64,000 nt of DNA from contig PAYZ01000017.1 of NCBI GenBank assembly GCA_002716085.1, forward strand, positions 12,925 to 76,924, read 5' to 3'. The notes below the pieces were generated by a model that was not told where the DNA came from, ran no database searches, and worked only from the letters and a program-made list of their open reading frames with translations. Position numbers and translations under genes: made by a program. This DNA comes from Methanobacteriota archaeon. GTDB taxonomy: Archaea; Thermoplasmatota; Poseidoniia; Poseidoniales; Thalassarchaeaceae. Below, piece after piece: positions 1 to 64,000 of the stretch (position 1 is the stretch's first letter; each line of letters opens with the position of its first letter).

Positions 1-2
1 AT

Positions 3-521
3 GCTGAAATTGAAGCTATTATTGTCTCGCTAATTAGTAGAATGGTGGACTCTTCCATAGTGATGCTACGTGGCAACATTGACCGTGTCGAGTACTTATT
101 CAGATTGGTAAGGGACTTAGATCTAGACGGCGCCATAGTTGAGTGCGCCACCCCGTGTGGCTCAAGATTGGCAGCCTCTCTTCCCAAGATCGGTCTGGCT
201 TCCAAGGCAATGGGCATAACAGGGGCTGGGAAATTTGTAATGCTGGAATTGCAACATGAGCCAGATGCAAAGGACCTGCTCATAGCCGTGGCTTCGGGTT
301 GTTCTGCAGTGGTTTCAAGCATCTTTGATGGCGATCCTTCATCCAAGATTAGGGCGATGAGTGGAGATCTTAGGGGATGGATGAGGGAGATTGGGATCGA
401 TAGGATGGAAAGAATCGGGAGGAGGAACCTGAGGGCAAATGATTTCGATACAGCAGCAATTTCCGGCCTAAGGTTAGTCGGTTATGGAAGGCCCCTTAAG
501 ATGTGGTTAGACTTGAGGTGA
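3..521 (+). CDS. C-terminal fragment, possibly glutamate synthase-like FMN protein (5' truncated)
   Basis: The reading frame is open to the left edge of the window (first full codon at base 3), so the gene is probably cut at its 5' end; an internal ATG at 42 is the first visible methionine. The visible part is about 172 residues with no membrane segment. The C-terminal stretch (NLRANDFDTAAISGLRLVG) resembles, from memory, the tail of archaeal GltB2-type glutamate synthase FMN domains (typically an LRALD...ITGIKLVG pattern), and the preceding Gly/Ala-rich alternating segments look like TIM-barrel strands. The FMN site and any Fe-S cysteines are not visible. The stop lies 4 bases before the pheT start, so the two genes are probably co-transcribed. 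The family call is tentative; the existence of a coding region is much safer. Confidence 0.4.
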   Translation, partial: AEIEAIIVSLISRMVDSSIVMLRGNIDRVEYLFRLVRDLDLDGAIVECATPCGSRLAASLPKIGLASKAMGITGAGKFVMLELQHEPDAKDLLIAVASGCSAVVSSIFDGDPSSKIRAMSGDLRGWMREIGIDRMERIGRRNLRANDFDTAAISGLRLVGYGRPLKMWLDLR

Positions 522-525
522 AGGA

Positions 526-2280
526 TTGCCGACTTTAGAGCTCAAACATTCACTAATTGGATACATCCAGAACATACATGGGGTTGGACATGAGCCAGAT
601 TCATGGACAAAATGGCTCCCAGAAATTGGGTGTCCTGTAGATAGAAGCAACTCTGAAGAGATTGAAATTGAGGTTTTCCCCGACAGGCCCGACCTTCTCT
701 CACACGAGACTATAGCAAGAGCCGCGAGGTCTTTCGAATCGTCTGGAGGCATTAAAGTTGAGTTAGATGTTGTCCCAGGTGATATCGAAATGACAGTTGA
801 CTCTACTCTAGAAAATGTAAGGCCCGTGATCATGGGGGCAGTCGTCAAAGGAGTTGATACGGGCTCCAATGGGGAAGAGAAGGATGAATTCATCCAATCA
901 CTGATGGATCACCAAGAAAAGCTGCATTTGACCCTGGGTAGGAGAAGGAGATTCTCCTCAATTGGAGTTCATGACCTATCTTCCCTCCAACCCCCATTTA
1001 GGGTAACCACAGTTCCTGGAGATTTTTCTTTTGTGCCACTTGCCTGTGATGAAGAGATGAGCATTAACGAGATACTTACTGAACTCCCCAAGGGGGTGGA
1101 GTACTCCGCCCTGATGGATGGCATGGAGCTCTTTCCGGTAATTCTTGACTCTTCGGACAGAGTTCTTTCTTTTCCCCCCATTATCAATGGAAGCCACACC
1201 ACCGTAGATGTTGGAACTCAGGATTTCTTCATCGATGTTACTGGATGGGATGAAAGATCTTGTGAAGCATGTCTTCTACTGATTTGTCTTTCTTTGGCAG
1301 AAAGAGGAGGGTTAGTCGAAAGCATTGTGGTATCTGGATTTGATGGAAATAGAATTGCCATGCCTATTGGCAACCCTAGGACTCATCGAGTACCAGACAG
1401 GCTAATTAGGAAAATTCTTGGAATGGAAGTGAGCCATGAATCACTGAGAATAGCTATTGAAAAAATGGGCGGAGAAATCGTTGAAAGTAGAACTGTAACA
1501 GATGGCCCCAACAATCCAGAAAGATGGGCAGACTGTGTTGTTGGGGAATTGGAGCACATTGTTTCAATGCCAAGATGGAGAAGCGACATTATGCACCCAA
1601 TTGATATTGTTGAAGATATTGCAATAGGAATAGGCTTTGAGAATCTTCCAGAAAAATCCTCAGAGGTTCAAATCGATGCAAGCCCATTGAAGTCATCCAA
1701 CTTGAAGAGGAGGTTTGGAGAAAGCATGAGAGCTTGCGGCCTTCAAGAGGTTCAGAGCCTCACTCTTTCCAATGAGAGGGATCAGTTTGAGCTAGTTAGG
1801 TGGATGCATGAAGAAGATTTTAACACCATTTCCAACCCTATTACTTCGGAACACACCATTCTGAGACAATATATCCTTCCATCCCTACTTCGGCTACTAT
1901 CGGCAAATAGGCATCATGAGCTCCCACAGAGAGTTTACGAATTAGGAGAGGTAGTAAGAGGTTCCAGGAATAAGAATAGAGGTTCTTGGGCATGTGCGGA
2001 GGTAGGGGCTGGTTTTACTTCAGCAAAAGGAATAGCTCTAGCTATGCTTAGGGACATGGGAGCAGAAATTGATGAAGTTGAGTTAAAAGTTACAGAAGAA
2101 GGAAGTGGTCCTTGGATCCATGGTAGGGGGTGTCAAATTTTCGTTCGAGGAGAAAAACTGGGCGAGTTTGGAGAAATTGATCCCAGGGTTAGCCATTCTT
2201 TTGGACTAAAAGCTCCAATTCACGCAGGAGAAATAGATTTAGATAAGATTGGGGTCTTGATTAGGGATCCGATAAACTAA
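526..2280 (+). CDS. pheT: Phenylalanine--tRNA ligase beta subunit (archaeal type)
   Basis: Beta chain of the (alpha-beta)2 phenylalanyl-tRNA synthetase, which charges tRNA-Phe in the cytoplasm. At 584 residues it has the length of the archaeal/eukaryotic form, shorter than the bacterial chain of about 800. The N-terminal part contains the FPDRPDLLSHE segment typical of the B3/B4 region, and the middle has the B5-type signature DIVEDIAIGIGFENLPE around residue 360, followed by the catalytic-like fold. The start is TTG at 526, directly preceded by a GAGGTGA ribosome-binding site (515-521) that overlaps the upstream stop. The alpha-subunit gene pheS is not next to it, unlike in many genomes. It ends in a 4-base tail-to-tail overlap with the small minus-strand gene. 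Confidence 0.92.
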   Translation: MPTLELKHSLIGYIQNIHGVGHEPDSWTKWLPEIGCPVDRSNSEEIEIEVFPDRPDLLSHETIARAARSFESSGGIKVELDVVPGDIEMTVDSTLENVRPVIMGAVVKGVDTGSNGEEKDEFIQSLMDHQEKLHLTLGRRRRFSSIGVHDLSSLQPPFRVTTVPGDFSFVPLACDEEMSINEILTELPKGVEYSALMDGMELFPVILDSSDRVLSFPPIINGSHTTVDVGTQDFFIDVTGWDERSCEACLLLICLSLAERGGLVESIVVSGFDGNRIAMPIGNPRTHRVPDRLIRKILGMEVSHESLRIAIEKMGGEIVESRTVTDGPNNPERWADCVVGELEHIVSMPRWRSDIMHPIDIVEDIAIGIGFENLPEKSSEVQIDASPLKSSNLKRRFGESMRACGLQEVQSLTLSNERDQFELVRWMHEEDFNTISNPITSEHTILRQYILPSLLRLLSANRHHELPQRVYELGEVVRGSRNKNRGSWACAEVGAGFTSAKGIALAMLRDMGAEIDEVELKVTEEGSGPWIHGRGCQIFVRGEKLGEFGEIDPRVSHSFGLKAPIHAGEIDLDKIGVLIRDPIN

Positions 2281-2471
2281 TCTTCATCTTCGTTCTTCTT
2301 TAGTAACTTCATTGCCTCCAAGAATTTCTTTTCCTTCAGATGTTCCTCACTTTTTCTGGTTTTGTCTTTTCCGGTTTTCCTTTCATACTCGACTACATTT
2401 TTCATGTAGCTTTTTCTAGAAATATCGGGTTTGGCGGTTTTCTTCTTCCTAAATGGCCATACCGGTCCCAT
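2277..2471 (-). CDS. Small basic hypothetical protein (64 aa)
   Basis: A short lysine/arginine-rich and glutamate-rich protein that ends in an acidic tail (KKNEDED). It has no signal peptide, membrane segment or cysteine motif and looks mostly helical. Its stop overlaps the pheT stop tail to tail by 4 bases, and its start lies 93 bases from the divergent rnhB start, so it fills a gap that would otherwise be unusually long for this compact genome. Composition and placement favour a real gene, but no family is recognised; chance coding is not excluded. Confidence 0.5.
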   Translation of the reverse strand: MGPVWPFRKKKTAKPDISRKSYMKNVVEYERKTGKDKTRKSEEHLKEKKFLEAMKLLKKNEDED

Positions 2472-2507
2472 AGCCGATGAGAGACGAATGCAGACATCAG
2501 TATTTCG

Positions 2508-2513
2508 TATAAA
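2508..2513 (+). promoter_or_regulatory. TATA box for rnhB
   Basis: A perfect TATAAA lies 52 bases before the rnhB ATG. An archaeal start site about 25 bases downstream would give a leader of roughly 30 bases that still includes the AGGAGGG ribosome-binding site at 2555-2561. Confidence 0.5.
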
Positions 2514-2554
2514 TGGATCAATTCACAGGAGTTTTGATTGAGTTAGTATCCCCT

Positions 2555-2561
2555 AGGAGGG
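2555..2561 (+). promoter_or_regulatory. Strong Shine-Dalgarno site for rnhB
   Basis: AGGAGGG ends 3 bases before the ATG at 2565. It fixes this start and shows that leadered, SD-led genes exist here next to likely leaderless ones. Confidence 0.6.
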
Positions 2562-2564
2562 CCG

Positions 2565-3299
2565 ATGGGGACCGATATCGGAGTAGATGAGGCTGGGAGA
2601 GGTCCTGCAATTGGGCCTTTGGTCGTTTGTGCTTTGAGCGTGCCCATGGAAGACCGAGCAATATTGGAAGAGATTGGCGTTGATGACTCTAAAAAAATTG
2701 GTAAAATGGAGCGAGAGCGGGTTTTCAGAAAGATTAGCGGCCTTCGGGAATCAAGAGGATGGGGTTTGGGAATAGTAGTTTGCAAACCTGCAAGAATAGA
2801 TGAGTGGATGGAAAATGGGACTTTGAATTCACTAGAGGTTGAGTTATTCTCCGAGGCCATTACTCGAGCAGGTCGGCCATCTTCATCGACTAGGCTGGTT
2901 CTTGATGCATGCGATGTTGATCCCATCAGATTTGGCACCAACGTGCTTTCGGCATTGGGAAGCTCGTGGAACTGTTGCGAGATTGTATCTGAGCACAAGA
3001 TGGATTCCAGCGATATTGTCGTAGGAGCTGCAAGCATTGTTGCCAAAATAACCAGAGATCGTGAGATAAAGAAGCTATCTGAAGAGATAGGTATTGACCT
3101 AGGCTCTGGTTATCCATCTGATCGAAAAACTGTTTTGGCAATAGAGATTCTTTGCCAAACAGATGAGCCCCATGAAGCCCTAAGATGGAAATGGGCGAAT
3201 GTCCGGAATTCTTGGACAAAAACAAATAACAAGACTATGCCCAAAAGAAAATCGGAAAATGAAATCAATAAGCAAACCTACCTCAGTGATTGGGAATAG
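2565..3299 (+). CDS. rnhB: Ribonuclease HII
   Basis: Endonuclease that cuts the RNA strand of RNA-DNA hybrids and removes misincorporated ribonucleotides. The N-terminus has the family signature VDEAGRGPAIGP with the catalytic Asp8-Glu9 pair. A conserved DDSKK follows near residue 40, LVLDACD near residue 105 supplies the third acidic residue, and VVGAASIVAKITRDREI matches the family C-terminal motif. The last 30 residues form a Lys/Asn-rich tail not usual in short archaeal RNase HII; 244 residues is slightly long. The start is set by AGGAGGG just upstream. Its end lies close to, and possibly overlaps, the gltX start, which suggests co-transcription. Confidence 0.93.
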   Translation: MGTDIGVDEAGRGPAIGPLVVCALSVPMEDRAILEEIGVDDSKKIGKMERERVFRKISGLRESRGWGLGIVVCKPARIDEWMENGTLNSLEVELFSEAITRAGRPSSSTRLVLDACDVDPIRFGTNVLSALGSSWNCCEIVSEHKMDSSDIVVGAASIVAKITRDREIKKLSEEIGIDLGSGYPSDRKTVLAIEILCQTDEPHEALRWKWANVRNSWTKTNNKTMPKRKSENEINKQTYLSDWE

Positions 3300-3343
3300 C
3301 AAGAATGGTGAAATGCAATCATTGCTTGGTGAAATCTAGGACC

Positions 3344-5053
3344 ATGCCCGAAAGTATAGAATGGAGCTCCGAAGTTTCTCAGATTGTCAGAAAATTCGCA
3401 TTGCAGAATGCAATTGAATATCATGGAGAAGGGCAGTCTGGAAGCGTACTGGGGAGGGTACTCTCAGAGAGGGAGGACCTCAGAAGTAAGGCAAAGAGTC
3501 TGATCTCACTAGTAAATTCGGAAGTTAGTCGGGCAAACCTCATTGCAAAGGAAAAGGGAATGGAGGAAGTGCGATTTGAGCTTGAGAGCTTCGCACCTGA
3601 GGCGCTGGATAGGGAAAAACAACAAAAGACAGTGGGGCTGAAGGATCTTCCTGGCGAAACCGATGATGTAGTACTTAGGTTCGCACCAAATCCAAACGGC
3701 CCTTTGTCACTGGGTCACTCAAGAGGAGTTGTGATCAATTCGATGTATTCGGAAAGGTATGATGGAAAAATTGTACTGAGATTTGACGACACCGATACAA
3801 GAGTTAAGCCCGCGATAATAGAGGCCTATGATTGGATAGAAGAAGAATTCGAATGGCTATCTGGTAGGTCGCCCGATGTAGTTGTACGTGCTAGTGAGAG
3901 GATGCCCCTGTACATCGATATGGCGGAGAAGATGATTTCGGGCGGTTTCGGATATGTCTGCCTATGTTCTGCAGATGAGTTCCGAGAATTTAGAATTTCG
4001 AAGGAAGAGTGCCCATGCAGGGATCGAGAAGTTTCATCCAATCTTGAAGACTGGGAGAAAATGAATTCGGGTGGAATAAATGAGGGTGAAGCAGTAGTTA
4101 GAGTCAGGACTGACATGACGCTCCCCAATCCTGCTCTGAGAGACTGGCCTGCACTAAGGATTCAACACGCCCCCCACCCAATTGTTGGTGACAAGTACAA
4201 AGTCTGGCCCTTGCTAGACTTCCAGAGTGCAGTGGAAGACCATGCTCAAGGAGTCACCCATATTATCCGTGGAATAGATTTGATGGACAGTACGAGGAAG
4301 CAAACATTACTTTACGAGCACTTCGGTTGGAATTACCCAGAACCCCTGTACTGGGGAAGGGTGAAGATTCACGAATTTGGGGGATTTTCAACTTCAGGAA
4401 TTCTATCTTCGATAAAATCGGAGGATTTTTCCGGGTGGGATGATCCAAGGCTTCCGACTATTAAAGCCCTGAGAAATAGGGGCTTTTCGCCCGAGTCAAT
4501 TAGATTGCTATGGGAGGAGATTGGTCTAACTCAAAAGGATATTTCAATTTCCATGGCCACCCTTGAGTCATTCAACTCAAAAGTCATTGACTCAGACTGT
4601 GAGAGGAGAGTATTTGTCATCGACCCAATAGAGATAGAGTTCTCATCAGACAATAGACCCGATGTAGCATCAATACCTAGGCATCCAGAAGGTTCGATTC
4701 CGGGAAATAGGAATTGGGAGTTTTCCGAATCGATATTTATCCAATCTTCAGACCACAATCCTGGAAAAGTAAGGCTGAAGGATTTTGCTGATGTAGAGAT
4801 CTCAGAATTCTCTGCGAATATACAAAGTATGGATAGAACTGACGATAGGCAGATAATACATTGGTTGCCTAAGAACCTGTCTCGTGAGGCAATAATCACT
4901 GTTCCCGATGGTGAAAATTTGAATCGAATCAGGGGCTTTATTGAAGACTTCGAACTAGAGGAAGGTCGTGTTTACCAGTTTGAGAGATTTGGTTTTGCAA
5001 AGATTGAGTCGATTGACGATCAGCTAGTGAGCCTTCTATGGCTTCACAATTAG
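3344..5053 (+). CDS. gltX: Glutamate--tRNA ligase (archaeal class)
   Basis: Class I aminoacyl-tRNA synthetase that attaches glutamate to tRNA-Glu; the archaeal form is often non-discriminating and also acts on tRNA-Gln. An N-terminal archaeal/eukaryotic helical region is followed by RFAPNPNGPLSLGHSRG, the HIGH-type signature, then RFDDTD and a GWDDPRLPT block, and the C-terminus has the usual QFERFGFAKI segment. The motif normally written LSTSK reads FSTSG here, so the second lysine of the KMSKS-type loop is replaced by glycine. The frame is open upstream to a TTG at 3290 and an ATG at 3305; the ATG at 3344 gives the usual length of about 570 residues and is preferred, but the start is uncertain. 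Confidence 0.88.
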   Translation: MPESIEWSSEVSQIVRKFALQNAIEYHGEGQSGSVLGRVLSEREDLRSKAKSLISLVNSEVSRANLIAKEKGMEEVRFELESFAPEALDREKQQKTVGLKDLPGETDDVVLRFAPNPNGPLSLGHSRGVVINSMYSERYDGKIVLRFDDTDTRVKPAIIEAYDWIEEEFEWLSGRSPDVVVRASERMPLYIDMAEKMISGGFGYVCLCSADEFREFRISKEECPCRDREVSSNLEDWEKMNSGGINEGEAVVRVRTDMTLPNPALRDWPALRIQHAPHPIVGDKYKVWPLLDFQSAVEDHAQGVTHIIRGIDLMDSTRKQTLLYEHFGWNYPEPLYWGRVKIHEFGGFSTSGILSSIKSEDFSGWDDPRLPTIKALRNRGFSPESIRLLWEEIGLTQKDISISMATLESFNSKVIDSDCERRVFVIDPIEIEFSSDNRPDVASIPRHPEGSIPGNRNWEFSESIFIQSSDHNPGKVRLKDFADVEISEFSANIQSMDRTDDRQIIHWLPKNLSREAIITVPDGENLNRIRGFIEDFELEEGRVYQFERFGFAKIESIDDQLVSLLWLHN

Positions 5054-5099
5054 TCGGCAAAAGGAAAACACAGAGATTCGGCCTGAAAAGGATGAATAA

Positions 5100-7142
5100 T
5101 TGCGTCGCATTGAAGTTAGTGGGTTGAATCAGAGAATCGTGAACGCAGTCCGAGCTAGACTAGTTATCGCCCTCTCGGCACTGATGATTGCAGTATTGTT
5201 CACTCCCATTCCAATTCAAGCGGAGGAAACTAATGCTTGTTGTAATTCTTCGAGTTTCGATCTTTTCTTGACTGGAGATTCGGACAGCGGTAGTCTGACT
5301 CCTTTCCAATCTGACCTTGACGATGAAAAAATGTCTGAAGTTACTTCTTCCGTTTTTGGAGAGGTAGAAATTGGTACTTGGAACATCGAATGGGGAGAAT
5401 CTGGAGATTACACTTCAGGGACCTGGGCTTTCAGAATCCCCTACGAAGTAGTGGATTCCAGTGGTGTTTCTGCTAACGCTACTGTCGTAGTCAAAGTAGG
5501 TGGGAATACGTACGAGAGCTCTGCTCAGCTTCCAGCTGTATTTCTGACTGAGTCCGGAGAGCTTCAGGTGGATGTTCAGGTTGAAGAGGGCCAAATATCC
5601 AAGGGTGAGAAAGTCGAGGTTTCTTTTTCTGTTAGGAGCTTGATTTTCTCGAATCCGGGTAGCGAATCGGGAGTCAAGTTTTTCTGGGGTTCAGAGGAAA
5701 TGGCTGCTTCGATTTCTATTTCTTTCCCATTAGTTAGCGTTGAGATCAGAGAAGCAAGCGTTAGGGGTAGTTTGGTCTTCTTTCCTGTTCGCTTGACTTC
5801 TGGTTTTGGGGATAAAATCTGGACCGGGTCAAACGGAGGTTTGGTCGTACAGAACGTCGAAATCGCAGAGAGCCCAATTGTTAACTCAAATGAAGATTGG
5901 GTTGACGTTACGTTCGTTTGGGACCCGAGTAGTTCGGAATCCGGTTCTGTGAGGACAGACTTTCGTCTGTCCCCCCAGGACACGCTAATAATTGAAGCTG
6001 ACAAAGTGCACGATATCGATCTAGGTCAGGACTCGGGAGACAATAGTTGGTATCCAGACGAGGAGCCGACGAGAACTGGGGGGTCTGAATTGGAAGTAAT
6101 CGTCGACTGTGAATATGATGGTTCTTCGATGAATAGGGACACCACCATTCGCCTTGATGGAGCCATGTCCCAATGGATGAGGTGGGGTCTCGACAACATA
6201 GGTAACAAGAGTCTGGGTTCGAATAGTTGGTGGAGAAACCTGAATTCTTTCTCCGACCAAGTAGGTTCCTCAGAAAAACAGAATGGTCGAGTTGACGATT
6301 CAGAGGAGTTAGTGCTTAAGTCTCACTTGATTGGTTCAAAGTCCGATCTGAAGTCCTTCCTGTCTAATGGACTGATGATCGATCCTGAAGCCATATTCGG
6401 GATTAATCCTGTTGAATTTGGCCCCATGGATATTTCTTTTGATTTTGGAAGTTCAAGGGCATTCAACTCAGAAGTGATTTCTATCAGAGTCGAAGCATCA
6501 CATGAAGTAAAGCAGAATTCTCGACAGATAATGATTGAGGACTTCATTAGGCCGGGAGGATATGATTATTGGGATAGAGTCGACCTTTCATTCGAAGTTA
6601 GCACTGGAATGCTTGCTGGCTTCGGTGGAGTAAATTCGGACAATGATGAAGTTGATTACACTCACAGGAGATGGATTGTAATGGAAATCCTATCTATTGA
6701 AGAAGACGATATCCAATCCGATGTTGACTTCAGGATTGAATTCGAGGCAAGCAATGCGCTATTGTTTAGTCCTCTGATTTCTGCAGTAATTTCCGTTTTC
6801 ACACTTTGTTTGGCAATAGGGTTTGGCCTGGCAATGACCAAGAAGAGAAGTAGAGTTCCGAGCATGATGGTGGTTTCAGTTCTAGGCGTTCTCTCACTCT
6901 CAATCTATTGGTTCGGGCTGCCTATGCCGATTGTACTCGGAGTTGTAGGCTCCAGTGTACTTTTGGTTTTCCCAGCCGCAATTATATCTCCGACGAACCT
7001 AACCGATGGCGGCCCTACAGATGATAGAAGAGTTGCCCGAGTAAAGTGCCCATCATGCGACAAGAGTAACAAAGTTGAGTCGAATGTTAGGCCTTTGAGA
7101 ATCGATTGCAAGGGCTGTGGAAGCACGCTAAGGCTTGAGTGA
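5100..7142 (+). CDS. Secreted/membrane protein with C-terminal cytoplasmic zinc ribbon
   Basis: No family recognised. The N-terminus has a signal peptide-like segment (residues about 20-40, LVIALSALMIAVLFTP) followed by a Ser/Asp-rich extracellular region with beta-rich, Ig-like character up to about residue 555. Three hydrophobic segments follow (about 556-640), then a C-terminal zinc ribbon with CPSCDK and CKGCG pairs. If the signal is cleaved, the ribbon lies in the cytoplasm. The start is TTG at 5100, preceded by AAAAGGA; an ATG 8 bases upstream is out of frame and runs into a stop. It overlaps the convergent neighbour by 15 bases. The layout, a large external part with a small internal zinc ribbon, suggests a surface protein that contacts a cytoplasmic partner; that is inference. 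Confidence 0.7.
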   Translation: MRRIEVSGLNQRIVNAVRARLVIALSALMIAVLFTPIPIQAEETNACCNSSSFDLFLTGDSDSGSLTPFQSDLDDEKMSEVTSSVFGEVEIGTWNIEWGESGDYTSGTWAFRIPYEVVDSSGVSANATVVVKVGGNTYESSAQLPAVFLTESGELQVDVQVEEGQISKGEKVEVSFSVRSLIFSNPGSESGVKFFWGSEEMAASISISFPLVSVEIREASVRGSLVFFPVRLTSGFGDKIWTGSNGGLVVQNVEIAESPIVNSNEDWVDVTFVWDPSSSESGSVRTDFRLSPQDTLIIEADKVHDIDLGQDSGDNSWYPDEEPTRTGGSELEVIVDCEYDGSSMNRDTTIRLDGAMSQWMRWGLDNIGNKSLGSNSWWRNLNSFSDQVGSSEKQNGRVDDSEELVLKSHLIGSKSDLKSFLSNGLMIDPEAIFGINPVEFGPMDISFDFGSSRAFNSEVISIRVEASHEVKQNSRQIMIEDFIRPGGYDYWDRVDLSFEVSTGMLAGFGGVNSDNDEVDYTHRRWIVMEILSIEEDDIQSDVDFRIEFEASNALLFSPLISAVISVFTLCLAIGFGLAMTKKRSRVPSMMVVSVLGVLSLSIYWFGLPMPIVLGVVGSSVLLVFPAAIISPTNLTDGGPTDDRRVARVKCPSCDKSNKVESNVRPLRIDCKGCGSTLRLE

Positions 7143-7994
7143 TTCCAAATGGCCGTCCGCCAATAGGGCATCAGAGACTATTGATGATGCTTCTTTCGGA
7201 GAGTAATTTTCCCATAGCAATGAAGCATGATAAATTTGTGATGCTAGGTCTGATTTCCAGTTAGTGCTAAGAATACAATGCCAAAGCAATTCTTCAATCT
7301 TTGATGTAGAGGGGGATTTTTCTTTCATAGCTGGGAATGCTAGTTCTTGCATCAAAACTTCTCTTTCTGACAGATTTCTTGAATTCCACGACTGGATGGC
7401 AAGATGGAGTTTTTCTTCATTTAGCCAAGGATAGTTTTCTATCGCCGGTTTTGGGACTTCGGTAACCGGAACAACTCTTATCGATCCCTCGGACGACAAG
7501 AAGTCCCTTAGAGAAGAAAATACAGGGTCATAAGTAGTATCCAAGGCACCTTTGATCCAGTTCCCGGCTAGAATCCAGGGCCTCATCTCTCTCAATCTGG
7601 GGCTCTTGGGAGAAATCACTTTTGCCAGTGTATGGGCCTGTGAAACAGATGTCAGAGGTCCATTTCTAGAATCCCCAGACTTGCCTTTGAGTCCCTCGAC
7701 AGTAATTGAGCGGATGCAATAACCGCCAATTGGTTTTGATAAGTCACCCTGGTCATCGCCATCGGAAATCCTGACGAAAGGTTCTGAGTCGGGTTCCTCA
7801 AATGTGAACCTCCTAAGATATGGGAGTTTTCCATCTAGAAATGCTGCCTCCAAAGCAGCGATTGATAATGCCCCGTTCAGTGTCGGATTTGCTGAAATCA
7901 ATACTTTTTTCTTGGATTGGATCAATTCCCTTGCTGCAATCATTATCTCCGAACGAACTGGTGAGAAAAAAATCTGATCAATTAGATTGCGCAC
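7128..7994 (-). CDS. Degenerate DHH/RecJ-like phosphoesterase-family protein (tentative)
   Basis: A 288-residue soluble protein starting 37 bases after rpsO on the same strand. In many archaea the gene after rpsO encodes a RecJ/GAN-type DHH phosphoesterase, and the start KKVLISANPTLNGALSIAA resembles the first DHH strand-loop (usually an H-x-D-x-D-G type motif), but the metal-binding aspartates are missing here. A GGYCIRSITVEG segment could be a second strand of that fold. The call rests mainly on gene context and a weak resemblance, so it is an inference. If correct, this is a catalytically dead or structural paralogue that might pair with an active partner elsewhere. It overlaps the convergent upstream gene by 15 bases. 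Confidence 0.4.
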   Translation of the reverse strand: MRNLIDQIFFSPVRSEIMIAARELIQSKKKVLISANPTLNGALSIAALEAAFLDGKLPYLRRFTFEEPDSEPFVRISDGDDQGDLSKPIGGYCIRSITVEGLKGKSGDSRNGPLTSVSQAHTLAKVISPKSPRLREMRPWILAGNWIKGALDTTYDPVFSSLRDFLSSEGSIRVVPVTEVPKPAIENYPWLNEEKLHLAIQSWNSRNLSEREVLMQELAFPAMKEKSPSTSKIEELLWHCILSTNWKSDLASQIYHASLLWENYSPKEASSIVSDALLADGHLESLKP

Positions 7995-8031
7995 CTCACT
8001 TCCAGGGGGAGGCAGTTCAAATCACTGCTGA

Positions 8032-8487
8032 TTACTCGACCATCAGCCTCAGCTGGTCTCTCTTATATGTCCAATCCTGATCAAGTCGATTATTCTCCTT
8101 GTAGTATCTCGATAGTCTCCTAATTTTTGACTCGCAGAGCTCGAGCTGCCTACGGTTATGTACATCCTTTGAGTTGTTCGTAAGGTGATCGATGATTCTC
8201 AGAGCCCTTCTCATTAGGTTCATCAAATCCTCAGGGAGTCGAGAAGATTTTCCTAGTCTGTCTAGGGTCTGAGAAATCCTTTCCCCAGTGACTAAACGGG
8301 CATCTGGAACTCCATGCTTGTCCCTCAATATTGTACCTATCGAAGCAGATGTGTGGCCTTCAGATGATAGTTGAAGTATTATCTCCTCGACGTCCTTTTT
8401 ATCCGAGTTGGACCACTCTGGTGCCTTCTTAGAAGAGGGTTTGGTCGACCCGCTCTTTCCCTTTCCTTTGCTATGCATCCTTGCCAT
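8032..8487 (-). CDS. rpsO: 30S ribosomal protein S15 (archaeal/eukaryotic S13e form)
   Basis: Binds 16S rRNA in the platform of the small subunit. It starts with MARMHSKGKGKSGST, the conserved archaeal/eukaryotic N-terminal extension, and then PEWSNSDKKDVEEIILQLS. The core S15 helix-loop-helix follows, with LPEDLMNLMRRALRI and the LESKIRRLSRYYKE-type helix near the C-terminus. The length of 151 residues is normal for the archaeal protein. It is the first gene of a two-gene unit with the DHH-like protein, an arrangement shared with other archaea, and follows arcS on the same strand after a gap of 74 bases. Confidence 0.95.
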   Translation of the reverse strand: MARMHSKGKGKSGSTKPSSKKAPEWSNSDKKDVEEIILQLSSEGHTSASIGTILRDKHGVPDARLVTGERISQTLDRLGKSSRLPEDLMNLMRRALRIIDHLTNNSKDVHNRRQLELCESKIRRLSRYYKENNRLDQDWTYKRDQLRLMVE

Positions 8488-8561
8488 ATTGGTTCCTCGA
8501 GCAGCCGGGCCACTTACTCCCCCTCTATAACCGCTACGCAGAGAGAAAAATTTGTAGATAT

Positions 8562-10343
8562 TCAGAGTCTGTGCCTAGACTTTGCCAACTTTCCGGGACC
8601 ATGCGGCCACTCCCAGCCTGAAGCAATGGCCCTAGCCGAGCCCAGAAGTCTTTCGTCTTGGATAATTAGTAACTCGTCTCCAATGTTTATTCGTGGATCA
8701 AAATATTGAACGAAACTGGGGAAGATATCGCCAACCCAATCCACATCACTCCGGAGTTGGACGACCTTCAGAGCATCAAGTTCCATCATCAAACCTAGGC
8801 TTGATTTCGAAAGAGAGAACCTCCCACTCCTAGGGTTCCACTTGGCGAACTGAGTTCCGTCTTTAGTAATGGTCAGTATTGGTGGCCTTCCCCTGACAGA
8901 GCATCCTTCCAACCATTCATCTGACCCTAGATGGAACCGGGATATGGACTTCATAACTTCATCCCTGAAACGATAATCGGAGGGTAATTCTTTAGTTTTT
9001 GAGATGGTTGAATCGATTGCATTTTTCAGTCTAGTAAGAGAATCCGTAGAACCTGCGGGATCCCCCATCCTCGTGTCGATAACTTCCGTACCTTTTACTG
9101 AGATCTCCACGCCTGAGTGATTTACTATGGACTTGTATCCTATCCTGTTTACCAGCTTTAGAACCATTTCTCTAATAATCTCTAATTCGTCATGGTCCCA
9201 ATCCCCAGTAACTGGAATGTCATAATGTGCAGCTGGCCATAAGTCTTCCAATTCCCTGGGAACAAGGCCAAGTGGTGCGGTTACCATGATTTCATGTGCT
9301 CTCTTATCCCGAATCACGCGCCTGAATCTTGCATGACTCTGGGATAATTTGTATGGCTTTCTAGCAGAACAAGGAAGTAGGACTAGTAACTCTTTCTGAT
9401 GTTTAGGTGGAGAGTAAGTTTCGGAAATTTTCTCTCTCCACTCGCGGATTGTAGAGTCGTTTCGGCTCTCAAACGAATGGCACCTCATCTTTTTCCCGTT
9501 TTCTGCAACGCTTTGGGAAACTCCCATTTTAGAAGAAATTTCGAAAGTTAGGGCATCGTGTCTCCTTAGATGAGCTACCGAGTTGGGGCTAGAAGTGCTC
9601 TGTCTTTCGGCCAATTCCCTCAAAGTACCATCCCTGATCGCCGATCTGGTTGCAGAAATGGCTGCAACCCAGCATCGGGCTTGAGATTCAAGTGATGAAT
9701 CCTCATTTGTAGTTGGTTCAACATTCCTAGGGCCGCTTTCCGTAAGCAGAACCCCCATGGAAGAAGCCATCCTTGACCTAGAAAAATCGAATATGTCGAC
9801 TCCCATCCATGAAAGTAAGGCACAGTTATCCGGACCAGCGATTCCGGGAGTCCAAATTAACGATCCGGGGAATGAGGTTCTAAGCGTTAGAAGTGCCTTC
9901 TCTAGCATTCCACTATTCTTCGCGAGCTGTGGCGAGTCTGTGAGAATCAATAATGAGGGCGGATATTCCAACTGGAGTAATGATTTGTCATGATGTAGGG
10001 AGTTCCAGGAGACTGGTATTGCCTCCATTCCATGGCCAAAATCCCCTGAGTCTGACTCTGCAAGGCTTGGAGGCAATACTAATCCATTGGTTACTGACCA
10101 AGTTTCCTTGGATTCAAAGGGGAAGCAGAGATTGGCCCTAGTCTTAATCTCCATGGAAGGGGGAATCTCGGAAGGGTCCTTTATGCAGAGTAGTGGTGAG
10201 ATAGACACTGGGAAGGTAGGATCTTCGTCCGAAATTATCAATCCTGGGGACCAAGAAGCGGGGTTATTTCTGTCTCCGAGGGATATCAAACGAGAGAACC
10301 TGTCTCTAAACTTGACATCCCTGCCTATCGGCCGCTCGTTCAT
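8562..10343 (-). CDS. arcS: Archaeosine synthase ArcS (TgtA2-type, with PUA domain)
   Basis: Acts on preQ0 at position 15 of archaeal tRNA in the pathway to archaeosine (G+). The N-terminal half is a TGT-like barrel that has lost the transglycosylase site. The central LLPCSARKPYKLSQSH segment is the hallmark of the archaeosine synthase core (Cys in PCSARKPY is the candidate nucleophile). The C-terminal 75 residues form a PUA RNA-binding domain (DELLIIQDERLLGSARA). About 590 residues is normal. The frame extends to a GTG at 10394, which would overlap the divergent gene; the ATG at 10343 (MNERPIGRDV) is preferred. No TgtA gene is seen nearby. Confidence 0.85.
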   Translation of the reverse strand: MNERPIGRDVKFRDRFSRLISLGDRNNPASWSPGLIISDEDPTFPVSISPLLCIKDPSEIPPSMEIKTRANLCFPFESKETWSVTNGLVLPPSLAESDSGDFGHGMEAIPVSWNSLHHDKSLLQLEYPPSLLILTDSPQLAKNSGMLEKALLTLRTSFPGSLIWTPGIAGPDNCALLSWMGVDIFDFSRSRMASSMGVLLTESGPRNVEPTTNEDSSLESQARCWVAAISATRSAIRDGTLRELAERQSTSSPNSVAHLRRHDALTFEISSKMGVSQSVAENGKKMRCHSFESRNDSTIREWREKISETYSPPKHQKELLVLLPCSARKPYKLSQSHARFRRVIRDKRAHEIMVTAPLGLVPRELEDLWPAAHYDIPVTGDWDHDELEIIREMVLKLVNRIGYKSIVNHSGVEISVKGTEVIDTRMGDPAGSTDSLTRLKNAIDSTISKTKELPSDYRFRDEVMKSISRFHLGSDEWLEGCSVRGRPPILTITKDGTQFAKWNPRSGRFSLSKSSLGLMMELDALKVVQLRSDVDWVGDIFPSFVQYFDPRINIGDELLIIQDERLLGSARAIASGWEWPHGPGKLAKSRHRL

Positions 10344-10388
10344 TGGTCGTCGATTGAAGGTTTTCGCTTGAAGGATTCTAAGACCTAG

Positions 10389-11519
10389 ATGCACTCGCGA
10401 GGGCGGATGTGGAGTCTTGGACGCTCATTTACTTGGGTATTTCTTGCGGTAGCAATCATTTCCCCACTTTCTAGTGCTGACTCGAATAGTCAAGAATTAG
10501 TCGAAGAGTCTGGAGATGCTCCAGGAGAATTATGGGGCTCTGAGGATTATTTCGGAGATTGGCAAAAGATTTCTGCAGACAATGCAACTCTTGTTGGAAT
10601 GTTGACCTCAAATGACACTGTAGATGTTTTTGCAATAGAGATTGTATCGGAAGATGGTGCAATAGTTCGATTCACTATGGAGCCAGGAAAAAACATGTCA
10701 GTAACTATTCAGAGATTGAATCAGAGCAACTGGAAAATAGAAGATTTTTCCAACATTTCTATTGGCGAGATAGGCCTTTCCCAGGGAATTCATGCAATTA
10801 GGGTTGAAAGGCTGGGAGCCATAGATGAGGAAATTGATTATTCGATAATACTGGAGAATATTGGCCTACTTTCGGATCTGGATGGTGAATTTGTTAATCT
10901 AGATTGGATGTTTACCCCATTCTACATCTTTGCAGGGGTTTTTCTCATCCTTCCATTGATGATCGTATTGTGGTGGAATAGAGATAAAAAGTGGTTTATT
11001 AGTCAAAGAATGGAGTTTTTCTCGGAGCAAGAGAGGGAGACTCTGTTTGCTCTGAGAAAGAGGTTCGCGGAAGAAGAAATGAAAATGGTAAGCGAAGAAA
11101 CTCTAGAGGAATCACTAAGCGTACTAGGTGATGAAACTTGGAGTTATTTCATCGAGAAATTCGGAGAAGCAGAGATCAGTTACCTGACGAGTCACTTAGA
11201 AGTCTCTGTTTGGAGATTAAGTGCTGATTGGGACTCTCTAGTAATTGGAATAAAAACAGGAGAATATGATTGGAAAATGGGGGCAATCAGAATATTTTCT
11301 CCAAGAGGCAAGTCAGTTTCAATTAGGGAGGTTGAGCCGCAAAATATGTTCGAGAATGATGAGGTCTACATAGGCGATATTCCAAGAAAAACAAGCAAAT
11401 TCCTCAGGGTTTCTATGTTGGAGAATGTTGGTCAAGTATCGATTCACGTTTCTGGGCTGGTAGATGGCGTTCCCGTAGCTGCTGTTCCGACCAATCTGTA
11501 TTTTGACTCAGAAGAATAG
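10389..11519 (+). CDS. Single-pass membrane protein with extracellular beta domain and cytoplasmic domain
   Basis: The N-terminus carries a signal peptide (WVFLAVAIISPLSSA). An extracellular domain of about 130 residues follows, beta-rich and ending in a RVERLGAIDEEIDYSI-type strand, similar in feel to pre-peptidase C-terminal domains. A clear transmembrane helix (FYIFAGVFLILPLMIVLWW, about residues 177-196) leads to a cytoplasmic region of about 180 residues with a charged helical part (residues 205-265) and a beta-rich end. The start may be the ATG at 10407 instead. The function is unknown; the architecture suits a surface sensor or anchoring protein. It abuts dnaJ tail to tail with no gap. 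Confidence 0.65.
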   Translation: MHSRGRMWSLGRSFTWVFLAVAIISPLSSADSNSQELVEESGDAPGELWGSEDYFGDWQKISADNATLVGMLTSNDTVDVFAIEIVSEDGAIVRFTMEPGKNMSVTIQRLNQSNWKIEDFSNISIGEIGLSQGIHAIRVERLGAIDEEIDYSIILENIGLLSDLDGEFVNLDWMFTPFYIFAGVFLILPLMIVLWWNRDKKWFISQRMEFFSEQERETLFALRKRFAEEEMKMVSEETLEESLSVLGDETWSYFIEKFGEAEISYLTSHLEVSVWRLSADWDSLVIGIKTGEYDWKMGAIRIFSPRGKSVSIREVEPQNMFENDEVYIGDIPRKTSKFLRVSMLENVGQVSIHVSGLVDGVPVAAVPTNLYFDSEE

Positions 11520-12662
11520 TCAGCTATTCCTACGGGAGCTTGCCTCGTCCCTGATCCTTTTCTCAATGGGGGGGAGCTCCTTTTCCATCTGATCCCTGAT
11601 TTCCTTGATTTTCTTTGTCATTGATCTTGATTGCTTTGATGGAAGCTGGAGCTTTAAGACCGCAATCACTGAACCTCTTCGAGTCTTGGACCTATTACTG
11701 GGAAGGCCCCTTCCGAGGATAGAAATAGTTTCTCCGGGGCTAGAGCCTGCTGGGATCACTATTTCCAGAGTATTGGAATCAATGTGTGGAATCTTGACTG
11801 TTGTCCCCAGTGAAAGATCTGCGAAACTTAAAGGCAGTGACATCAATAAATCTGACCCGTCCCTCTCAAACCACGGGTGTGGTTCAACTTCAATCTCAAT
11901 ATACAAGTCCCCTGGTTCCCCATTGACTAAATTTGGAGTCTCTCCCTGGCCCTTCATTCGAAGTCTAGTTCCAGAAATTATTCCAGGAAAAACTGAGAAT
12001 TTAACCCTATTTGTTTGTAATGACCTTCCCCTTCCCATGCATGACTTGCATGGGTCAGAAACTATCCTTCCCGATCCTCTGCATGGAGAGCATTCCTTCC
12101 TAACCCTCTGTCTGAAGGGACCAATCATTGAAATTTCGTCAATCCTCCCCCGGCCTCGACACGATGGGCATTCCTTTGATCCGCCTGATTTACTTGATCC
12201 GGTTCCGCTGCAAATGCTACATTCCCTTAGAGCCTCGATCTCCATTTCGTCGTCTGCACCGTCCATTGCAGCTTGAAAGGGCACCATATGGCGAACAAGT
12301 AAATCCGAACCTCTGGAGGCATTTCTCTGTGATCCGCCGAAGAACTGGCTAAAGATTGAGTCAAAGCCACCGCTAAATAGATCATCGAAGCTAATGTCTA
12401 CCCCTTGGAAACCACTTGATCCGAAGGGAGAGCCCCCTGGCCTATCATGGCCAAACATATCGTAATTCTTCCTCTCATCTGAGTTAGATAGTATTGCATA
12501 TGCTTCTTGAATCTCCTTGAACTTTGACTCTGCTTCGCCGTCTCCTGGGTTCTTGTCTGGATGGTACTTTCTGGCAAGAGATCTGAATGCGTTCTTAATT
12601 TCGGACTCTGAAGCTTTACTATCGATCCCGAGAACTTCGTAATAATCCCTCTTAGCGGCCAT
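11520..12662 (-). CDS. dnaJ: Chaperone protein DnaJ (Hsp40, type I)
   Basis: Co-chaperone that delivers unfolded proteins to DnaK and stimulates its ATPase. A full type I layout is visible: the J domain (residues 1-70) with the HPD motif in [10 protein letters not shown], a short Gly/Phe-rich linker ([14 protein letters not shown]), four CxxCxGxG zinc-binding repeats ([32 protein letters not shown]) between about 140 and 215, and the C-terminal substrate-binding domain. The length of 380 residues is typical. No dnaK or grpE lies next to it. Bacterial-type DnaJ in mesophilic archaea is generally thought to have been acquired from bacteria; that is background knowledge, not shown here. Confidence 0.95.
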
Positions 12663-12710
12663 CTCTTCCCCGGCTTAGGCTCTTGAAGGAGTCATATCAA
12701 TCGTTCCCTG

Positions 12711-13520
12711 TCAATCAATGAATGAACCACAAGAGGTGCAATAGTTTGAATCGGGGTAATTGTATGTGGAGCAACTCTTGCACAATATTGCTTGTGTCCT
12801 TTTCTCTGATTGAGATGGGAGGGTCCATTGAGAGTCGCTATTGATGTTATTATAGGAAGACGATTTCTTTTTCTGGGACCTTAATTCCCTTTTCTTCATT
12901 GATGCTATTCTCCTGTTTGCAGTTCTTTCAACAAAATCCTTGAAAATCTCTGAGATTTTTTTCGACTTAGTTTCAGTTGTTTTTCTTTCAAGATCAGCGT
13001 TGGATTCCTGCTCGACTCCAATTACCATCTCAGAAAGATCAGACTGTCCTTCTGAATGCTCAACCTCCCTCGCCTCCCTGTTTAAATCTCCTATACTGCT
13101 TTGCATCTTTTTTCTGGCAATTGATGCTCGCCTACCTCTGAAGTTGGAGAATGCCCTAGCCTCAAGCCTCTGCATAGCCAATTCCCCTTTTTCCCACAAA
13201 CCTCTGTCTTCCTGTTTGTAGGTCCTAGACAAGCTTTCTATTGCCTTTGACCTTCGATATTCGTGATCTTCGACGACTCTGTACCTATACAAAATAAAAA
13301 TACCAGTCATAAATGCAACGAAGTGGATCGAAAGTTCCGAAGTAACATCGTTGGATAGTGCATCGTCAAATGCAGGAGAAAAAATCCGAAAGGCGACTAC
13401 AACGAGATTTGGTAGAATAACTAGGGCCAGTGAAATCGGAGTAGAGCGTTCTGTCACGGCATTTGCTAAATCAAGAATGGTTTGAATTGTTCGTGGGTGT
13501 TGTGAATATCGGATTAGCAC
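12711..13520 (-). CDS. Two-helix membrane protein with C-terminal zinc ribbon
   Basis: No family recognised. Two transmembrane helices near the N-terminus (LALVILPNLVVVAFRIF and SIHFVAFMTGIFILYRY) are followed by a highly charged, coiled-coil-prone cytoplasmic region of about 150 residues, rich in Arg, Lys and Glu. The protein ends in a zinc ribbon (CKSCSTYNYPDSNYCTSCG). The frame is open to a GTG at 13589, inside the divergent gene; a GTG at 13547 and one at 13520 avoid that overlap, and the true start is unclear. It lies 48 bases upstream of dnaJ on the same strand. With the 680-residue gene at 5100 it is the second membrane protein here with a cytoplasmic zinc ribbon. Confidence 0.65.
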   Translation of the reverse strand: MLIRYSQHPRTIQTILDLANAVTERSTPISLALVILPNLVVVAFRIFSPAFDDALSNDVTSELSIHFVAFMTGIFILYRYRVVEDHEYRRSKAIESLSRTYKQEDRGLWEKGELAMQRLEARAFSNFRGRRASIARKKMQSSIGDLNREAREVEHSEGQSDLSEMVIGVEQESNADLERKTTETKSKKISEIFKDFVERTANRRIASMKKRELRSQKKKSSSYNNINSDSQWTLPSQSEKRTQAILCKSCSTYNYPDSNYCTSCGSFID

Positions 13521-13547
13521 TATTAGTGTCCAGCGATACCGATTCAC

Positions 13548-14039
13548 ATGGAGCCTAGAATCACCGTATCTACCAAAATTATGCCTCACGAAGATTCTGA
13601 AAAAGTTGTTGATTCAGTCAATTGTATTTTTCCCGATTGGAAACCTGAATCATTACCTTCTTCGTGTCAATTTCCTAGTAATAGGGACGTTATGGAAATC
13701 TCTGGCGAAGTAGGATCTCTTGAAGAGTTATTGTCCATAGTTCGTAAAAATAGAGTCCTGGATACCGCCCTTGATGCTATGGCTATGAATTCAGAAGAGG
13801 GATTGGCATCTTTTTCCATTTCCAGACAATCTGCCTCCGTTGGCAGGGTCTCTTTCGTGTTGGACAAGTGGACCTTTGGAGGCACTATCGATGTAACTTT
13901 GACTGGCTCGGAGGTTAGATTGTGGCTAGAACAACATACTTGGCATAGGGGGAGGGATGAGATTCCTCGAACCATTGGGGATCAAAGTTCCATGACCGAG
14001 AGAGGGGATCCTTCGGAATGGTTTGACCAACTTAACTAG
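13548..14039 (+). CDS. UPF0201 family RNA-binding-like protein
   Basis: Matches the archaeal UPF0201 (DUF54) family: TKIMPHEDSEKVVDSVNCIFP at the start corresponds to the family AEVRPTEDPEKV...IFPD pattern, and RVLDTALDAM with ISRQSASVGRVSF corresponds to the RILDTAR...LNKQAAFVGRVSF block. The protein is cytoplasmic with no membrane segment. At 163 residues it is slightly longer than usual because of a C-terminal tail after the last strand. The family fold resembles ribosomal protein L5-like RNA-binding proteins; its cellular role is not established. The stop overlaps the convergent fusion gene by 4 bases. Confidence 0.8.
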   Translation: MEPRITVSTKIMPHEDSEKVVDSVNCIFPDWKPESLPSSCQFPSNRDVMEISGEVGSLEELLSIVRKNRVLDTALDAMAMNSEEGLASFSISRQSASVGRVSFVLDKWTFGGTIDVTLTGSEVRLWLEQHTWHRGRDEIPRTIGDQSSMTERGDPSEWFDQLN

Positions 14040-15016
14040 AATATAGGTATTCCATTTTCGACCCATGACTCAATGATGGGAGAGTCTGCAGGGAGCCAAT
14101 CTACATCCAATAGTTCGTCTTTATCTAGCCATCTAATTTGATCATGCTCATTCGGAATGATGTCATTTCTGTCTAAGGTTCCGCAATGCCATAGATCCAT
14201 GATTATGTCCCTGTACTCGTAGCTGAATTCTATCTGGGAAATTACTCGTCCCGGTTTTACGATGACATTTAGTTCCTCTAGAAGTTCTCTAATCACTGCC
14301 TCTCTGGACGATTCTCCAACCTCGATCTTTCCTCCTGGAAATTCCCAATAGCCAGACCACTTGTCACGACGTTTTCTTCTACAAGAAAGGACTCGTCCTG
14401 AATCATCGAGAATTAGTCCTGAGGAGATTCTCAGATTCTGTCGCTTGGAAATTATTCTGCAGATTCGCTTAATGATATCCAGCTGTTGTCCTAAGGGTAA
14501 TTCTGATTCACTAGGAAGATGGGTAAAAATTACATTTGGATGACCGACTTCTCTTGCGGAAATGAGTGTCCTGTAGTATGTCTCATTGCAAACGAATCCG
14601 CCGGCATCTGTACTCCAACATATTCTATCATCTTCATGAATCATTTCGTCAAAGGCTTGTATTGGGGCAATAGCTTCAACCACAGTCTCCGAACCAGGGA
14701 TAATCTCTCCCTCATTTTTCATCCTTCCTGAGTTGTCTGGAGTTTTCATTGCGAAGCTATTTCTGGCAAACCTCTCAATTCTGACTTTTTCCGCATTTTC
14801 TGCTAGCCCCATTAGCAAGAACGCGGTAAAATCATTTTTAGTTTGGAGGATCTTTGAGATTGCTCTTGAGCCGTGCTCATCTACGGAAAGAAGTAGCGTG
14901 TCTATTTCGGTACCAGTGACCCCTTCGGAAGACAAAATTTTGATGGCTTTCTCTGATATGTTTTCTCTGTGAGAGGAGAATGGAACGAATCCCGTGACTA
15001 AGAGTTTAGATTTCAC
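14036..15016 (-). CDS. Pyroglutamyl-peptidase I fused to Nudix hydrolase
   Basis: Residues 1-190 match pyroglutamyl-peptidase I (family C15), which removes N-terminal pyroglutamate. The start LLVTGFVPF, GLAENAEKVRIERFARN with Glu81, DAGGFVCNE with Cys143 and FTHLPS with His166 reproduce the Glu/Cys/His triad at the family spacing. Residues 195-326 form a Nudix domain: from Gly229 the box reads G-x5-E-x7-REL-x-EEL exactly, with the MutT-like WEFPGGKIEVGES context and a LILDDSGRVLSCRR first strand. The start is GTG at 15016. Both domains appear intact. Nudix enzymes of this type hydrolyse damaged nucleotides such as 8-oxo-dGTP; why the two are joined is unknown. Confidence 0.85.
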   Translation of the reverse strand: MKSKLLVTGFVPFSSHRENISEKAIKILSSEGVTGTEIDTLLLSVDEHGSRAISKILQTKNDFTAFLLMGLAENAEKVRIERFARNSFAMKTPDNSGRMKNEGEIIPGSETVVEAIAPIQAFDEMIHEDDRICWSTDAGGFVCNETYYRTLISAREVGHPNVIFTHLPSESELPLGQQLDIIKRICRIISKRQNLRISSGLILDDSGRVLSCRRKRRDKWSGYWEFPGGKIEVGESSREAVIRELLEELNVIVKPGRVISQIEFSYEYRDIIMDLWHCGTLDRNDIIPNEHDQIRWLDKDELLDVDWLPADSPIIESWVENGIPIF

Positions 15017-15101
15017 ATAATGTCGAGTGAAAACCAGTAGTTGTCATTTTCTGTAGAGATGTATACGTCAAATTCATTCGCCCCCAATCCCTCCCAGAGG
15101 T

Positions 15102-15455
15102 ATGGAGCAGGAGTACGTAGTCCAGATCGAAGATGTCGATGAAGGGGGCTCAAGTCCCCTTGGCGTTATTTCTGCGATATGGAATGAGCTTAGTGGTGGG
15201 ATTGGCCCGTGGGGCACATTAAGGCCTCTTTTTGCACTAGCACTGTCACTGGTTCCATTTCTCTTCCTAGGTCAGCACTTCAACCGCCAGCATTCCAAGG
15301 GAATGGATTGGTTTCTTATTCAATTCCCACTAATTTTGTCGATTGTCCTCTGGCCATTACTGTATGTTTGGTCTATTGCCGATGCATGGTGGGTATCCAG
15401 TGGAATTGTAGCTTCTTCTGAGACTAGTTCGCGTCTAGAATCCGTCACTCAATGA
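15102..15455 (+). CDS. Small membrane protein with two helices
   Basis: A 117-residue protein with an acidic, Gly-rich N-terminal segment and two predicted transmembrane helices (LFALALSLVPFLFLG and FLIQFPLILSIVLWPLLYVW). A short polar loop (HFNRQHSKGMDW) joins them. It resembles small DUF-type archaeal membrane proteins but no family is assigned. The ATG at 15102 is preceded by CAGAGG. A TATA-like GATGTATAC about 40 bases upstream would suit it. Its 3' end overlaps the convergent gene by 21 bases. Confidence 0.6.
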   Translation: MEQEYVVQIEDVDEGGSSPLGVISAIWNELSGGIGPWGTLRPLFALALSLVPFLFLGQHFNRQHSKGMDWFLIQFPLILSIVLWPLLYVWSIADAWWVSSGIVASSETSSRLESVTQ

Positions 15456-15956
15456 AATCGGACTGAAGAGTCCACCTGGTCCGGATACCTTGGAAAGTTG
15501 GAGTCTGATTTCATACTCCCAATCCCTTAGCTCTTGCAATGCCAAGATGAATTCGAGCTCACTCTCGTTCAATACGTTCCTGATGAGTGTGTCAAGTATG
15601 TCCATCCTGTCTTCATCCACACTTCCAATTAGACTCTCTAACGGGAAAGAGTGGATTGAGTCGGATGAGTCGGCTTTTAGATCGTCAATTGGTATTGGAT
15701 GGAGTAAGTCCGCCGGTAGTTTCTCACCACTATTCTCAGCAACTTTCTCCAATGAATCATAGACAATCCTGATGTATTTTGAAACTACCAGTGCTACTTC
15801 GATAATTGGCATACTTAATTGACTAGTGAGGTGGAACATGTTCTCCCTAAGAAAAAGCAGCTTTTCATTTGGATGATCGGTTGGTTTTGGAATTGTTCGT
15901 CGGTCTTCGTCCACGCCCATCTGAATGCAAGGTAGCAAATGAAATTGCCAGTTCAT
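15435..15956 (-). CDS. Helical soluble protein coupled to the giant surface gene
   Basis: A 173-residue protein, acidic and mostly helical, with no signal peptide or membrane segment. No family recognised. Its ATG overlaps the stop of the 1905-residue surface protein in the pattern ATGA (bases 15953-15956 on the minus strand), so translation is probably coupled and the two genes form one operon. A soluble partner of an exported giant protein could act in its folding, export or regulation, but nothing in the sequence shows which. Its 3' end overlaps the convergent small membrane gene by 21 bases. Confidence 0.6.
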   Translation of the reverse strand: MNWQFHLLPCIQMGVDEDRRTIPKPTDHPNEKLLFLRENMFHLTSQLSMPIIEVALVVSKYIRIVYDSLEKVAENSGEKLPADLLHPIPIDDLKADSSDSIHSFPLESLIGSVDEDRMDILDTLIRNVLNESELEFILALQELRDWEYEIRLQLSKVSGPGGLFSPISLSDGF

Positions 15957-18900
15957 GTGGTTCTGTCATCATAACGTATTGGAGAACCGCTGTTGCCCCT
16001 TATTCCATCGAGTAAATCATCGTCAATCTCGAAAAAGTCGTTAAGCCAGTCGCCATCTGTATCCCAGTTTGCTGGGTCCGTACCATCTGCCACTAGATCT
16101 CCATCTATGTCGAGAATCCACCACCCATAGGCGTACTCGCCCAGACCGGGGTTTGGAAGGTGAAACATGTCTCCAGCTAGTCTGTTGTAATCGTCTGTCC
16201 AAGCTCCGTTAACATATACCAGATCATCGCTTGAATTCACTTCCTGATAGTCGGAGTCATTGTCATTGATGACTAGGGCGAAAAGTGAATCTTCGTCATT
16301 TATTCGATTAATCCTTAGATAATTCGTAGATACTGAATTTGATCCTGAGCAAGTGCCTAGTAGTGTTTCCCTTAGCTGCCACCATTCTTCTACATCCGCA
16401 CCGGAACAATCGAACAAAGTCGATGCTCTTACTACCGATGGGGATGACAATGTAGCGTTCACAACAGCGTAATACTCTTGGAAATTATTGTATGGGACGT
16501 ATGTGCAACCTGATCCAGAGCACTCCCATTCGCCGTCGTTATCGGGATCCAAAGCTGCATCTCCGGGATCAGTCGGATCATGGACGAACCAAGTCCAATC
16601 TAGGGAAGGTCTTGTAATCTGCCCATTTGAGATATCTATCGGCTTCCAATTTTGAGGAGAAACCTCCTGCCACTGAACCTTGATCTTCATGAATGATGAC
16701 CAATTGTCGTTTGTCTCATTCCAACCCCTATAGTACTCGTAGAAATCAGGCATCATGTCTCCGTCTGTATCATTGTCAAGAGGGTTAGTTCCGAACTTGA
16801 AAAGCTCCTTTCCGTCGAATAGGGCAGTATCTTGGACATATTCAGTTACCACGCCATTAACAAAAACTGGCCTCATGACTATTGAGTCAGAGTCTGAATC
16901 TGGATCCAGTGGCCCAGTGCCATTCTCGAATTCCATCTTGTTCGTGAAGTAAAGTGAATTGGCGGCGTTTGCAATTTGCTGATCTTCTGAATAAGGTAAG
17001 AATTCGCGTCCTTCCCACTTTCCCTGTATTGCGGGCGTATCTGAAATCTCCCTATCTAGCCAACCATCGGAATCAGGGTCATAATCGACATCCAACGGGT
17101 TGACAGGGTTTAGCGACCACCTAAATGAGTTGACGGGCAAAACCTCCGAGTATACAGAGAAGCAGAATTCCCACCCATCAGGCATTCCATCCCTATCCGA
17201 GTCTTCGTCGGTCGGATCGCTGATTCCAAGAAGGGACTTATTGAAATTTTCAGGATCGTGCTGATTGATTAGTCCTACCTTATCAGATGATTCAACGCTC
17301 TTTGTGGAGAATATCGAGTACAGTCTCCCCCAAGCAGAATCGTAGGAAATCCCTATCTCCTCAACCATTGCTGTTACGGCATCACTTCCATAGGATACAG
17401 TCGGAGTACCATTCGGAGAGTTGCCGACCTCAATTCTCTTTCCAAACCACCTTGAGTCGTGTTCAGCCAAGTTGTCAAACTTCTCTGATTCTGAAATTTC
17501 GCCATCACCATCGCAATCAAATGAGTCCTCGTCTGAGTCTATATCTACATCAGAGTCAGTTAGTGGATTCATCGTCCATCTATTCTCCTCTAGGTCCCAC
17601 TCCGAGAACCAGTACTCATATCCGTCACTCATCCCATCTCTGTCTGAGTCGGCATCCTTGGGGTCGGTTATTCCGAAAATCGACTCTAGCATGGGTTTCG
17701 GAGGTGTTCCTGATTTCCATTCCAAATATTGATCCATACCCAAATGTGCCCTTCCCTCCTTGCTGAATAGAATTCTATAGATCCTGCTTTCAAAGGCAAG
17801 TTCGTTGATTGCCCTAGATTCACTGCCAAATGTTGGAGCTCCCGGTGGGAAAGATTCTCCGTTCAGAGGGAGGTTTGAAGTGAGGTTCAATTCCGTGATA
17901 TCCCTAATACCATCCCCGTCGGAGTCGTAATTTCCATCATCAGGTACCAATGGATTTAGTGTCCAGACTTCATCGGTGGCGTTCCAAGATGTAAAAATAA
18001 GCTCGATTCCATCCAGCAAACCGTCTCCATCGGTATCGGGATTATTTGGGTCTCCTGAATTGCCGGTAATTCTTGATTGTTCTTCGGATATAAAATGACC
18101 AAAAGACAATGCAGATTCGGCTCCAATCCAAGGAGTTTCCAATAGTGCGCCTGCTGCATCTGTCAGATAAAACTGAGGGGATGAAACCGACCTGTCTGTC
18201 TCGCTTATTATGCTATCAATGGAGTTGTACTCTTCCCAATTAGACATCCCATCCAAATCTGGATCTCCAAGACCATCGAAGCCATTTACCGGATTAATTG
18301 TCCACTCACTTTCGAAAAGACCCCACCTTGCATGGAAAAACTCCCATCCATCTGGCATACCATCTTTGTCTGAGTCCGAAGATAGGGGGTCTGACGAACC
18401 AATATCATGAGTCGGTAAGCCACCCCATTGGGATTGATATTCTGAACCAATTCTAGCTCCGAAGGAGTCCTGAGCTAGGCCCTCCCAAGAACTATGTGCC
18501 AATTTAGTAGTCATATTTTCCGGATAGGGGGTCCCTGACTGAGTTGAGTTTTCCAGGATGATCTCGGATTTTATGTGGTACTCGAACCAATTTACGAAAG
18601 CCTCCTCTAGCTCTAATTCCCCATTCATATTTACATCAAAACCATCTCCATCAGGGTTATTTAGGGAATCTGAACCATTCATTGGATTGATTCCTGCACT
18701 TGAAGCGGGCCAATTACAAGAGTATCTTGCCTCCCATCCATCCGGTAGCGAGTCGGAATCTGAATCCTTAGAGTTTGGATCAGTTGGAATCCAACTCTGA
18801 AGGGCCTCAGATGACTCTCCATGAGATGGGATTCCTGTTGAGAGTGACTTTGTGAGCAATCTCTCCCATTGGTACTCGCATAGGTTCGAAAGACCATCCC

Positions 18901-21670
18901 CGTCAGCGTCTTGAGAAGCGTCATCTGGGTTGTTTGGATCCAATGTCCATTGGTTTCCACCAGTGAATGTGTCCCCTATCCACCTCCTATGCTCAATCTC
19001 CCAGCCATCTGGCATCCCATCTCCATCGGAGTCCGGGTTTGTAGGGTCAGAAGGAGTATCGCTGGCACCGCTTGAGCCGGATCCTTGCCATCCACCAAGA
19101 TATACTTCTTTCGCTGCCTTACCTACTTCGGTGTCACATAAGTATTGATCATTAAGATAATGGCAATCGAAGTTTGAGGACTCGATGAACCACCCCCAGT
19201 ACTCTTCACCGTCGCTTAGACCATCGCCGTCAGTATCAGAAACCCTAGGATCAGTGCCATTTAGGCCCTGATCCGATGGCGAGACGAACCTGAATTCATC
19301 CAAATTGCTCCAAGCCCTGTCGAATCCAAAGCCCCCTATGCTACCGATTGATACTCCATCTGAGTCATGATCCCTATATCCATCAAATGGGTCAGTGGGA
19401 TCAAGCCCATATGCAAATTCCCATCCATCATCCATGCCATCTAAATCAGAATCATTGGAATTGGGATTCATTGGAGCTATGTTCATAAAATTCCCAGGGG
19501 AAACACCGAAGAAAATCCACTCTTCACCATCTACTTCAAGTGTGTCCATTGATGTTACTAAGCCTGGAATTTCTGTCTGATTTAGGAATTCTCCGAGAAT
19601 CCCATTTGATCCACCCTCAAGGCACCAAGTACCGTCTCTAGATCCTAGTACGACCATTCCATCGAGAGGGAGGATTGAGTGAATGTCGTTTGCACCAGAT
19701 AATAATCCTTCGAGATTTAGCATCCGTTCACTGTCGAATGCCTGCTTCGGTTGGGAAATAATGAGGTCCATAGTAACTAGATGTAGGCCCCCTCCCATTC
19801 CAAACCACACATCATCTGATCCTTGTTCGGATTCCTCGACGAAAATTGTGTTCACTGATGAAGTTCTTGACCAATCGAGAATATCTTGGTTTACGAATTC
19901 TTCAGCGTTGCTCCTATCAAAAATCCACCATGGCAGACCAATTGCTTCTGTTCCATCAGTAGAATTCCATGCAATTAATCCTAAGTCAGTGCCCACAAAC
20001 AAAAGAGGTGGCCTACCGAATATTTTTGCATGTGCTGCTGATTTGACAGTTGCATTTGAGCTTGAAAGTAGTGACGAAAGTGTTTCCACATTTTCTAGGT
20101 TTAAATTCTGGAGATCGTTTTCCACCTGCAATACCGTCCTCCAAGCACTATCCCCACCAAATAAGAGTAATGGGCGAGAGTCTGACTGAGACTGAAGAGG
20201 CAACAATACCGTGATTTCCCCTATTGCCTGAGTAGAAATCTCGTCGATTAGTGGCAGACCGTTTTCCATTGGGATAGTGTGGAAACCGATATTTGACCCA
20301 AGTAGTAGGGATTCTGCATTACCTAGGGGGTTTCTAATCATGGTTTGCAACTCAATTCCATGGGGTACCTGAAATGAAGAAGTCGTCCCTCTGAATGGAT
20401 CCAATACAGTCACGGAATACTTGGTCCCAATAATTAGTCTCTCTCTGGCTTGATCAGAAATCACAGTGTGAACGGAAGGATCTATCAATCTGACTGCTGT
20501 TGAGTGATCGATTGAAATCATTTCATCGCTCTGTGATGATACCTTAACGCCTCTGAGTCCTGGAATTACACCAGTAGAATCATCGAAGTCAACCATGAAT
20601 TCTTCGTAATTACTGAATGACTCGCCCCAATGAGATGTTGCAATAGTGACATCTTGTGTAATGAATCCGTCCTTGTCTAGGTCCCACCCATCTTGGTCAT
20701 TGTCCAGAATAGCATCACTTGCGTTAAGAGGGTCCAATCCATGGTGCGATTCCCATCCATCGGGAATCCCATCCCCCCTAATGTCGAGCGGGATATGGGC
20801 GACTTGGTCCCAAACGAAAAAGTCCGAGTCTGAGAATCGTGGATCACTACCCAACCAGCCCGAAGATCCAGTTGGCCTTTCATATTGGGTCTGGCAGGAG
20901 TCTTCGGAGAGCCCTTCGATATCCCCCCAACACCAGAGTCCATCCCTCTCAGTAATCCAATCATCAGGGGTTCCATACAGATATTCCTCGGAATTCGTGA
21001 ACATTTCTCCTTCGTCAATATGTCCATCTCCGTTGAAATCAAATCCATCCCCGCATCCCCAGCTGAAGTCGGCCTCGCACCGATCGAAATCCACGATTTC
21101 GTCAATTGGGTCTAGTGGGTCAAAGAATCTACAATCCCAGAAGTTTTTCTGACTTAGTGGATCGTTTGGATTGTTTCTGTAAAGGCCCCCAACAGTGCAC
21201 ATGTGGACTTCGTATCCATCGGGAATGCCATCGCCATCAGTATCTGATGATCTCGGGTCGAGATACTCCCTAAGGCCCGATTCAGTTTCTTCAGGAGGCT
21301 TTCCTGTAAGGCCAGTCCTCTCTTCAAAGCAGAAATCTAGAGTATACGGCCAGCAATACTCCTGGAGGGCAGTGAGGCCATCTCTATCTAGATCGGAGAT
21401 GTTGTCAGTTGAGTCAGATGGATCCAAGCCACCTATTGATTTCTGGAATGTTGGTGTTTCGATTTTGAGTTCTTCTCCGAAGATTACCTCGTAAAGATCT
21501 GGGATTAAGTCCCCGTCTTGATCGGTAACTGGAGACTCCGTCCCTTCTGCTTCATTTGGATCGGTAGATGAAACTGGGGATTGTGGTCGCGTCTGAGAAA
21601 CGAATGCCAAACTGGAAATTACTAAGAGCGAGATTACTAAGGCTGTCTGCTTCCGACGCATTCGCACCAC
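15953..21670 (-). CDS. Giant secreted protein with thrombospondin type 3-like calcium-binding repeats
   Basis: A 1905-residue exported protein. An N-terminal signal peptide (TALVISLLVISSLAFVS, residues about 8-25) is followed by many Asp-rich units of the form D-x-D-G-D-G-x-x-D-G-W/Y-E, the thrombospondin type 3-like calcium-binding pattern. The units sit in larger repeating blocks of about 80-120 residues that end in W-x-L(N/D)P and (D/N)P-x-D lines. The block run is interrupted at about 370-700 by a beta-rich region with repeated LLxGxx and LFVGTD strands, like a beta-propeller. No C-terminal membrane helix or sorting signal is visible, so retention may be by Ca-dependent assembly or the protein may be released. 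It is coupled to the downstream 173-residue gene. The role is unknown; adhesion or a surface layer is a reasonable guess. Confidence 0.8.
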   Translation of the reverse strand: MVRMRRKQTALVISLLVISSLAFVSQTRPQSPVSSTDPNEAEGTESPVTDQDGDLIPDLYEVIFGEELKIETPTFQKSIGGLDPSDSTDNISDLDRDGLTALQEYCWPYTLDFCFEERTGLTGKPPEETESGLREYLDPRSSDTDGDGIPDGYEVHMCTVGGLYRNNPNDPLSQKNFWDCRFFDPLDPIDEIVDFDRCEADFSWGCGDGFDFNGDGHIDEGEMFTNSEEYLYGTPDDWITERDGLWCWGDIEGLSEDSCQTQYERPTGSSGWLGSDPRFSDSDFFVWDQVAHIPLDIRGDGIPDGWESHHGLDPLNASDAILDNDQDGWDLDKDGFITQDVTIATSHWGESFSNYEEFMVDFDDSTGVIPGLRGVKVSSQSDEMISIDHSTAVRLIDPSVHTVISDQARERLIIGTKYSVTVLDPFRGTTSSFQVPHGIELQTMIRNPLGNAESLLLGSNIGFHTIPMENGLPLIDEISTQAIGEITVLLPLQSQSDSRPLLLFGGDSAWRTVLQVENDLQNLNLENVETLSSLLSSSNATVKSAAHAKIFGRPPLLFVGTDLGLIAWNSTDGTEAIGLPWWIFDRSNAEEFVNQDILDWSRTSSVNTIFVEESEQGSDDVWFGMGGGLHLVTMDLIISQPKQAFDSERMLNLEGLLSGANDIHSILPLDGMVVLGSRDGTWCLEGGSNGILGEFLNQTEIPGLVTSMDTLEVDGEEWIFFGVSPGNFMNIAPMNPNSNDSDLDGMDDGWEFAYGLDPTDPFDGYRDHDSDGVSIGSIGGFGFDRAWSNLDEFRFVSPSDQGLNGTDPRVSDTDGDGLSDGEEYWGWFIESSNFDCHYLNDQYLCDTEVGKAAKEVYLGGWQGSGSSGASDTPSDPTNPDSDGDGMPDGWEIEHRRWIGDTFTGGNQWTLDPNNPDDASQDADGDGLSNLCEYQWERLLTKSLSTGIPSHGESSEALQSWIPTDPNSKDSDSDSLPDGWEARYSCNWPASSAGINPMNGSDSLNNPDGDGFDVNMNGELELEEAFVNWFEYHIKSEIILENSTQSGTPYPENMTTKLAHSSWEGLAQDSFGARIGSEYQSQWGGLPTHDIGSSDPLSSDSDKDGMPDGWEFFHARWGLFESEWTINPVNGFDGLGDPDLDGMSNWEEYNSIDSIISETDRSVSSPQFYLTDAAGALLETPWIGAESALSFGHFISEEQSRITGNSGDPNNPDTDGDGLLDGIELIFTSWNATDEVWTLNPLVPDDGNYDSDGDGIRDITELNLTSNLPLNGESFPPGAPTFGSESRAINELAFESRIYRILFSKEGRAHLGMDQYLEWKSGTPPKPMLESIFGITDPKDADSDRDGMSDGYEYWFSEWDLEENRWTMNPLTDSDVDIDSDEDSFDCDGDGEISESEKFDNLAEHDSRWFGKRIEVGNSPNGTPTVSYGSDAVTAMVEEIGISYDSAWGRLYSIFSTKSVESSDKVGLINQHDPENFNKSLLGISDPTDEDSDRDGMPDGWEFCFSVYSEVLPVNSFRWSLNPVNPLDVDYDPDSDGWLDREISDTPAIQGKWEGREFLPYSEDQQIANAANSLYFTNKMEFENGTGPLDPDSDSDSIVMRPVFVNGVVTEYVQDTALFDGKELFKFGTNPLDNDTDGDMMPDFYEYYRGWNETNDNWSSFMKIKVQWQEVSPQNWKPIDISNGQITRPSLDWTWFVHDPTDPGDAALDPDNDGEWECSGSGCTYVPYNNFQEYYAVVNATLSSPSVVRASTLFDCSGADVEEWWQLRETLLGTCSGSNSVSTNYLRINRINDEDSLFALVINDNDSDYQEVNSSDDLVYVNGAWTDDYNRLAGDMFHLPNPGLGEYAYGWWILDIDGDLVADGTDPANWDTDGDWLNDFFEIDDDLLDGIRGNSGSPIRYDDRTT
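16000..21550 (-). repeat. Thrombospondin type 3-like repeat array inside the giant gene
   Basis: Repeated coding units on the minus strand encode D-x-D-x-D-G-x-x-D-G-W-E type calcium loops. The array is split by the propeller-like stretch at about 19560-20560. The units differ in sequence at the DNA level, so they look old and diversified rather than freshly duplicated. Confidence 0.65.
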
Positions 21671-21744
21671 TGATGCGATTTTCTCGACTTGCGGTACTTA
21701 TCATGATGGTGGAGCGAAGTTCGTACAATGCTCGATAGATTGTC

Positions 21745-21781
21745 CCCGGAGATTATTCCGGGCTTGATAATCCCAATTATC
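21745..21781. promoter_or_regulatory. Two adjacent inverted repeats in the divergent promoter gap
   Basis: The 163-base gap between the giant surface gene and the metallo-hydrolase gene holds two perfect inverted repeats: CCCGGA-N6-TCCGGG (21745-21762) and GATAAT-CCCA-ATTATC (21766-21781). They sit 50-90 bases from both starts, a suitable place for operators shared by the divergent genes. No regulator is assigned. Confidence 0.35.
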
Positions 21782-21833
21782 GGAGCAAGTTTATGGATTG
21801 GTTCAAAGGGTGCACATATCCGGGTTAGGGCAT

Positions 21834-22640
21834 ATGGGAATTGGCATCACACATCTTGGCTCTGGAAGTCGCGGAAATGCCACATTGCTGAGTTCAAATG
21901 ACTGCAACGTTCTAGTTGACTGCGGCTTTAGCCTAAGGCAGACAGAAAAGAGGTTGAATTTAGTAGGAATTGAGCCAGAGTCGATAGAAGCAATAGTTGT
22001 TACCCACCACCACAAGGATCATTCTAAATCCGCACTTAACGCTTCCAAGAAGTGGGGATCTTCCCTATTCTGCAACAATGGTACTGCCGCAAGAATGGGT
22101 TGGTCCCCGCTAGAAGAGTGCATCACATTTGGAAACCTAGAAAGAGTTGAGTTCTCATCCAAATTGAGCATGTTGGCAATTCCGGTTCCTCACGATGATT
22201 CTGACAACGTGGCCCTGATAGCGAGCGATCGTTCAGGAGATAGAGCTGCGATTGTTACCGACCTTGGGGAGGCTACTAATGATCTACTAGACCATCTGTC
22301 GGGCTGTAAACACATATCCATTGAGGCGAATTATGATCATTCTAGATTGATTAATGGGCCATATCCGGATTCCCTGAAGAGGAGAATCACCGGCAGGGGA
22401 GGTCACCTCTCCAATACACAGACGGCACAGATTCTAAGAAAGGTGGTGCACAGCAAACTGGAAAGTCTAGTTTTGTGCCACCTCTCTGAGAAGAATAACG
22501 CCCCACATCTTGCCGAAAGTGAAGTCCTTCATTCTATAGGGGATGAATTCGATGGGAGCGTGTCAATTGCTAGCCAGAAAGGGCCAGAATTCAGTAATTG
22601 GACAGGTCAAATAGACCCACTCAGGCTGGCTATAGCTTGA
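21834..22640 (+). CDS. MBL-fold metallo-hydrolase, YycJ/WalJ-like
   Basis: A metallo-beta-lactamase-fold hydrolase. The start GITHLGSGSRGNATLL is the typical YycJ-family entry strand (LGSGSxGNAT), LVDCGFS and VVTHHHKDHS carry the metal-binding HxHxDH motif, and PHDDSDNVALI plus GHLSNTQTAQ and LCHLSEKNNAP provide the later metal ligands of this family. Bacterial relatives have been described as 5'-3' exonucleases, but the substrate of the archaeal protein is unknown. The frame continues to a TTG at 21798; the ATG at 21834 matches the family N-terminus. It abuts the STAND gene tail to tail with no gap. Confidence 0.85.
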   Translation: MGIGITHLGSGSRGNATLLSSNDCNVLVDCGFSLRQTEKRLNLVGIEPESIEAIVVTHHHKDHSKSALNASKKWGSSLFCNNGTAARMGWSPLEECITFGNLERVEFSSKLSMLAIPVPHDDSDNVALIASDRSGDRAAIVTDLGEATNDLLDHLSGCKHISIEANYDHSRLINGPYPDSLKRRITGRGGHLSNTQTAQILRKVVHSKLESLVLCHLSEKNNAPHLAESEVLHSIGDEFDGSVSIASQKGPEFSNWTGQIDPLRLAIA

Positions 22641-25169
22641 CTACTTGCCCATAACCGCTCGGTGCACAGAGTTCTGTACTTCCCTCATCCTATCCACTGC
22701 TCCGAGTTCCCTGAACAGTGAAAGAGATCTCTGAAGGTAGCTCATCCTCTGGGACTTATCTGTTTCGACTTCTCCCAGTCTAGCTAACAATTCCCCCTGC
22801 AGCATCCTGAAGTCGTTAGATTCCGCGACAGCGAGGCCGTTTAGGTAGTGCTCTGCCGCCTCCTCCCTCCTTCCTGCGTCTAGAAGAACTTGACCAAGTA
22901 GCATCTCAACTTCAACAGTGCTTTGGGGGTCGTTTAGATCTGAGAGAGTATCCAGGGCACCAGAATAGTGTAGTAAAGCGAGTTCATTGTCAGAGATCTT
23001 GGCGTAATACCTACCAAGTACGGCCCTAGACCTGGCATGTAGGAAGTCCTGATTGGAGTCTTTCGTTTCTTCGTAAGCGGAAAGTGCGTGCTCCCTAGCT
23101 CTATCCAGCTCACCCATCTCAATGAATGCAGAAGCCAGCCTTATTCTAGCATCATTAAGCTCCGGGTCTTCCTCCTTCTCCAGAAGTTCCTCAACGTTTC
23201 CGTAAACCTCCATAGCTCTACGAGTATCTTTTCTTCTTCTGAAAATATGCCCCATGTTGTTGTAGGTTCGAGCTGCTCCAATTGCGTCTCTAATTTCAAT
23301 CTGGATCCTTAGGGCATTTCGATGTAACTCAAGAGCATCTTCCATCGCCCCCCTCTTGACTGCGATGTCAGCCCTAGCAGATAGAAGTCTAGCTAGTTCC
23401 AAGCTTGGTTCTCTGGATGAGATATGTTTTGTAGCAGCATCGTATTCCTCTTCTGCTTCATCCCACCTACCCTGAATGGTCAGAATATCGCCTCTTAATT
23501 CCCTGATTAGTCCCCAACTATTTGCATCTAAGTCTCCACTTTCTAGAGAGTTAAGAATTGAAAGTAGCTCAGTGTGGCCCGAACTTACAAGACCCCTCCC
23601 CTCAGTAAGGAGAACTTCAGTCAGGCCCTCCTCGTCCCCAGAATTCCTAAGGTGGTAAATGAATTCAATTCTGTCAGCTGCACTTTCTTTCTTCCCCCTG
23701 TACCAATTAACTGCTGCTGAATGGAGATCATACTTCATTTCATTGTCCATGGATCGCATTAGGAACTCCCTGACTAAATCGTGAACGTCGTAGTTCTCTA
23801 TGTCGGACTGTCTTGCTAGTCCTTTTTCGACTAGTTCGTCAAGTAGATCCACCTCTTCCTCGACTTGGTGTATTGCCTGAGTTGGCACTGGTTCCCTAAA
23901 TACAGCAATTGCCCCAAGGAGTCTTTTTTCTGGAGCGGAAAGGCGACTGAAGATTTCCTTCTCTACGAATGCCTCTAGAGTTGCGTGGAAAGTTTCTGCT
24001 ACGTTTCCTCTATTGATTAGTTCCAGAATAAGTGGGTGACCTCGAGAAAGCGAGTAAATGTGGGAAAACTGATCGGAGTCGATTTTTGGCATCGCTGTGA
24101 GGATTTGCCTGCTTGATTCTTCATCGAGGCCTTGCAGAGGCATCACTAGTGTGACAATTTTTCCAGATTGATCCGACTCAGGAACAACCATTCTGAATGA
24201 CCTGGAGAACATTACAAGCCCAACTTGTTTCAAAGTATGAATCCTAAGGGTCAATTCACGGAGGATCCCATAGAGAGTATCGTCCCCTACCTTATGTAAG
24301 TCATCAATTACTATCAGAGAAGGAGAGTCTGATAGGCCAGATTCGATCAGATTAACGGCTAGTGTTGCCTGTGGTACGGCGGTCGATGCCAAGTAGTCGG
24401 AAAGATCATTGTGACCTATTGCTGATAGCCACTCTGCGCATGCCTCAAGGAAAGCCCTCGATCCCTCCCAATCTTGGCACCTGTGATATAGGAGGTTTCT
24501 TCTGTGAGTGAACCTATCAAGGATCTTTGTAGAGAGGGAGGTCTTGCCTATTCCGGCAATTCCGGGCACCAGAATTGAGGCTGACTTGTCTTCAAGAAGA
24601 TCAGCCATGACGTCAAGCTCCTTCTCTCTGCCATAGAAGCGCCGAGTTCTTGGGAGGTCGTTTAATGAAGAGACGAGTTGCTTTTCTATGTGCTTTGAGA
24701 GGTCTCTCTCAATGATCTCTGGAGTAAGGCCAGATAGGTCGATTGTTCCTGAATCATCCATATATCTTAGCATATCAACGTGCCTCAATGGTAGTTCTGT
24801 AGACTCCATGGACTCTGCGATAGATGTAGTTTCAGAACGCCCATCTGGATGAATAATTCTAACGGATGCCTCTGAAACTCTATCCCATATTTCATCTGCG
24901 ACTTTTGCTCCTTCATCGGTTAAGAAGTAGGCCTTCCTCTTCCTTGAGACTCCAGTAACATGTGCCTGACGTTCGATCAAATGGCCTGCTTCCCTCATTC
25001 CTGATATTGCCCTTGGAACATTTGAGCGAGCAATTGAGACGGCATTTGCGATGCCCATCTGAGAAAGGGCAAAAGGGACTTCGACTTTGTCGCTGTGATC
25101 AACATAATCGCTGAGGTGAAGAAAAATCCTCTCCTGCACCCCGGGGCGAGTATAAGCAACGGTTGCCAT
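22641..25169 (-). CDS. STAND-class ATPase with N-terminal winged helix and C-terminal TPRs
   Basis: A large multidomain protein of about 842 residues. The first 95 residues look like a winged-helix DNA-binding domain (GIANAVSIARSNVPRAISGM recognition helix, YFLTDEGAKVADEIW wing/helix). A NACHT/NB-ARC-like ATPase follows, with Walker A GIAGIGKTSLS near residue 206 and Walker B SLIVIDDLHK near 290. From about 560 to 830 there are TPR-like helical pairs (ARTYNNMGHIFRR and similar). This is the MalT/AfsR-like layout of a signal-responsive transcription factor, in which the ATPase switches on after a ligand binds the repeats. The preferred start is the ATG at 25169; a TTG lies 9 bases upstream. 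No defence genes surround it. Confidence 0.8.
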   Translation of the reverse strand: MATVAYTRPGVQERIFLHLSDYVDHSDKVEVPFALSQMGIANAVSIARSNVPRAISGMREAGHLIERQAHVTGVSRKRKAYFLTDEGAKVADEIWDRVSEASVRIIHPDGRSETTSIAESMESTELPLRHVDMLRYMDDSGTIDLSGLTPEIIERDLSKHIEKQLVSSLNDLPRTRRFYGREKELDVMADLLEDKSASILVPGIAGIGKTSLSTKILDRFTHRRNLLYHRCQDWEGSRAFLEACAEWLSAIGHNDLSDYLASTAVPQATLAVNLIESGLSDSPSLIVIDDLHKVGDDTLYGILRELTLRIHTLKQVGLVMFSRSFRMVVPESDQSGKIVTLVMPLQGLDEESSRQILTAMPKIDSDQFSHIYSLSRGHPLILELINRGNVAETFHATLEAFVEKEIFSRLSAPEKRLLGAIAVFREPVPTQAIHQVEEEVDLLDELVEKGLARQSDIENYDVHDLVREFLMRSMDNEMKYDLHSAAVNWYRGKKESAADRIEFIYHLRNSGDEEGLTEVLLTEGRGLVSSGHTELLSILNSLESGDLDANSWGLIRELRGDILTIQGRWDEAEEEYDAATKHISSREPSLELARLLSARADIAVKRGAMEDALELHRNALRIQIEIRDAIGAARTYNNMGHIFRRRKDTRRAMEVYGNVEELLEKEEDPELNDARIRLASAFIEMGELDRAREHALSAYEETKDSNQDFLHARSRAVLGRYYAKISDNELALLHYSGALDTLSDLNDPQSTVEVEMLLGQVLLDAGRREEAAEHYLNGLAVAESNDFRMLQGELLARLGEVETDKSQRMSYLQRSLSLFRELGAVDRMREVQNSVHRAVMGK

Positions 25170-25221
25170 GACTATCAACCGTACTCATCACTCAATAATG
25201 TTAGTAGGTTGTGGTTCGCAG

Positions 25222-28200
25222 TTAGTTTTCATAATCGGGGTCAGGGACCCACTCCTCGGCAACAGAATCCCAAAGCCACCCGGGCTGGTCATCATACCTC
25301 TCCAGATGGTTGGTTTCGGCCGATTCAGATTCTTCCCACCATTTCTCATCAGTTTTTGACTTATGTCCTTCTTCGCCAAAATTTTCTTCGATCTGTGCTG
25401 GTTCCTTTGTTTGTTCTGAGTCTTCTTCATTTATCTCGATACCAATGAACCCTGTGAAATATGCCAACAGGGAAAGGGCGACTATTGCAACGAAGGCTAT
25501 TGCTCCAATGGCGAACCAATCGGTCGACTGGGGCAAGGGTTGGCCCTTCGAAATTGGTTCTACAACGGTAGTCTGGCCGCTATAGTCGAATTCCGGAGTT
25601 GATGATTCTTTAATGCGGGTCCCGGGAACGCCCAGCTCCCATGTTCCGTTTTCTGAGATGATTGTTGTATTAACCGGAACTCCTCCGATTAGCACCGAGA
25701 CTTGCTTTCCGGGAAGTCCTATTCCAGAGTACAATGCAACCTCCTGTTCATCAAACCAAGACTTCTCAGGCTCATTAATTGAGAATACCAGAGGAATGAC
25801 ATCGAAGTTTATCGGGTCTGAGTTTGCCTTTGAGTCCCAAGCATCGGTTGCGATGAAAATTACATTGCTCAGTGACCAAGTTTCCATGTCGTCGTCATAG
25901 TATAGCATGTCTGCTGGATCGAAACGAGCAACCCCATCAGAACCAACCCCCACTACCAGTTCGTGCATATCATCGTTGGGGGAAGAAATGTCATTGTATA
26001 CTGAGAAGAATTCGATGTCGTTATCCTCGTCGAAGAAGAAGTCTTTGAGATCGATCTCGACGGAGGTGCACTTGTCTACAGAATTGGATTCTGAGTCGCA
26101 ATAAAGGGTGATCTCACTATCCCAGTTCGAAGAGTCGAATGCTGGTTTATTGTTGCCAGCGTTTGGTGGGTTATCTGCGATAATCGTAACTTGTGACCAG
26201 TCGCTGAAATTCAACCCGTCATATGATCTGAATCTCAGTAGATACTCTGAGTCATGCCGGAGTTGCGTTGTGTCCCAAACTATCTCCCACTCACCGTCTT
26301 CTGAGAATTCGCTAGTACTAGTCTCGAAAACCAAAATGTAGTCGTTTGTAGCGTCTTTTACCTCCATGTCGACCCTGGTGACTTCCCCATCGAAGTCTCT
26401 GGCAATTCCACTGATTTGAGTGTCCAGGGAAGAAGAAATCCTCGTTTCCGAAATTGGCTGGTTAACGCTTATTGTTGGCCTGCTATTCCTGTGATCAATG
26501 GTGAGAGTAAGAACGACTGGTTGACATTCGTCAATTTCCCCGTCGCAGAAATCTGAATCTGAGGTCCAGATCGTGAAAGTGTAAGTCTCCAGTTCTCTTG
26601 GTCTTGTGCTGAAATCCCATTCCCAGTTCCAAGTTCCATCTTCATTAGTTTGCACTGGAGTGATAGTTTGGTAATTTGGGCCGTCTATCTGGAACCACAC
26701 TAGGCCTACGTCCTTGTTACATTCAGATGGGCACCCATAGGGATCTTGGGAAGACCCCTCGAACGCAATTGACCCGTCATCATGTTGAGAAAATGAGCTA
26801 GGCGTAGATACGAAGGTGGTTGGGGGTTGGGTGTTTAGTTTAATTGTCCTAGACACTATTGGGCTGTAGTCAATTCCATCAAACGCCCGGAACTCGAAAG
26901 TATAGTCGCCTTCCACAGCTAGTCCTTCTAGATCTATGGTGTAGAACCAATCCTTGTATGGATGATTAAATCTGGTAACCTCGCCGACCAATGCTCCGCT
27001 GTTGTCCACTGCAATTTCAGAGTCCTCCCAGGAGCTAGTGAAGGGGTTCTTGACCTGGACGTAGTGGACGAAGCCTCCTTGGTCCCATTGGGCCAGCTCG
27101 TCACTTGCATAGCTATTCGCTAGTTGGCCATCGTGAGCACTTCCTGTTATGTTTACTATCCTCCTGTATGAGTGCCCGTCCTGCTCAGTGACTTGCACGG
27201 AAGGAGCGGCGTTAACGAGGTGCGCGGTTTCTTGGAGTGAGTTTTCTTCTAGTATAAATTGTCCGCTATAGTACCCGAAACCAAACCTGTATGCCGTATA
27301 TCTGTAAAGGGACATCTCCCTAGTTCCCGCCGAATAGTCGCAACTGGGATCATTGGTGTCTATGACCAAGTCTCCGTCATTATCTATGCCATCCGAGCAG
27401 GAGTCCTCGAACTGGTCGTCTGCGAAGCCATCTGGATTATCCCCTCCCTGCAGGCCTCTAAAGTCTAGGTGAAAGTTTGATGGGAGTGCTATCCATGGGG
27501 TGAAGCCGTCTTCGAGAGTCTTTACTCGGTAGAGGTCGTTTCCTACGGCATCCTCTACAATTACCATGGCATCAGAAACCTTCTCACCTTCTATCAGAGT
27601 TTGGAATCTTACTAGTTCCGCCCTACTTACCTGGACGGCGTAGTGAGTAGGTTGGGTAGCAATCTTGATGTTGCCAAGGTTTAGATTAGTCAGGTTTGCG
27701 AATGTAAAGACTGTCGAGTTGTTGTCCATGCTGAGGCCGAGGGGGAAATTTCTAGGAGTCATATTTTTGCAATTGGCGCACTCCTTGACGGGGGTAGGCA
27801 GAATCTGACCTTGAAATCCATTATCCGGCCATGCTTCCTGGTCAGGCCAGGACAATCTGACGGGATATTCCCCTGTTGGAGGGGATGGAATGTACTCTGA
27901 CTGGGCAGTAATAGAGCTCTTTGTGACATTGTATGTGGACTCGACCTGGTTCCAGTTGTTTTCTGAGAAGTAAGCAAGAGATCCATACTGCTCTCTCTCA
28001 GCGTATCCCGTATCGAAGTTCTTAATCACGGCCCCTGTCTTCTGAACATCGAAGGAGTTCCTCTGGATATCCAATAGGGACCCGATGGCCCTGATTCCAT
28101 CGGCATTCCCTCCGGCACTAATCGTGTTGTCGTACATCGTAACTCCAGTAACATATGCATGGACCACAGGACAAGGGAATTGGCCGTCCCAGTGGGTATT

Positions 28201-29535
28201 GCTATTGCAGGTCCCAGTACCGTCATAGGAGATGGTATTGTTTGCAAGGAATAGCCTCGAAGCTGCCTCTATGGCATTGGAATAGAATCCTGCCACCACA
28301 GGTGTTAGGGTGGTCTGGAAGATGGAGTTGTTTTCCGCAATTACGTCAAAGGATCCGCCGAGCCATAGCCCGAAGTACCCGTCAATGGGGCCAATTTCAT
28401 TGCCATGGATGCTAACTTCGCTATTGTAAACCTCTATCCCAGAACGTGAGCCGGCTCCTTCTATGTCATTATTCTCGAGGGTAACTAGGGCTCCAGCATA
28501 CGCAGTCACTCCAGTCCCATCTGTTGTGGTTATCTCATTATTGGAGATTTGGAAGTCGAAAGATGAGGTTCCCACTGCCTTCTTCGCGTAGACGTCTATT
28601 CCATTGCAATCCACGTTAATTACTGAGTTTGTGACTTTTCCAGCCGATGACCTCAGAGAGACCCCAAAATCCCCTGAAGGAATGTCCATGTTATCGATCT
28701 CTATGAATGACTTATCGGCCCAAATTACGTGCCTCCCATCATCATTATTCTGACAACCGTTGTTGGTGCCTGTTAGGCTAATATCAGAAATTGAGAATGG
28801 ATTTACCGACGAACCCGAGGAGAAGATTTGCAGTGCTCCGCCTACAATTCCTGTGTTTTCATCCTGCCCAACTGAGAATTGGCCCCCATTAATAGTTGGT
28901 TGAGCTAGATTTGTAGTAAGTACGCTAGAAGTATTCACCTGATTGAAAGAAAGCTCAGTTAGTGTTGGGCTGGCACCGTCTAGAACAAGTGCACCATATC
29001 GGAATTCCCCAATTGAAGAGATGTAGTAGGGAATCCCCCAAGGACCATCGAAGACAACATGCCTTAATTCGGTCTCAGCTAGATCGATAGAACTCCTCAT
29101 CAAGACTCCCTCGAAGCATGATGGATCCTCTATCCATATTTCCTGGTTTCCTGAGCTTAATCCGTAGCATTTTCCTGTTGCACTAGAGTTTTCTGGCTCC
29201 TCCCACCTAAGTGTGATTTGCATCGCTGGGTTGGAATTCGACGGGGCATTGCAATTTGTTGATCCTGCGCAGAGGCTTCCCCTAACATCCAGATGCGTGC
29301 CGTTAGGAAAAGTCACCAGAGCTCCCGGATTGATGATCAGCTTGGCACCAGGAGCGATAGTTACATTCCCAGTTAGAGTGTGTACTCCTGCCCATGTTTC
29401 GGTCTGAGTAATGACTCCAGATGTGGTTTCATTTTGGGCTGACACTGTTCCGGCTGGAATAGCTAGTGACAGCAAAACACTCAGCAAGAACAAACCGCTT
29501 AGTGAAATGGAGCTAAGCTTTCCATTCCCCACCAT
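25222..29535 (-). CDS. Giant surface protein: beta-helix and Ig-like domains with C-terminal anchor
   Basis: A 1437-residue exported protein. A signal peptide (LSGLFLLSVLLSLAIPAGTVSA) is followed by a TWAGVHTLTGNVTIAPGAKL entry and a right-handed parallel beta-helix region (about 60-480, short NxI/ALxLxxN turns). Several Ig-like or fibronectin-like modules follow (about 780-1330), with a CSDGIDNDGDLVIDTNDPSC calcium loop near residue 730. One transmembrane helix (IGAIAFVAIVALSLLAYFTG, about residue 1350) ends the external part. The cytoplasmic tail of about 65 residues is acidic and finishes in GWLWDSVAEEWVPDPDY. Beta-helix modules often bind or cut polysaccharide, but no catalytic residues were identified. 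It lies downstream of the subtilase on the same strand. Confidence 0.8.
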   Translation of the reverse strand: MVGNGKLSSISLSGLFLLSVLLSLAIPAGTVSAQNETTSGVITQTETWAGVHTLTGNVTIAPGAKLIINPGALVTFPNGTHLDVRGSLCAGSTNCNAPSNSNPAMQITLRWEEPENSSATGKCYGLSSGNQEIWIEDPSCFEGVLMRSSIDLAETELRHVVFDGPWGIPYYISSIGEFRYGALVLDGASPTLTELSFNQVNTSSVLTTNLAQPTINGGQFSVGQDENTGIVGGALQIFSSGSSVNPFSISDISLTGTNNGCQNNDDGRHVIWADKSFIEIDNMDIPSGDFGVSLRSSAGKVTNSVINVDCNGIDVYAKKAVGTSSFDFQISNNEITTTDGTGVTAYAGALVTLENNDIEGAGSRSGIEVYNSEVSIHGNEIGPIDGYFGLWLGGSFDVIAENNSIFQTTLTPVVAGFYSNAIEAASRLFLANNTISYDGTGTCNSNTHWDGQFPCPVVHAYVTGVTMYDNTISAGGNADGIRAIGSLLDIQRNSFDVQKTGAVIKNFDTGYAEREQYGSLAYFSENNWNQVESTYNVTKSSITAQSEYIPSPPTGEYPVRLSWPDQEAWPDNGFQGQILPTPVKECANCKNMTPRNFPLGLSMDNNSTVFTFANLTNLNLGNIKIATQPTHYAVQVSRAELVRFQTLIEGEKVSDAMVIVEDAVGNDLYRVKTLEDGFTPWIALPSNFHLDFRGLQGGDNPDGFADDQFEDSCSDGIDNDGDLVIDTNDPSCDYSAGTREMSLYRYTAYRFGFGYYSGQFILEENSLQETAHLVNAAPSVQVTEQDGHSYRRIVNITGSAHDGQLANSYASDELAQWDQGGFVHYVQVKNPFTSSWEDSEIAVDNSGALVGEVTRFNHPYKDWFYTIDLEGLAVEGDYTFEFRAFDGIDYSPIVSRTIKLNTQPPTTFVSTPSSFSQHDDGSIAFEGSSQDPYGCPSECNKDVGLVWFQIDGPNYQTITPVQTNEDGTWNWEWDFSTRPRELETYTFTIWTSDSDFCDGEIDECQPVVLTLTIDHRNSRPTISVNQPISETRISSSLDTQISGIARDFDGEVTRVDMEVKDATNDYILVFETSTSEFSEDGEWEIVWDTTQLRHDSEYLLRFRSYDGLNFSDWSQVTIIADNPPNAGNNKPAFDSSNWDSEITLYCDSESNSVDKCTSVEIDLKDFFFDEDNDIEFFSVYNDISSPNDDMHELVVGVGSDGVARFDPADMLYYDDDMETWSLSNVIFIATDAWDSKANSDPINFDVIPLVFSINEPEKSWFDEQEVALYSGIGLPGKQVSVLIGGVPVNTTIISENGTWELGVPGTRIKESSTPEFDYSGQTTVVEPISKGQPLPQSTDWFAIGAIAFVAIVALSLLAYFTGFIGIEINEEDSEQTKEPAQIEENFGEEGHKSKTDEKWWEESESAETNHLERYDDQPGWLWDSVAEEWVPDPDYEN

Positions 29536-29544
29536 GCCCCTTGG

Positions 29545-29579
29545 GCTTCGTCAAGTCAATTTAACCATAGGGACGAAGC
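29545..29579 (-). promoter_or_regulatory. Promoter with flanking inverted repeat upstream of the beta-helix gene
   Basis: A TATA-like element (GGTTAAAT on the minus strand, about 29559-29566) lies about 27 bases before the ATG, which predicts a leaderless transcript. It is flanked by an 8-base inverted repeat, GCTTCGTC (29545-29552) and GACGAAGC (29572-29579). A protein bound there would cover the promoter. Confidence 0.4.
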
Positions 29580-29612
29580 GTATCACTGAATAGTCAGGGA
29601 ATCATGCAAAAT

Positions 29613-30848
29613 CTAAGCTATTCCAAACTCCAAAGCAACCTGTTCGGACCATTCAGCAGCATCTAGCAGACCATATCCAGTTTTTGTGTTGTGCTTTGAG
29701 TCTTGGTTAGGAGCTGGTCTTGCAGAATTGGCTAGCGCGACCTTTACTAGCTGCATTTCATGCTCATCGAAAAACTGGTCATCTCCTGAAATTGTGTCCC
29801 CATGTAAAGAAAGAATCAGGGAGAGTGCCCCGGCAACTAGAACTGTGGAGTCACTAGTGCCTGTTGAATAGGCATAAGGGGGTTCCTTGTCTGTGGAGAT
29901 GCATGACCATAGAAGGACTCCGGGAGCCAAAATCTCTGGCTTCTGATTGGGAAAAACTCTGTCCTGATTAGTCTCAGGATCAGTTATTGATCCTCTTGCG
30001 CTGTCGATCCATGGATCTCCTCCCCTCCCATGGGCCCCTACAGCTATCACCCCAGGAATGCTAGCTGGAGATGAAACGTCCGAATTGTTGGACTGTAGAT
30101 CGAAATTTCCTGCAGCGGCTACGACGAAAATTCCTTCCGATAGCGCCTCCCTTACTGCTTCGGAAGTTTCCGATGACGATGTGCCCCCATTTTCCGCCCC
30201 ACTTCCCAAACTCAGAGAAATAATGTCTGCTTCCTGGGAAATCCTACACCATCTTATTGCCTGCGAAACCATCTTCTCGTTTGCAGATTTGCCAGTAGGA
30301 CCTAGAGCAATTGCTACCGAAAGGGAAACTTCTGGAGCTGCACCGGTAAATGTTCCATTTCCTACGAGAAGTCCTGCCATCAGAGTGCCATGGCTATCAG
30401 AACCTATGTCTCTGATGGCCTCGCTGTTTTCGAAATAGAAGTCCCTGAATCCACTAATTTCCAAATGTGTAAAGTCTGGGTGAGAAGGGTCGATACCTGT
30501 GTCTACTATGCAGACCCGAACTCCTTCTCCGAAAGTCCCTTCTCCTTGTAAGTCGCGGATTCCGCTTTCTTGGTATGCCCACTCCGAATCGGGAAGGACC
30601 TCTCCTAGAAGAGGGGCTATGGAAGGGTACAGTAGGATGAATGAGGCCACTACAGCAGAGAAACCAATCGCCCCCCAAGGCCACAGGAACCTAACTATCG
30701 GACCCATGGGCCACCTAAGCTGTCTAGCCTCATCGTCAGAAAGTCCGTAAGCATCTCCTGGATATCCTGGAGCATCACTGTCTACAGCGGTAAGGATACT
30801 GGAATCTTCTGGTTCCGGCATTAGCTCAAGGTGCCTTATCCCACTCAT
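29613..30848 (-). CDS. Membrane-anchored subtilisin-like serine protease (S8)
   Basis: The catalytic triad of the subtilase family is intact: Asp in VRVCIVDTGIDPSHPDF, His in DSHGTLMAGLL and Ser in STGTSDSTVLVAGA; the oxyanion Asn lies in VVAAAGNFD. A hydrophobic helix (WGAIGFSAVVASFILLY) precedes the protease domain by about 40 residues, so this is a type II membrane protein with a cytoplasmic N-terminus and an external protease. Little propeptide sequence is present, so it may act without the usual long prodomain. The frame is open to 30938 inside the upstream gene; the ATG at 30848 leaves a gap of 31 bases. Immediate neighbours are the STT3 fusion and a surface protein, both likely partners or substrates. 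Confidence 0.85.
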   Translation of the reverse strand: MSGIRHLELMPEPEDSSILTAVDSDAPGYPGDAYGLSDDEARQLRWPMGPIVRFLWPWGAIGFSAVVASFILLYPSIAPLLGEVLPDSEWAYQESGIRDLQGEGTFGEGVRVCIVDTGIDPSHPDFTHLEISGFRDFYFENSEAIRDIGSDSHGTLMAGLLVGNGTFTGAAPEVSLSVAIALGPTGKSANEKMVSQAIRWCRISQEADIISLSLGSGAENGGTSSSETSEAVREALSEGIFVVAAAGNFDLQSNNSDVSSPASIPGVIAVGAHGRGGDPWIDSARGSITDPETNQDRVFPNQKPEILAPGVLLWSCISTDKEPPYAYSTGTSDSTVLVAGALSLILSLHGDTISGDDQFFDEHEMQLVKVALANSARPAPNQDSKHNTKTGYGLLDAAEWSEQVALEFGIA

Positions 30849-30879
30849 GCTGATCGTTGCCAGCGTACTGGTGTTAGTA

Positions 30880-33800
30880 TTAGAACGGGGCGCTGACCCT
30901 TCTTCCGGGCCTCTTTGTGAAGAATAAGAGAGCGGCAATAAGAAGGATTACGAAGACATATGCCATATATTTCAGGTTTTCATTCTCCTCCGAAGCAGCC
31001 CACAACTGAGCCTCTTCGACACAAGATGGCTTGCCTTCTGCTGCTTGTGTCCCGCATGGCTCGGATCTTTCGCCTAGATCCTCACCTACGATCTGGAACA
31101 GGATAAAGAAATTCTTCGACTCTTGGAATTGTGTGTAGTCCATTTCCATGTAAAATGTGGTTTGGTTCTGACTATCGACATCAGCAGTGGCTGAGAAGTT
31201 GACACCCGCCTCAGTTTCACAGCGAATATCTTCACAAAGTGTCGCCAGGAGGGTTACATCTTTGGCGGCTACATTTCCAGAGTTTGAGACGATGACTGAA
31301 TAGGTTTCAATTTCTCCGAATTCAGCGAACTTGCCCCCTAGGAGCCTTAGACTATCGTCATCCCCAACAATTGAAAGTGAGGGTGAGTCCAAAATAAGAG
31401 TAGACTCTCCAGAGTATGAGTTGTTTGATTGGTCTGTTACATTGTATCGGATAGTCTCAGCGTATTGGCTAGGGAACTGGTGCAGGGGCTTCTTGACTAG
31501 GGTGAATGTCGCGATTCCATCCGAGAAAGGTGATGACGGTTGGGTTAGTGGCCCTGTCAAGTCCCAGCCGTCTGGAGTTTCGAATTCGAAGGAGAATATC
31601 TCGTCTGCGTTTCCGAGATTCTTGAATGGGATTTCGATAGAAACGGTGGTTTCGTCTGGTCCGAAGTATAGTGTATCTGGATTTGTCATCTCGAAATCCC
31701 TAATTGCAGGGATTTTCACCTTGACCTCAGACTGAGTAGAGTATCCCTCGTTAGTCGAGAACTTGAGTAGAATCCTGTGCCCATCAGGGAAGTGGTGAGC
31801 AAGGCTGCTATTTGCAGGAGTGACCCTAATTTTGATGCTCTTGGAGATTTCATTATCTAGGCCCATGTCAAAAGAAAGGCTCTCGTTCCAATTTCCAGTC
31901 CCATTCTCGAACTCAACCTTCCAATTCAGGCCGTCCATACCGGGAACGGTTCCTGATACTCGGTATGAGTCAAACGAGTTGTGCCCATCATAGTCAGCTC
32001 TGAGTGTGAATTCTGCGTTCTGGTAAGTGCATCCTTCTGTGCAGCTAGGATCTTGCTTGGCTACGGAGACTGTTTCTCCAGAAACGGTTGATATTACTAT
32101 GTCCTGCTTTGACTCCCTTTCTATGTTCAGGGTAACAATTGGGCTTTCCTGGCCAGACCTGATTGTGAATCCCTTCCCTCCGGAATATGTTACATTCCTG
32201 CCACTCTCAGGCAATACGAACTTGCTTGATGCTTGAACAAGTCCAGCAGGGAGGAGCATCCGGAGATGCCCTTCGGAATCCAATTCTTCCAACCATGCTA
32301 GGTTACCGATCTCGATGAAAAGATCGTAATCTGGCGGATCTGGGAGTCCATCTAGGTCTTGGAGTTCTTTCTCCACTCCTTGGAAGTCGAGCCACCTAGT
32401 GTCTAGGTCCAGGTTTCCGCCTATTGCAAATTCTGAATCAATAGTGCCGCCATCTACGCCAACGCCTATTGATTCGATGGAGACCAGGCCTTGGCATTCA
32501 GTCGAGCTCATTTCCCCCGTTGTCATTGCGTAAACTATCCAGGTTCCGGGCTCTACAGATGCGGTCCACTCCCCAGTAAATCCTGAGCTGTCCAGATTTT
32601 CTACTCTTGTCGCAGAGACCCTCTCTCTTGAGAAGTCTCTGGGAGGAATTAGGGTAACTTGCCACTCCCCTTCCGTTACGCAAGTCTGATCGAGATATGT
32701 TATTTGTCCGGAAATCTCGACTTCGCCAGCTGAAATCTCTATGTCTTTGGCAACTGATTCCATTGCAACTTCGAGTGAGCTATTTTCGGTTTCAAATCCT
32801 TCCAACTCCACGCTAACGTTCCAGATGCTTTGGGCCGGAAGGAAAGTTGACCAAGCCCCTGTAGAGCTAGAGTTTGTTGAGAAGGCAGGGGACGAAGAGT
32901 TTCCTGAGTTGTTCAAGGAGAAAGACACAGTAGCATTTGGCAGGCCCTCGAATACTCCTGCATTGCCATCATCGTTCAAATCCCAGAAAACTTTACCACT
33001 GGCCAAGACTAGGTATTCCACCATCTTTGTCACTTGGTGTTCTGATCCTGCGGAAACGCCAGAGTCAGCTAGAGGCGAGTTTTCGAGGAGGAGTCTTACC
33101 CCGTTTTCATCGGTTTGGTTCATCCGAATGTTCCAGTTTCCTGGTGTAGTCCTGATTAGGACAGGTTCGGTGAATCCTAGATGCGAGACTATGAAAGATC
33201 CTAGGCCATCTTGGGATTCTATAACTAGTTCCAGAGACTCCAGATATTCTTCTTGAATGCTTGAATTAAGAGTGACTGTGAATTCTGCTAATTGCCCGGT
33301 TCTTAGGTTGTTCCTAACTCCAGCAGTTGACTGGTTCACTGAGATCAGCGATCTTAGTCCTTCGAAAACTCCATTGTTAGTCTCAAACTCATCTACTATT
33401 ACAATCCATTCTCCTTCCTGCACATAGTCAGCGATTGTTCCATTTTCGTCGGTAGTGAAAGTCTGAATCCAGTTGTTTTCGGTGTTCTGGAGCTTGACAA
33501 TGTGGTTTACCATTCTTTGGTCACTCTCATTTCTCAGGGTGATGTTTAGAAGCCACAGTGGTTCGAAACCAATAGATCTCTCAATTGTGGATGAGTCGAG
33601 TCCGACGTCGAATATCTCATTGGTGTCATACAGGGTGTCGAAAGGATCGTCCAAAGAAGCATTTGCCCTTTCCACTACTATCCTGTACTTTCCTGGCTCA
33701 AGAGAAACTTGAGCAGAGCCGGTGGAAACCCAGGAGCTGTCCTCAAGTTCTACAGAGAGTCCGGATCCATTGGAGGTTAGTGGGATGATCTCGAATGGAT

Positions 33801-36800
33801 AGCTGACTGGAGTGCCGTTAGTTACGTTGTTATCGCCTTCATGATCTATGTAGAAATCAATTACCACAGTGCTGTTTTCATCCGGGTCTGAGATAATTAG
33901 TAACTCTACATTTGAGCTCTCGCTGGCGTTTACTGTTTTGGTCTCTGAAGATGAAGCCATCTCTCCAGCTTCAAGGGTGAATGACCAGTTTCCTAAGGGG
34001 AGAAGCATGTCGAATTTCCCTAATTCATCGACTTCCTCCCTCCAAACTGAATCGGAGCTACCATCCAAGTTGTTTGCAATCGCATGCACTGACTTCCAAT
34101 CTTTGAAAGCCTGATTGTATGCATTTCCCTCTCTGTTGAAGCTTACACTTCCGAAAACCATAGAGGATTCTATCAATTCGATTGTTATTGGCCCCATACC
34201 CTCTGAGACTACGAATCTTGTTCCGTTGGAGAGAAGTCCACCGGAGCCAACTGTGCTCTCGGAAGTGGCATTTACGTGGGCGCCTATTGGTAGTACTATG
34301 CTGAAGTCACCATTGGAGTCACTTGTTGTGGTGAGTGAAAATCCTGACCATTGGAATTCTACTTCTTTGAAGGCCGCAGGGGATCCCGATTGGCCCTCTT
34401 GGGAATCGAATCCTGGTTTGAATAGGATGCTTCCATTGACCGAGTGGCTAACTCTGAATTGGTATGATTGGCCCGTGGAGTCATCTTCTCCTACCTCTAT
34501 TCTCTCCCATAGCTGCTTATCTTCGCTTAATGTGTAGTTCATGATCCAAGTTCCAGGCAGCAATTCCACCGAGTAAGTCTTAGATTGGTTGTCAAACAGT
34601 GCTATAACCTGGGACAATGACTGGTTCTCGGGTCTGAGAATTAGTTCTAGGCCATCTACAGAATCTCCATCGTCAGAGAGGGAGAATGTTAGGTCAGAAG
34701 TCTTGGGTACTGTGGATGGGAATGATGCTAGAGAAGCTTGTTCTGGGGAGAAGATGAATTCCTGTCGTATCTCTGGGAATCCATCATCATCGATGTCAAC
34801 AGAAGCCAAGTATGAGCCTGGTATAACTGGGGACACTTCGAATGATCCATTCTCGTCAGGTAAGGCAAAGCAGGGAGGCACTATCACAAGTCCGCACTCT
34901 GTTGTAGCATTATCGGAAGACCCGTTGATGGCATAAATCTCAATCGGACTTTCAAGGGGATCTCCAGAGTGCATTGATACAGTTCCCTTTATCGATCCCC
35001 CGAATATTGACACTGGAGAAGGTGCTTCTGAGGGAGATAGCGGTATTGTGAATGTATCAGTTAGAAGGACGATATTTTCCCCGCCGAAATCGACAGAAAC
35101 GGTGTACTCGCCTGGAAGTGCGTCCACTATGTGGAAAGTCCCCGAGCTGACCATCGGCCCACTGAAAGAGCCGTTTCCGGAGAAAGTTCCAGAGCCATTG
35201 ATCGTGCCGAAATTTCCTGAGTCGGACTCTATTGAAGAGTTTGTTTCAAAGGTTCCCGAGCCGACGAATGTAGCTTGGTTGAGGTCCCGAGTGTACTCAC
35301 TAATTCCTTGAGAAGTGAATCTTCCGGATCCGTAAATTGATCCATTTAGTGCATATTCGCCCTCTTGGATCATGCATGCCTCAAATCCTGTAGGCACTTG
35401 TTGGCCATCTTGGCAAGATGTGACATCCCCAGATATTGATCCTACTAGGATCCCAATTCCAGTGAATTCTCCGTCTCCTACGATACTGTGGTTGTCGTAT
35501 ATTTTCTGCGTGTGTGTCCCAGTGAAGGCCTTGACAGACACTGCTCCATCTGAAACAACCCTCCCGTCACCGAATAGAGTAACCTCTCCATTCCCAGTGA
35601 AGTAAAGAGATTCACCAACCATTGTCCCGTTAGATGTAGGAGCCGAGTATGGGATGATTGAGACTTCATCGGAAACGGGAGTAAGGATAACCTGGGTATC
35701 AGCTACTGGTTCTCCATCGAAGTCCGGCTCGCCTGACCATGAGAGTAACCCTGTTGCAGATGACGGGAGGACTGAGATCGGAGCTTCGATTACTGATTTA
35801 CCATTGCTATGTCCGTCTTCACCGGACACGTTCACTATAGTTTCAGATAGCCAAGTCGAACCGTATACGTTGCCCAGAATTCCAGTTACTGGATTGATGT
35901 TTCTATTTGTTGATGACTCGGATAGCAACTCGTACATTGCTGATCCCATTCCAGTCATAATTGCCGACCTTCCAGATTCGATATCAGGATCCCCGGTGAA
36001 TGCTGAGATTCGGATTTTTCCTGATGGCACTATGAAACTGAATCTTCCTTCTTGATCCGATTGGGTGCTACCTATTGGGATCCAGAAGGTTCTGGAATCC
36101 CTATCCACGACATTTCCGAATTCGTCGGCATTTTCCTCTCCGCTAAATGCATCTCGCTCTATCAGAATCCTCGCATTTGGAACTGGCCCTATTCCATCCA
36201 GTGAAACGGTACCTTCAAGAGTTGCTCCACTATAGTACTTCAGGATCTTTACCAGTCTGTTTGAGTCGTATTCTGTTCCGCAGTATTTGTCCATCTGGCC
36301 GGAAATTGTAAGGACTGTTTCTTCGACTGTCGAAGATGCTGGAGAGTTCAAAGTAATTGTTTGTTCGTCTGAATCGTGATTGATCACATCCACAATGCCT
36401 GGAATTGGACCAGAGCTATCTTGTGAAGATGAAGACAAATTCCATGGCCCTCCGGATTGTATCTGTCCCCAGCCAGACAACAGGCTAGCATCCGAAGATA
36501 GTGTGACGTTTGTCAGAGTTGAGCTTCCCTGGGATGTAGAAGCGGTTCCGGAAATCTCAATTCTCTCGCATCCCGATCCATCATCTGGGTCATACCAGTT
36601 GGATAGCACGAAGTGATTCATCATTGCTCCAGGTAGTGCTAATGCGCCCTCCAAGTAGCTACCTGGTGATCCTGGAACGAAGTTTGGGGCTATCCAAGAA
36701 GATGGGGAGTCAGCATCACCTAATTGTCCTCCGGGAGATGGCAATCCCAGAGTCGATGTCCCGTATCCGACATATGTCCTAGCGACCATAGTATCGAAGA

Positions 36801-39800
36801 AAGCTGAGGTATGCTGGTAATCTATGTCAGTCATGGCAATCATGTCCTCTGCGGTAGTAGCCCCAGATGCCTGTGATCGGAGATCCTGCATATACTGGTC
36901 CTGATACTCTTGTGGGGTCATCATCCCCTGGTTGGTCTCATATGTGGTGGTGATGTATGTGTCAATGTCCAATCCGGAAAGGTGTGTTGGAGCGTGGAAG
37001 ATTCCGGTTGTTTGACCTCGGTGGTACCCTGAGTAGTCGGCATAGTATTTTCCTCCGAGAGGGAACAGCTTATTGTCCACGGCAAAGTACCTTATTTCGT
37101 GATTCCTACCTGCAGTTTCCCCATATGGTAGACCGTAATCGCTTACTTCATAGGAATCTATCGATGAAATCCCATCATATATCTGTACTAACTGGCTCAG
37201 ATTGAATGCAGTAATGAGGAACGCCCTCATTAGTCCGAAGTTTGCATTGGCTCTATGAAGTGCTGTGGAAACGTCATAGTAGTCGACAAAAAGGTCGTTA
37301 GTATACCGGTATCCAGCAAGATCGTAGTGAGTGGGGTTGTCCTCATTCAAATCATACGAAGATGAGGACCCTCTTGCCTCATCGAACAATGAAAGGGCTT
37401 CCGACCTATTCGTAGTAGCTTCTCCGAATGCATCTCCGTCTTTGATGACAACCCAGAATTCATCATCAAGCGGGATTCCTTCTTCATCCAGCATCTTCCC
37501 CTTTAGCAAGTCCGTATTTCCGTATTCCGCAACAAGAGACATGGACCTATCTCTCAAGAAGTCCAAGTCATTGTTGGTGATAATCTCTTCAAATTCAACG
37601 ACTTGTTCGGGAGACATGCTTTCGTTAATTACTGAAATGAAATCGTCTGTAAGACCGCCTCCATTGATCTTTCTGTCACCCATGGCTAGCGTAGCTATGA
37701 ATAAAGAAAGAGTATCCTCCTGGCCAGCCGATAGTAGCAAGGCACCACTGTTAGGAATTCCTGACTGGAAGTTGTCTGCCACAGTTGGATGCTGTCCCGA
37801 CGATAGGGCTTGGAATCCATAGTCCCACCAAGATACGAATGCCGGCCTTTGGCTGAATTCTATATCGCTATCTTGTTTTGAAAGCCAATCGTAGGCCTGG
37901 TTCCAACCCTGTGAGTTGAATGAGGGGCCAAAAGTGCCCATGTACCATAAACCAGATTCGGCAGGGTCGTATTTGTCACTATTCATTATTGAGAAAAGGT
38001 TGAAGAAATCCTGCCTCAAAATGTCTGGAGCAATGTTGTAGATGCTCTCATCTATCTCATATGCCGCCTCTTCCCCTCTAGGAATCCCGGAATCTATTCC
38101 ATAAGTGGTATGTTGGGAAGTAATTAGTAGGATGACGAGTATCATCGCAGGGACCCCCGGCTTAGACTTTGAAGCCGGCCAGATTGATCGGAATCGAGTC
38201 CTAGGAGTCCCAATTCCTGAGTTTCTCCATACTTTGGTGAAAGCTGGGAAATTCGCTCCCGTCCAGAGCATGGAGATTCCGATTCCCCCTGCAACTGCCA
38301 TAGCAGGTGTTGCATTGATGATGAACCTGCCAGCTGTCCAAGCCATGTAGGTTGCAATGATTGTCCATAGACCTAGTAGAGTGAGGTCGGCCTTGCTCTT
38401 TCTACTGCCCCTCCAAAGAAGAACGAACGAGCATCCTATCGCAATGAGGGCCACTATAGGCCCATATGATGCAAATAGAACCCCTCTGTCCGGAGCCTGG
38501 GCCTCACCAATGGTGCCAAAGATCTTGTTCTTGGAGAAGTAGAATCCTCCCGTGAAAAGTATGTCCCAGCCAGCGTACACTTCTGCGATCTGTAGCAGGT
38601 AGAGCAAAGCTAGGATTGAGCCGAAGAGTGTGCCTCCGCCCATCACGACAAGAAGCCATGGCTTGTCTCGGAAAGAGCTTGAAACCCATCCAACTGCGAA
38701 TGTGAAACCGATAATATACAACATTGGCTGCATTCCGCTGGGTGCGAAAAGCAGATTCATACCGGGCCATGCATAGAATGGTGCAGGGATTAATATCGAG
38801 GTAATCATCATCTGAAGGGCCGCAGAAGTGAACTGTAGACTATCCCTTCCCCTGAAGATGTTAATTACTACTTGGAAAGAGTAAGCCAAGAATAGGATAC
38901 CCGGGCCGTAAACGAATCCTTTCCAACCTAGAGCCATTACGGAGAATGCTATTCCCGACATAGTGGCATTGGCCATCAATACGGGATTGGTCTTCCACGT
39001 CTCCCTCATTCCAGCAACGATGTAAAGTGGATTTCTACTTGCAGATCCGAAAACGTTCTTGTTTTCTACATTCTCTACGGCTCTGATCCAGAAGTAGAAT
39101 GCTATTGCAAGGAATAACATCGCGAACGAGTCGTGGTCTGACATTGCGAATGTAGAACGGCTCATATGGCCGGGCATAAGTGCGATGAGCCATGCTGCAA
39201 AAATTCCGGCTGATTTGCTATGGACCCTACTGGCAATTCCTGCTACTGGGATCACGATCATAGCACCATAAATTGCCGGAAGTGCTGACATGGACCACCA
39301 AACTGCTTCTTCTGGAGCGATTTCCAAAACCCAAGAGAGAGCAAGTGCCCCTAATGCCAGAGTCCAAGAGAATAGTGGTGGTCGGGGGTTAATTCCCCCA
39401 CTTGGATATGATCTATCGTGATCGTAAATCAGGTGGCTCCTCTCAGCAATTACGAAGTCAACCACTCTCTTCATGTACCAAGGATCTGAACCTCCAGTCA
39501 TGTCCCAAAGCCCAGTCCCGCTAGCATTCATGGCCGGAATAACATTCCAAGCTGTTCTGACCACTAGGGCTACTATGAATGCAATGGAGATCATCAGAGG
39601 GTACGAGTTTAATTCCCACCAGACTCTGAATCCGCTTCTTTCACGGCTTGGAGCGATGTCACCGAATATCCCCCTAGAGGCAAAGAAAATTGCGAAGAAG
39701 TTGAGCCAGAATCCTAGGAAGAACCATGAGAACGATCCTATGAATCCATCCTCGGAGAATATTGATGGGAGCTCGTTACCAATCTCATGCAAATGTCCAA

Positions 39801-40653
39801 TGGTGTATAGGGCCCAGTTCACTGCGAGCATCGATCCTAAAACATGCCAGCCCTCTGACCTGAAGAAAGAGTGCAGTAAAACTACCAAACAAGAGAATAT
39901 GGCCCAAACTACCCCTAGATGGCTTCCTTTCGCGAATTCCTCCAGGGATTCTAATTGTCCGATCCATACCAGTGGGGCTAGGAAGCCAGCAAAGATCAAT
40001 GAAGAGTAGATTAGCACCTCTTTGTTTTCAGTGGGCAGAGGAATGGCGGAAAATAGAGGGCCGTCCCCCCTAGACTCTGTTGATCCTCTCAATGATATAG
40101 CAATTAGGGCCCCTAGAGAAATGGAAGCGAACCAGAATGAAAAGAATGAGCTGCCTATTGATGCCCTCTGGATATCGATCAGAGCAGAAGTGGAGTCTTG
40201 TGAGATTTCTAGACCGGACGAATATAGAGCTGATAGCCTAAGCCCCAATACCACAGACAGGAATACTGCAGATTCCTCGAACCTCCTGCTCTCGTTCAAT
40301 GCAGCAGAGGCAAATCCTACCAAAACGAATGTGAAAATGAACATGTGATTGAAAGGGACTGGACTGACAAGATTTGCGACAATTGAGAAAATCAACAGAG
40401 CTGTTGTGATTGAGAGCGTACGCAATGTTCCAGAATTCAGGGGAATGCTGGTGCTGGCCCTTCCTATGCAAGCAGGTGCTAACACTGAAAGCGAAATTAA
40501 TGATGCGTCCGAGAAGAATTGTGAATCCAGTGATCTTCCATCTAGAGAAGATGCTACCAACAGTAGCCCAACAAGGGCGAATGTGATGGCCGTTGGCGTG
40601 ACCATCTTGAGGGTCAATTTGCCATCTTGGGATGCTTCATTATCAGTCTCCAT
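30880..40653 (-). CDS. aglB: STT3/AglB oligosaccharyltransferase fused to a giant extracellular extension
   Basis: The N-terminal part, to about residue 850, is a multi-helix membrane domain of the STT3 family, which transfers lipid-linked glycans to Asn-X-Ser/Thr sites of exported proteins. It has GSDPWYMKRVVDF (first acidic motif, near 397), MSDHDSF (second acidic motif, near 512) and WWDYG near 949. A C-terminal soluble STT3-like domain with RYFAVDNKLFPLGGKYY extends to about 1480. From there some 1780 residues continue as Ig-like, carboxypeptidase-regulatory-like and Gly/Ser-rich repeats, ending in one transmembrane helix and a short basic tail (TKRPGRRVSAPF). Usual AglB lengths are 800-1000 residues. 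A TTG at 40671 is an alternative start. The frame is uninterrupted. Confidence 0.88.
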   Translation of the reverse strand: METDNEASQDGKLTLKMVTPTAITFALVGLLLVASSLDGRSLDSQFFSDASLISLSVLAPACIGRASTSIPLNSGTLRTLSITTALLIFSIVANLVSPVPFNHMFIFTFVLVGFASAALNESRRFEESAVFLSVVLGLRLSALYSSGLEISQDSTSALIDIQRASIGSSFFSFWFASISLGALIAISLRGSTESRGDGPLFSAIPLPTENKEVLIYSSLIFAGFLAPLVWIGQLESLEEFAKGSHLGVVWAIFSCLVVLLHSFFRSEGWHVLGSMLAVNWALYTIGHLHEIGNELPSIFSEDGFIGSFSWFFLGFWLNFFAIFFASRGIFGDIAPSRERSGFRVWWELNSYPLMISIAFIVALVVRTAWNVIPAMNASGTGLWDMTGGSDPWYMKRVVDFVIAERSHLIYDHDRSYPSGGINPRPPLFSWTLALGALALSWVLEIAPEEAVWWSMSALPAIYGAMIVIPVAGIASRVHSKSAGIFAAWLIALMPGHMSRSTFAMSDHDSFAMLFLAIAFYFWIRAVENVENKNVFGSASRNPLYIVAGMRETWKTNPVLMANATMSGIAFSVMALGWKGFVYGPGILFLAYSFQVVINIFRGRDSLQFTSAALQMMITSILIPAPFYAWPGMNLLFAPSGMQPMLYIIGFTFAVGWVSSSFRDKPWLLVVMGGGTLFGSILALLYLLQIAEVYAGWDILFTGGFYFSKNKIFGTIGEAQAPDRGVLFASYGPIVALIAIGCSFVLLWRGSRKSKADLTLLGLWTIIATYMAWTAGRFIINATPAMAVAGGIGISMLWTGANFPAFTKVWRNSGIGTPRTRFRSIWPASKSKPGVPAMILVILLITSQHTTYGIDSGIPRGEEAAYEIDESIYNIAPDILRQDFFNLFSIMNSDKYDPAESGLWYMGTFGPSFNSQGWNQAYDWLSKQDSDIEFSQRPAFVSWWDYGFQALSSGQHPTVADNFQSGIPNSGALLLSAGQEDTLSLFIATLAMGDRKINGGGLTDDFISVINESMSPEQVVEFEEIITNNDLDFLRDRSMSLVAEYGNTDLLKGKMLDEEGIPLDDEFWVVIKDGDAFGEATTNRSEALSLFDEARGSSSSYDLNEDNPTHYDLAGYRYTNDLFVDYYDVSTALHRANANFGLMRAFLITAFNLSQLVQIYDGISSIDSYEVSDYGLPYGETAGRNHEIRYFAVDNKLFPLGGKYYADYSGYHRGQTTGIFHAPTHLSGLDIDTYITTTYETNQGMMTPQEYQDQYMQDLRSQASGATTAEDMIAMTDIDYQHTSAFFDTMVARTYVGYGTSTLGLPSPGGQLGDADSPSSWIAPNFVPGSPGSYLEGALALPGAMMNHFVLSNWYDPDDGSGCERIEISGTASTSQGSSTLTNVTLSSDASLLSGWGQIQSGGPWNLSSSSQDSSGPIPGIVDVINHDSDEQTITLNSPASSTVEETVLTISGQMDKYCGTEYDSNRLVKILKYYSGATLEGTVSLDGIGPVPNARILIERDAFSGEENADEFGNVVDRDSRTFWIPIGSTQSDQEGRFSFIVPSGKIRISAFTGDPDIESGRSAIMTGMGSAMYELLSESSTNRNINPVTGILGNVYGSTWLSETIVNVSGEDGHSNGKSVIEAPISVLPSSATGLLSWSGEPDFDGEPVADTQVILTPVSDEVSIIPYSAPTSNGTMVGESLYFTGNGEVTLFGDGRVVSDGAVSVKAFTGTHTQKIYDNHSIVGDGEFTGIGILVGSISGDVTSCQDGQQVPTGFEACMIQEGEYALNGSIYGSGRFTSQGISEYTRDLNQATFVGSGTFETNSSIESDSGNFGTINGSGTFSGNGSFSGPMVSSGTFHIVDALPGEYTVSVDFGGENIVLLTDTFTIPLSPSEAPSPVSIFGGSIKGTVSMHSGDPLESPIEIYAINGSSDNATTECGLVIVPPCFALPDENGSFEVSPVIPGSYLASVDIDDDGFPEIRQEFIFSPEQASLASFPSTVPKTSDLTFSLSDDGDSVDGLELILRPENQSLSQVIALFDNQSKTYSVELLPGTWIMNYTLSEDKQLWERIEVGEDDSTGQSYQFRVSHSVNGSILFKPGFDSQEGQSGSPAAFKEVEFQWSGFSLTTTSDSNGDFSIVLPIGAHVNATSESTVGSGGLLSNGTRFVVSEGMGPITIELIESSMVFGSVSFNREGNAYNQAFKDWKSVHAIANNLDGSSDSVWREEVDELGKFDMLLPLGNWSFTLEAGEMASSSETKTVNASESSNVELLIISDPDENSTVVIDFYIDHEGDNNVTNGTPVSYPFEIIPLTSNGSGLSVELEDSSWVSTGSAQVSLEPGKYRIVVERANASLDDPFDTLYDTNEIFDVGLDSSTIERSIGFEPLWLLNITLRNESDQRMVNHIVKLQNTENNWIQTFTTDENGTIADYVQEGEWIVIVDEFETNNGVFEGLRSLISVNQSTAGVRNNLRTGQLAEFTVTLNSSIQEEYLESLELVIESQDGLGSFIVSHLGFTEPVLIRTTPGNWNIRMNQTDENGVRLLLENSPLADSGVSAGSEHQVTKMVEYLVLASGKVFWDLNDDGNAGVFEGLPNATVSFSLNNSGNSSSPAFSTNSSSTGAWSTFLPAQSIWNVSVELEGFETENSSLEVAMESVAKDIEISAGEVEISGQITYLDQTCVTEGEWQVTLIPPRDFSRERVSATRVENLDSSGFTGEWTASVEPGTWIVYAMTTGEMSSTECQGLVSIESIGVGVDGGTIDSEFAIGGNLDLDTRWLDFQGVEKELQDLDGLPDPPDYDLFIEIGNLAWLEELDSEGHLRMLLPAGLVQASSKFVLPESGRNVTYSGGKGFTIRSGQESPIVTLNIERESKQDIVISTVSGETVSVAKQDPSCTEGCTYQNAEFTLRADYDGHNSFDSYRVSGTVPGMDGLNWKVEFENGTGNWNESLSFDMGLDNEISKSIKIRVTPANSSLAHHFPDGHRILLKFSTNEGYSTQSEVKVKIPAIRDFEMTNPDTLYFGPDETTVSIEIPFKNLGNADEIFSFEFETPDGWDLTGPLTQPSSPFSDGIATFTLVKKPLHQFPSQYAETIRYNVTDQSNNSYSGESTLILDSPSLSIVGDDDSLRLLGGKFAEFGEIETYSVIVSNSGNVAAKDVTLLATLCEDIRCETEAGVNFSATADVDSQNQTTFYMEMDYTQFQESKNFFILFQIVGEDLGERSEPCGTQAAEGKPSCVEEAQLWAASEENENLKYMAYVFVILLIAALLFFTKRPGRRVSAPF
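35130..35610 (-). repeat. Gly/Ser-rich GxGxF repeat segment in the STT3 extension
   Basis: On the minus strand the extension carries short repeats of the type GNGEVTLFGDGRV, GDGEFTGIGI, GSGRFTSQG, GSGTFETN, GSGTFSGNGSFSG. The spacing of about 7-10 residues suggests a small beta-solenoid. I do not recognise a family. Confidence 0.45.
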
Positions 40654-40713
40654 CCCATCCACCGGACCCAATAGCCATTGATATAGCAGCGCGCCGACCT
40701 GAACGCTTGTTTT

Positions 40714-40732
40714 AACCGTTCGTAGAACGGTT
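40714..40732. terminator. Hairpin between purD and the STT3 gene
   Basis: AACCGTTC-GTA-GAACGGTT forms a perfect 8-base stem in the 93-base gap. On the minus strand it follows a run of T and lies after the purD stop, so it could end purD transcripts, or act as an operator before the STT3 gene. A run of A follows on the other strand. Confidence 0.35.
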
Positions 40733-40764
40733 GGAAAAAATTGCTCCAGAGAATAGTGAAAAAT

Positions 40765-42039
40765 CTATGCCGAAAGGGCTCGAAATCCTATGTCCTTTCT
40801 ATAGTGGGATCCTTCTAGCTGGATTCCTTCAATAATCTGGTAGGAGGCATCTAAGGCATCTCGCAGACTAGTTGCAATCCCAGTTGCAGAGAGCACCCTT
40901 CCTCCTGTGGATACCAATTTTCCCTCATTGGAGATTTTTGCTCCTGCAAGGTGTGTGAATCCAATAACCTGTCCTTCTTCGATTCGTGATTCCCAGCCAA
41001 TTACTTCGCGTCCGGATAATACGTCCCCCGGGTATCCCTCTGAAGCAAGGACCACCGTTGATGCGTGCATTTCGCTGAAATCTACTTCCATTTCTGAAAT
41101 TCTACCTTTCGCTACTGAAAGAAGGACTGTGCCCAAGTCTGATTCAAACAGGGGTATAGTGACTTGTGCCTCTGGATCTCCTAACCTAACATTGAATTCT
41201 ATTACATTAGGTGACCCCTCGTTGTCTATCATCAATCCAACGTAAAGGCAGCCCCTGTAGGGCGATTCTAAGTTCCTAAGATAGTGGTGCATTGGCTCGA
41301 CAATCTCTTCCCTAGTCCTAGAAAGGACGGATGGGGTAGCTACGGGGGCTGGGGCATATGCTCCCATTCCACCGGTGTTGGGGCCCTTGTCACCCTCTCC
41401 AACTCTCTTGTGATCCTGACTCGCTGGAAGCATGACGTATCCTGATTCATCAATGAAAACCAGTACTGAAGCCTCTTCTCCGGAGAGATTTTCCTCGATA
41501 AGAACGAAGCCGTCAGATTCTACGGCTCTAGTAAGTGCATCCCTAGCCTCAATTCTGGAAGAGGTTACTGTAACTCCTTTTCCTCCTGCTAATATGTCCC
41601 TCTTTATCACCCATGGAGGTTCGAATGAGTCAAGATGTTTTTCGATATTGGATAAATCGTCCACAATTTCGAATCTACCTGTGGGAACACCAATAGACTC
41701 CATCACCTTCTTTGCATGAAGCTTTGATCCCTCCAGCATCGCTCCATCTTTTTGGGGGCCGAAGCAAGGAATAGATTCGTTCCTGAGCAAATCTGCTAGA
41801 CCCATGACAAGGGGCATTTCTGGGCCAACTACCACCAATGAAGCCCCAATCTCTTTGGCTAACTCCACTATTCCTTCTGCGTCTGTAAAATTGACTTCGT
41901 GATTTGATGCGATCAACGAGGTGCCTGCATTTCCGGGTGCACAATGCAAATCTGTGAAAGTCTCGCCTTCCAAAAGTCCCAATGCAATAGCATGCTCCCT
42001 TCCACCACTCCCAACGATCAGGACCGTGCCGCTTTCCAT
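40765..42039 (-). CDS. purD: Phosphoribosylamine--glycine ligase (GAR synthetase)
   Basis: Second step of purine synthesis: joins glycine to phosphoribosylamine with ATP. The ATP-grasp layout is complete at 424 residues: N-terminal VLIVGSGGREHAIA, the substrate region VVVGPEMPL, the ATP-grasp lid KRDILAGGKGV, SEDHKRV-like PASQDHKRVGEGDKGPNTGGMGAYAPAP, and YVGLMIDNEGSPNVIEFNVRLGDPEAQ. The start is ATG at 42039. An AT-rich TATA-like site lies about 30 bases upstream, so the transcript may be leaderless. It is downstream of carS on the same strand with a 51-base gap. No other purine gene is in the window. Confidence 0.95.
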   Translation of the reverse strand: MESGTVLIVGSGGREHAIALGLLEGETFTDLHCAPGNAGTSLIASNHEVNFTDAEGIVELAKEIGASLVVVGPEMPLVMGLADLLRNESIPCFGPQKDGAMLEGSKLHAKKVMESIGVPTGRFEIVDDLSNIEKHLDSFEPPWVIKRDILAGGKGVTVTSSRIEARDALTRAVESDGFVLIEENLSGEEASVLVFIDESGYVMLPASQDHKRVGEGDKGPNTGGMGAYAPAPVATPSVLSRTREEIVEPMHHYLRNLESPYRGCLYVGLMIDNEGSPNVIEFNVRLGDPEAQVTIPLFESDLGTVLLSVAKGRISEMEVDFSEMHASTVVLASEGYPGDVLSGREVIGWESRIEEGQVIGFTHLAGAKISNEGKLVSTGGRVLSATGIATSLRDALDASYQIIEGIQLEGSHYRKDIGFRALSA

Positions 42040-42064
42040 GAGTCTCGCTCTGAATAATTGGGTG

Positions 42065-42074
42065 ATAATTAATT
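42065..42074 (-). promoter_or_regulatory. TATA-like element for purD
   Basis: An AATTAATTAT element centred about 30 bases before the purD ATG. This spacing predicts a leaderless mRNA and a promoter separate from carS. Confidence 0.4.
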
Positions 42075-42090
42075 CCTCGGCAGAATCTGT

Positions 42091-42774
42091 CTAGTATGGT
42101 ACTGACTTGAGTCCTAGTTTGTATCCCAGTATGTTGAATCCCCTATGCATTATTGGAGTCAAGACTAGCAATATTGCCATACCCAATAGTAAATCGGAGC
42201 TTCCAACTATTGATGGGCTTAGCAGTAACTGCCCGAAGAAAAACGTTGACACAGCGAATGGAAGGGTGTCAAGCAAGGGAGATTCTGAGCTTACGCTACC
42301 CTCCCTCTTATGCCCGATCCTGCGCTTCACGAAAGATCCTGCGGAGTCACCAAGCATGCATCCAAATCCTAGAATGCATCCCATTGAGAAAGCAGTGATC
42401 GCTCCTTCTCCCATGTAGAACCAAGCATCAGAGAGCTGCGCTGAATTGGTCCCATAACTTGAAAGTGGATCCAAGAAAGGAGCTGATTCGAGTCGGTTGC
42501 CATTAGAGAAATAATACAACACGGCCCCTATTATCCCGCCTCCCAAAGTCCCTCCGATCAACCCATTCCAGGTCTTTCCGTCTCCAAGGATCCTGTTTCC
42601 GTCCCTCAACTCGCCCCCTCCGTCAATTCTGTAAACAGGCATCCCAGTAAGGTCGGGAATCCACTTCCCACCTAGCATAGCAGCAGTATTGGACAAATAT
42701 CCCGGGAGATATAGCCATAGAACCAGAAGAGGAGCCATGAATGGGTCTTCCCATGGGAGGTTTTCTGACGTCAT
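42091..42774 (-). CDS. carS: CDP-archaeol synthase
   Basis: Transfers CMP to 2,3-bis-geranylgeranylglyceryl phosphate in archaeal membrane-lipid synthesis. The protein is integral to the membrane with several hydrophobic segments; the motif ILGDGKTWNGLIGGTLGGGI matches the family GxGKTxxGxxxG core and DSAGSFVKRRIGHK matches the downstream acidic/basic segment. The TTG at 42795 also fits, but the ATG at 42774 (MTSENLPWEDPF) leads into the first helix. It lies divergently from the beta-helix gene at 42893. Its presence is a strong sign of an archaeal genome. Confidence 0.9.
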   Translation of the reverse strand: MTSENLPWEDPFMAPLLVLWLYLPGYLSNTAAMLGGKWIPDLTGMPVYRIDGGGELRDGNRILGDGKTWNGLIGGTLGGGIIGAVLYYFSNGNRLESAPFLDPLSSYGTNSAQLSDAWFYMGEGAITAFSMGCILGFGCMLGDSAGSFVKRRIGHKREGSVSSESPLLDTLPFAVSTFFFGQLLLSPSIVGSSDLLLGMAILLVLTPIMHRGFNILGYKLGLKSVPY

Positions 42775-42892
42775 TGCACGAGGGAAGAAAATCAAGAGGA
42801 TGAACCTTCGTACTTCAAAAATTATTGATAATCAAGAAGAAACTTGATCTGGCAGGGGTGATGTTCATGTCCCTGTTAATCGGCGGGCTGCT

Positions 42893-44581
42893 ATGGAAAG
42901 AAGTAAATCAATTATGATCAGCATCATTCTATTGGCCTCATTGGTTGCAAGTACGACTAATTCTTCTGCCGATGGTGAGGACATTATCGTAGAGTCAAAT
43001 ATGACGTGGTCTGGCGAGATGACTCTGTCTCAGAATGTCAGGATCTTGAATGGTGGGTCCCTCAGTTTCGTTGATTCCAAAGTAAACATTAGCAGTGGCG
43101 TAGGAATCTACGTTGACGCCTCTTCATCATTGAGTCTGGAGAGTTCCGAATTATCCTCAACTCACCCCCCTTCTGGGTTGGCTGGATTCGGTTACTGCGA
43201 TGAAGACAACAGATCATCGGTAAGGGTCTTCTCTCAATCTGAACAAAATATTAGGGCCTATTTGAGGCCAATTCAGGGATTCTCCCTTGACGGTGTTGTC
43301 GCATATTTCGGTAACGAAACCAAGGATCTCAGTGGTGAAGAGGATTTCATACCATTGGGAAGTGGCTCTGTCGACATCTGGATTGGTTTGACTGGGCCAT
43401 TATGCCATCCAGTTTCCCTAAGTGAGATTAGTATCGAAAGAGCAGGGCAAGAGAGAGTTTGGTTGGATGCTGCAGATTATGAGCATCGCAATTTTATGGT
43501 ACATGGAGATCCGGGGTTCTCTATCGATATAGATGGCTCGATGCAATCAAACGGATCTTCAATCTTCGGTGGAAGGATTTCATCCTACGGATACCTCAAC
43601 ATTAGTGATTCATCACTAGATAGAGTTGGGCCCATTCTACTTGCCAATGATGATGCTTCTCTTGTGCTTGGGGGAAATACCAAAATCACAAACAGCACTG
43701 ATGACCACGATGTTAGAGCAAGGGCGTGGTCACCTATAGAATGGGGTGACGGCGTTAGTGGTTCTGGCGGCCTGACCGATAAGTGGGAAAGGAGGTTGTC
43801 TGGACAGAAGCTTTCATTTGATGCAATTTATGTTACATTTGAGATCAGGGGCATGCACAAGTTCCCAAGTTACTCAAACTTCAGCAATGAGCTGGGGATC
43901 TCATTCGTGGATGGGGGGAAGGAAAGGGTCGTTGAGATTGCATGGTCAGAAGATAACACTTGGGAAGAGGCTCCCATCTGGACCGAGAATGCTACCGTAG
44001 TGATTACCGAATATAGGACTGCTTGGAATCCGGAGGCTTCAGGAATTTTGGACTACGGTGGCGGGCAATTCGATCTACCGTGGGAGCAAGAAGTCTGGGT
44101 TAGGACTGGGACGCCGATGATAGAGTGGGTTTCATTGACCCCCATGGGCGAAGATGGAATATTGGGCGAGGCATCAATTGGGGATTCAGTAAATGTGGAA
44201 GCCGTGATCTCTAATTCTGGAACTGCCGCAGCATCCTTGGCGATCGGATGTAAAGACTCCAGTGGTGTTGAGGCTCAGGTTTCACCCCAATTCCCAAACG
44301 CAATTATTGAGCCAGGGACAGAAAGAACAATTTCATTCAGTTGGAGATCTTCAAGCACTGGAGAAGACTATCTAAATTGTAGGGTTCTTACACCTACACA
44401 ACTAGTGGAAGAGTCTGCTTTCGGAGGCGGGGAGATGGAAACTAGTAACCTAAGTTGGATTGATTCTTCGGATGATAATGGAGGCGAAAGAAGCATACTT
44501 CCTGCTCTAATTGTTGTTCTAATTTCGGCAGCAATAGGTGGCCACTTTCTTTTCAGGATATACCGAGAAGACGAAATATGA
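42893..44581 (+). CDS. Membrane-anchored surface protein with beta-helix and CARDB-like domains
   Basis: An exported protein of 562 residues. A signal peptide (SIMISIILLASLVASTTNSSA) is followed by TWSGEMTLSQNVRILNGGSL, the same entry pattern seen in the 1437-residue protein, and a beta-helix-like stretch to about residue 270. A middle region contains a WEQEVWVRTGTP line. A CARDB-like module (about 430-500, VNVEAVISNSGTAAASLAI) precedes the C-terminal helix (LPALIVVLISAAIGGHFLF) and a short basic tail. No catalytic residues were identified. It stops 3 bases before the gdhA stop codon on the other strand. Likely a smaller relative of the 1437-residue surface protein. Confidence 0.75.
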   Translation: MERSKSIMISIILLASLVASTTNSSADGEDIIVESNMTWSGEMTLSQNVRILNGGSLSFVDSKVNISSGVGIYVDASSSLSLESSELSSTHPPSGLAGFGYCDEDNRSSVRVFSQSEQNIRAYLRPIQGFSLDGVVAYFGNETKDLSGEEDFIPLGSGSVDIWIGLTGPLCHPVSLSEISIERAGQERVWLDAADYEHRNFMVHGDPGFSIDIDGSMQSNGSSIFGGRISSYGYLNISDSSLDRVGPILLANDDASLVLGGNTKITNSTDDHDVRARAWSPIEWGDGVSGSGGLTDKWERRLSGQKLSFDAIYVTFEIRGMHKFPSYSNFSNELGISFVDGGKERVVEIAWSEDNTWEEAPIWTENATVVITEYRTAWNPEASGILDYGGGQFDLPWEQEVWVRTGTPMIEWVSLTPMGEDGILGEASIGDSVNVEAVISNSGTAAASLAIGCKDSSGVEAQVSPQFPNAIIEPGTERTISFSWRSSSTGEDYLNCRVLTPTQLVEESAFGGGEMETSNLSWIDSSDDNGGERSILPALIVVLISAAIGGHFLFRIYREDEI

Positions 44582-44584
44582 CTC

Positions 44585-47352
<2,768 letters not shown>

Positions 47353-47442
47353 AATTTCACCAAACCTCCGCAGAGGTCCATCTGACTTGAATAGCTCGTT
47401 TCACCGATTATGGGGTTTAAGAAACAATATCTTTGTATTTCA

Positions 47443-47466
47443 ATTGTATTTCAATTGCAATACAAT
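47443..47466 (+). promoter_or_regulatory. Palindromic operator upstream of the ribbon-helix-helix gene
   Basis: A 24-base near-perfect palindrome with arms ATTGTATT and AATACAAT around a CAATTG centre. It runs into a TATA-like stretch at 47464-47470, so a protein bound here would block or contact the promoter. It lies 44 bases before the GTG start of a ribbon-helix-helix regulator, the expected place for an autoregulatory site. A further CAATTG-containing copy begins just upstream (47435-47450), which may widen the site. Confidence 0.6.
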
Positions 47467-47495
47467 TATATGCCGATCACTACTCTCGCAGACTC

Positions 47496-47503
47496 AGGAG
47501 GGG
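47496..47503 (+). promoter_or_regulatory. Shine-Dalgarno site that sets the regulator start
   Basis: AGGAGGGG ends 6 bases before a GTG at 47510. The frame is open further upstream, but this site makes 47510 the best start and leaves the palindromic operator in non-coding DNA. Confidence 0.6.
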
Positions 47504-47509
47504 CAACAG

Positions 47510-47875
47510 GTGCCAGGCAACAGTCCAATGGTCACACTCAGAATTCCAGAGGATCACTTACTAGAGCTTGAGAGGCTAGTGGGATTCGATGGAATGAGGA
47601 ACAGATCTGACGTAATCAGAGAAGCTATTCGTAGAATGCTTTCCTCGCCACTTCCTGGCAAAGGAGAAAGGATCGAGGTAGATCTTGGCCCTGATCTAAC
47701 AATCAGGCTTAGGGACTATTGCAAGATAGTAGGTGAGACGGCTGATGTTGTTCTCAGACAATCGGCCAGGGAAATGATTCGCAAAGAAATGATCGAGGGA
47801 GCCACAGTGGTTGAGCTCCTAAGTAGGCGCATGGATGAATTGCGCTCCAGGCATGATGAAGATTCAAACATTTGA
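47510..47875 (+). CDS. Ribbon-helix-helix transcription regulator
   Basis: About 121 residues with an N-terminal ribbon-helix-helix DNA-binding domain: the strand MVTLRIPEDHLLELERL leads to the two helices FDGMRNRSDVIREAIRRML. The C-terminal 70 residues (RIEVDLGPDLTIRLRDYCK...) are helical and may form the dimer or ligand domain; they carry no NikR-type metal ligands. The frame is open upstream to 47342, but GTG at 47510 has a strong AGGAGGGG site. The palindrome at 47443-47466 is a likely binding site. It is followed by a small gene 10 bases downstream and by the PEP-synthase-like gene, possible members of its regulon. Confidence 0.8.
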   Translation: MPGNSPMVTLRIPEDHLLELERLVGFDGMRNRSDVIREAIRRMLSSPLPGKGERIEVDLGPDLTIRLRDYCKIVGETADVVLRQSAREMIRKEMIEGATVVELLSRRMDELRSRHDEDSNI

Positions 47876-47885
47876 GGTGAGAGAG

Positions 47886-48080
47886 ATGAGCGATGTTGGG
47901 ATGCACGCGGGAAATTCGGGGGAGCGGCTTGACCGCTCCCCCAACCAAAATTCGATACAAGCCAAGGAATTTGGGACTGGTCTAAGGAAAATCAGAGGAA
48001 GGGCAAGGGCACTTAGCAATGCTGTTGGTTACGACTCCAAAGATGCACCCAGAAATCTGAGGAAATCAGAACAAGTTTAG
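47886..48080 (+). CDS. Small basic protein in the regulator operon
   Basis: A 64-residue protein starting at an ATG 10 bases after the regulator stop, with a GAGGTGA site that overlaps that stop. It is Ser/Asn/Arg-rich with a helical middle (GTGLRKIRGRARALSNAVG) and no membrane segment. No family recognised. Operon position suggests a function linked to the ribbon-helix-helix regulator, but it could also be a spurious frame. Confidence 0.5.
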   Translation: MSDVGMHAGNSGERLDRSPNQNSIQAKEFGTGLRKIRGRARALSNAVGYDSKDAPRNLRKSEQV

Positions 48081-48099
48081 ACGCTAAAACACACACCGT

Positions 48100-48116
48100 C
48101 CCGCACCCAGTGCGGG
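48100..48116 (+). terminator. GC-rich hairpin after the regulator operon
   Basis: CCCGCAC-CCA-GTGCGGG is a perfect 7-base stem with a 3-base loop, 20 bases after the small gene stop. It lacks a following run of T, so it may be a weak terminator or an RNA structural element in the leader of the next gene. Confidence 0.35.
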
Positions 48117-48129
48117 GCAACCTTCCGTT

Positions 48130-48151
48130 CTACTGAAATGTAATACAGTAG
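48130..48151 (+). promoter_or_regulatory. Second palindrome, before the PEP/pyruvate-binding gene
   Basis: CTACTG and CAGTAG frame a 10-base centre, 18 bases before the next ATG. On the minus strand the site contains CTGTATTACA, which matches 8 of 10 bases of TTGTATTTCA in the regulator operator. It may be a second site for the same ribbon-helix-helix protein. Confidence 0.35.
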
Positions 48152-48168
48152 GCCGGGATTACAACCAC

Positions 48169-51078
48169 ATGGACGGGAGCCTCGATGAGTGGAGTCGTTT
48201 CGAGAGGTTAACCCCATTCAGAGTAAGAGAGGTGCTATTGATCGCAAGTCAGTTTGATAGGTATTTGTTGGAAGAGTCTGGCCATCTAGCTGAGATTCTT
48301 CAAGAAGAGTATTCCGTTCTGAATCTTTCACAAGCCCCTAGGATAATTCATAGCCCAAATGCAGAAGATGCCATAGATCTTGTTTCTAGTAGAAGATTCG
48401 ATCTGGTAATCACAATGTCCAAGGTGGGGAGGATGGATGTTTACGAACTTGCTCGCCAGCTAAAGGAAATTAGCGGAAATATTCCAGTTGTGATGCTTAG
48501 TCAGAACACCAGAGAGCTTGCGACTCTGAGAACAGGAGAAGGGATTGACAGGATTTTTGTCTGGAGCGGAGATAGCAGAATTCTGCTTTCAATCTGCAAG
48601 CTAATCGAAGATGAGAAGAATGTTGAGAATGACGTGGAAGAAGGAGACGTCCAAGTTATTCTTCTAGTCGAGGATAGCAGGAGGTTCTACTCGGCATATC
48701 TGCCATTATTGTACACTCAGCTGGTTAATCAAACAAGTAGGCTTTCAGGAGAGGCGGGTAATCTTCATGAGAATCTTCTGAGGCTTAGGGCAAGAGCGAA
48801 GATTCTTCTAGCGACCGATATGGATGAGGCAAAAGGTATCATTGACAAGTATTCTAGGAATATCATTGGAGTTTTCACCGATGGAAGATTTCCAAACCAA
48901 GGAGGGGAAAGGGAAACTGCAGGATTGGAACTTGTGAAGTATGCTCAGAGTGGTCACAGGTATTTGCCAATACTCCTGCAGTCGAAGAATATTGAGCTTA
49001 AAGAAGACGCTGAATCGATAGGAGTTCCATTTCTTCACAAGGAAGACCCGAAGCTGTACCAGAGAATCGAGGAGTTCATGCAGGAAGAGATGAGTTTTGG
49101 GGATTTCATTTTCAGAACACCTAATGGTGATGAAATTGGTAGGGCATCGAATCTTGAGGATCTTGCAGAAATGATTGAAGGGGCCCCGGTGGAGTCAATA
49201 GAGTTCCATGCAAAGAGGAATGAGTTCTCCCATTGGCTCAGAGGTAGGACTGAATTCTCACTTGCTGGTTTACTGAGGCCAATGACATTGGATGATTTCG
49301 AAGACTCTGAGGGAGTAAGGAATCACATTTCTGAAACAATAAAGTCCCATATTGACAAGATTAGGAAGAGTACAATTCGTGACCATGATTCAAAGTCTGA
49401 GAATGCAGGTTTCCAAAGAATAGGGAGAGGTAGCCTTGGTGGAAAGGGAAGGGGTTTGGCATTCTTCTACACCAGGATGGATCAACTTGGGCTTGGGGAT
49501 TCATATCCTGAAATCGAATTCGTAGTTCCAAATTCTGTAGTCATTGCAACTGGAGTATTTGGCGATTTCATTCGGAGGAATAATCTATCTAAATTCGCCT
49601 ACGATGAATTCAGTGACCAAGAAATCAATGAGGCATTTCTAGCTGGAGATTTCGGAGATGAAGTAGATGAAATAAAGGACATGTTAGGAAATACTCCTTG
49701 GCCAGTGGCCGTTCGCTCCTCTAGTCTACTTGAAGATTCGAGTCATCAACCCTTCGCAGGAGTCTATGCCACATACATGCTGGCAAACGATCACCCTGAT
49801 CTGGAGGTCCGTCTGGATCGTCTTTTACAGGCGATCAAACTAGTTTATGCTTCTATATTCCACAAGAATGCAAAGAGCTACATCACTGCCACTGCGAACA
49901 AAATTGAGGATGAGAGGATGGCAGTTGTAATCCAGGAAGTTATCGGCAGGGAAACTGCAGGAAGGTTTTACCCAGACATCTCTGGAGCGGCTAGGAGCAG
50001 AAACCACTACCCAGTTGATCCTCTGAGGATGGAGGATGGGTTAGCTGCAGTTTGCATAGGACTAGGAAGGCAGGTCTCATCGGGTGGTAAGTGCCTTAGA
50101 TTCAGCCCCGGTCAGCCGAAGAGAATTCACCAGTTCTATAGCACAAATTCAATCATCGAGACTTCCCAAAGCAGATTTTTCGCAATTCCGATATGTGAAG
50201 AAAGTGGCGATGTGCAACACTCGGAAGAGGGCAATCTCTTGCACTTGGGTTTGGACGATGCAGAGCAAGACAATAGGTTGGCCCTAGTAGGCTCAACATA
50301 TGTCTCATCTGACGATAGGATTGTTGATTCAATTAGGGCCGAAGGTGGCTCTAGGTTGGTTACCTTCGCTCCAGTACTAAAACACAACAAGTTCCCTCTG
50401 GCTCAGATTCTGGACCATGTACTGAAGACCTGCGAGCAGTTTCTAGCCACACCAGTTGAAATGGAGTTTGCAATCAACGTAGACAGGGGGGGCGGGAATA
50501 GGAAGTTTGCCATTCTGCAAGTAAGGCAACTAATGGATGAGTCGGTTGACATAGACATTGACCTAGATGAAGTCGACAGTGAAAAGGCGGTCTGCATAAG
50601 TAGCAAGTCCCTTGGAAATGGAGTCATAGATGGAATTAGGGACGTAGTATACGTAAATCCAGAACATATGGATAGAATGAGGACTGCTGATCTTGTGCCT
50701 CAAATCGAGGAGATCGATGCAGACCTAAGGAAGCGGGGCAGGCCATACTTGCTAATAGGGCCTGGAAGGTGGGGGACATCTGATCCATCATTGGGAATAC
50801 CTGTTCAGTGGAACCAGATTATGGGTGCAAAGGCGATTGTTGAGGCGCAGATGACAGACATTCACGTCGACCCGTCCCAAGGAACTCACTTCTTCCAGAA
50901 CATTGTAACTTTCAACATAGGCTACCTAACAATCGTAGAAGGGGACTTTGTTGACTGGGGATGGCTCGATTCACATAACTGCAAGTTTGATGAACAGGGT
51001 TTGAAGCACATCTCACTAGAAGAGCCACTGAAGGTGGTTCTCGACAGCCGGGACTCAGAGGCAATCGTAGTTAGGTAA
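48169..51078 (+). CDS. PEP/pyruvate-binding ATP-grasp protein with receiver-like N-terminal domains
   Basis: A 969-residue protein. Residues 1-150 and about 160-310 look like receiver-like folds (VLLIASQFDRYLL, IPVVMLSQNTREL, VQVILLVEDSRRFY, RYLPILLQSKNIEL). From about 425 the PPDK/PEP-synthase ATP-binding domain begins: GRGSLGGKGRGLAFF, PWPVAVRSSSLLEDSSHQPFAG and the closing ILQVRQL near 785. A further domain has LIGPGRWGTSDPSLGIPVQW and DPSQGTHFFQNI. There is no phosphohistidine swivelling domain or PEP-binding barrel, so it is not a full PEP synthase. Similar proteins exist in Bacteroidetes, from memory. The start ATG has no strong SD. Confidence 0.75.
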   Translation: MDGSLDEWSRFERLTPFRVREVLLIASQFDRYLLEESGHLAEILQEEYSVLNLSQAPRIIHSPNAEDAIDLVSSRRFDLVITMSKVGRMDVYELARQLKEISGNIPVVMLSQNTRELATLRTGEGIDRIFVWSGDSRILLSICKLIEDEKNVENDVEEGDVQVILLVEDSRRFYSAYLPLLYTQLVNQTSRLSGEAGNLHENLLRLRARAKILLATDMDEAKGIIDKYSRNIIGVFTDGRFPNQGGERETAGLELVKYAQSGHRYLPILLQSKNIELKEDAESIGVPFLHKEDPKLYQRIEEFMQEEMSFGDFIFRTPNGDEIGRASNLEDLAEMIEGAPVESIEFHAKRNEFSHWLRGRTEFSLAGLLRPMTLDDFEDSEGVRNHISETIKSHIDKIRKSTIRDHDSKSENAGFQRIGRGSLGGKGRGLAFFYTRMDQLGLGDSYPEIEFVVPNSVVIATGVFGDFIRRNNLSKFAYDEFSDQEINEAFLAGDFGDEVDEIKDMLGNTPWPVAVRSSSLLEDSSHQPFAGVYATYMLANDHPDLEVRLDRLLQAIKLVYASIFHKNAKSYITATANKIEDERMAVVIQEVIGRETAGRFYPDISGAARSRNHYPVDPLRMEDGLAAVCIGLGRQVSSGGKCLRFSPGQPKRIHQFYSTNSIIETSQSRFFAIPICEESGDVQHSEEGNLLHLGLDDAEQDNRLALVGSTYVSSDDRIVDSIRAEGGSRLVTFAPVLKHNKFPLAQILDHVLKTCEQFLATPVEMEFAINVDRGGGNRKFAILQVRQLMDESVDIDIDLDEVDSEKAVCISSKSLGNGVIDGIRDVVYVNPEHMDRMRTADLVPQIEEIDADLRKRGRPYLLIGPGRWGTSDPSLGIPVQWNQIMGAKAIVEAQMTDIHVDPSQGTHFFQNIVTFNIGYLTIVEGDFVDWGWLDSHNCKFDEQGLKHISLEEPLKVVLDSRDSEAIVVR

Positions 51079-51116
51079 GGCCAATCTTCTTGGTCGTTCT
51101 ATTTTTGAAATGAATT

Positions 51117-53123
51117 GTGTCGAGCGAGGATCGTTTCGAAGCGGGCTTGTTCTTCGCCCATGATTCTCCTCGGGAGTCGCAAATTGGGATGATCTCAGAC
51201 GGGATCGAGGCATTAAATGAGGGTGGTTTTCTACTAGCAGCAGCACCTACTGGTATTGGGAAGACTGCTGCGGCACTGGCTTCTGCACTGAGTGTAGCAA
51301 ATCTTGATGCTACTAAACATGGAAAGACGAAAATCATGTTCTTGACAGGGAGGCAATCGCAGCATCGAATAGTGGTCGAGACTATTCGTGAGATTAACAG
51401 AAGGCTACCTGCAGGATTTTCCAGAGTCAAATTGGTTGATATTATTGGAAGGGAGGGGATGTGCAAAGTAATCGACAGGTCCACAGGAAAATGTAACTGC
51501 GAAGAAGGAGTATCGGAGTCGGAAAGAAGATTCCTCAGATCTGAACTAGAAGATTTCATACACTCAGATCCCAGACACGTGGATCAAATAATTGAGCGAG
51601 CCGAGAAGACAAAAGTTTGCGCATGGGCGACTGCGAGAGAATCCTCCAAATCTGTAAATCTGATAGTTTGCGACTACAATCATGTGTTCGTAGATGGAGT
51701 AAGAGAAGCATCATTGCCAGTAATGGGTATCGAGTTGGAGAATTCCATCCTAATAGTGGATGAGGCGCATAATCTTCCTGACCGAATTAGGAGCGGTCTT
51801 GAAAGGAGGATTACAGGACAAGTATTCCAAAGGGCACTATCGGATGCTCAAGAGTACAAGGAAAAGCTAGAGAAAACAGAAACTGACCTAGATATTCCAG
51901 AATCGAACGCTCATAGGGAAGCAAAATTATTAGAGAAGCAAATCAAGGCACTAAGGGACGACTCTGGAATAAGGAAATGGTTCGAAGAGAAGAAGTCAGA
52001 GAATGAAAGGACGAAACACGATGATCTCAGGATTTCGACCCAAGACTTCCTAGATATTATTGCTGGAGCCATTGAGGGAGTAATTGATGAGGAATCTGAT
52101 GATGGAATGGAAAGAATCAGAATGATGATTTCTAGACTCTTGAAAGTCGAGGTTGAAGAAGACGAGGATCTCGATGATGAGGAGCAAAATGAATGCACAA
52201 GATTGGCGGAGATTCTAGAGATATGTATCAGATACAGGAGTAGTTCTTCTCTAGCATTGGTCTTTGATGAGGTATTAGACCAACCGAGAATAACAAGCCA
52301 CCTTCTGGATCCTAGTGTTGTTGGTAGTCCTATTTTCGAACACTGCTCAGGATCGATATTGATGTCAGGGACCCTATTTCCCCCCGAGATGTACTCTGAA
52401 ATTCTAGGCATACCTAGTAATCGTTCGATTTGCAAGGAGTATTCGTCGGGATTTCCTTTGGATAATAGACCTGTTCTAATAGCTAGTGATGTGACCACCA
52501 AATTTACTGAAAGAGAATCTAGTATTCCAGTCATTAACGAGCATATCAGATCCGTAATAGACAATACGAAGGGAAATGTGGCTGTCTTTGCTCCAAGCTA
52601 TGCAATGCTTGATCTGATTCATGGAGACTTCGCCTCGGTTGGCTGGAGTAGAAAGAAAATCATCAAAGAAGAGCAGAGGATGAGTAAAGCCAGGGTCGAA
52701 GAATTGGTCTCGACGCTTTACGAGCAAAGGGATATGGGTGGAGCCGTTCTTTTCGGGGTTCTCAGTGGTAAATTATCAGAGGGTGTTGATTACTCTGGCA
52801 ATATCCTGAATTCTCTAGTATGTGTTGGCCTTCCTTTGCCTCCTCCAAGCTCAAGACAGGAGGCTTTGATTGACTATTATACGAAGAAGTTTGACCGTGG
52901 ACGTGCATGGAAGTATGCTAGCCTGCAACCTGCAGTGAACAGTGTACTTCAGGCACTTGGTAGACCAATAAGGAAAAAGGAAGATAGGGCTATTGTTGTT
53001 TTACTTGAAAACAGAATGTTGGAAGGGAGAGTGAGGAATTGTATGCCAATTATGCATAAGATTCAGTCCTCAAACCCTCAAAGGACCGGAGAGAGAGTAA
53101 AGTCGTTCTTTGAGATGTCATGA
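51117..53123 (+). CDS. XPD/Rad3-like iron-sulfur DNA helicase
   Basis: Superfamily 2 DNA helicase of 668 residues. Walker A is AAPTGIGKTAAALASAL, Walker B is LIVDEAHNLPD, motif III-like LMSGTL and motif VI QALGRPIRKKEDRAIVV are present. Four cysteines in GREGMCKVIDRSTGKCNCE and VCAWATARES can ligate the 4Fe-4S cluster of XPD. A long charged helical insert (about 240-330) fills the arch domain and makes the protein longer than the archaeal XPD of about 550 residues. The start is GTG at 51117. It probably acts in DNA repair. A 163-residue gene begins 3 bases after its stop. Confidence 0.88.
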   Translation: MSSEDRFEAGLFFAHDSPRESQIGMISDGIEALNEGGFLLAAAPTGIGKTAAALASALSVANLDATKHGKTKIMFLTGRQSQHRIVVETIREINRRLPAGFSRVKLVDIIGREGMCKVIDRSTGKCNCEEGVSESERRFLRSELEDFIHSDPRHVDQIIERAEKTKVCAWATARESSKSVNLIVCDYNHVFVDGVREASLPVMGIELENSILIVDEAHNLPDRIRSGLERRITGQVFQRALSDAQEYKEKLEKTETDLDIPESNAHREAKLLEKQIKALRDDSGIRKWFEEKKSENERTKHDDLRISTQDFLDIIAGAIEGVIDEESDDGMERIRMMISRLLKVEVEEDEDLDDEEQNECTRLAEILEICIRYRSSSSLALVFDEVLDQPRITSHLLDPSVVGSPIFEHCSGSILMSGTLFPPEMYSEILGIPSNRSICKEYSSGFPLDNRPVLIASDVTTKFTERESSIPVINEHIRSVIDNTKGNVAVFAPSYAMLDLIHGDFASVGWSRKKIIKEEQRMSKARVEELVSTLYEQRDMGGAVLFGVLSGKLSEGVDYSGNILNSLVCVGLPLPPPSSRQEALIDYYTKKFDRGRAWKYASLQPAVNSVLQALGRPIRKKEDRAIVVLLENRMLEGRVRNCMPIMHKIQSSNPQRTGERVKSFFEMS

Positions 53124-53126
53124 GCA

Positions 53127-53618
53127 ATGGGTTCATTCGGGTCCAGTGACCGGACGTATCCAATGGAGTGGACTAGAGTCCATATCAAAACTGATGATGA
53201 TTCGACTAAAGGACATCTTGGCCTGGATGCTAGGAAATTGGATCTTGATACCGATGCAGCGTCAATGCACCAAGAGTTTCTGAGGAGTTTGCATCACCTC
53301 TCAGAGGTTCAGGAAATGCACAAAGGGGTAGTTTCGGATGTATCTTCTAAACCGCTAGAAGCCACAGTATCAACTCTTGGCGAGTTCCTCTCAGAGTTTG
53401 GTGGGGAATGGGAGGGATCGGAGGTTAGGGTCCCATTACCGCCTTCGTTGAGAGACGAGGTAATGGTGCATACAAAGAATGAAGGTGGGAGGCAGCTAGT
53501 GCGGTTAATATCACCAGAGAGGTTCGGCGGGAGTCTAAAGACGTTTGACCTCCCTGTAGGGAAAGCCTTAGTTGAGGCCTTCTGGGAAGGCGACTATCTT
53601 TCTATGACTTTAGGGTAA
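53127..53618 (+). CDS. Hypothetical protein co-transcribed with the XPD-like helicase
   Basis: A 163-residue soluble protein that starts 3 bases after the helicase stop, so the pair is probably one operon. It has mixed alpha/beta character and a central conserved-looking PLPPSLRDEVMVHTKN segment. No signal peptide, membrane helix, cysteine motif or known catalytic pattern is visible. A partner or regulator of the helicase is possible but unproven. It abuts the giant minus-strand gene with no gap. Confidence 0.65.
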   Translation: MGSFGSSDRTYPMEWTRVHIKTDDDSTKGHLGLDARKLDLDTDAASMHQEFLRSLHHLSEVQEMHKGVVSDVSSKPLEATVSTLGEFLSEFGGEWEGSEVRVPLPPSLRDEVMVHTKNEGGRQLVRLISPERFGGSLKTFDLPVGKALVEAFWEGDYLSMTLG

Positions 53619-56600
53619 TCACTCTTCGGGCTCTAATTGTAGATGCCCTCTAGTTGGAATCTCCTCTATAGCCTCAATCTCCTGAGTAACAGAAGATAGT
53701 GCGAGTTGGGCATTGTCCCTGTGTGAGTCTCCAAGTAAGTGGCTGGAGTATCTGGCTTCCTCGAAAATCCTGTCTAGGGACACTAGGGATGCCTCACTTA
53801 TAGGTAGGGCCTTCCTGATTGCCGATTCGAACTCCCTAACTGTCTCGAAGTTTCTTCTGAGGAATCCCCTGCGCGTCAAAACCGCGCATAGATTCTGGTA
53901 GCAAAGGAAGATTGCCTTCCTGTACTCGTCGCCCGACGCAAGCATCTCAGCTGTCTGATTGAAAACACTAGCTAGCTCTTTAATTGCTGACTTCCTCCTC
54001 ACATTTAGGAGCATTGATCCGAGGGCTAAAGCTACTGCTGCAGCCAGTATAGCTCCAATGGCAATGGTAGTTACTCCCAAGGAGTCAGAATTCTGCTGTT
54101 CATACTCAATCTGTACCCCCGAGGCGGGAAGTAGTGCCAAGCTAGCCGGATCCAAGAAATCGGAGTCGGAAGAGATCATGACGCTGAGATCGCCCCACGC
54201 GGAACGGTCCGAAAGTGGGGGCATTGGTGAAATTGACTTGAACTCGTAATTGAAAACGCCTTCTTCATCGGTCAGCTTCGACATGGAGAAGTGATTGATG
54301 CTGCCATTGAGAAGGATTGCAGTTAGCGAGAGTCCTTCCAGTGGTGCACCCGTGTCTCTTGCAGTTGCGTTTACTGTCCCCCTGATGACCCTCTGGCCAT
54401 TTGAAAGCTCGATACCTGAAAGCAGGAAATCGACCTCAACCATAACCATGACTTCAATATCCCTCGACCCACCATTCAGGAATCTGCTCTGATCTGATTC
54501 TACCTCCAATGTCAAGGAGTTCTTACCGGGATCCAAGAATTCCTGTGCCTTTGCGATAATCTGGAAATTCATTGTCGCCTGATTGTCCCACGGCCCTGAT
54601 GTTAATGGGAGGTCAGATTCGCCCCATAGTAGGGAAATTGTGAGGTTGGAAATTATCGCGGAGTCTCCACCAACTTCGCGAACAAGGCCCTGGACCATAA
54701 TTGAGCTAGAAGGAGAGGAATCTCCCCTGATTATGGTATTTGAAGAGGGTTGAATCTCGATGGTTACATCGGAAAGTACGAAAACTTCGAAAGTTGATTT
54801 GGAAGGAAGGTAAAGGAACTCCCCGCCGTAGGAGAAAGTGAAGTTGTGAGAACCTCTTGCCAATGAGTAATCCACATACTCTGAGAAGGTGAAAATACCT
54901 CCTACTTCAGTAATGACAGTTCCCACTTGGTCGCCATCCATCAAGATGGAAATCTCCCTTCCATCCATTCCCTGCTCGAAGCCGGTATCGGACTCGAAGA
55001 GTCGTCCTGAGAGGTTCCATTGTCCGCCTCTTGTGGAATACAATTCGTCCACTTGGAAGGAAATTGAAGTGTGGTAAGAAACTGTGAATGATGATTCTGT
55101 GGTTCCAATCCTGTAGAAGCCCTGCTCTGGAGCGATTGCTGAAACTGAGTGATTTCCGATTTCCAGAGATTCGGGGATTGTCCACTGTAAAGACCAAGTT
55201 CCATTTTCCATTGTGTTTGTAATCCCAACTAGAGACCCGTCTACGAATATCTCCACGGTATGACTCCCCAACCAACCATCTTCCAAGTTATCCTTCGCTG
55301 TTCCAGAAATTACCACTTGGTCCCCGACAGCGGATGGAGGAACTTCGTCTATTGATACAAATACGGGGGAGAAGACGGTGAACACAATTGACGAGTTGGA
55401 AGGTAGAATGAACTCCTCTCCGTCGAAATTTACTCCCACTAGCAATGGTCCTAGCTCCATATCTGGGGCTATCGGTATGAATCCGGAGAATGTGCCGTTA
55501 CTGCTCACTGATAGGTTGGTTAGAACCTGCCCGTTTACCGTGATGGATATCTCCCTGTCTGGGAGCGATCGTCCGACCCCATCAGTAAGAGCTCCTTCAA
55601 CTAAAGCTACTCCATTCCTGTCAACTTCTCCTGGTGGGGAAGATATTACCACCTGTGAGGTCTGAGTGACGTTGAATCCGATGGATGAGGAGGCGGATAG
55701 GTAGTACTCCGGATTTAGCGAGTCACCCTGGCCCATTGGGTCGACCCAGGAGAATCCGCCCAAGAAGTCGAATTCGGCTTGGTGTGGACCGAAGTCCATG
55801 TCCGAAGGGATCTGGTATGTAATCTCCCATAGTCCTGTTGTGGAGTTGGAAATTGTTGCGAATAATGGGCCCATGTCTACACCATTAACGGACAAGTGGA
55901 TCACGCCTCCCGAGACAATGCCATCATCCTTCAGTGGCTTGCCCCTCTCATCTAGGAGTGAACCGGTAAATGTGACGGTTTCACCCGCGAGTGAAGGAGA
56001 GGAGGTTTGATTGAGGGAAATCACAGTCGGTGCAAGGACGATTACCCTAGTCCAGGACTCGTCCCCCTCTATCCCTGTTGAGCCGTTTATTCCAGAGAAT
56101 GTTGCTGTGATCTGCATTGGTCCTGGATCCCTGTCCCCCCTTGCCAGTATAGAGGCCGAAGCAAGGCCATCGGGATCTGTAAGCCCGCCCCAAACTGTAC
56201 TGTTGTCGACTGTCACAACAATTGTTGCAGATGAGATTGGGGATCCTGAATTGTCTATCAAGGAGATGTTGAGGTCGATGGTTGATCCCCGAACTGTCCT
56301 GCTTTCAGGGTCCAAGTCGGTCGGGCTTAGAATTGAAAGCAACGAGTAACCCCTGCTTTCAAACGTCGCAAATGCTGAAGCGGAAGAGAAGTATGTTACC
56401 TGGGGGTTGAATTCCACGTCGACACCATGTGGACCCCGCGGGAAAGATAGGTCGAGTCTGATTTCTGCAGACCAAGTCCCATTTTCATAGAATGAGGTCT
56501 GTGAAACAATGAACGAGTCTGATTGCCCATCGATAGTGAAAATCAGAGTTGGGTTTAGGGGGTTGCCGGACCTGTCGGTCAATGAAGATCCGTTGCTCGA

Positions 56601-59600
56601 AGTAAGTGTCCCTGATATGTTGAAAAACTCGCCCGGTAGGGGGTTTGCAGAAATTGTATCAATGGCCATATTGGTTGTTGAGCGGACTGTAATGGTGTTG
56701 AGAATATGCATTGCGGGATGAAGGTCCGAAGAGCCGTTGAACCATAGGGTGACATTTACCATTCCGAGTGGGTGATCATGCGGAATCTCGAATTCAAAGG
56801 ATGCAGTTCCATCTAATGAAGAGGATTGCGGGATTAGCCATGTATCGTGGAATCTTGCTTGCACCGAGAAGCCGGGAAGTTGCTGATTGTTGTTACTGAA
56901 TTCCACTAGTCTTGTAGTTAGGGTGACGTTATCGCCTCTGTTCACGATTGTGTTGACAAATGGGGTAGAGTCTATGAATTGAGAAACCCCCATCACAAGA
57001 ATCGGTGAGATCCCTGTTCCAGTGAGATAGAATGGTGTGGAGCCGTTGATCACACTAACAACTACTGTCCTGTCCCCCCTCAAGACACCATTCCCCAGGG
57101 TATCTGTGGGCACTGATATGTTGAAGGAGCCATTACTGGAAGTGGTGAAGTTTTCGATCAGGATCTCTTCTGGTTCATCTAGGAAGAAGACAGTGAGTCC
57201 AACTGGTCCCTGAACTGTCCTGTTTGAATCTGAAGAGTCGGTTACATTGCCTTGTACTGAGAAGTACTGGAGAGCAGTAACTTGGGAAGGTATTGAAGTG
57301 ATTTCTACTGAGCTCTGGACCTGTACAGTTAGATTGACGAAGCTTTCGTTAGCAAGCCACCTTCCTGCATTTGCATCCGAAAGAGAATCGGTAATGTCGT
57401 CTGGAGCGTGTATCCTGACTTCGTAGAATCCTGGAGCCACTGATGATGGTATTACTGGATCGAATGAAGCGATTCCATCTTGATTTGTGGAAGCGCTCTG
57501 TAGCAGCTGCTGTTGGGGTCCGCCCCAGTCAAAATACAATTCTAGGTTAGCGTCGGAAATTTGTCTGGAGTTGTCCTCCACATCCGTGACTGTTGACTGG
57601 ACGATTAGTTGGTCCCCTGCTACGACTATAGCCGAGGTTGGCTCCGACTCCAAGACGAACTCTGTCTGAACTCCAATCTTGATTATGGTGTGATCTGCTG
57701 GATTGTAGTAACTCCCCCCTACTGGTGGATTAGCAAGGAAATTAAGGGAGATTTCTAGCTCATAAACTCCAGAGGGGATTCCAGAAGGTATTTCGAATGA
57801 GAGGTTGTAAATTCCGGTCGTGTTGTTCGTCCATCCTGAAGCCAGAGTGTACGTAGTAGGCGCAGAGGGCAATCCCCCAGGAGTGTCGGGGAGGGACGAT
57901 GGTACCTTCAGTTTCAGGATTACAGAAGTGTTGTTTCCTGAAACTTGACTCTGGAGGGCCAAGTCTTCCGCGAACCCTGAGACTGAATTTGTGAATCCCC
58001 GTACACTCCATTCATTGGCCAGAGTAGCAGTTGCATTTGCCAAGCCCCTAACCCTAACTTGCTCAGAAGTAGAATTGGGTCTGAGCCATGTAGATCCACC
58101 ATAGGAAAGTTCCCACGAATAGTCGCCAGGAACTAGGGCGGAATCAGTAGTGAAGCTTACCTCGAGCCTTCCCGAATTTGTTTCTGACTGGTTCCAAACC
58201 TCTATTCCATCGAAGTTGAGCGAGTAGTTGCCATCGAAGGTTGCGAAGGATGTCCCGGTGTGGTCGCTAAGGAAGACGTCGACTTCGTAAGGGCGCCCCC
58301 TAATTGCTGGATCTAGAGAGTAGTTGAAAACGACATAGCTTCTGATTCCAAAGGTGTCAATAAATTGCTCTTGATCGTCGGCATTTAGGTCGTCGGAGTC
58401 GAATTTCAGTCTCACGTCAATCGGACCTGCCACTATTGGAACCTGTGATGATTCGAGGGACCAGGAGATGGAAAAGTTACCCGGTGAAGGAGTCCATGAA
58501 GAGGAGTTAAGGTACCAACTGGAGATCTCGATGAAGGGGCCAGAAGCCTCAGCGCGCCTCATTTCAAGGATCAGTGTCCCATTTAGAGAAGTGGGCGATG
58601 GGCCCCTACTGAGTACCGTTCCATTCAGGAAGATATTGCTGTCAATCTCAAGTATTGAGTTGTTGAGGCCCTGTGACTCCAGAGTTACTGTGAGGTTTGG
58701 TGACAGAGTGATGTTAAACTCCAAGGAAAGAGTCTCTGGCCTTGCATGGTATTGGGGTGGGGTCTGATTGTTGAGATCATTGAAATGCCATCCTAGGAAT
58801 GAAATTGTGGCATTCATCGGGCCCAATGGTTCCAACTCGTCTATAGGCACTATGAACTCAAAGTAGCCCCCTCCTGAGACATTAGAAACTATAGAGACAA
58901 ATCCGTCTACGGATGATGAGTAGTTCAGCAGGACCTGGAGATCATCCACCAAAGAGGGATCCAAATTAGGGGAGCTGGCCCAAGACAATTCTCCGGTAAG
59001 TGTTGAGTTGACCCCTATGCCAAGCATGGGTGAGGAAAGTGGTAGGGGCTCGATTATTGAAATTGACACGTTGTCTGTTACGTTCAACTGCCAAGGCATT
59101 GTGATTCCTTGGTCCCCCACATATCCAGTCTCTGAAGTAAGAATTACCAATGACCCGAACCCGGGTTGGATTACTTCGCTAGGGAGGCCGGAGAGGTTGA
59201 ACGAGCCATCGACCTCTGTGACTGCGCTAGCTACTAGGTGCTCTGGAAGAGCGGCGCTTCCGGGTACTTGCGCAGAGAGACCTGGATCTACAAGGTACAT
59301 GGAAATCGGTATGTTTCCTGCAGCAGTCTGATTTTCCGAGAATTCCAATGTGCCATCAACCCAAATCTGTTCAGAAGAAGAAGTGTCTCTTTCAACCTGG
59401 GTCGGCCCCCAGGATGAGACTTCTACAGAAACTAGTGACATCTCTGGACATGCTTGGAATGGAATCCAGCCCAAATCAAGCTCGCCCTGGTTCTGATTAG
59501 TCTGGAGGTGTACCTCGGCCCACCTTGAGAAGTCCTTTCCGAATACCTCGATTCCCTCGCCATTCCATAACCCGCCCGAAAATCCTGTGACTTTCCTAGT

Positions 59601-62600
59601 GGGTATTCCTGCAATCCTAAGCATTGTAACGAAGACAGTGGTGAATTCGTCACAACTGCCCTCATGTGATGAGTTTAGAATCCAATGGCTGATGTCGCTA
59701 TCATTTCCCAATCCGTCTGCCCTACCAGACCCCTCGTGATTCCTCAGGAAGGTAATGGTGTCATTTCCGTTGATCAGGAAGTCCTGTATTGCAGTAACTT
59801 TATCCCAAGCAGAGATAGCTCCAGAATCGTTCAGAATTTCTTGTGTAAGGATCTTTACGTAATCTCCGTTATCGTGGAAATGCTGTGGCAAATCCTTGCC
59901 ATATTCAGAACCTGCGAAAGCAGTGGTATTCTCCCTAATTTCCGTTGAGAAGATTACTTCGGGGGCATTTACGTACAATTCGCCCACTATAGCGCTATCA
60001 ACCAGTACGTCTCTAGTGAAATTGGAAAAATTTAGTCCGGCAGAGATATCTGACCAAGTGGTGTAGTTGACTGTATTGTATGGCTGAATTAGCTCCTGAC
60101 CTGGGAAAATATAACCGGCTTCTTCAAAAATAATCTCCCAAGATAGGGGGGATGAGTGATTCCAGAAAGAAGGATCAGCAACTCCCTGTTCAGTAGAGAA
60201 GTCCGACAACATAGGAGTATTCCCAATTAAACTAGAGTTCACCCCCCAAGATACCCCTGTGTAGTAGTCATATGTGTGCCACCTCCAGTAGTGGGTTATT
60301 CCGGGGTCCATTCCCTGCGATGTGTTTGATGCGGTGAAAATAAGTGAGTTTTCGAGTATGTCGTCATCCGGATCAAAAGGATCGCCCGGAGAACCCAGAC
60401 AATCCAAATCCCAGAATTCGGGAGTGCATTCTTCTCCGTCTGGGACTCCTCCGCCATCAGAATCGGGGTCCCTCCAGTCGGTTCCCAACAACTCCTCGAT
60501 TGAATCTGGAATACCGTCTCCATCGGTGTCTAGTGGATTGATATCATCATCTGGATTGTCTTGGGGGTTTGTTCCATCTATGTACTCCTGGCCATCATCC
60601 ACACCCCCATTGTCTGTATCAGCGACATTCCAGAGTGTGAACCATACATCGGTGGTGAAGTTTCCTCCAATGCCGATTTCCCCCAAGCCGAAAATAATGT
60701 CGCATCCAGTTGTATTCTCGTAGTAGTTATTCAGACCGTCTTCATCCGTGTCCAAGATATTGTGGCATGGTTCCCTAGGATCCGTAAGGTTGAGGATTTC
60801 TGAGAGGTCGTCCACCCCGTCTCCGTCCGTGTCATATAGGGTTGGATCCGAGAGGTAGCCCCAAGCTGCGGTTAGCTCCTCCCAGTCTGCTAGGCCATCA
60901 CCATCTGAATCCTCGTAATCATCATCACACCATGGGTCGTTCACAGCTCCAACTGTTGCATTCCAACACCAAGAGCCATTATTGAAAACAATAAAATCGG
61001 AGTTCTCTGGACGTGCGGGGTCTACATCCCTAAGAGAGTCAGATTGCAAGAATGAGTATCGAAATGGCGTTCTAGAGCCATTTTCTGAGACATAGTAGCC
61101 ATGTGGGGGGTTCCCCCTCCAGTCCTCTGGATTTGGATTAATTCCTTCGGAAGAGTTCAGGGACAGAACTTGGGAAATTGGGTCCCAGTCTATGATCGAA
61201 AATTGGAGCTCAAATATCGAAGTGCAAGGGTCCGTGTTTCCAGGGAATCCCTCATTCCCATCATTGATTCCTCCTCCATCGGAGTCAGAAACGTTCCAAA
61301 GAGTGCAAGAGTTGTTTTCCTGATAGTTCTGAATTCCATCCGAGTCGAAATCTCCCTCATCGTTAATCCTTGTTGGATCGGTCTCCCCAGGGTCTATGAT
61401 ACCATTCCCATTAAGATCCTCTTCGCCATCGTCTAGGTGGTCTCCATCGGTATTGTTGCTTCTGGGATCTGAGCCTTGTGCGGGATCCCCATATGTTCCA
61501 TTGTACTCTATGCCATCTTCGATCCCATCCGAGTCCGTATCAACTGAAGTGGGGTCGGTAAGAATTACCAAGCTTTCTAGAGAATCATTCAGGCCATCCC
61601 CATCCGTGTCATTGTTGAAAGGATCGGTTTGAGTAATGCCATCAACTTCGGCAGTGAAAATCTCGCATCCACCGGGACCTAGGCCCAATATTGGGTTGCA
61701 TGGGGATTCTGTGGCTGTCATATTTATTGGGCCAGTTCTAAAGTACGGGGTAGGGGGGAATGTTGATCCGTTCCTTGTGCCCCAGGTTGGGTTGACGTAC
61801 TCGTAGATATTGGCAAGTCCATCAGAGTCGGGGTCCCCATATGTTCCATCCTGATTGGAATTTGAAGTTGGGTCCAAACCATTTGCAGCTTCCCAACCAT
61901 CTGGCATCCCATCGCCATCGGTGTCCCATCCGTTCGGATCTTCGTCCTCCATCCCATCACCGTCATCGTCATTTGAATTGCAATCGGCGTCTCCGTCGAA
62001 GTCATCATCGTTCAAGTCTACCATTCCGTCGTGATCATTGTCGAAAGTGTCAGCACAAATATTGCCGCGGGGGTCTTCATCGAACCCATCTGAACCAGAA
62101 CCCTGTAGAACTTGCATTGCACTCTCCTCGTCCCAATCGGAAACTGGGACCGTGCCATTCCACCAGACTCCATTTTCAAGAACGTTAGTTGTGGCTGGAT
62201 CGTCCCAAGCTACAGGGATCCCATAGCGATACTCGTTTAGGTTAGAAAGTCCGTCCATGTCCGGATCTCCGGAAGAGCCGTTTTCACCTGATGACGAAAG
62301 AGGGTCTAGTCCGTACTGCCATTCCCAACCATCTGGCAGACCGTCGTTGTCAGAATCCCAGTCTTGGGGTTGGGTATTGATGAGGAACTCTATACCATAA
62401 GGTAGACCATCTGCATCTTGATCGGTGGTAGCGGATACTTCGAAAGCTCCAATCTGAATGCCCGCAGAACTGGACAAAACTAAGATCATTGAGAACAAGG
62501 CTGCCGACCTTTTCTTGGGATGATATGAGGTTGGCTCGCAAATGCCGATTTCTAATCTCATTGCTACATTCCCAATCCCATGGTGATATCCACGGGTCTT

Positions 62601-62627
62601 AAGAAGAATGGAGCGAAGTTCGGACAT
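53619..62627 (-). CDS. Giant surface protein with Ca-binding repeats, transglutaminase-like domain and DUF4129-like tail
   Basis: A 3002-residue protein. A signal/anchor segment (SAALFSMILVLSSSAGIQIG, residues about 38-58) precedes thrombospondin type 3-like repeats to about residue 770. A transglutaminase-like domain has Cys near 990 in HEGSCDEFTTVFVTMLRIAG, His in RWAEVHLQ near 1037 and Asp in LDLGWIPF near 1050. Some 1700 residues of Ig-like or carboxypeptidase-regulatory-like modules follow (about 1100-2780). A transmembrane helix near 2850 leads to a helical cytoplasmic tail like DUF4129, which often sits with transglutaminase-like domains. It starts 8 bases after the upstream gene; an ATG at 62561 is an alternative start. 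Confidence 0.85.
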   Translation of the reverse strand: MSELRSILLKTRGYHHGIGNVAMRLEIGICEPTSYHPKKRSAALFSMILVLSSSAGIQIGAFEVSATTDQDADGLPYGIEFLINTQPQDWDSDNDGLPDGWEWQYGLDPLSSSGENGSSGDPDMDGLSNLNEYRYGIPVAWDDPATTNVLENGVWWNGTVPVSDWDEESAMQVLQGSGSDGFDEDPRGNICADTFDNDHDGMVDLNDDDFDGDADCNSNDDDGDGMEDEDPNGWDTDGDGMPDGWEAANGLDPTSNSNQDGTYGDPDSDGLANIYEYVNPTWGTRNGSTFPPTPYFRTGPINMTATESPCNPILGLGPGGCEIFTAEVDGITQTDPFNNDTDGDGLNDSLESLVILTDPTSVDTDSDGIEDGIEYNGTYGDPAQGSDPRSNNTDGDHLDDGEEDLNGNGIIDPGETDPTRINDEGDFDSDGIQNYQENNSCTLWNVSDSDGGGINDGNEGFPGNTDPCTSIFELQFSIIDWDPISQVLSLNSSEGINPNPEDWRGNPPHGYYVSENGSRTPFRYSFLQSDSLRDVDPARPENSDFIVFNNGSWCWNATVGAVNDPWCDDDYEDSDGDGLADWEELTAAWGYLSDPTLYDTDGDGVDDLSEILNLTDPREPCHNILDTDEDGLNNYYENTTGCDIIFGLGEIGIGGNFTTDVWFTLWNVADTDNGGVDDGQEYIDGTNPQDNPDDDINPLDTDGDGIPDSIEELLGTDWRDPDSDGGGVPDGEECTPEFWDLDCLGSPGDPFDPDDDILENSLIFTASNTSQGMDPGITHYWRWHTYDYYTGVSWGVNSSLIGNTPMLSDFSTEQGVADPSFWNHSSPLSWEIIFEEAGYIFPGQELIQPYNTVNYTTWSDISAGLNFSNFTRDVLVDSAIVGELYVNAPEVIFSTEIRENTTAFAGSEYGKDLPQHFHDNGDYVKILTQEILNDSGAISAWDKVTAIQDFLINGNDTITFLRNHEGSGRADGLGNDSDISHWILNSSHEGSCDEFTTVFVTMLRIAGIPTRKVTGFSGGLWNGEGIEVFGKDFSRWAEVHLQTNQNQGELDLGWIPFQACPEMSLVSVEVSSWGPTQVERDTSSSEQIWVDGTLEFSENQTAAGNIPISMYLVDPGLSAQVPGSAALPEHLVASAVTEVDGSFNLSGLPSEVIQPGFGSLVILTSETGYVGDQGITMPWQLNVTDNVSISIIEPLPLSSPMLGIGVNSTLTGELSWASSPNLDPSLVDDLQVLLNYSSSVDGFVSIVSNVSGGGYFEFIVPIDELEPLGPMNATISFLGWHFNDLNNQTPPQYHARPETLSLEFNITLSPNLTVTLESQGLNNSILEIDSNIFLNGTVLSRGPSPTSLNGTLILEMRRAEASGPFIEISSWYLNSSSWTPSPGNFSISWSLESSQVPIVAGPIDVRLKFDSDDLNADDQEQFIDTFGIRSYVVFNYSLDPAIRGRPYEVDVFLSDHTGTSFATFDGNYSLNFDGIEVWNQSETNSGRLEVSFTTDSALVPGDYSWELSYGGSTWLRPNSTSEQVRVRGLANATATLANEWSVRGFTNSVSGFAEDLALQSQVSGNNTSVILKLKVPSSLPDTPGGLPSAPTTYTLASGWTNNTTGIYNLSFEIPSGIPSGVYELEISLNFLANPPVGGSYYNPADHTIIKIGVQTEFVLESEPTSAIVVAGDQLIVQSTVTDVEDNSRQISDANLELYFDWGGPQQQLLQSASTNQDGIASFDPVIPSSVAPGFYEVRIHAPDDITDSLSDANAGRWLANESFVNLTVQVQSSVEITSIPSQVTALQYFSVQGNVTDSSDSNRTVQGPVGLTVFFLDEPEEILIENFTTSSNGSFNISVPTDTLGNGVLRGDRTVVVSVINGSTPFYLTGTGISPILVMGVSQFIDSTPFVNTIVNRGDNVTLTTRLVEFSNNNQQLPGFSVQARFHDTWLIPQSSSLDGTASFEFEIPHDHPLGMVNVTLWFNGSSDLHPAMHILNTITVRSTTNMAIDTISANPLPGEFFNISGTLTSSNGSSLTDRSGNPLNPTLIFTIDGQSDSFIVSQTSFYENGTWSAEIRLDLSFPRGPHGVDVEFNPQVTYFSSASAFATFESRGYSLLSILSPTDLDPESRTVRGSTIDLNISLIDNSGSPISSATIVVTVDNSTVWGGLTDPDGLASASILARGDRDPGPMQITATFSGINGSTGIEGDESWTRVIVLAPTVISLNQTSSPSLAGETVTFTGSLLDERGKPLKDDGIVSGGVIHLSVNGVDMGPLFATISNSTTGLWEITYQIPSDMDFGPHQAEFDFLGGFSWVDPMGQGDSLNPEYYLSASSSIGFNVTQTSQVVISSPPGEVDRNGVALVEGALTDGVGRSLPDREISITVNGQVLTNLSVSSNGTFSGFIPIAPDMELGPLLVGVNFDGEEFILPSNSSIVFTVFSPVFVSIDEVPPSAVGDQVVISGTAKDNLEDGWLGSHTVEIFVDGSLVGITNTMENGTWSLQWTIPESLEIGNHSVSAIAPEQGFYRIGTTESSFTVSYHTSISFQVDELYSTRGGQWNLSGRLFESDTGFEQGMDGREISILMDGDQVGTVITEVGGIFTFSEYVDYSLARGSHNFTFSYGGEFLYLPSKSTFEVFVLSDVTIEIQPSSNTIIRGDSSPSSSIMVQGLVREVGGDSAIISNLTISLLWGESDLPLTSGPWDNQATMNFQIIAKAQEFLDPGKNSLTLEVESDQSRFLNGGSRDIEVMVMVEVDFLLSGIELSNGQRVIRGTVNATARDTGAPLEGLSLTAILLNGSINHFSMSKLTDEEGVFNYEFKSISPMPPLSDRSAWGDLSVMISSDSDFLDPASLALLPASGVQIEYEQQNSDSLGVTTIAIGAILAAAVALALGSMLLNVRRKSAIKELASVFNQTAEMLASGDEYRKAIFLCYQNLCAVLTRRGFLRRNFETVREFESAIRKALPISEASLVSLDRIFEEARYSSHLLGDSHRDNAQLALSSVTQEIEAIEEIPTRGHLQLEPEE
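60360..62450 (-). repeat. Thrombospondin type 3-like repeats in the transglutaminase-like protein
   Basis: Coding units on the minus strand give D-x-D-G-D-G-x-x-D-G-x-E loops, from DQDADGLPYG near the N-terminus to DPDSDGGGVPDGEE before the transglutaminase-like domain. The motif matches the array in the 1905-residue protein. Confidence 0.65.
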
Positions 62628-62635
62628 TGGTGGAC

Positions 62636-64000
62636 TCAGACTAGTTCTACATCATCATCGTCATAGTTCTCTGTGGAGGTAACTTCCTCCTGAGCCACTA
62701 CTGGAGCGGGGATTTCTTCAAATTGATCTGAGCTAGCAGATTCTTCTACGGATAGTGATTCTATAAGTTGCATTTGTTTGGCCCATCTGCCCCTGTTAAT
62801 CCTGCTCTGGATGCCTGCAAAAAGCATCAGGACGCTAACTGCAGCTAGAACCAAAGATATTGGCCTAGGATGAGTAATCTCGTTCATTATTATCTTTGAG
62901 AAAGATCCTATCTCAACTACTGCATTCAGAGTAAAATAGGCGGTCGATCTCTGAGAGAAGCTCTGCTCCGTGTCGAGGGGTGTGGCAGTGATGGTAATTG
63001 GAACATTATCACCGTTGTTTGCAGAATCTGAGACTGAAATCTCGACGGTGAAGGCCTCTTCGTCAAAGGCTTCTACTACTATCAGAGGAGAGCCCGAGAG
63101 CCCTCCAATCCCAACTTCCCAACCACTAGCATCGACATCGGCCTCAAGCAAGACCGTAATCGGACTATTCCCATCGTTCTTCACCTTCATTTGGATGGAG
63201 TAATCGTTTCCCGGGGATAGCTTGGCATTCTGCGACACCTGGAGAATCTCAATAGTTGGCTCGTCTGCTTCGATCTCGAAGGTCATTGGAAGGTCGAAGT
63301 ATCTGGGCTCATCTTCTTCGGAATCCTCAATGATCCTAAGGAATATCGTATGATTCCCCACCTCAACCTGATCTGTCATTGTTACTGCTATCTGGACCTC
63401 AGTGAAATCTCCGGGCCCTAGGGAAATCCTGGGAACTGTTTCCCCATCCGCATTAGTAATCTCATACTTCCACTGACCGTATGTAGGGTCCCTTTCTGTA
63501 TTCTCATCGAGAGCTGCTGGGTTCTGCAGAATCCACCACGATGCTGAGTCCAACTCTGTTTGACTGTTAGTTATTCTAGCTCTGAACTCCAAGTAAGGGC
63601 TTTCGGAATCGGGGCCATCCCAACAACGTGAGACCTTCATGTGCCCTAGTGGGGTTCCATCACAGTCTTGGGAAATTTCTCCCCTAATCCCATATGTCCT
63701 TTGAACGGTGAATGAAACGATTGTGCTTACGTTGGCTTTATTTCCGCTAATAACCTCAATCTCTATCTCTCCAATATCCTCGTCATCCCTGTCGAGGCTA
63801 GGCTTAACCCCGAGAATAAGGACCAATGTGTTGTGCCTAGCCATTAGAGACGTATGGAACGTCCCATCCCCCTCGTCCTCAAGTATGCGTTGACCGGATA
63901 AGTTGTCATGAAGCTGAAAAATTGATTTTGATCTCTTCAGTATGTCTATTCTGAAATAGTCGGAGTCGAAACCTGTGTTGAAAATCTCTAGTATGAATGG
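62636..64000 (-). CDS. Membrane-anchored surface protein with CARDB/NEW3-like domains (5' truncated)
   Basis: The frame stays open from the last visible ATG at 63844 to the right edge, reading IFNTGFDSDYFRIDI and similar strands, so this is the 3' part of a longer gene. The visible 454 residues contain CARDB/NEW3-like beta modules (MKVKNDGNSPITVLLEADV), a transmembrane helix (ISLVLAAVSVLMLFAGIQ) and an acidic cytoplasmic tail ending in DDDDVELV. It ends 8 bases before the start of the 3002-residue gene, so the two are probably one operon. Likely a surface or glycan-binding protein; no enzyme motif is seen. Confidence 0.75.
   Translation of the reverse strand, partial: PFILEIFNTGFDSDYFRIDILKRSKSIFQLHDNLSGQRILEDEGDGTFHTSLMARHNTLVLILGVKPSLDRDDEDIGEIEIEVISGNKANVSTIVSFTVQRTYGIRGEISQDCDGTPLGHMKVSRCWDGPDSESPYLEFRARITNSQTELDSASWWILQNPAALDENTERDPTYGQWKYEITNADGETVPRISLGPGDFTEVQIAVTMTDQVEVGNHTIFLRIIEDSEEDEPRYFDLPMTFEIEADEPTIEILQVSQNAKLSPGNDYSIQMKVKNDGNSPITVLLEADVDASGWEVGIGGLSGSPLIVVEAFDEEAFTVEISVSDSANNGDNVPITITATPLDTEQSFSQRSTAYFTLNAVVEIGSFSKIIMNEITHPRPISLVLAAVSVLMLFAGIQSRINRGRWAKQMQLIESLSVEESASSDQFEEIPAPVVAQEEVTSTENYDDDDVELV

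Follow-up and report, generated by a model that had tools for sequence, protein, structure and literature searches.

A PPDK-type ATP-grasp protein with two receiver-like folds, commonly encoded beside glutamate dehydrogenase, as a possible regulatory kinase of archaea and bacteria

The window analyzed here is a stretch of 64,000 nucleotides from a Thalassarchaeaceae archaeon (contig PAYZ01000017.1). The open reading frame at 48169-51078 on its plus strand is intact, lies exactly where the original prediction had placed it, and encodes a protein that we call P0001; P denotes P0001 together with its homologues. The gene, its parts, and its surroundings are as follows.

44585..45940, minus strand: NADP-specific glutamate dehydrogenase (GDH), 2.2 kb upstream of the P0001 gene and on the opposite strand
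47342..47875, plus strand: ribbon-helix-helix (RHH) protein with weak similarity to the CdrS/aCcr1 cell-cycle regulators, directly upstream in this genus
48169..51078, plus strand: P0001, 969 aa, comprising a pseudo-receiver, a receiver, a helical linker, a PPDK-type ATP-grasp, and a C-terminal domain
48220..48642, plus strand: REC1, aa 18-158 (Pfam Response_reg, residue table, model strands 21-131)
48646..49092, plus strand: REC2, aa 160-308, with the complete pocket E168/D169, D238, S272, K291
48880..48882, plus strand: codon of D238, the predicted phospho-acceptor Asp of REC2, present in 73/73 sequences
49105..49404, plus strand: helical linker, aa 313-412, with a weak DUF5752-like match
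49432..50538, plus strand: PPDK_N ATP-grasp, aa 422-790, with conserved K426, R516, T535, E764/E766, and Q784
50566..51075, plus strand: C-terminal domain, aa 800-969, with the motifs IGPGRWGxxD and PSQG[TS]HFFxN
50887..50889, plus strand: codon of H907, the one His that is strictly invariant across the P family (73/73)
51117..53123, plus strand: Rad3/XPD-DinG-like helicase, directly downstream and co-oriented in several close relatives
53619..62627, minus strand: ORF of 3002 aa resembling a repeat-rich surface protein

Two genes, encoding an HD-domain protein and the RHH protein, separate GDH from the P0001 gene, and the order GDH, HD-domain, RHH, P recurs in the close relatives L039, L046, and L047.

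The original prediction described P0001 as the ATP-binding part of PEP synthase without the phosphohistidine domain or the PEP barrel, and the profile searches that it had proposed bear this out. In Pfam, PPDK_N was matched at 3.7e-33 (aa 422-790), whereas neither PEP-utilizers (PF00391) nor the PEP/pyruvate-binding barrel gave a match at E<=1, the C-terminal domain being the end of the protein. Response_reg was matched partially (1.3e-5, aa 50-116) and DUF5752 within the linker (E 0.00068, aa 347-402), both below their cut-offs. Among 45 bacterial relatives scanned at E<=0.01, PPDK_N was found in all 45, Response_reg in 44, DUF5752 in 31, and PEP-utilizers in none. The best NCBIfam match of P0001, prodigiosin ligase PigC (1.5e-16), fell far below the cut-off of that family, and no second PPDK_N protein was found in the P0001 genome (82% complete). 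An AlphaFold2 model built on a 73-sequence alignment (mean pLDDT 86.5) consists of two consecutive (beta-alpha)5 receiver-like units followed by a helical region, then the ATP-grasp, and, as a distinct unit, the C-terminal domain; Foldseek matches this model best to rifampin phosphotransferase and to PleD with its tandem receivers. Compared with a copy from the same genus, P0001 diverges by 0.185/0.119/0.619 at codon positions 1/2/3, and is thus under purifying selection. This excess of third-position (62%) over second-position (12%) divergence, together with full-length relatives at 38-83% identity, shows that the gene is not a chance ORF.

Two receiver-like folds had been predicted ahead of the ATP-grasp, and the model contains both, with strands at residues 21, 58, 79, 107, and 128 in REC1 and at 163, 211, 232, 268, and 288 in REC2; only the second, however, is a canonical receiver. 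The residues diagnostic of response regulators (acidic pair, acceptor Asp, Thr/Ser, and Lys) are complete in REC2 but not in REC1, which has the fold with neither an acidic acceptor where beta3 ends (T82/M83 and neighbors) nor a Lys after beta5. Across the 73 sequences, the REC2 pocket is nearly invariant: E168, D238, S/T272, and K291 occur in 73/73 and D169 in 66/73 (N in 7). The question of whether the receiver aspartates are kept, raised with the original prediction, is thus answered positively for D238 of REC2 and negatively for REC1.

All nucleotide-handling residues of the ATP-grasp (K426, R516, E522/D523, T535, E764, E766, Q784) are retained in P0001, with K426 and R516 present in 73/73 sequences and T535 in 72/73. 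K426 was matched to the lysine of the PEP-synthase GGK motif and corresponds to K22 of the rifampin phosphotransferase RPH-Lm, and R516 and T535 align with its R117 and T136; K22, R117, and T136 are needed for rifampin phosphotransferase activity (PMC4844700).

The C-terminal domain, modelled alone at pLDDT 91.7, could be assigned to no known family or PDB fold: Foldseek against the PDB returned nothing at E<=0.001, and a viral fold library gave nothing significant. The comparison with swivel profiles gave no significant match either. The domain is specific to the P family, and its description as distinct in the original prediction stands. On paper, its secondary-structure order and the position of H907 at a helix start resemble the swivel phosphohistidine domain. 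A cryptic swivel domain was rejected on comparison by hhalign with 20-26 swivel sequences (probability <1%) and for want of support from Foldseek against the PDB. P0001 does not contain the swivel signature T/SxxGGxxxH (PMC12167813). With hhalign, Foldseek, and signature all negative, it is conservation that marks H907 as a candidate phospho-acceptor. The minimal relatives L040 (7455-9383) and L041 (3526-5265) retain just the ATP-grasp and the C-terminal domain, which therefore form the core of the family. Each of these two genes overlaps a same-strand gene with a metallo-beta-lactamase fold.

A species-genome collection contains, outside this genome, at least 589 stretches that encode relatives of P. 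Full-length versions are found in at least a dozen phyla, where their annotation is just "PEP/pyruvate-binding domain-containing protein"; the best 80 of these matches come from Acidobacteria, Bacteroidota, Ignavibacteria/Chlorobi, Gemmatimonadota, Eisenbacteria, Krumholzibacteria, Planctomycetota, Desulfobacterota, Bdellovibrionota, KSB1, Calditrichota, Elusimicrobia, Thermoleophilia, and others. Gut Bacteroidales also carry P, and the Parabacteroides distasonis protein WP_041525632.1 covers 99% of P0001 at 35.7% identity with the same full-length architecture. Among archaea, P is present in about a quarter of the sampled Thermoplasmatota genomes and is patchy even in the genus of the window (10 of 25 sampled genomes, its own included). 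In the tree, the copies from Poseidoniia cluster with those of bacteria (support 0.97 and 0.889) rather than with those of other Thermoplasmatota, which suggests that gene transfer lies behind them. One same-genus copy (G208:C27:4514-7217) is split into separate reading frames, through decay or assembly error.

A second type of P paralogue, of about 1050 aa, occurs in tandem with the GDH-linked copy in five loci (L031:3945-7076, L033:6462-9644, L034:6960-10133, L035:1153-4416, L043:14226-17420); the one scanned, from L034, has an extra C-terminal nucleotidyltransferase domain. Each is followed, at a near-zero gap or with slight overlap, by an opposite-strand gene of a single cluster, a calcineurin-like phosphoesterase where scanned, and the two are possibly a write/erase pair.

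Gene neighborhoods were compared in loci drawn from the best 80 of the at least 589 matches, which are not a random sample and come mostly from metagenome-assembled genomes, with ORFs and neighbor clusters delineated mechanically. GDH, on which the original prediction was silent, as it was on the breadth of the family, is by far the commonest neighbor of P: of 77 loci from bacteria and archaea, 42 have it within 700 bp and 47 have it anywhere in the locus, as against 11 for the next cluster. Among the 42 loci flanked by 3 kb or more on each side, GDH is present in 28 and not within reach in the other 14. Chance alone, roughly reckoned for genomes that have between one and three GDH genes, would yield a figure on the order of one per cent. 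GDH directly precedes 37 of 108 P copies on the same strand (median gap 84 bp), and alternating arrays (L052, L057, L082, L087, L089) reach GDH-P-GDH-P-GDH in several genomes. Members of the neighbor cluster carry GDH motifs, and those scanned are GDH by both Pfam and NCBIfam (NADP-specific, over the cut-off); independently, PGAP annotates gdhA as the divergent neighbor of the P gene in P. distasonis. All 47 P-bearing Thermoplasmatota genomes have GDH (p 0.007, uncorrected for kinship), and the P and GDH trees are correlated (Mantel r 0.34, p 0.0015, likewise uncorrected). Some loci without GDH have 2-oxoacid:ferredoxin oxidoreductase genes upstream of P (L088, L111, L114), and others have glutamate-synthase-like genes nearby; both kinds of neighbor fit the glutamate/2-oxoglutarate node.

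The search for a partner phosphohistidine protein that had been proposed along with the original prediction came out negative: PEP-utilizers was found neither in the P0001 genome (82% complete) nor in 7 of 10 P-bearing relatives, themselves incomplete, and the same search was positive in 14 of 14 control genomes. A separate swivel partner was thus rejected for most of these archaea and is unlikely for P; because none was found in most of these genomes, the phosphoryl acceptor is more likely to be in P itself (the invariant H907) or on its target. Nor was a histidine kinase found in the 11 P-bearing genomes (this one and ten relatives, 82-97% complete). All HATPase_c matches in these genomes are GyrB, TopoVI-B, or MutL, leaving no classical histidine kinase for REC2. 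In relatives, two HATPase genes located a few kb away from P were considered as histidine kinases and proved to be MutL. Contig C5 of G000 (L130, L132) carries AT-rich, bacterial-looking pilus-type ORFs along with two of the receiver-domain matches of that genome, and is possibly contamination.

The PEP-making parts are absent from P, while the ATP-handling residues, the REC2 pocket, and the C-terminal domain are kept beside a GDH gene. On these grounds we tentatively favor, at somewhat less than even confidence, a PPDK-derived regulatory kinase at the glutamate/2-oxoglutarate node, most probably acting on the adjacent GDH. Under this model, the REC1-REC2 unit would sense a signal, with REC2 able to accept a phosphoryl group on D238, and would gate the ATP-grasp, which, like its counterparts in PEP synthase, PPDK, and rifampin phosphotransferase, would use ATP and drive phosphorylation of a His, most likely H907 of P itself; ATP-loaded or phosphorylated P would then bind or modify GDH and so set the flux between 2-oxoglutarate and glutamate. 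Phosphorylation by P, H907 as acceptor, the order of steps, and GDH as target are each what we infer. The linkage by itself shows neither contact nor the direction of control between P and GDH, and in this window GDH stands outside the P0001 operon, on the other strand and two genes away, which counts against the model. So do the 14 well-flanked loci in which no GDH is within reach, the negative searches for a known phosphohistidine domain, and the patchy occurrence of the gene within the genus. The earlier suggestion that the protein signals or phosphorylates another target, rather than making PEP, agrees with the anatomy, in which HMMs detect neither swivel domain nor barrel, and with the gene neighborhood, although the activity itself is inferred. 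Conservation of the receiver pocket in archaea showing no histidine kinase also makes a one-protein phosphorelay thinkable, in which phosphoryl groups would pass from the ATP-grasp to H907 and on to D238, and the receiver state would switch GDH; we consider this variant, in which the C-terminal domain would represent a new or cryptic phosphohistidine domain, improbable.

Several other readings compete with that of a regulatory kinase. P might be a metabolic enzyme: a small substrate, such as a 2-oxoacid or an amino acid, would bind to the C-terminal domain and be activated by the ATP-grasp, the receivers would have only a regulatory part, and GDH would supply or use the substrate. PPDK_N enzymes do include small-molecule kinases and ligases, such as rifampin phosphotransferase and PigC, the best NCBIfam match; GPGRWGxxD and PSQG[TS]HFFxN are conserved in the manner of an active site, and linkage to GDH and 2-oxoacid oxidoreductases would also suit a pathway. 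No product-forming domain is recognizable in P, however, and tandem receivers and GDH-P-GDH-P arrays with differing GDH types are better suited to one regulator per GDH, so that we regard this reading as somewhat unlikely. Alternatively, the ATP-grasp might read ATP as an energy signal and P control GDH as a structural partner, by binding and with no phosphoryl transfer. This would accord with the failure to recognize a phosphohistidine domain in P itself and, for most of these archaea, elsewhere in the genome, but the full set of nucleotide-handling residues has been kept, which argues for catalysis and makes pure sensing distinctly unlikely.

That P is half of a split dikinase, passing its phosphoryl group to a separate swivel protein as in HpeHI or phenylphosphate synthase, is very improbable: HpeI is indeed an ATP-grasp without a swivel (PMC12167813), but the pattern of PEP-utilizers absences against positive controls speaks against such a partner, and the conserved partner gene of P is GDH. 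As for a decayed PEP synthase without function, the missing PEP-synthase parts and the G208 gene in separate reading frames could be read that way; strong purifying selection and a spread over at least a dozen phyla refute it, and we give it next to no credence.

GDH stands at the junction of carbon and nitrogen metabolism, and because its gene usually adjoins those of P0001 relatives, P is probably an unstudied switch at this crossroads. If the regulatory-kinase model is true, a receiver-controlled, PPDK-derived, kinase-like protein tied to GDH would constitute an undescribed layer of control across many phyla, human gut Bacteroidales included, in which a PPDK-type ATP-grasp would work with an acceptor domain that is not of the classical type, and archaea with no detectable histidine kinase would use a receiver. 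Control of GDH by P is testable in culturable hosts. No description of the P architecture or of its link to GDH was found in a literature search covering few subscription papers; a PPDK_N mention in a neighborhood paper (PMC10364804) concerns SelO and is unrelated to P.

Known systems resemble P in part. PEP synthase and PPDK share its PPDK_N domain, but P lacks PEP-utilizers and the PEP barrel and has gained receivers. PleD likewise has two receiver folds in a row; its output is a diguanylate cyclase, whereas that of P0001 is an ATP-grasp, and in P0001 the intact receiver is the second. The "PEP/pyruvate-binding" family next to gdhA in P. distasonis is uncharacterized and matches P0001 in its full-length collinear architecture and GDH neighbor; the archaeal copy lies on the opposite strand from GDH, with two intervening genes. 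Kinase-controlled regulation of GDH and 2-oxoglutarate dehydrogenase is known from GarA/OdhI-PknG, an FHA protein with a Ser/Thr kinase that has no sequence relation to P, so that the analogy is one of purpose only. Rifampin phosphotransferase and the split kinases HpeHI and PpsAB have an ATP-grasp with equivalent Lys/Arg/Thr (PMC4844700, PMC12167813), but also a domain for a small-molecule substrate and a swivel domain, the latter in the same chain or in a separate protein. VadK of Mycobacterium tuberculosis, a truncated relative of PPDK, autophosphorylates on a His and binds enzymes of the methylcitrate cycle (PMC13400623). It differs from P in its size (about 50 kDa), in having no receivers, in its methylcitrate-cycle targets, and in keeping a classical phosphohistidine domain (His422), of a kind that Pfam, Foldseek, and hhalign did not find in P0001. 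Both have a PPDK-derived ATP-binding part without the PEP-making part and a proposed role in controlling metabolic enzymes, and P thus appears comparable in logic to VadK, which shows such a change of role elsewhere.
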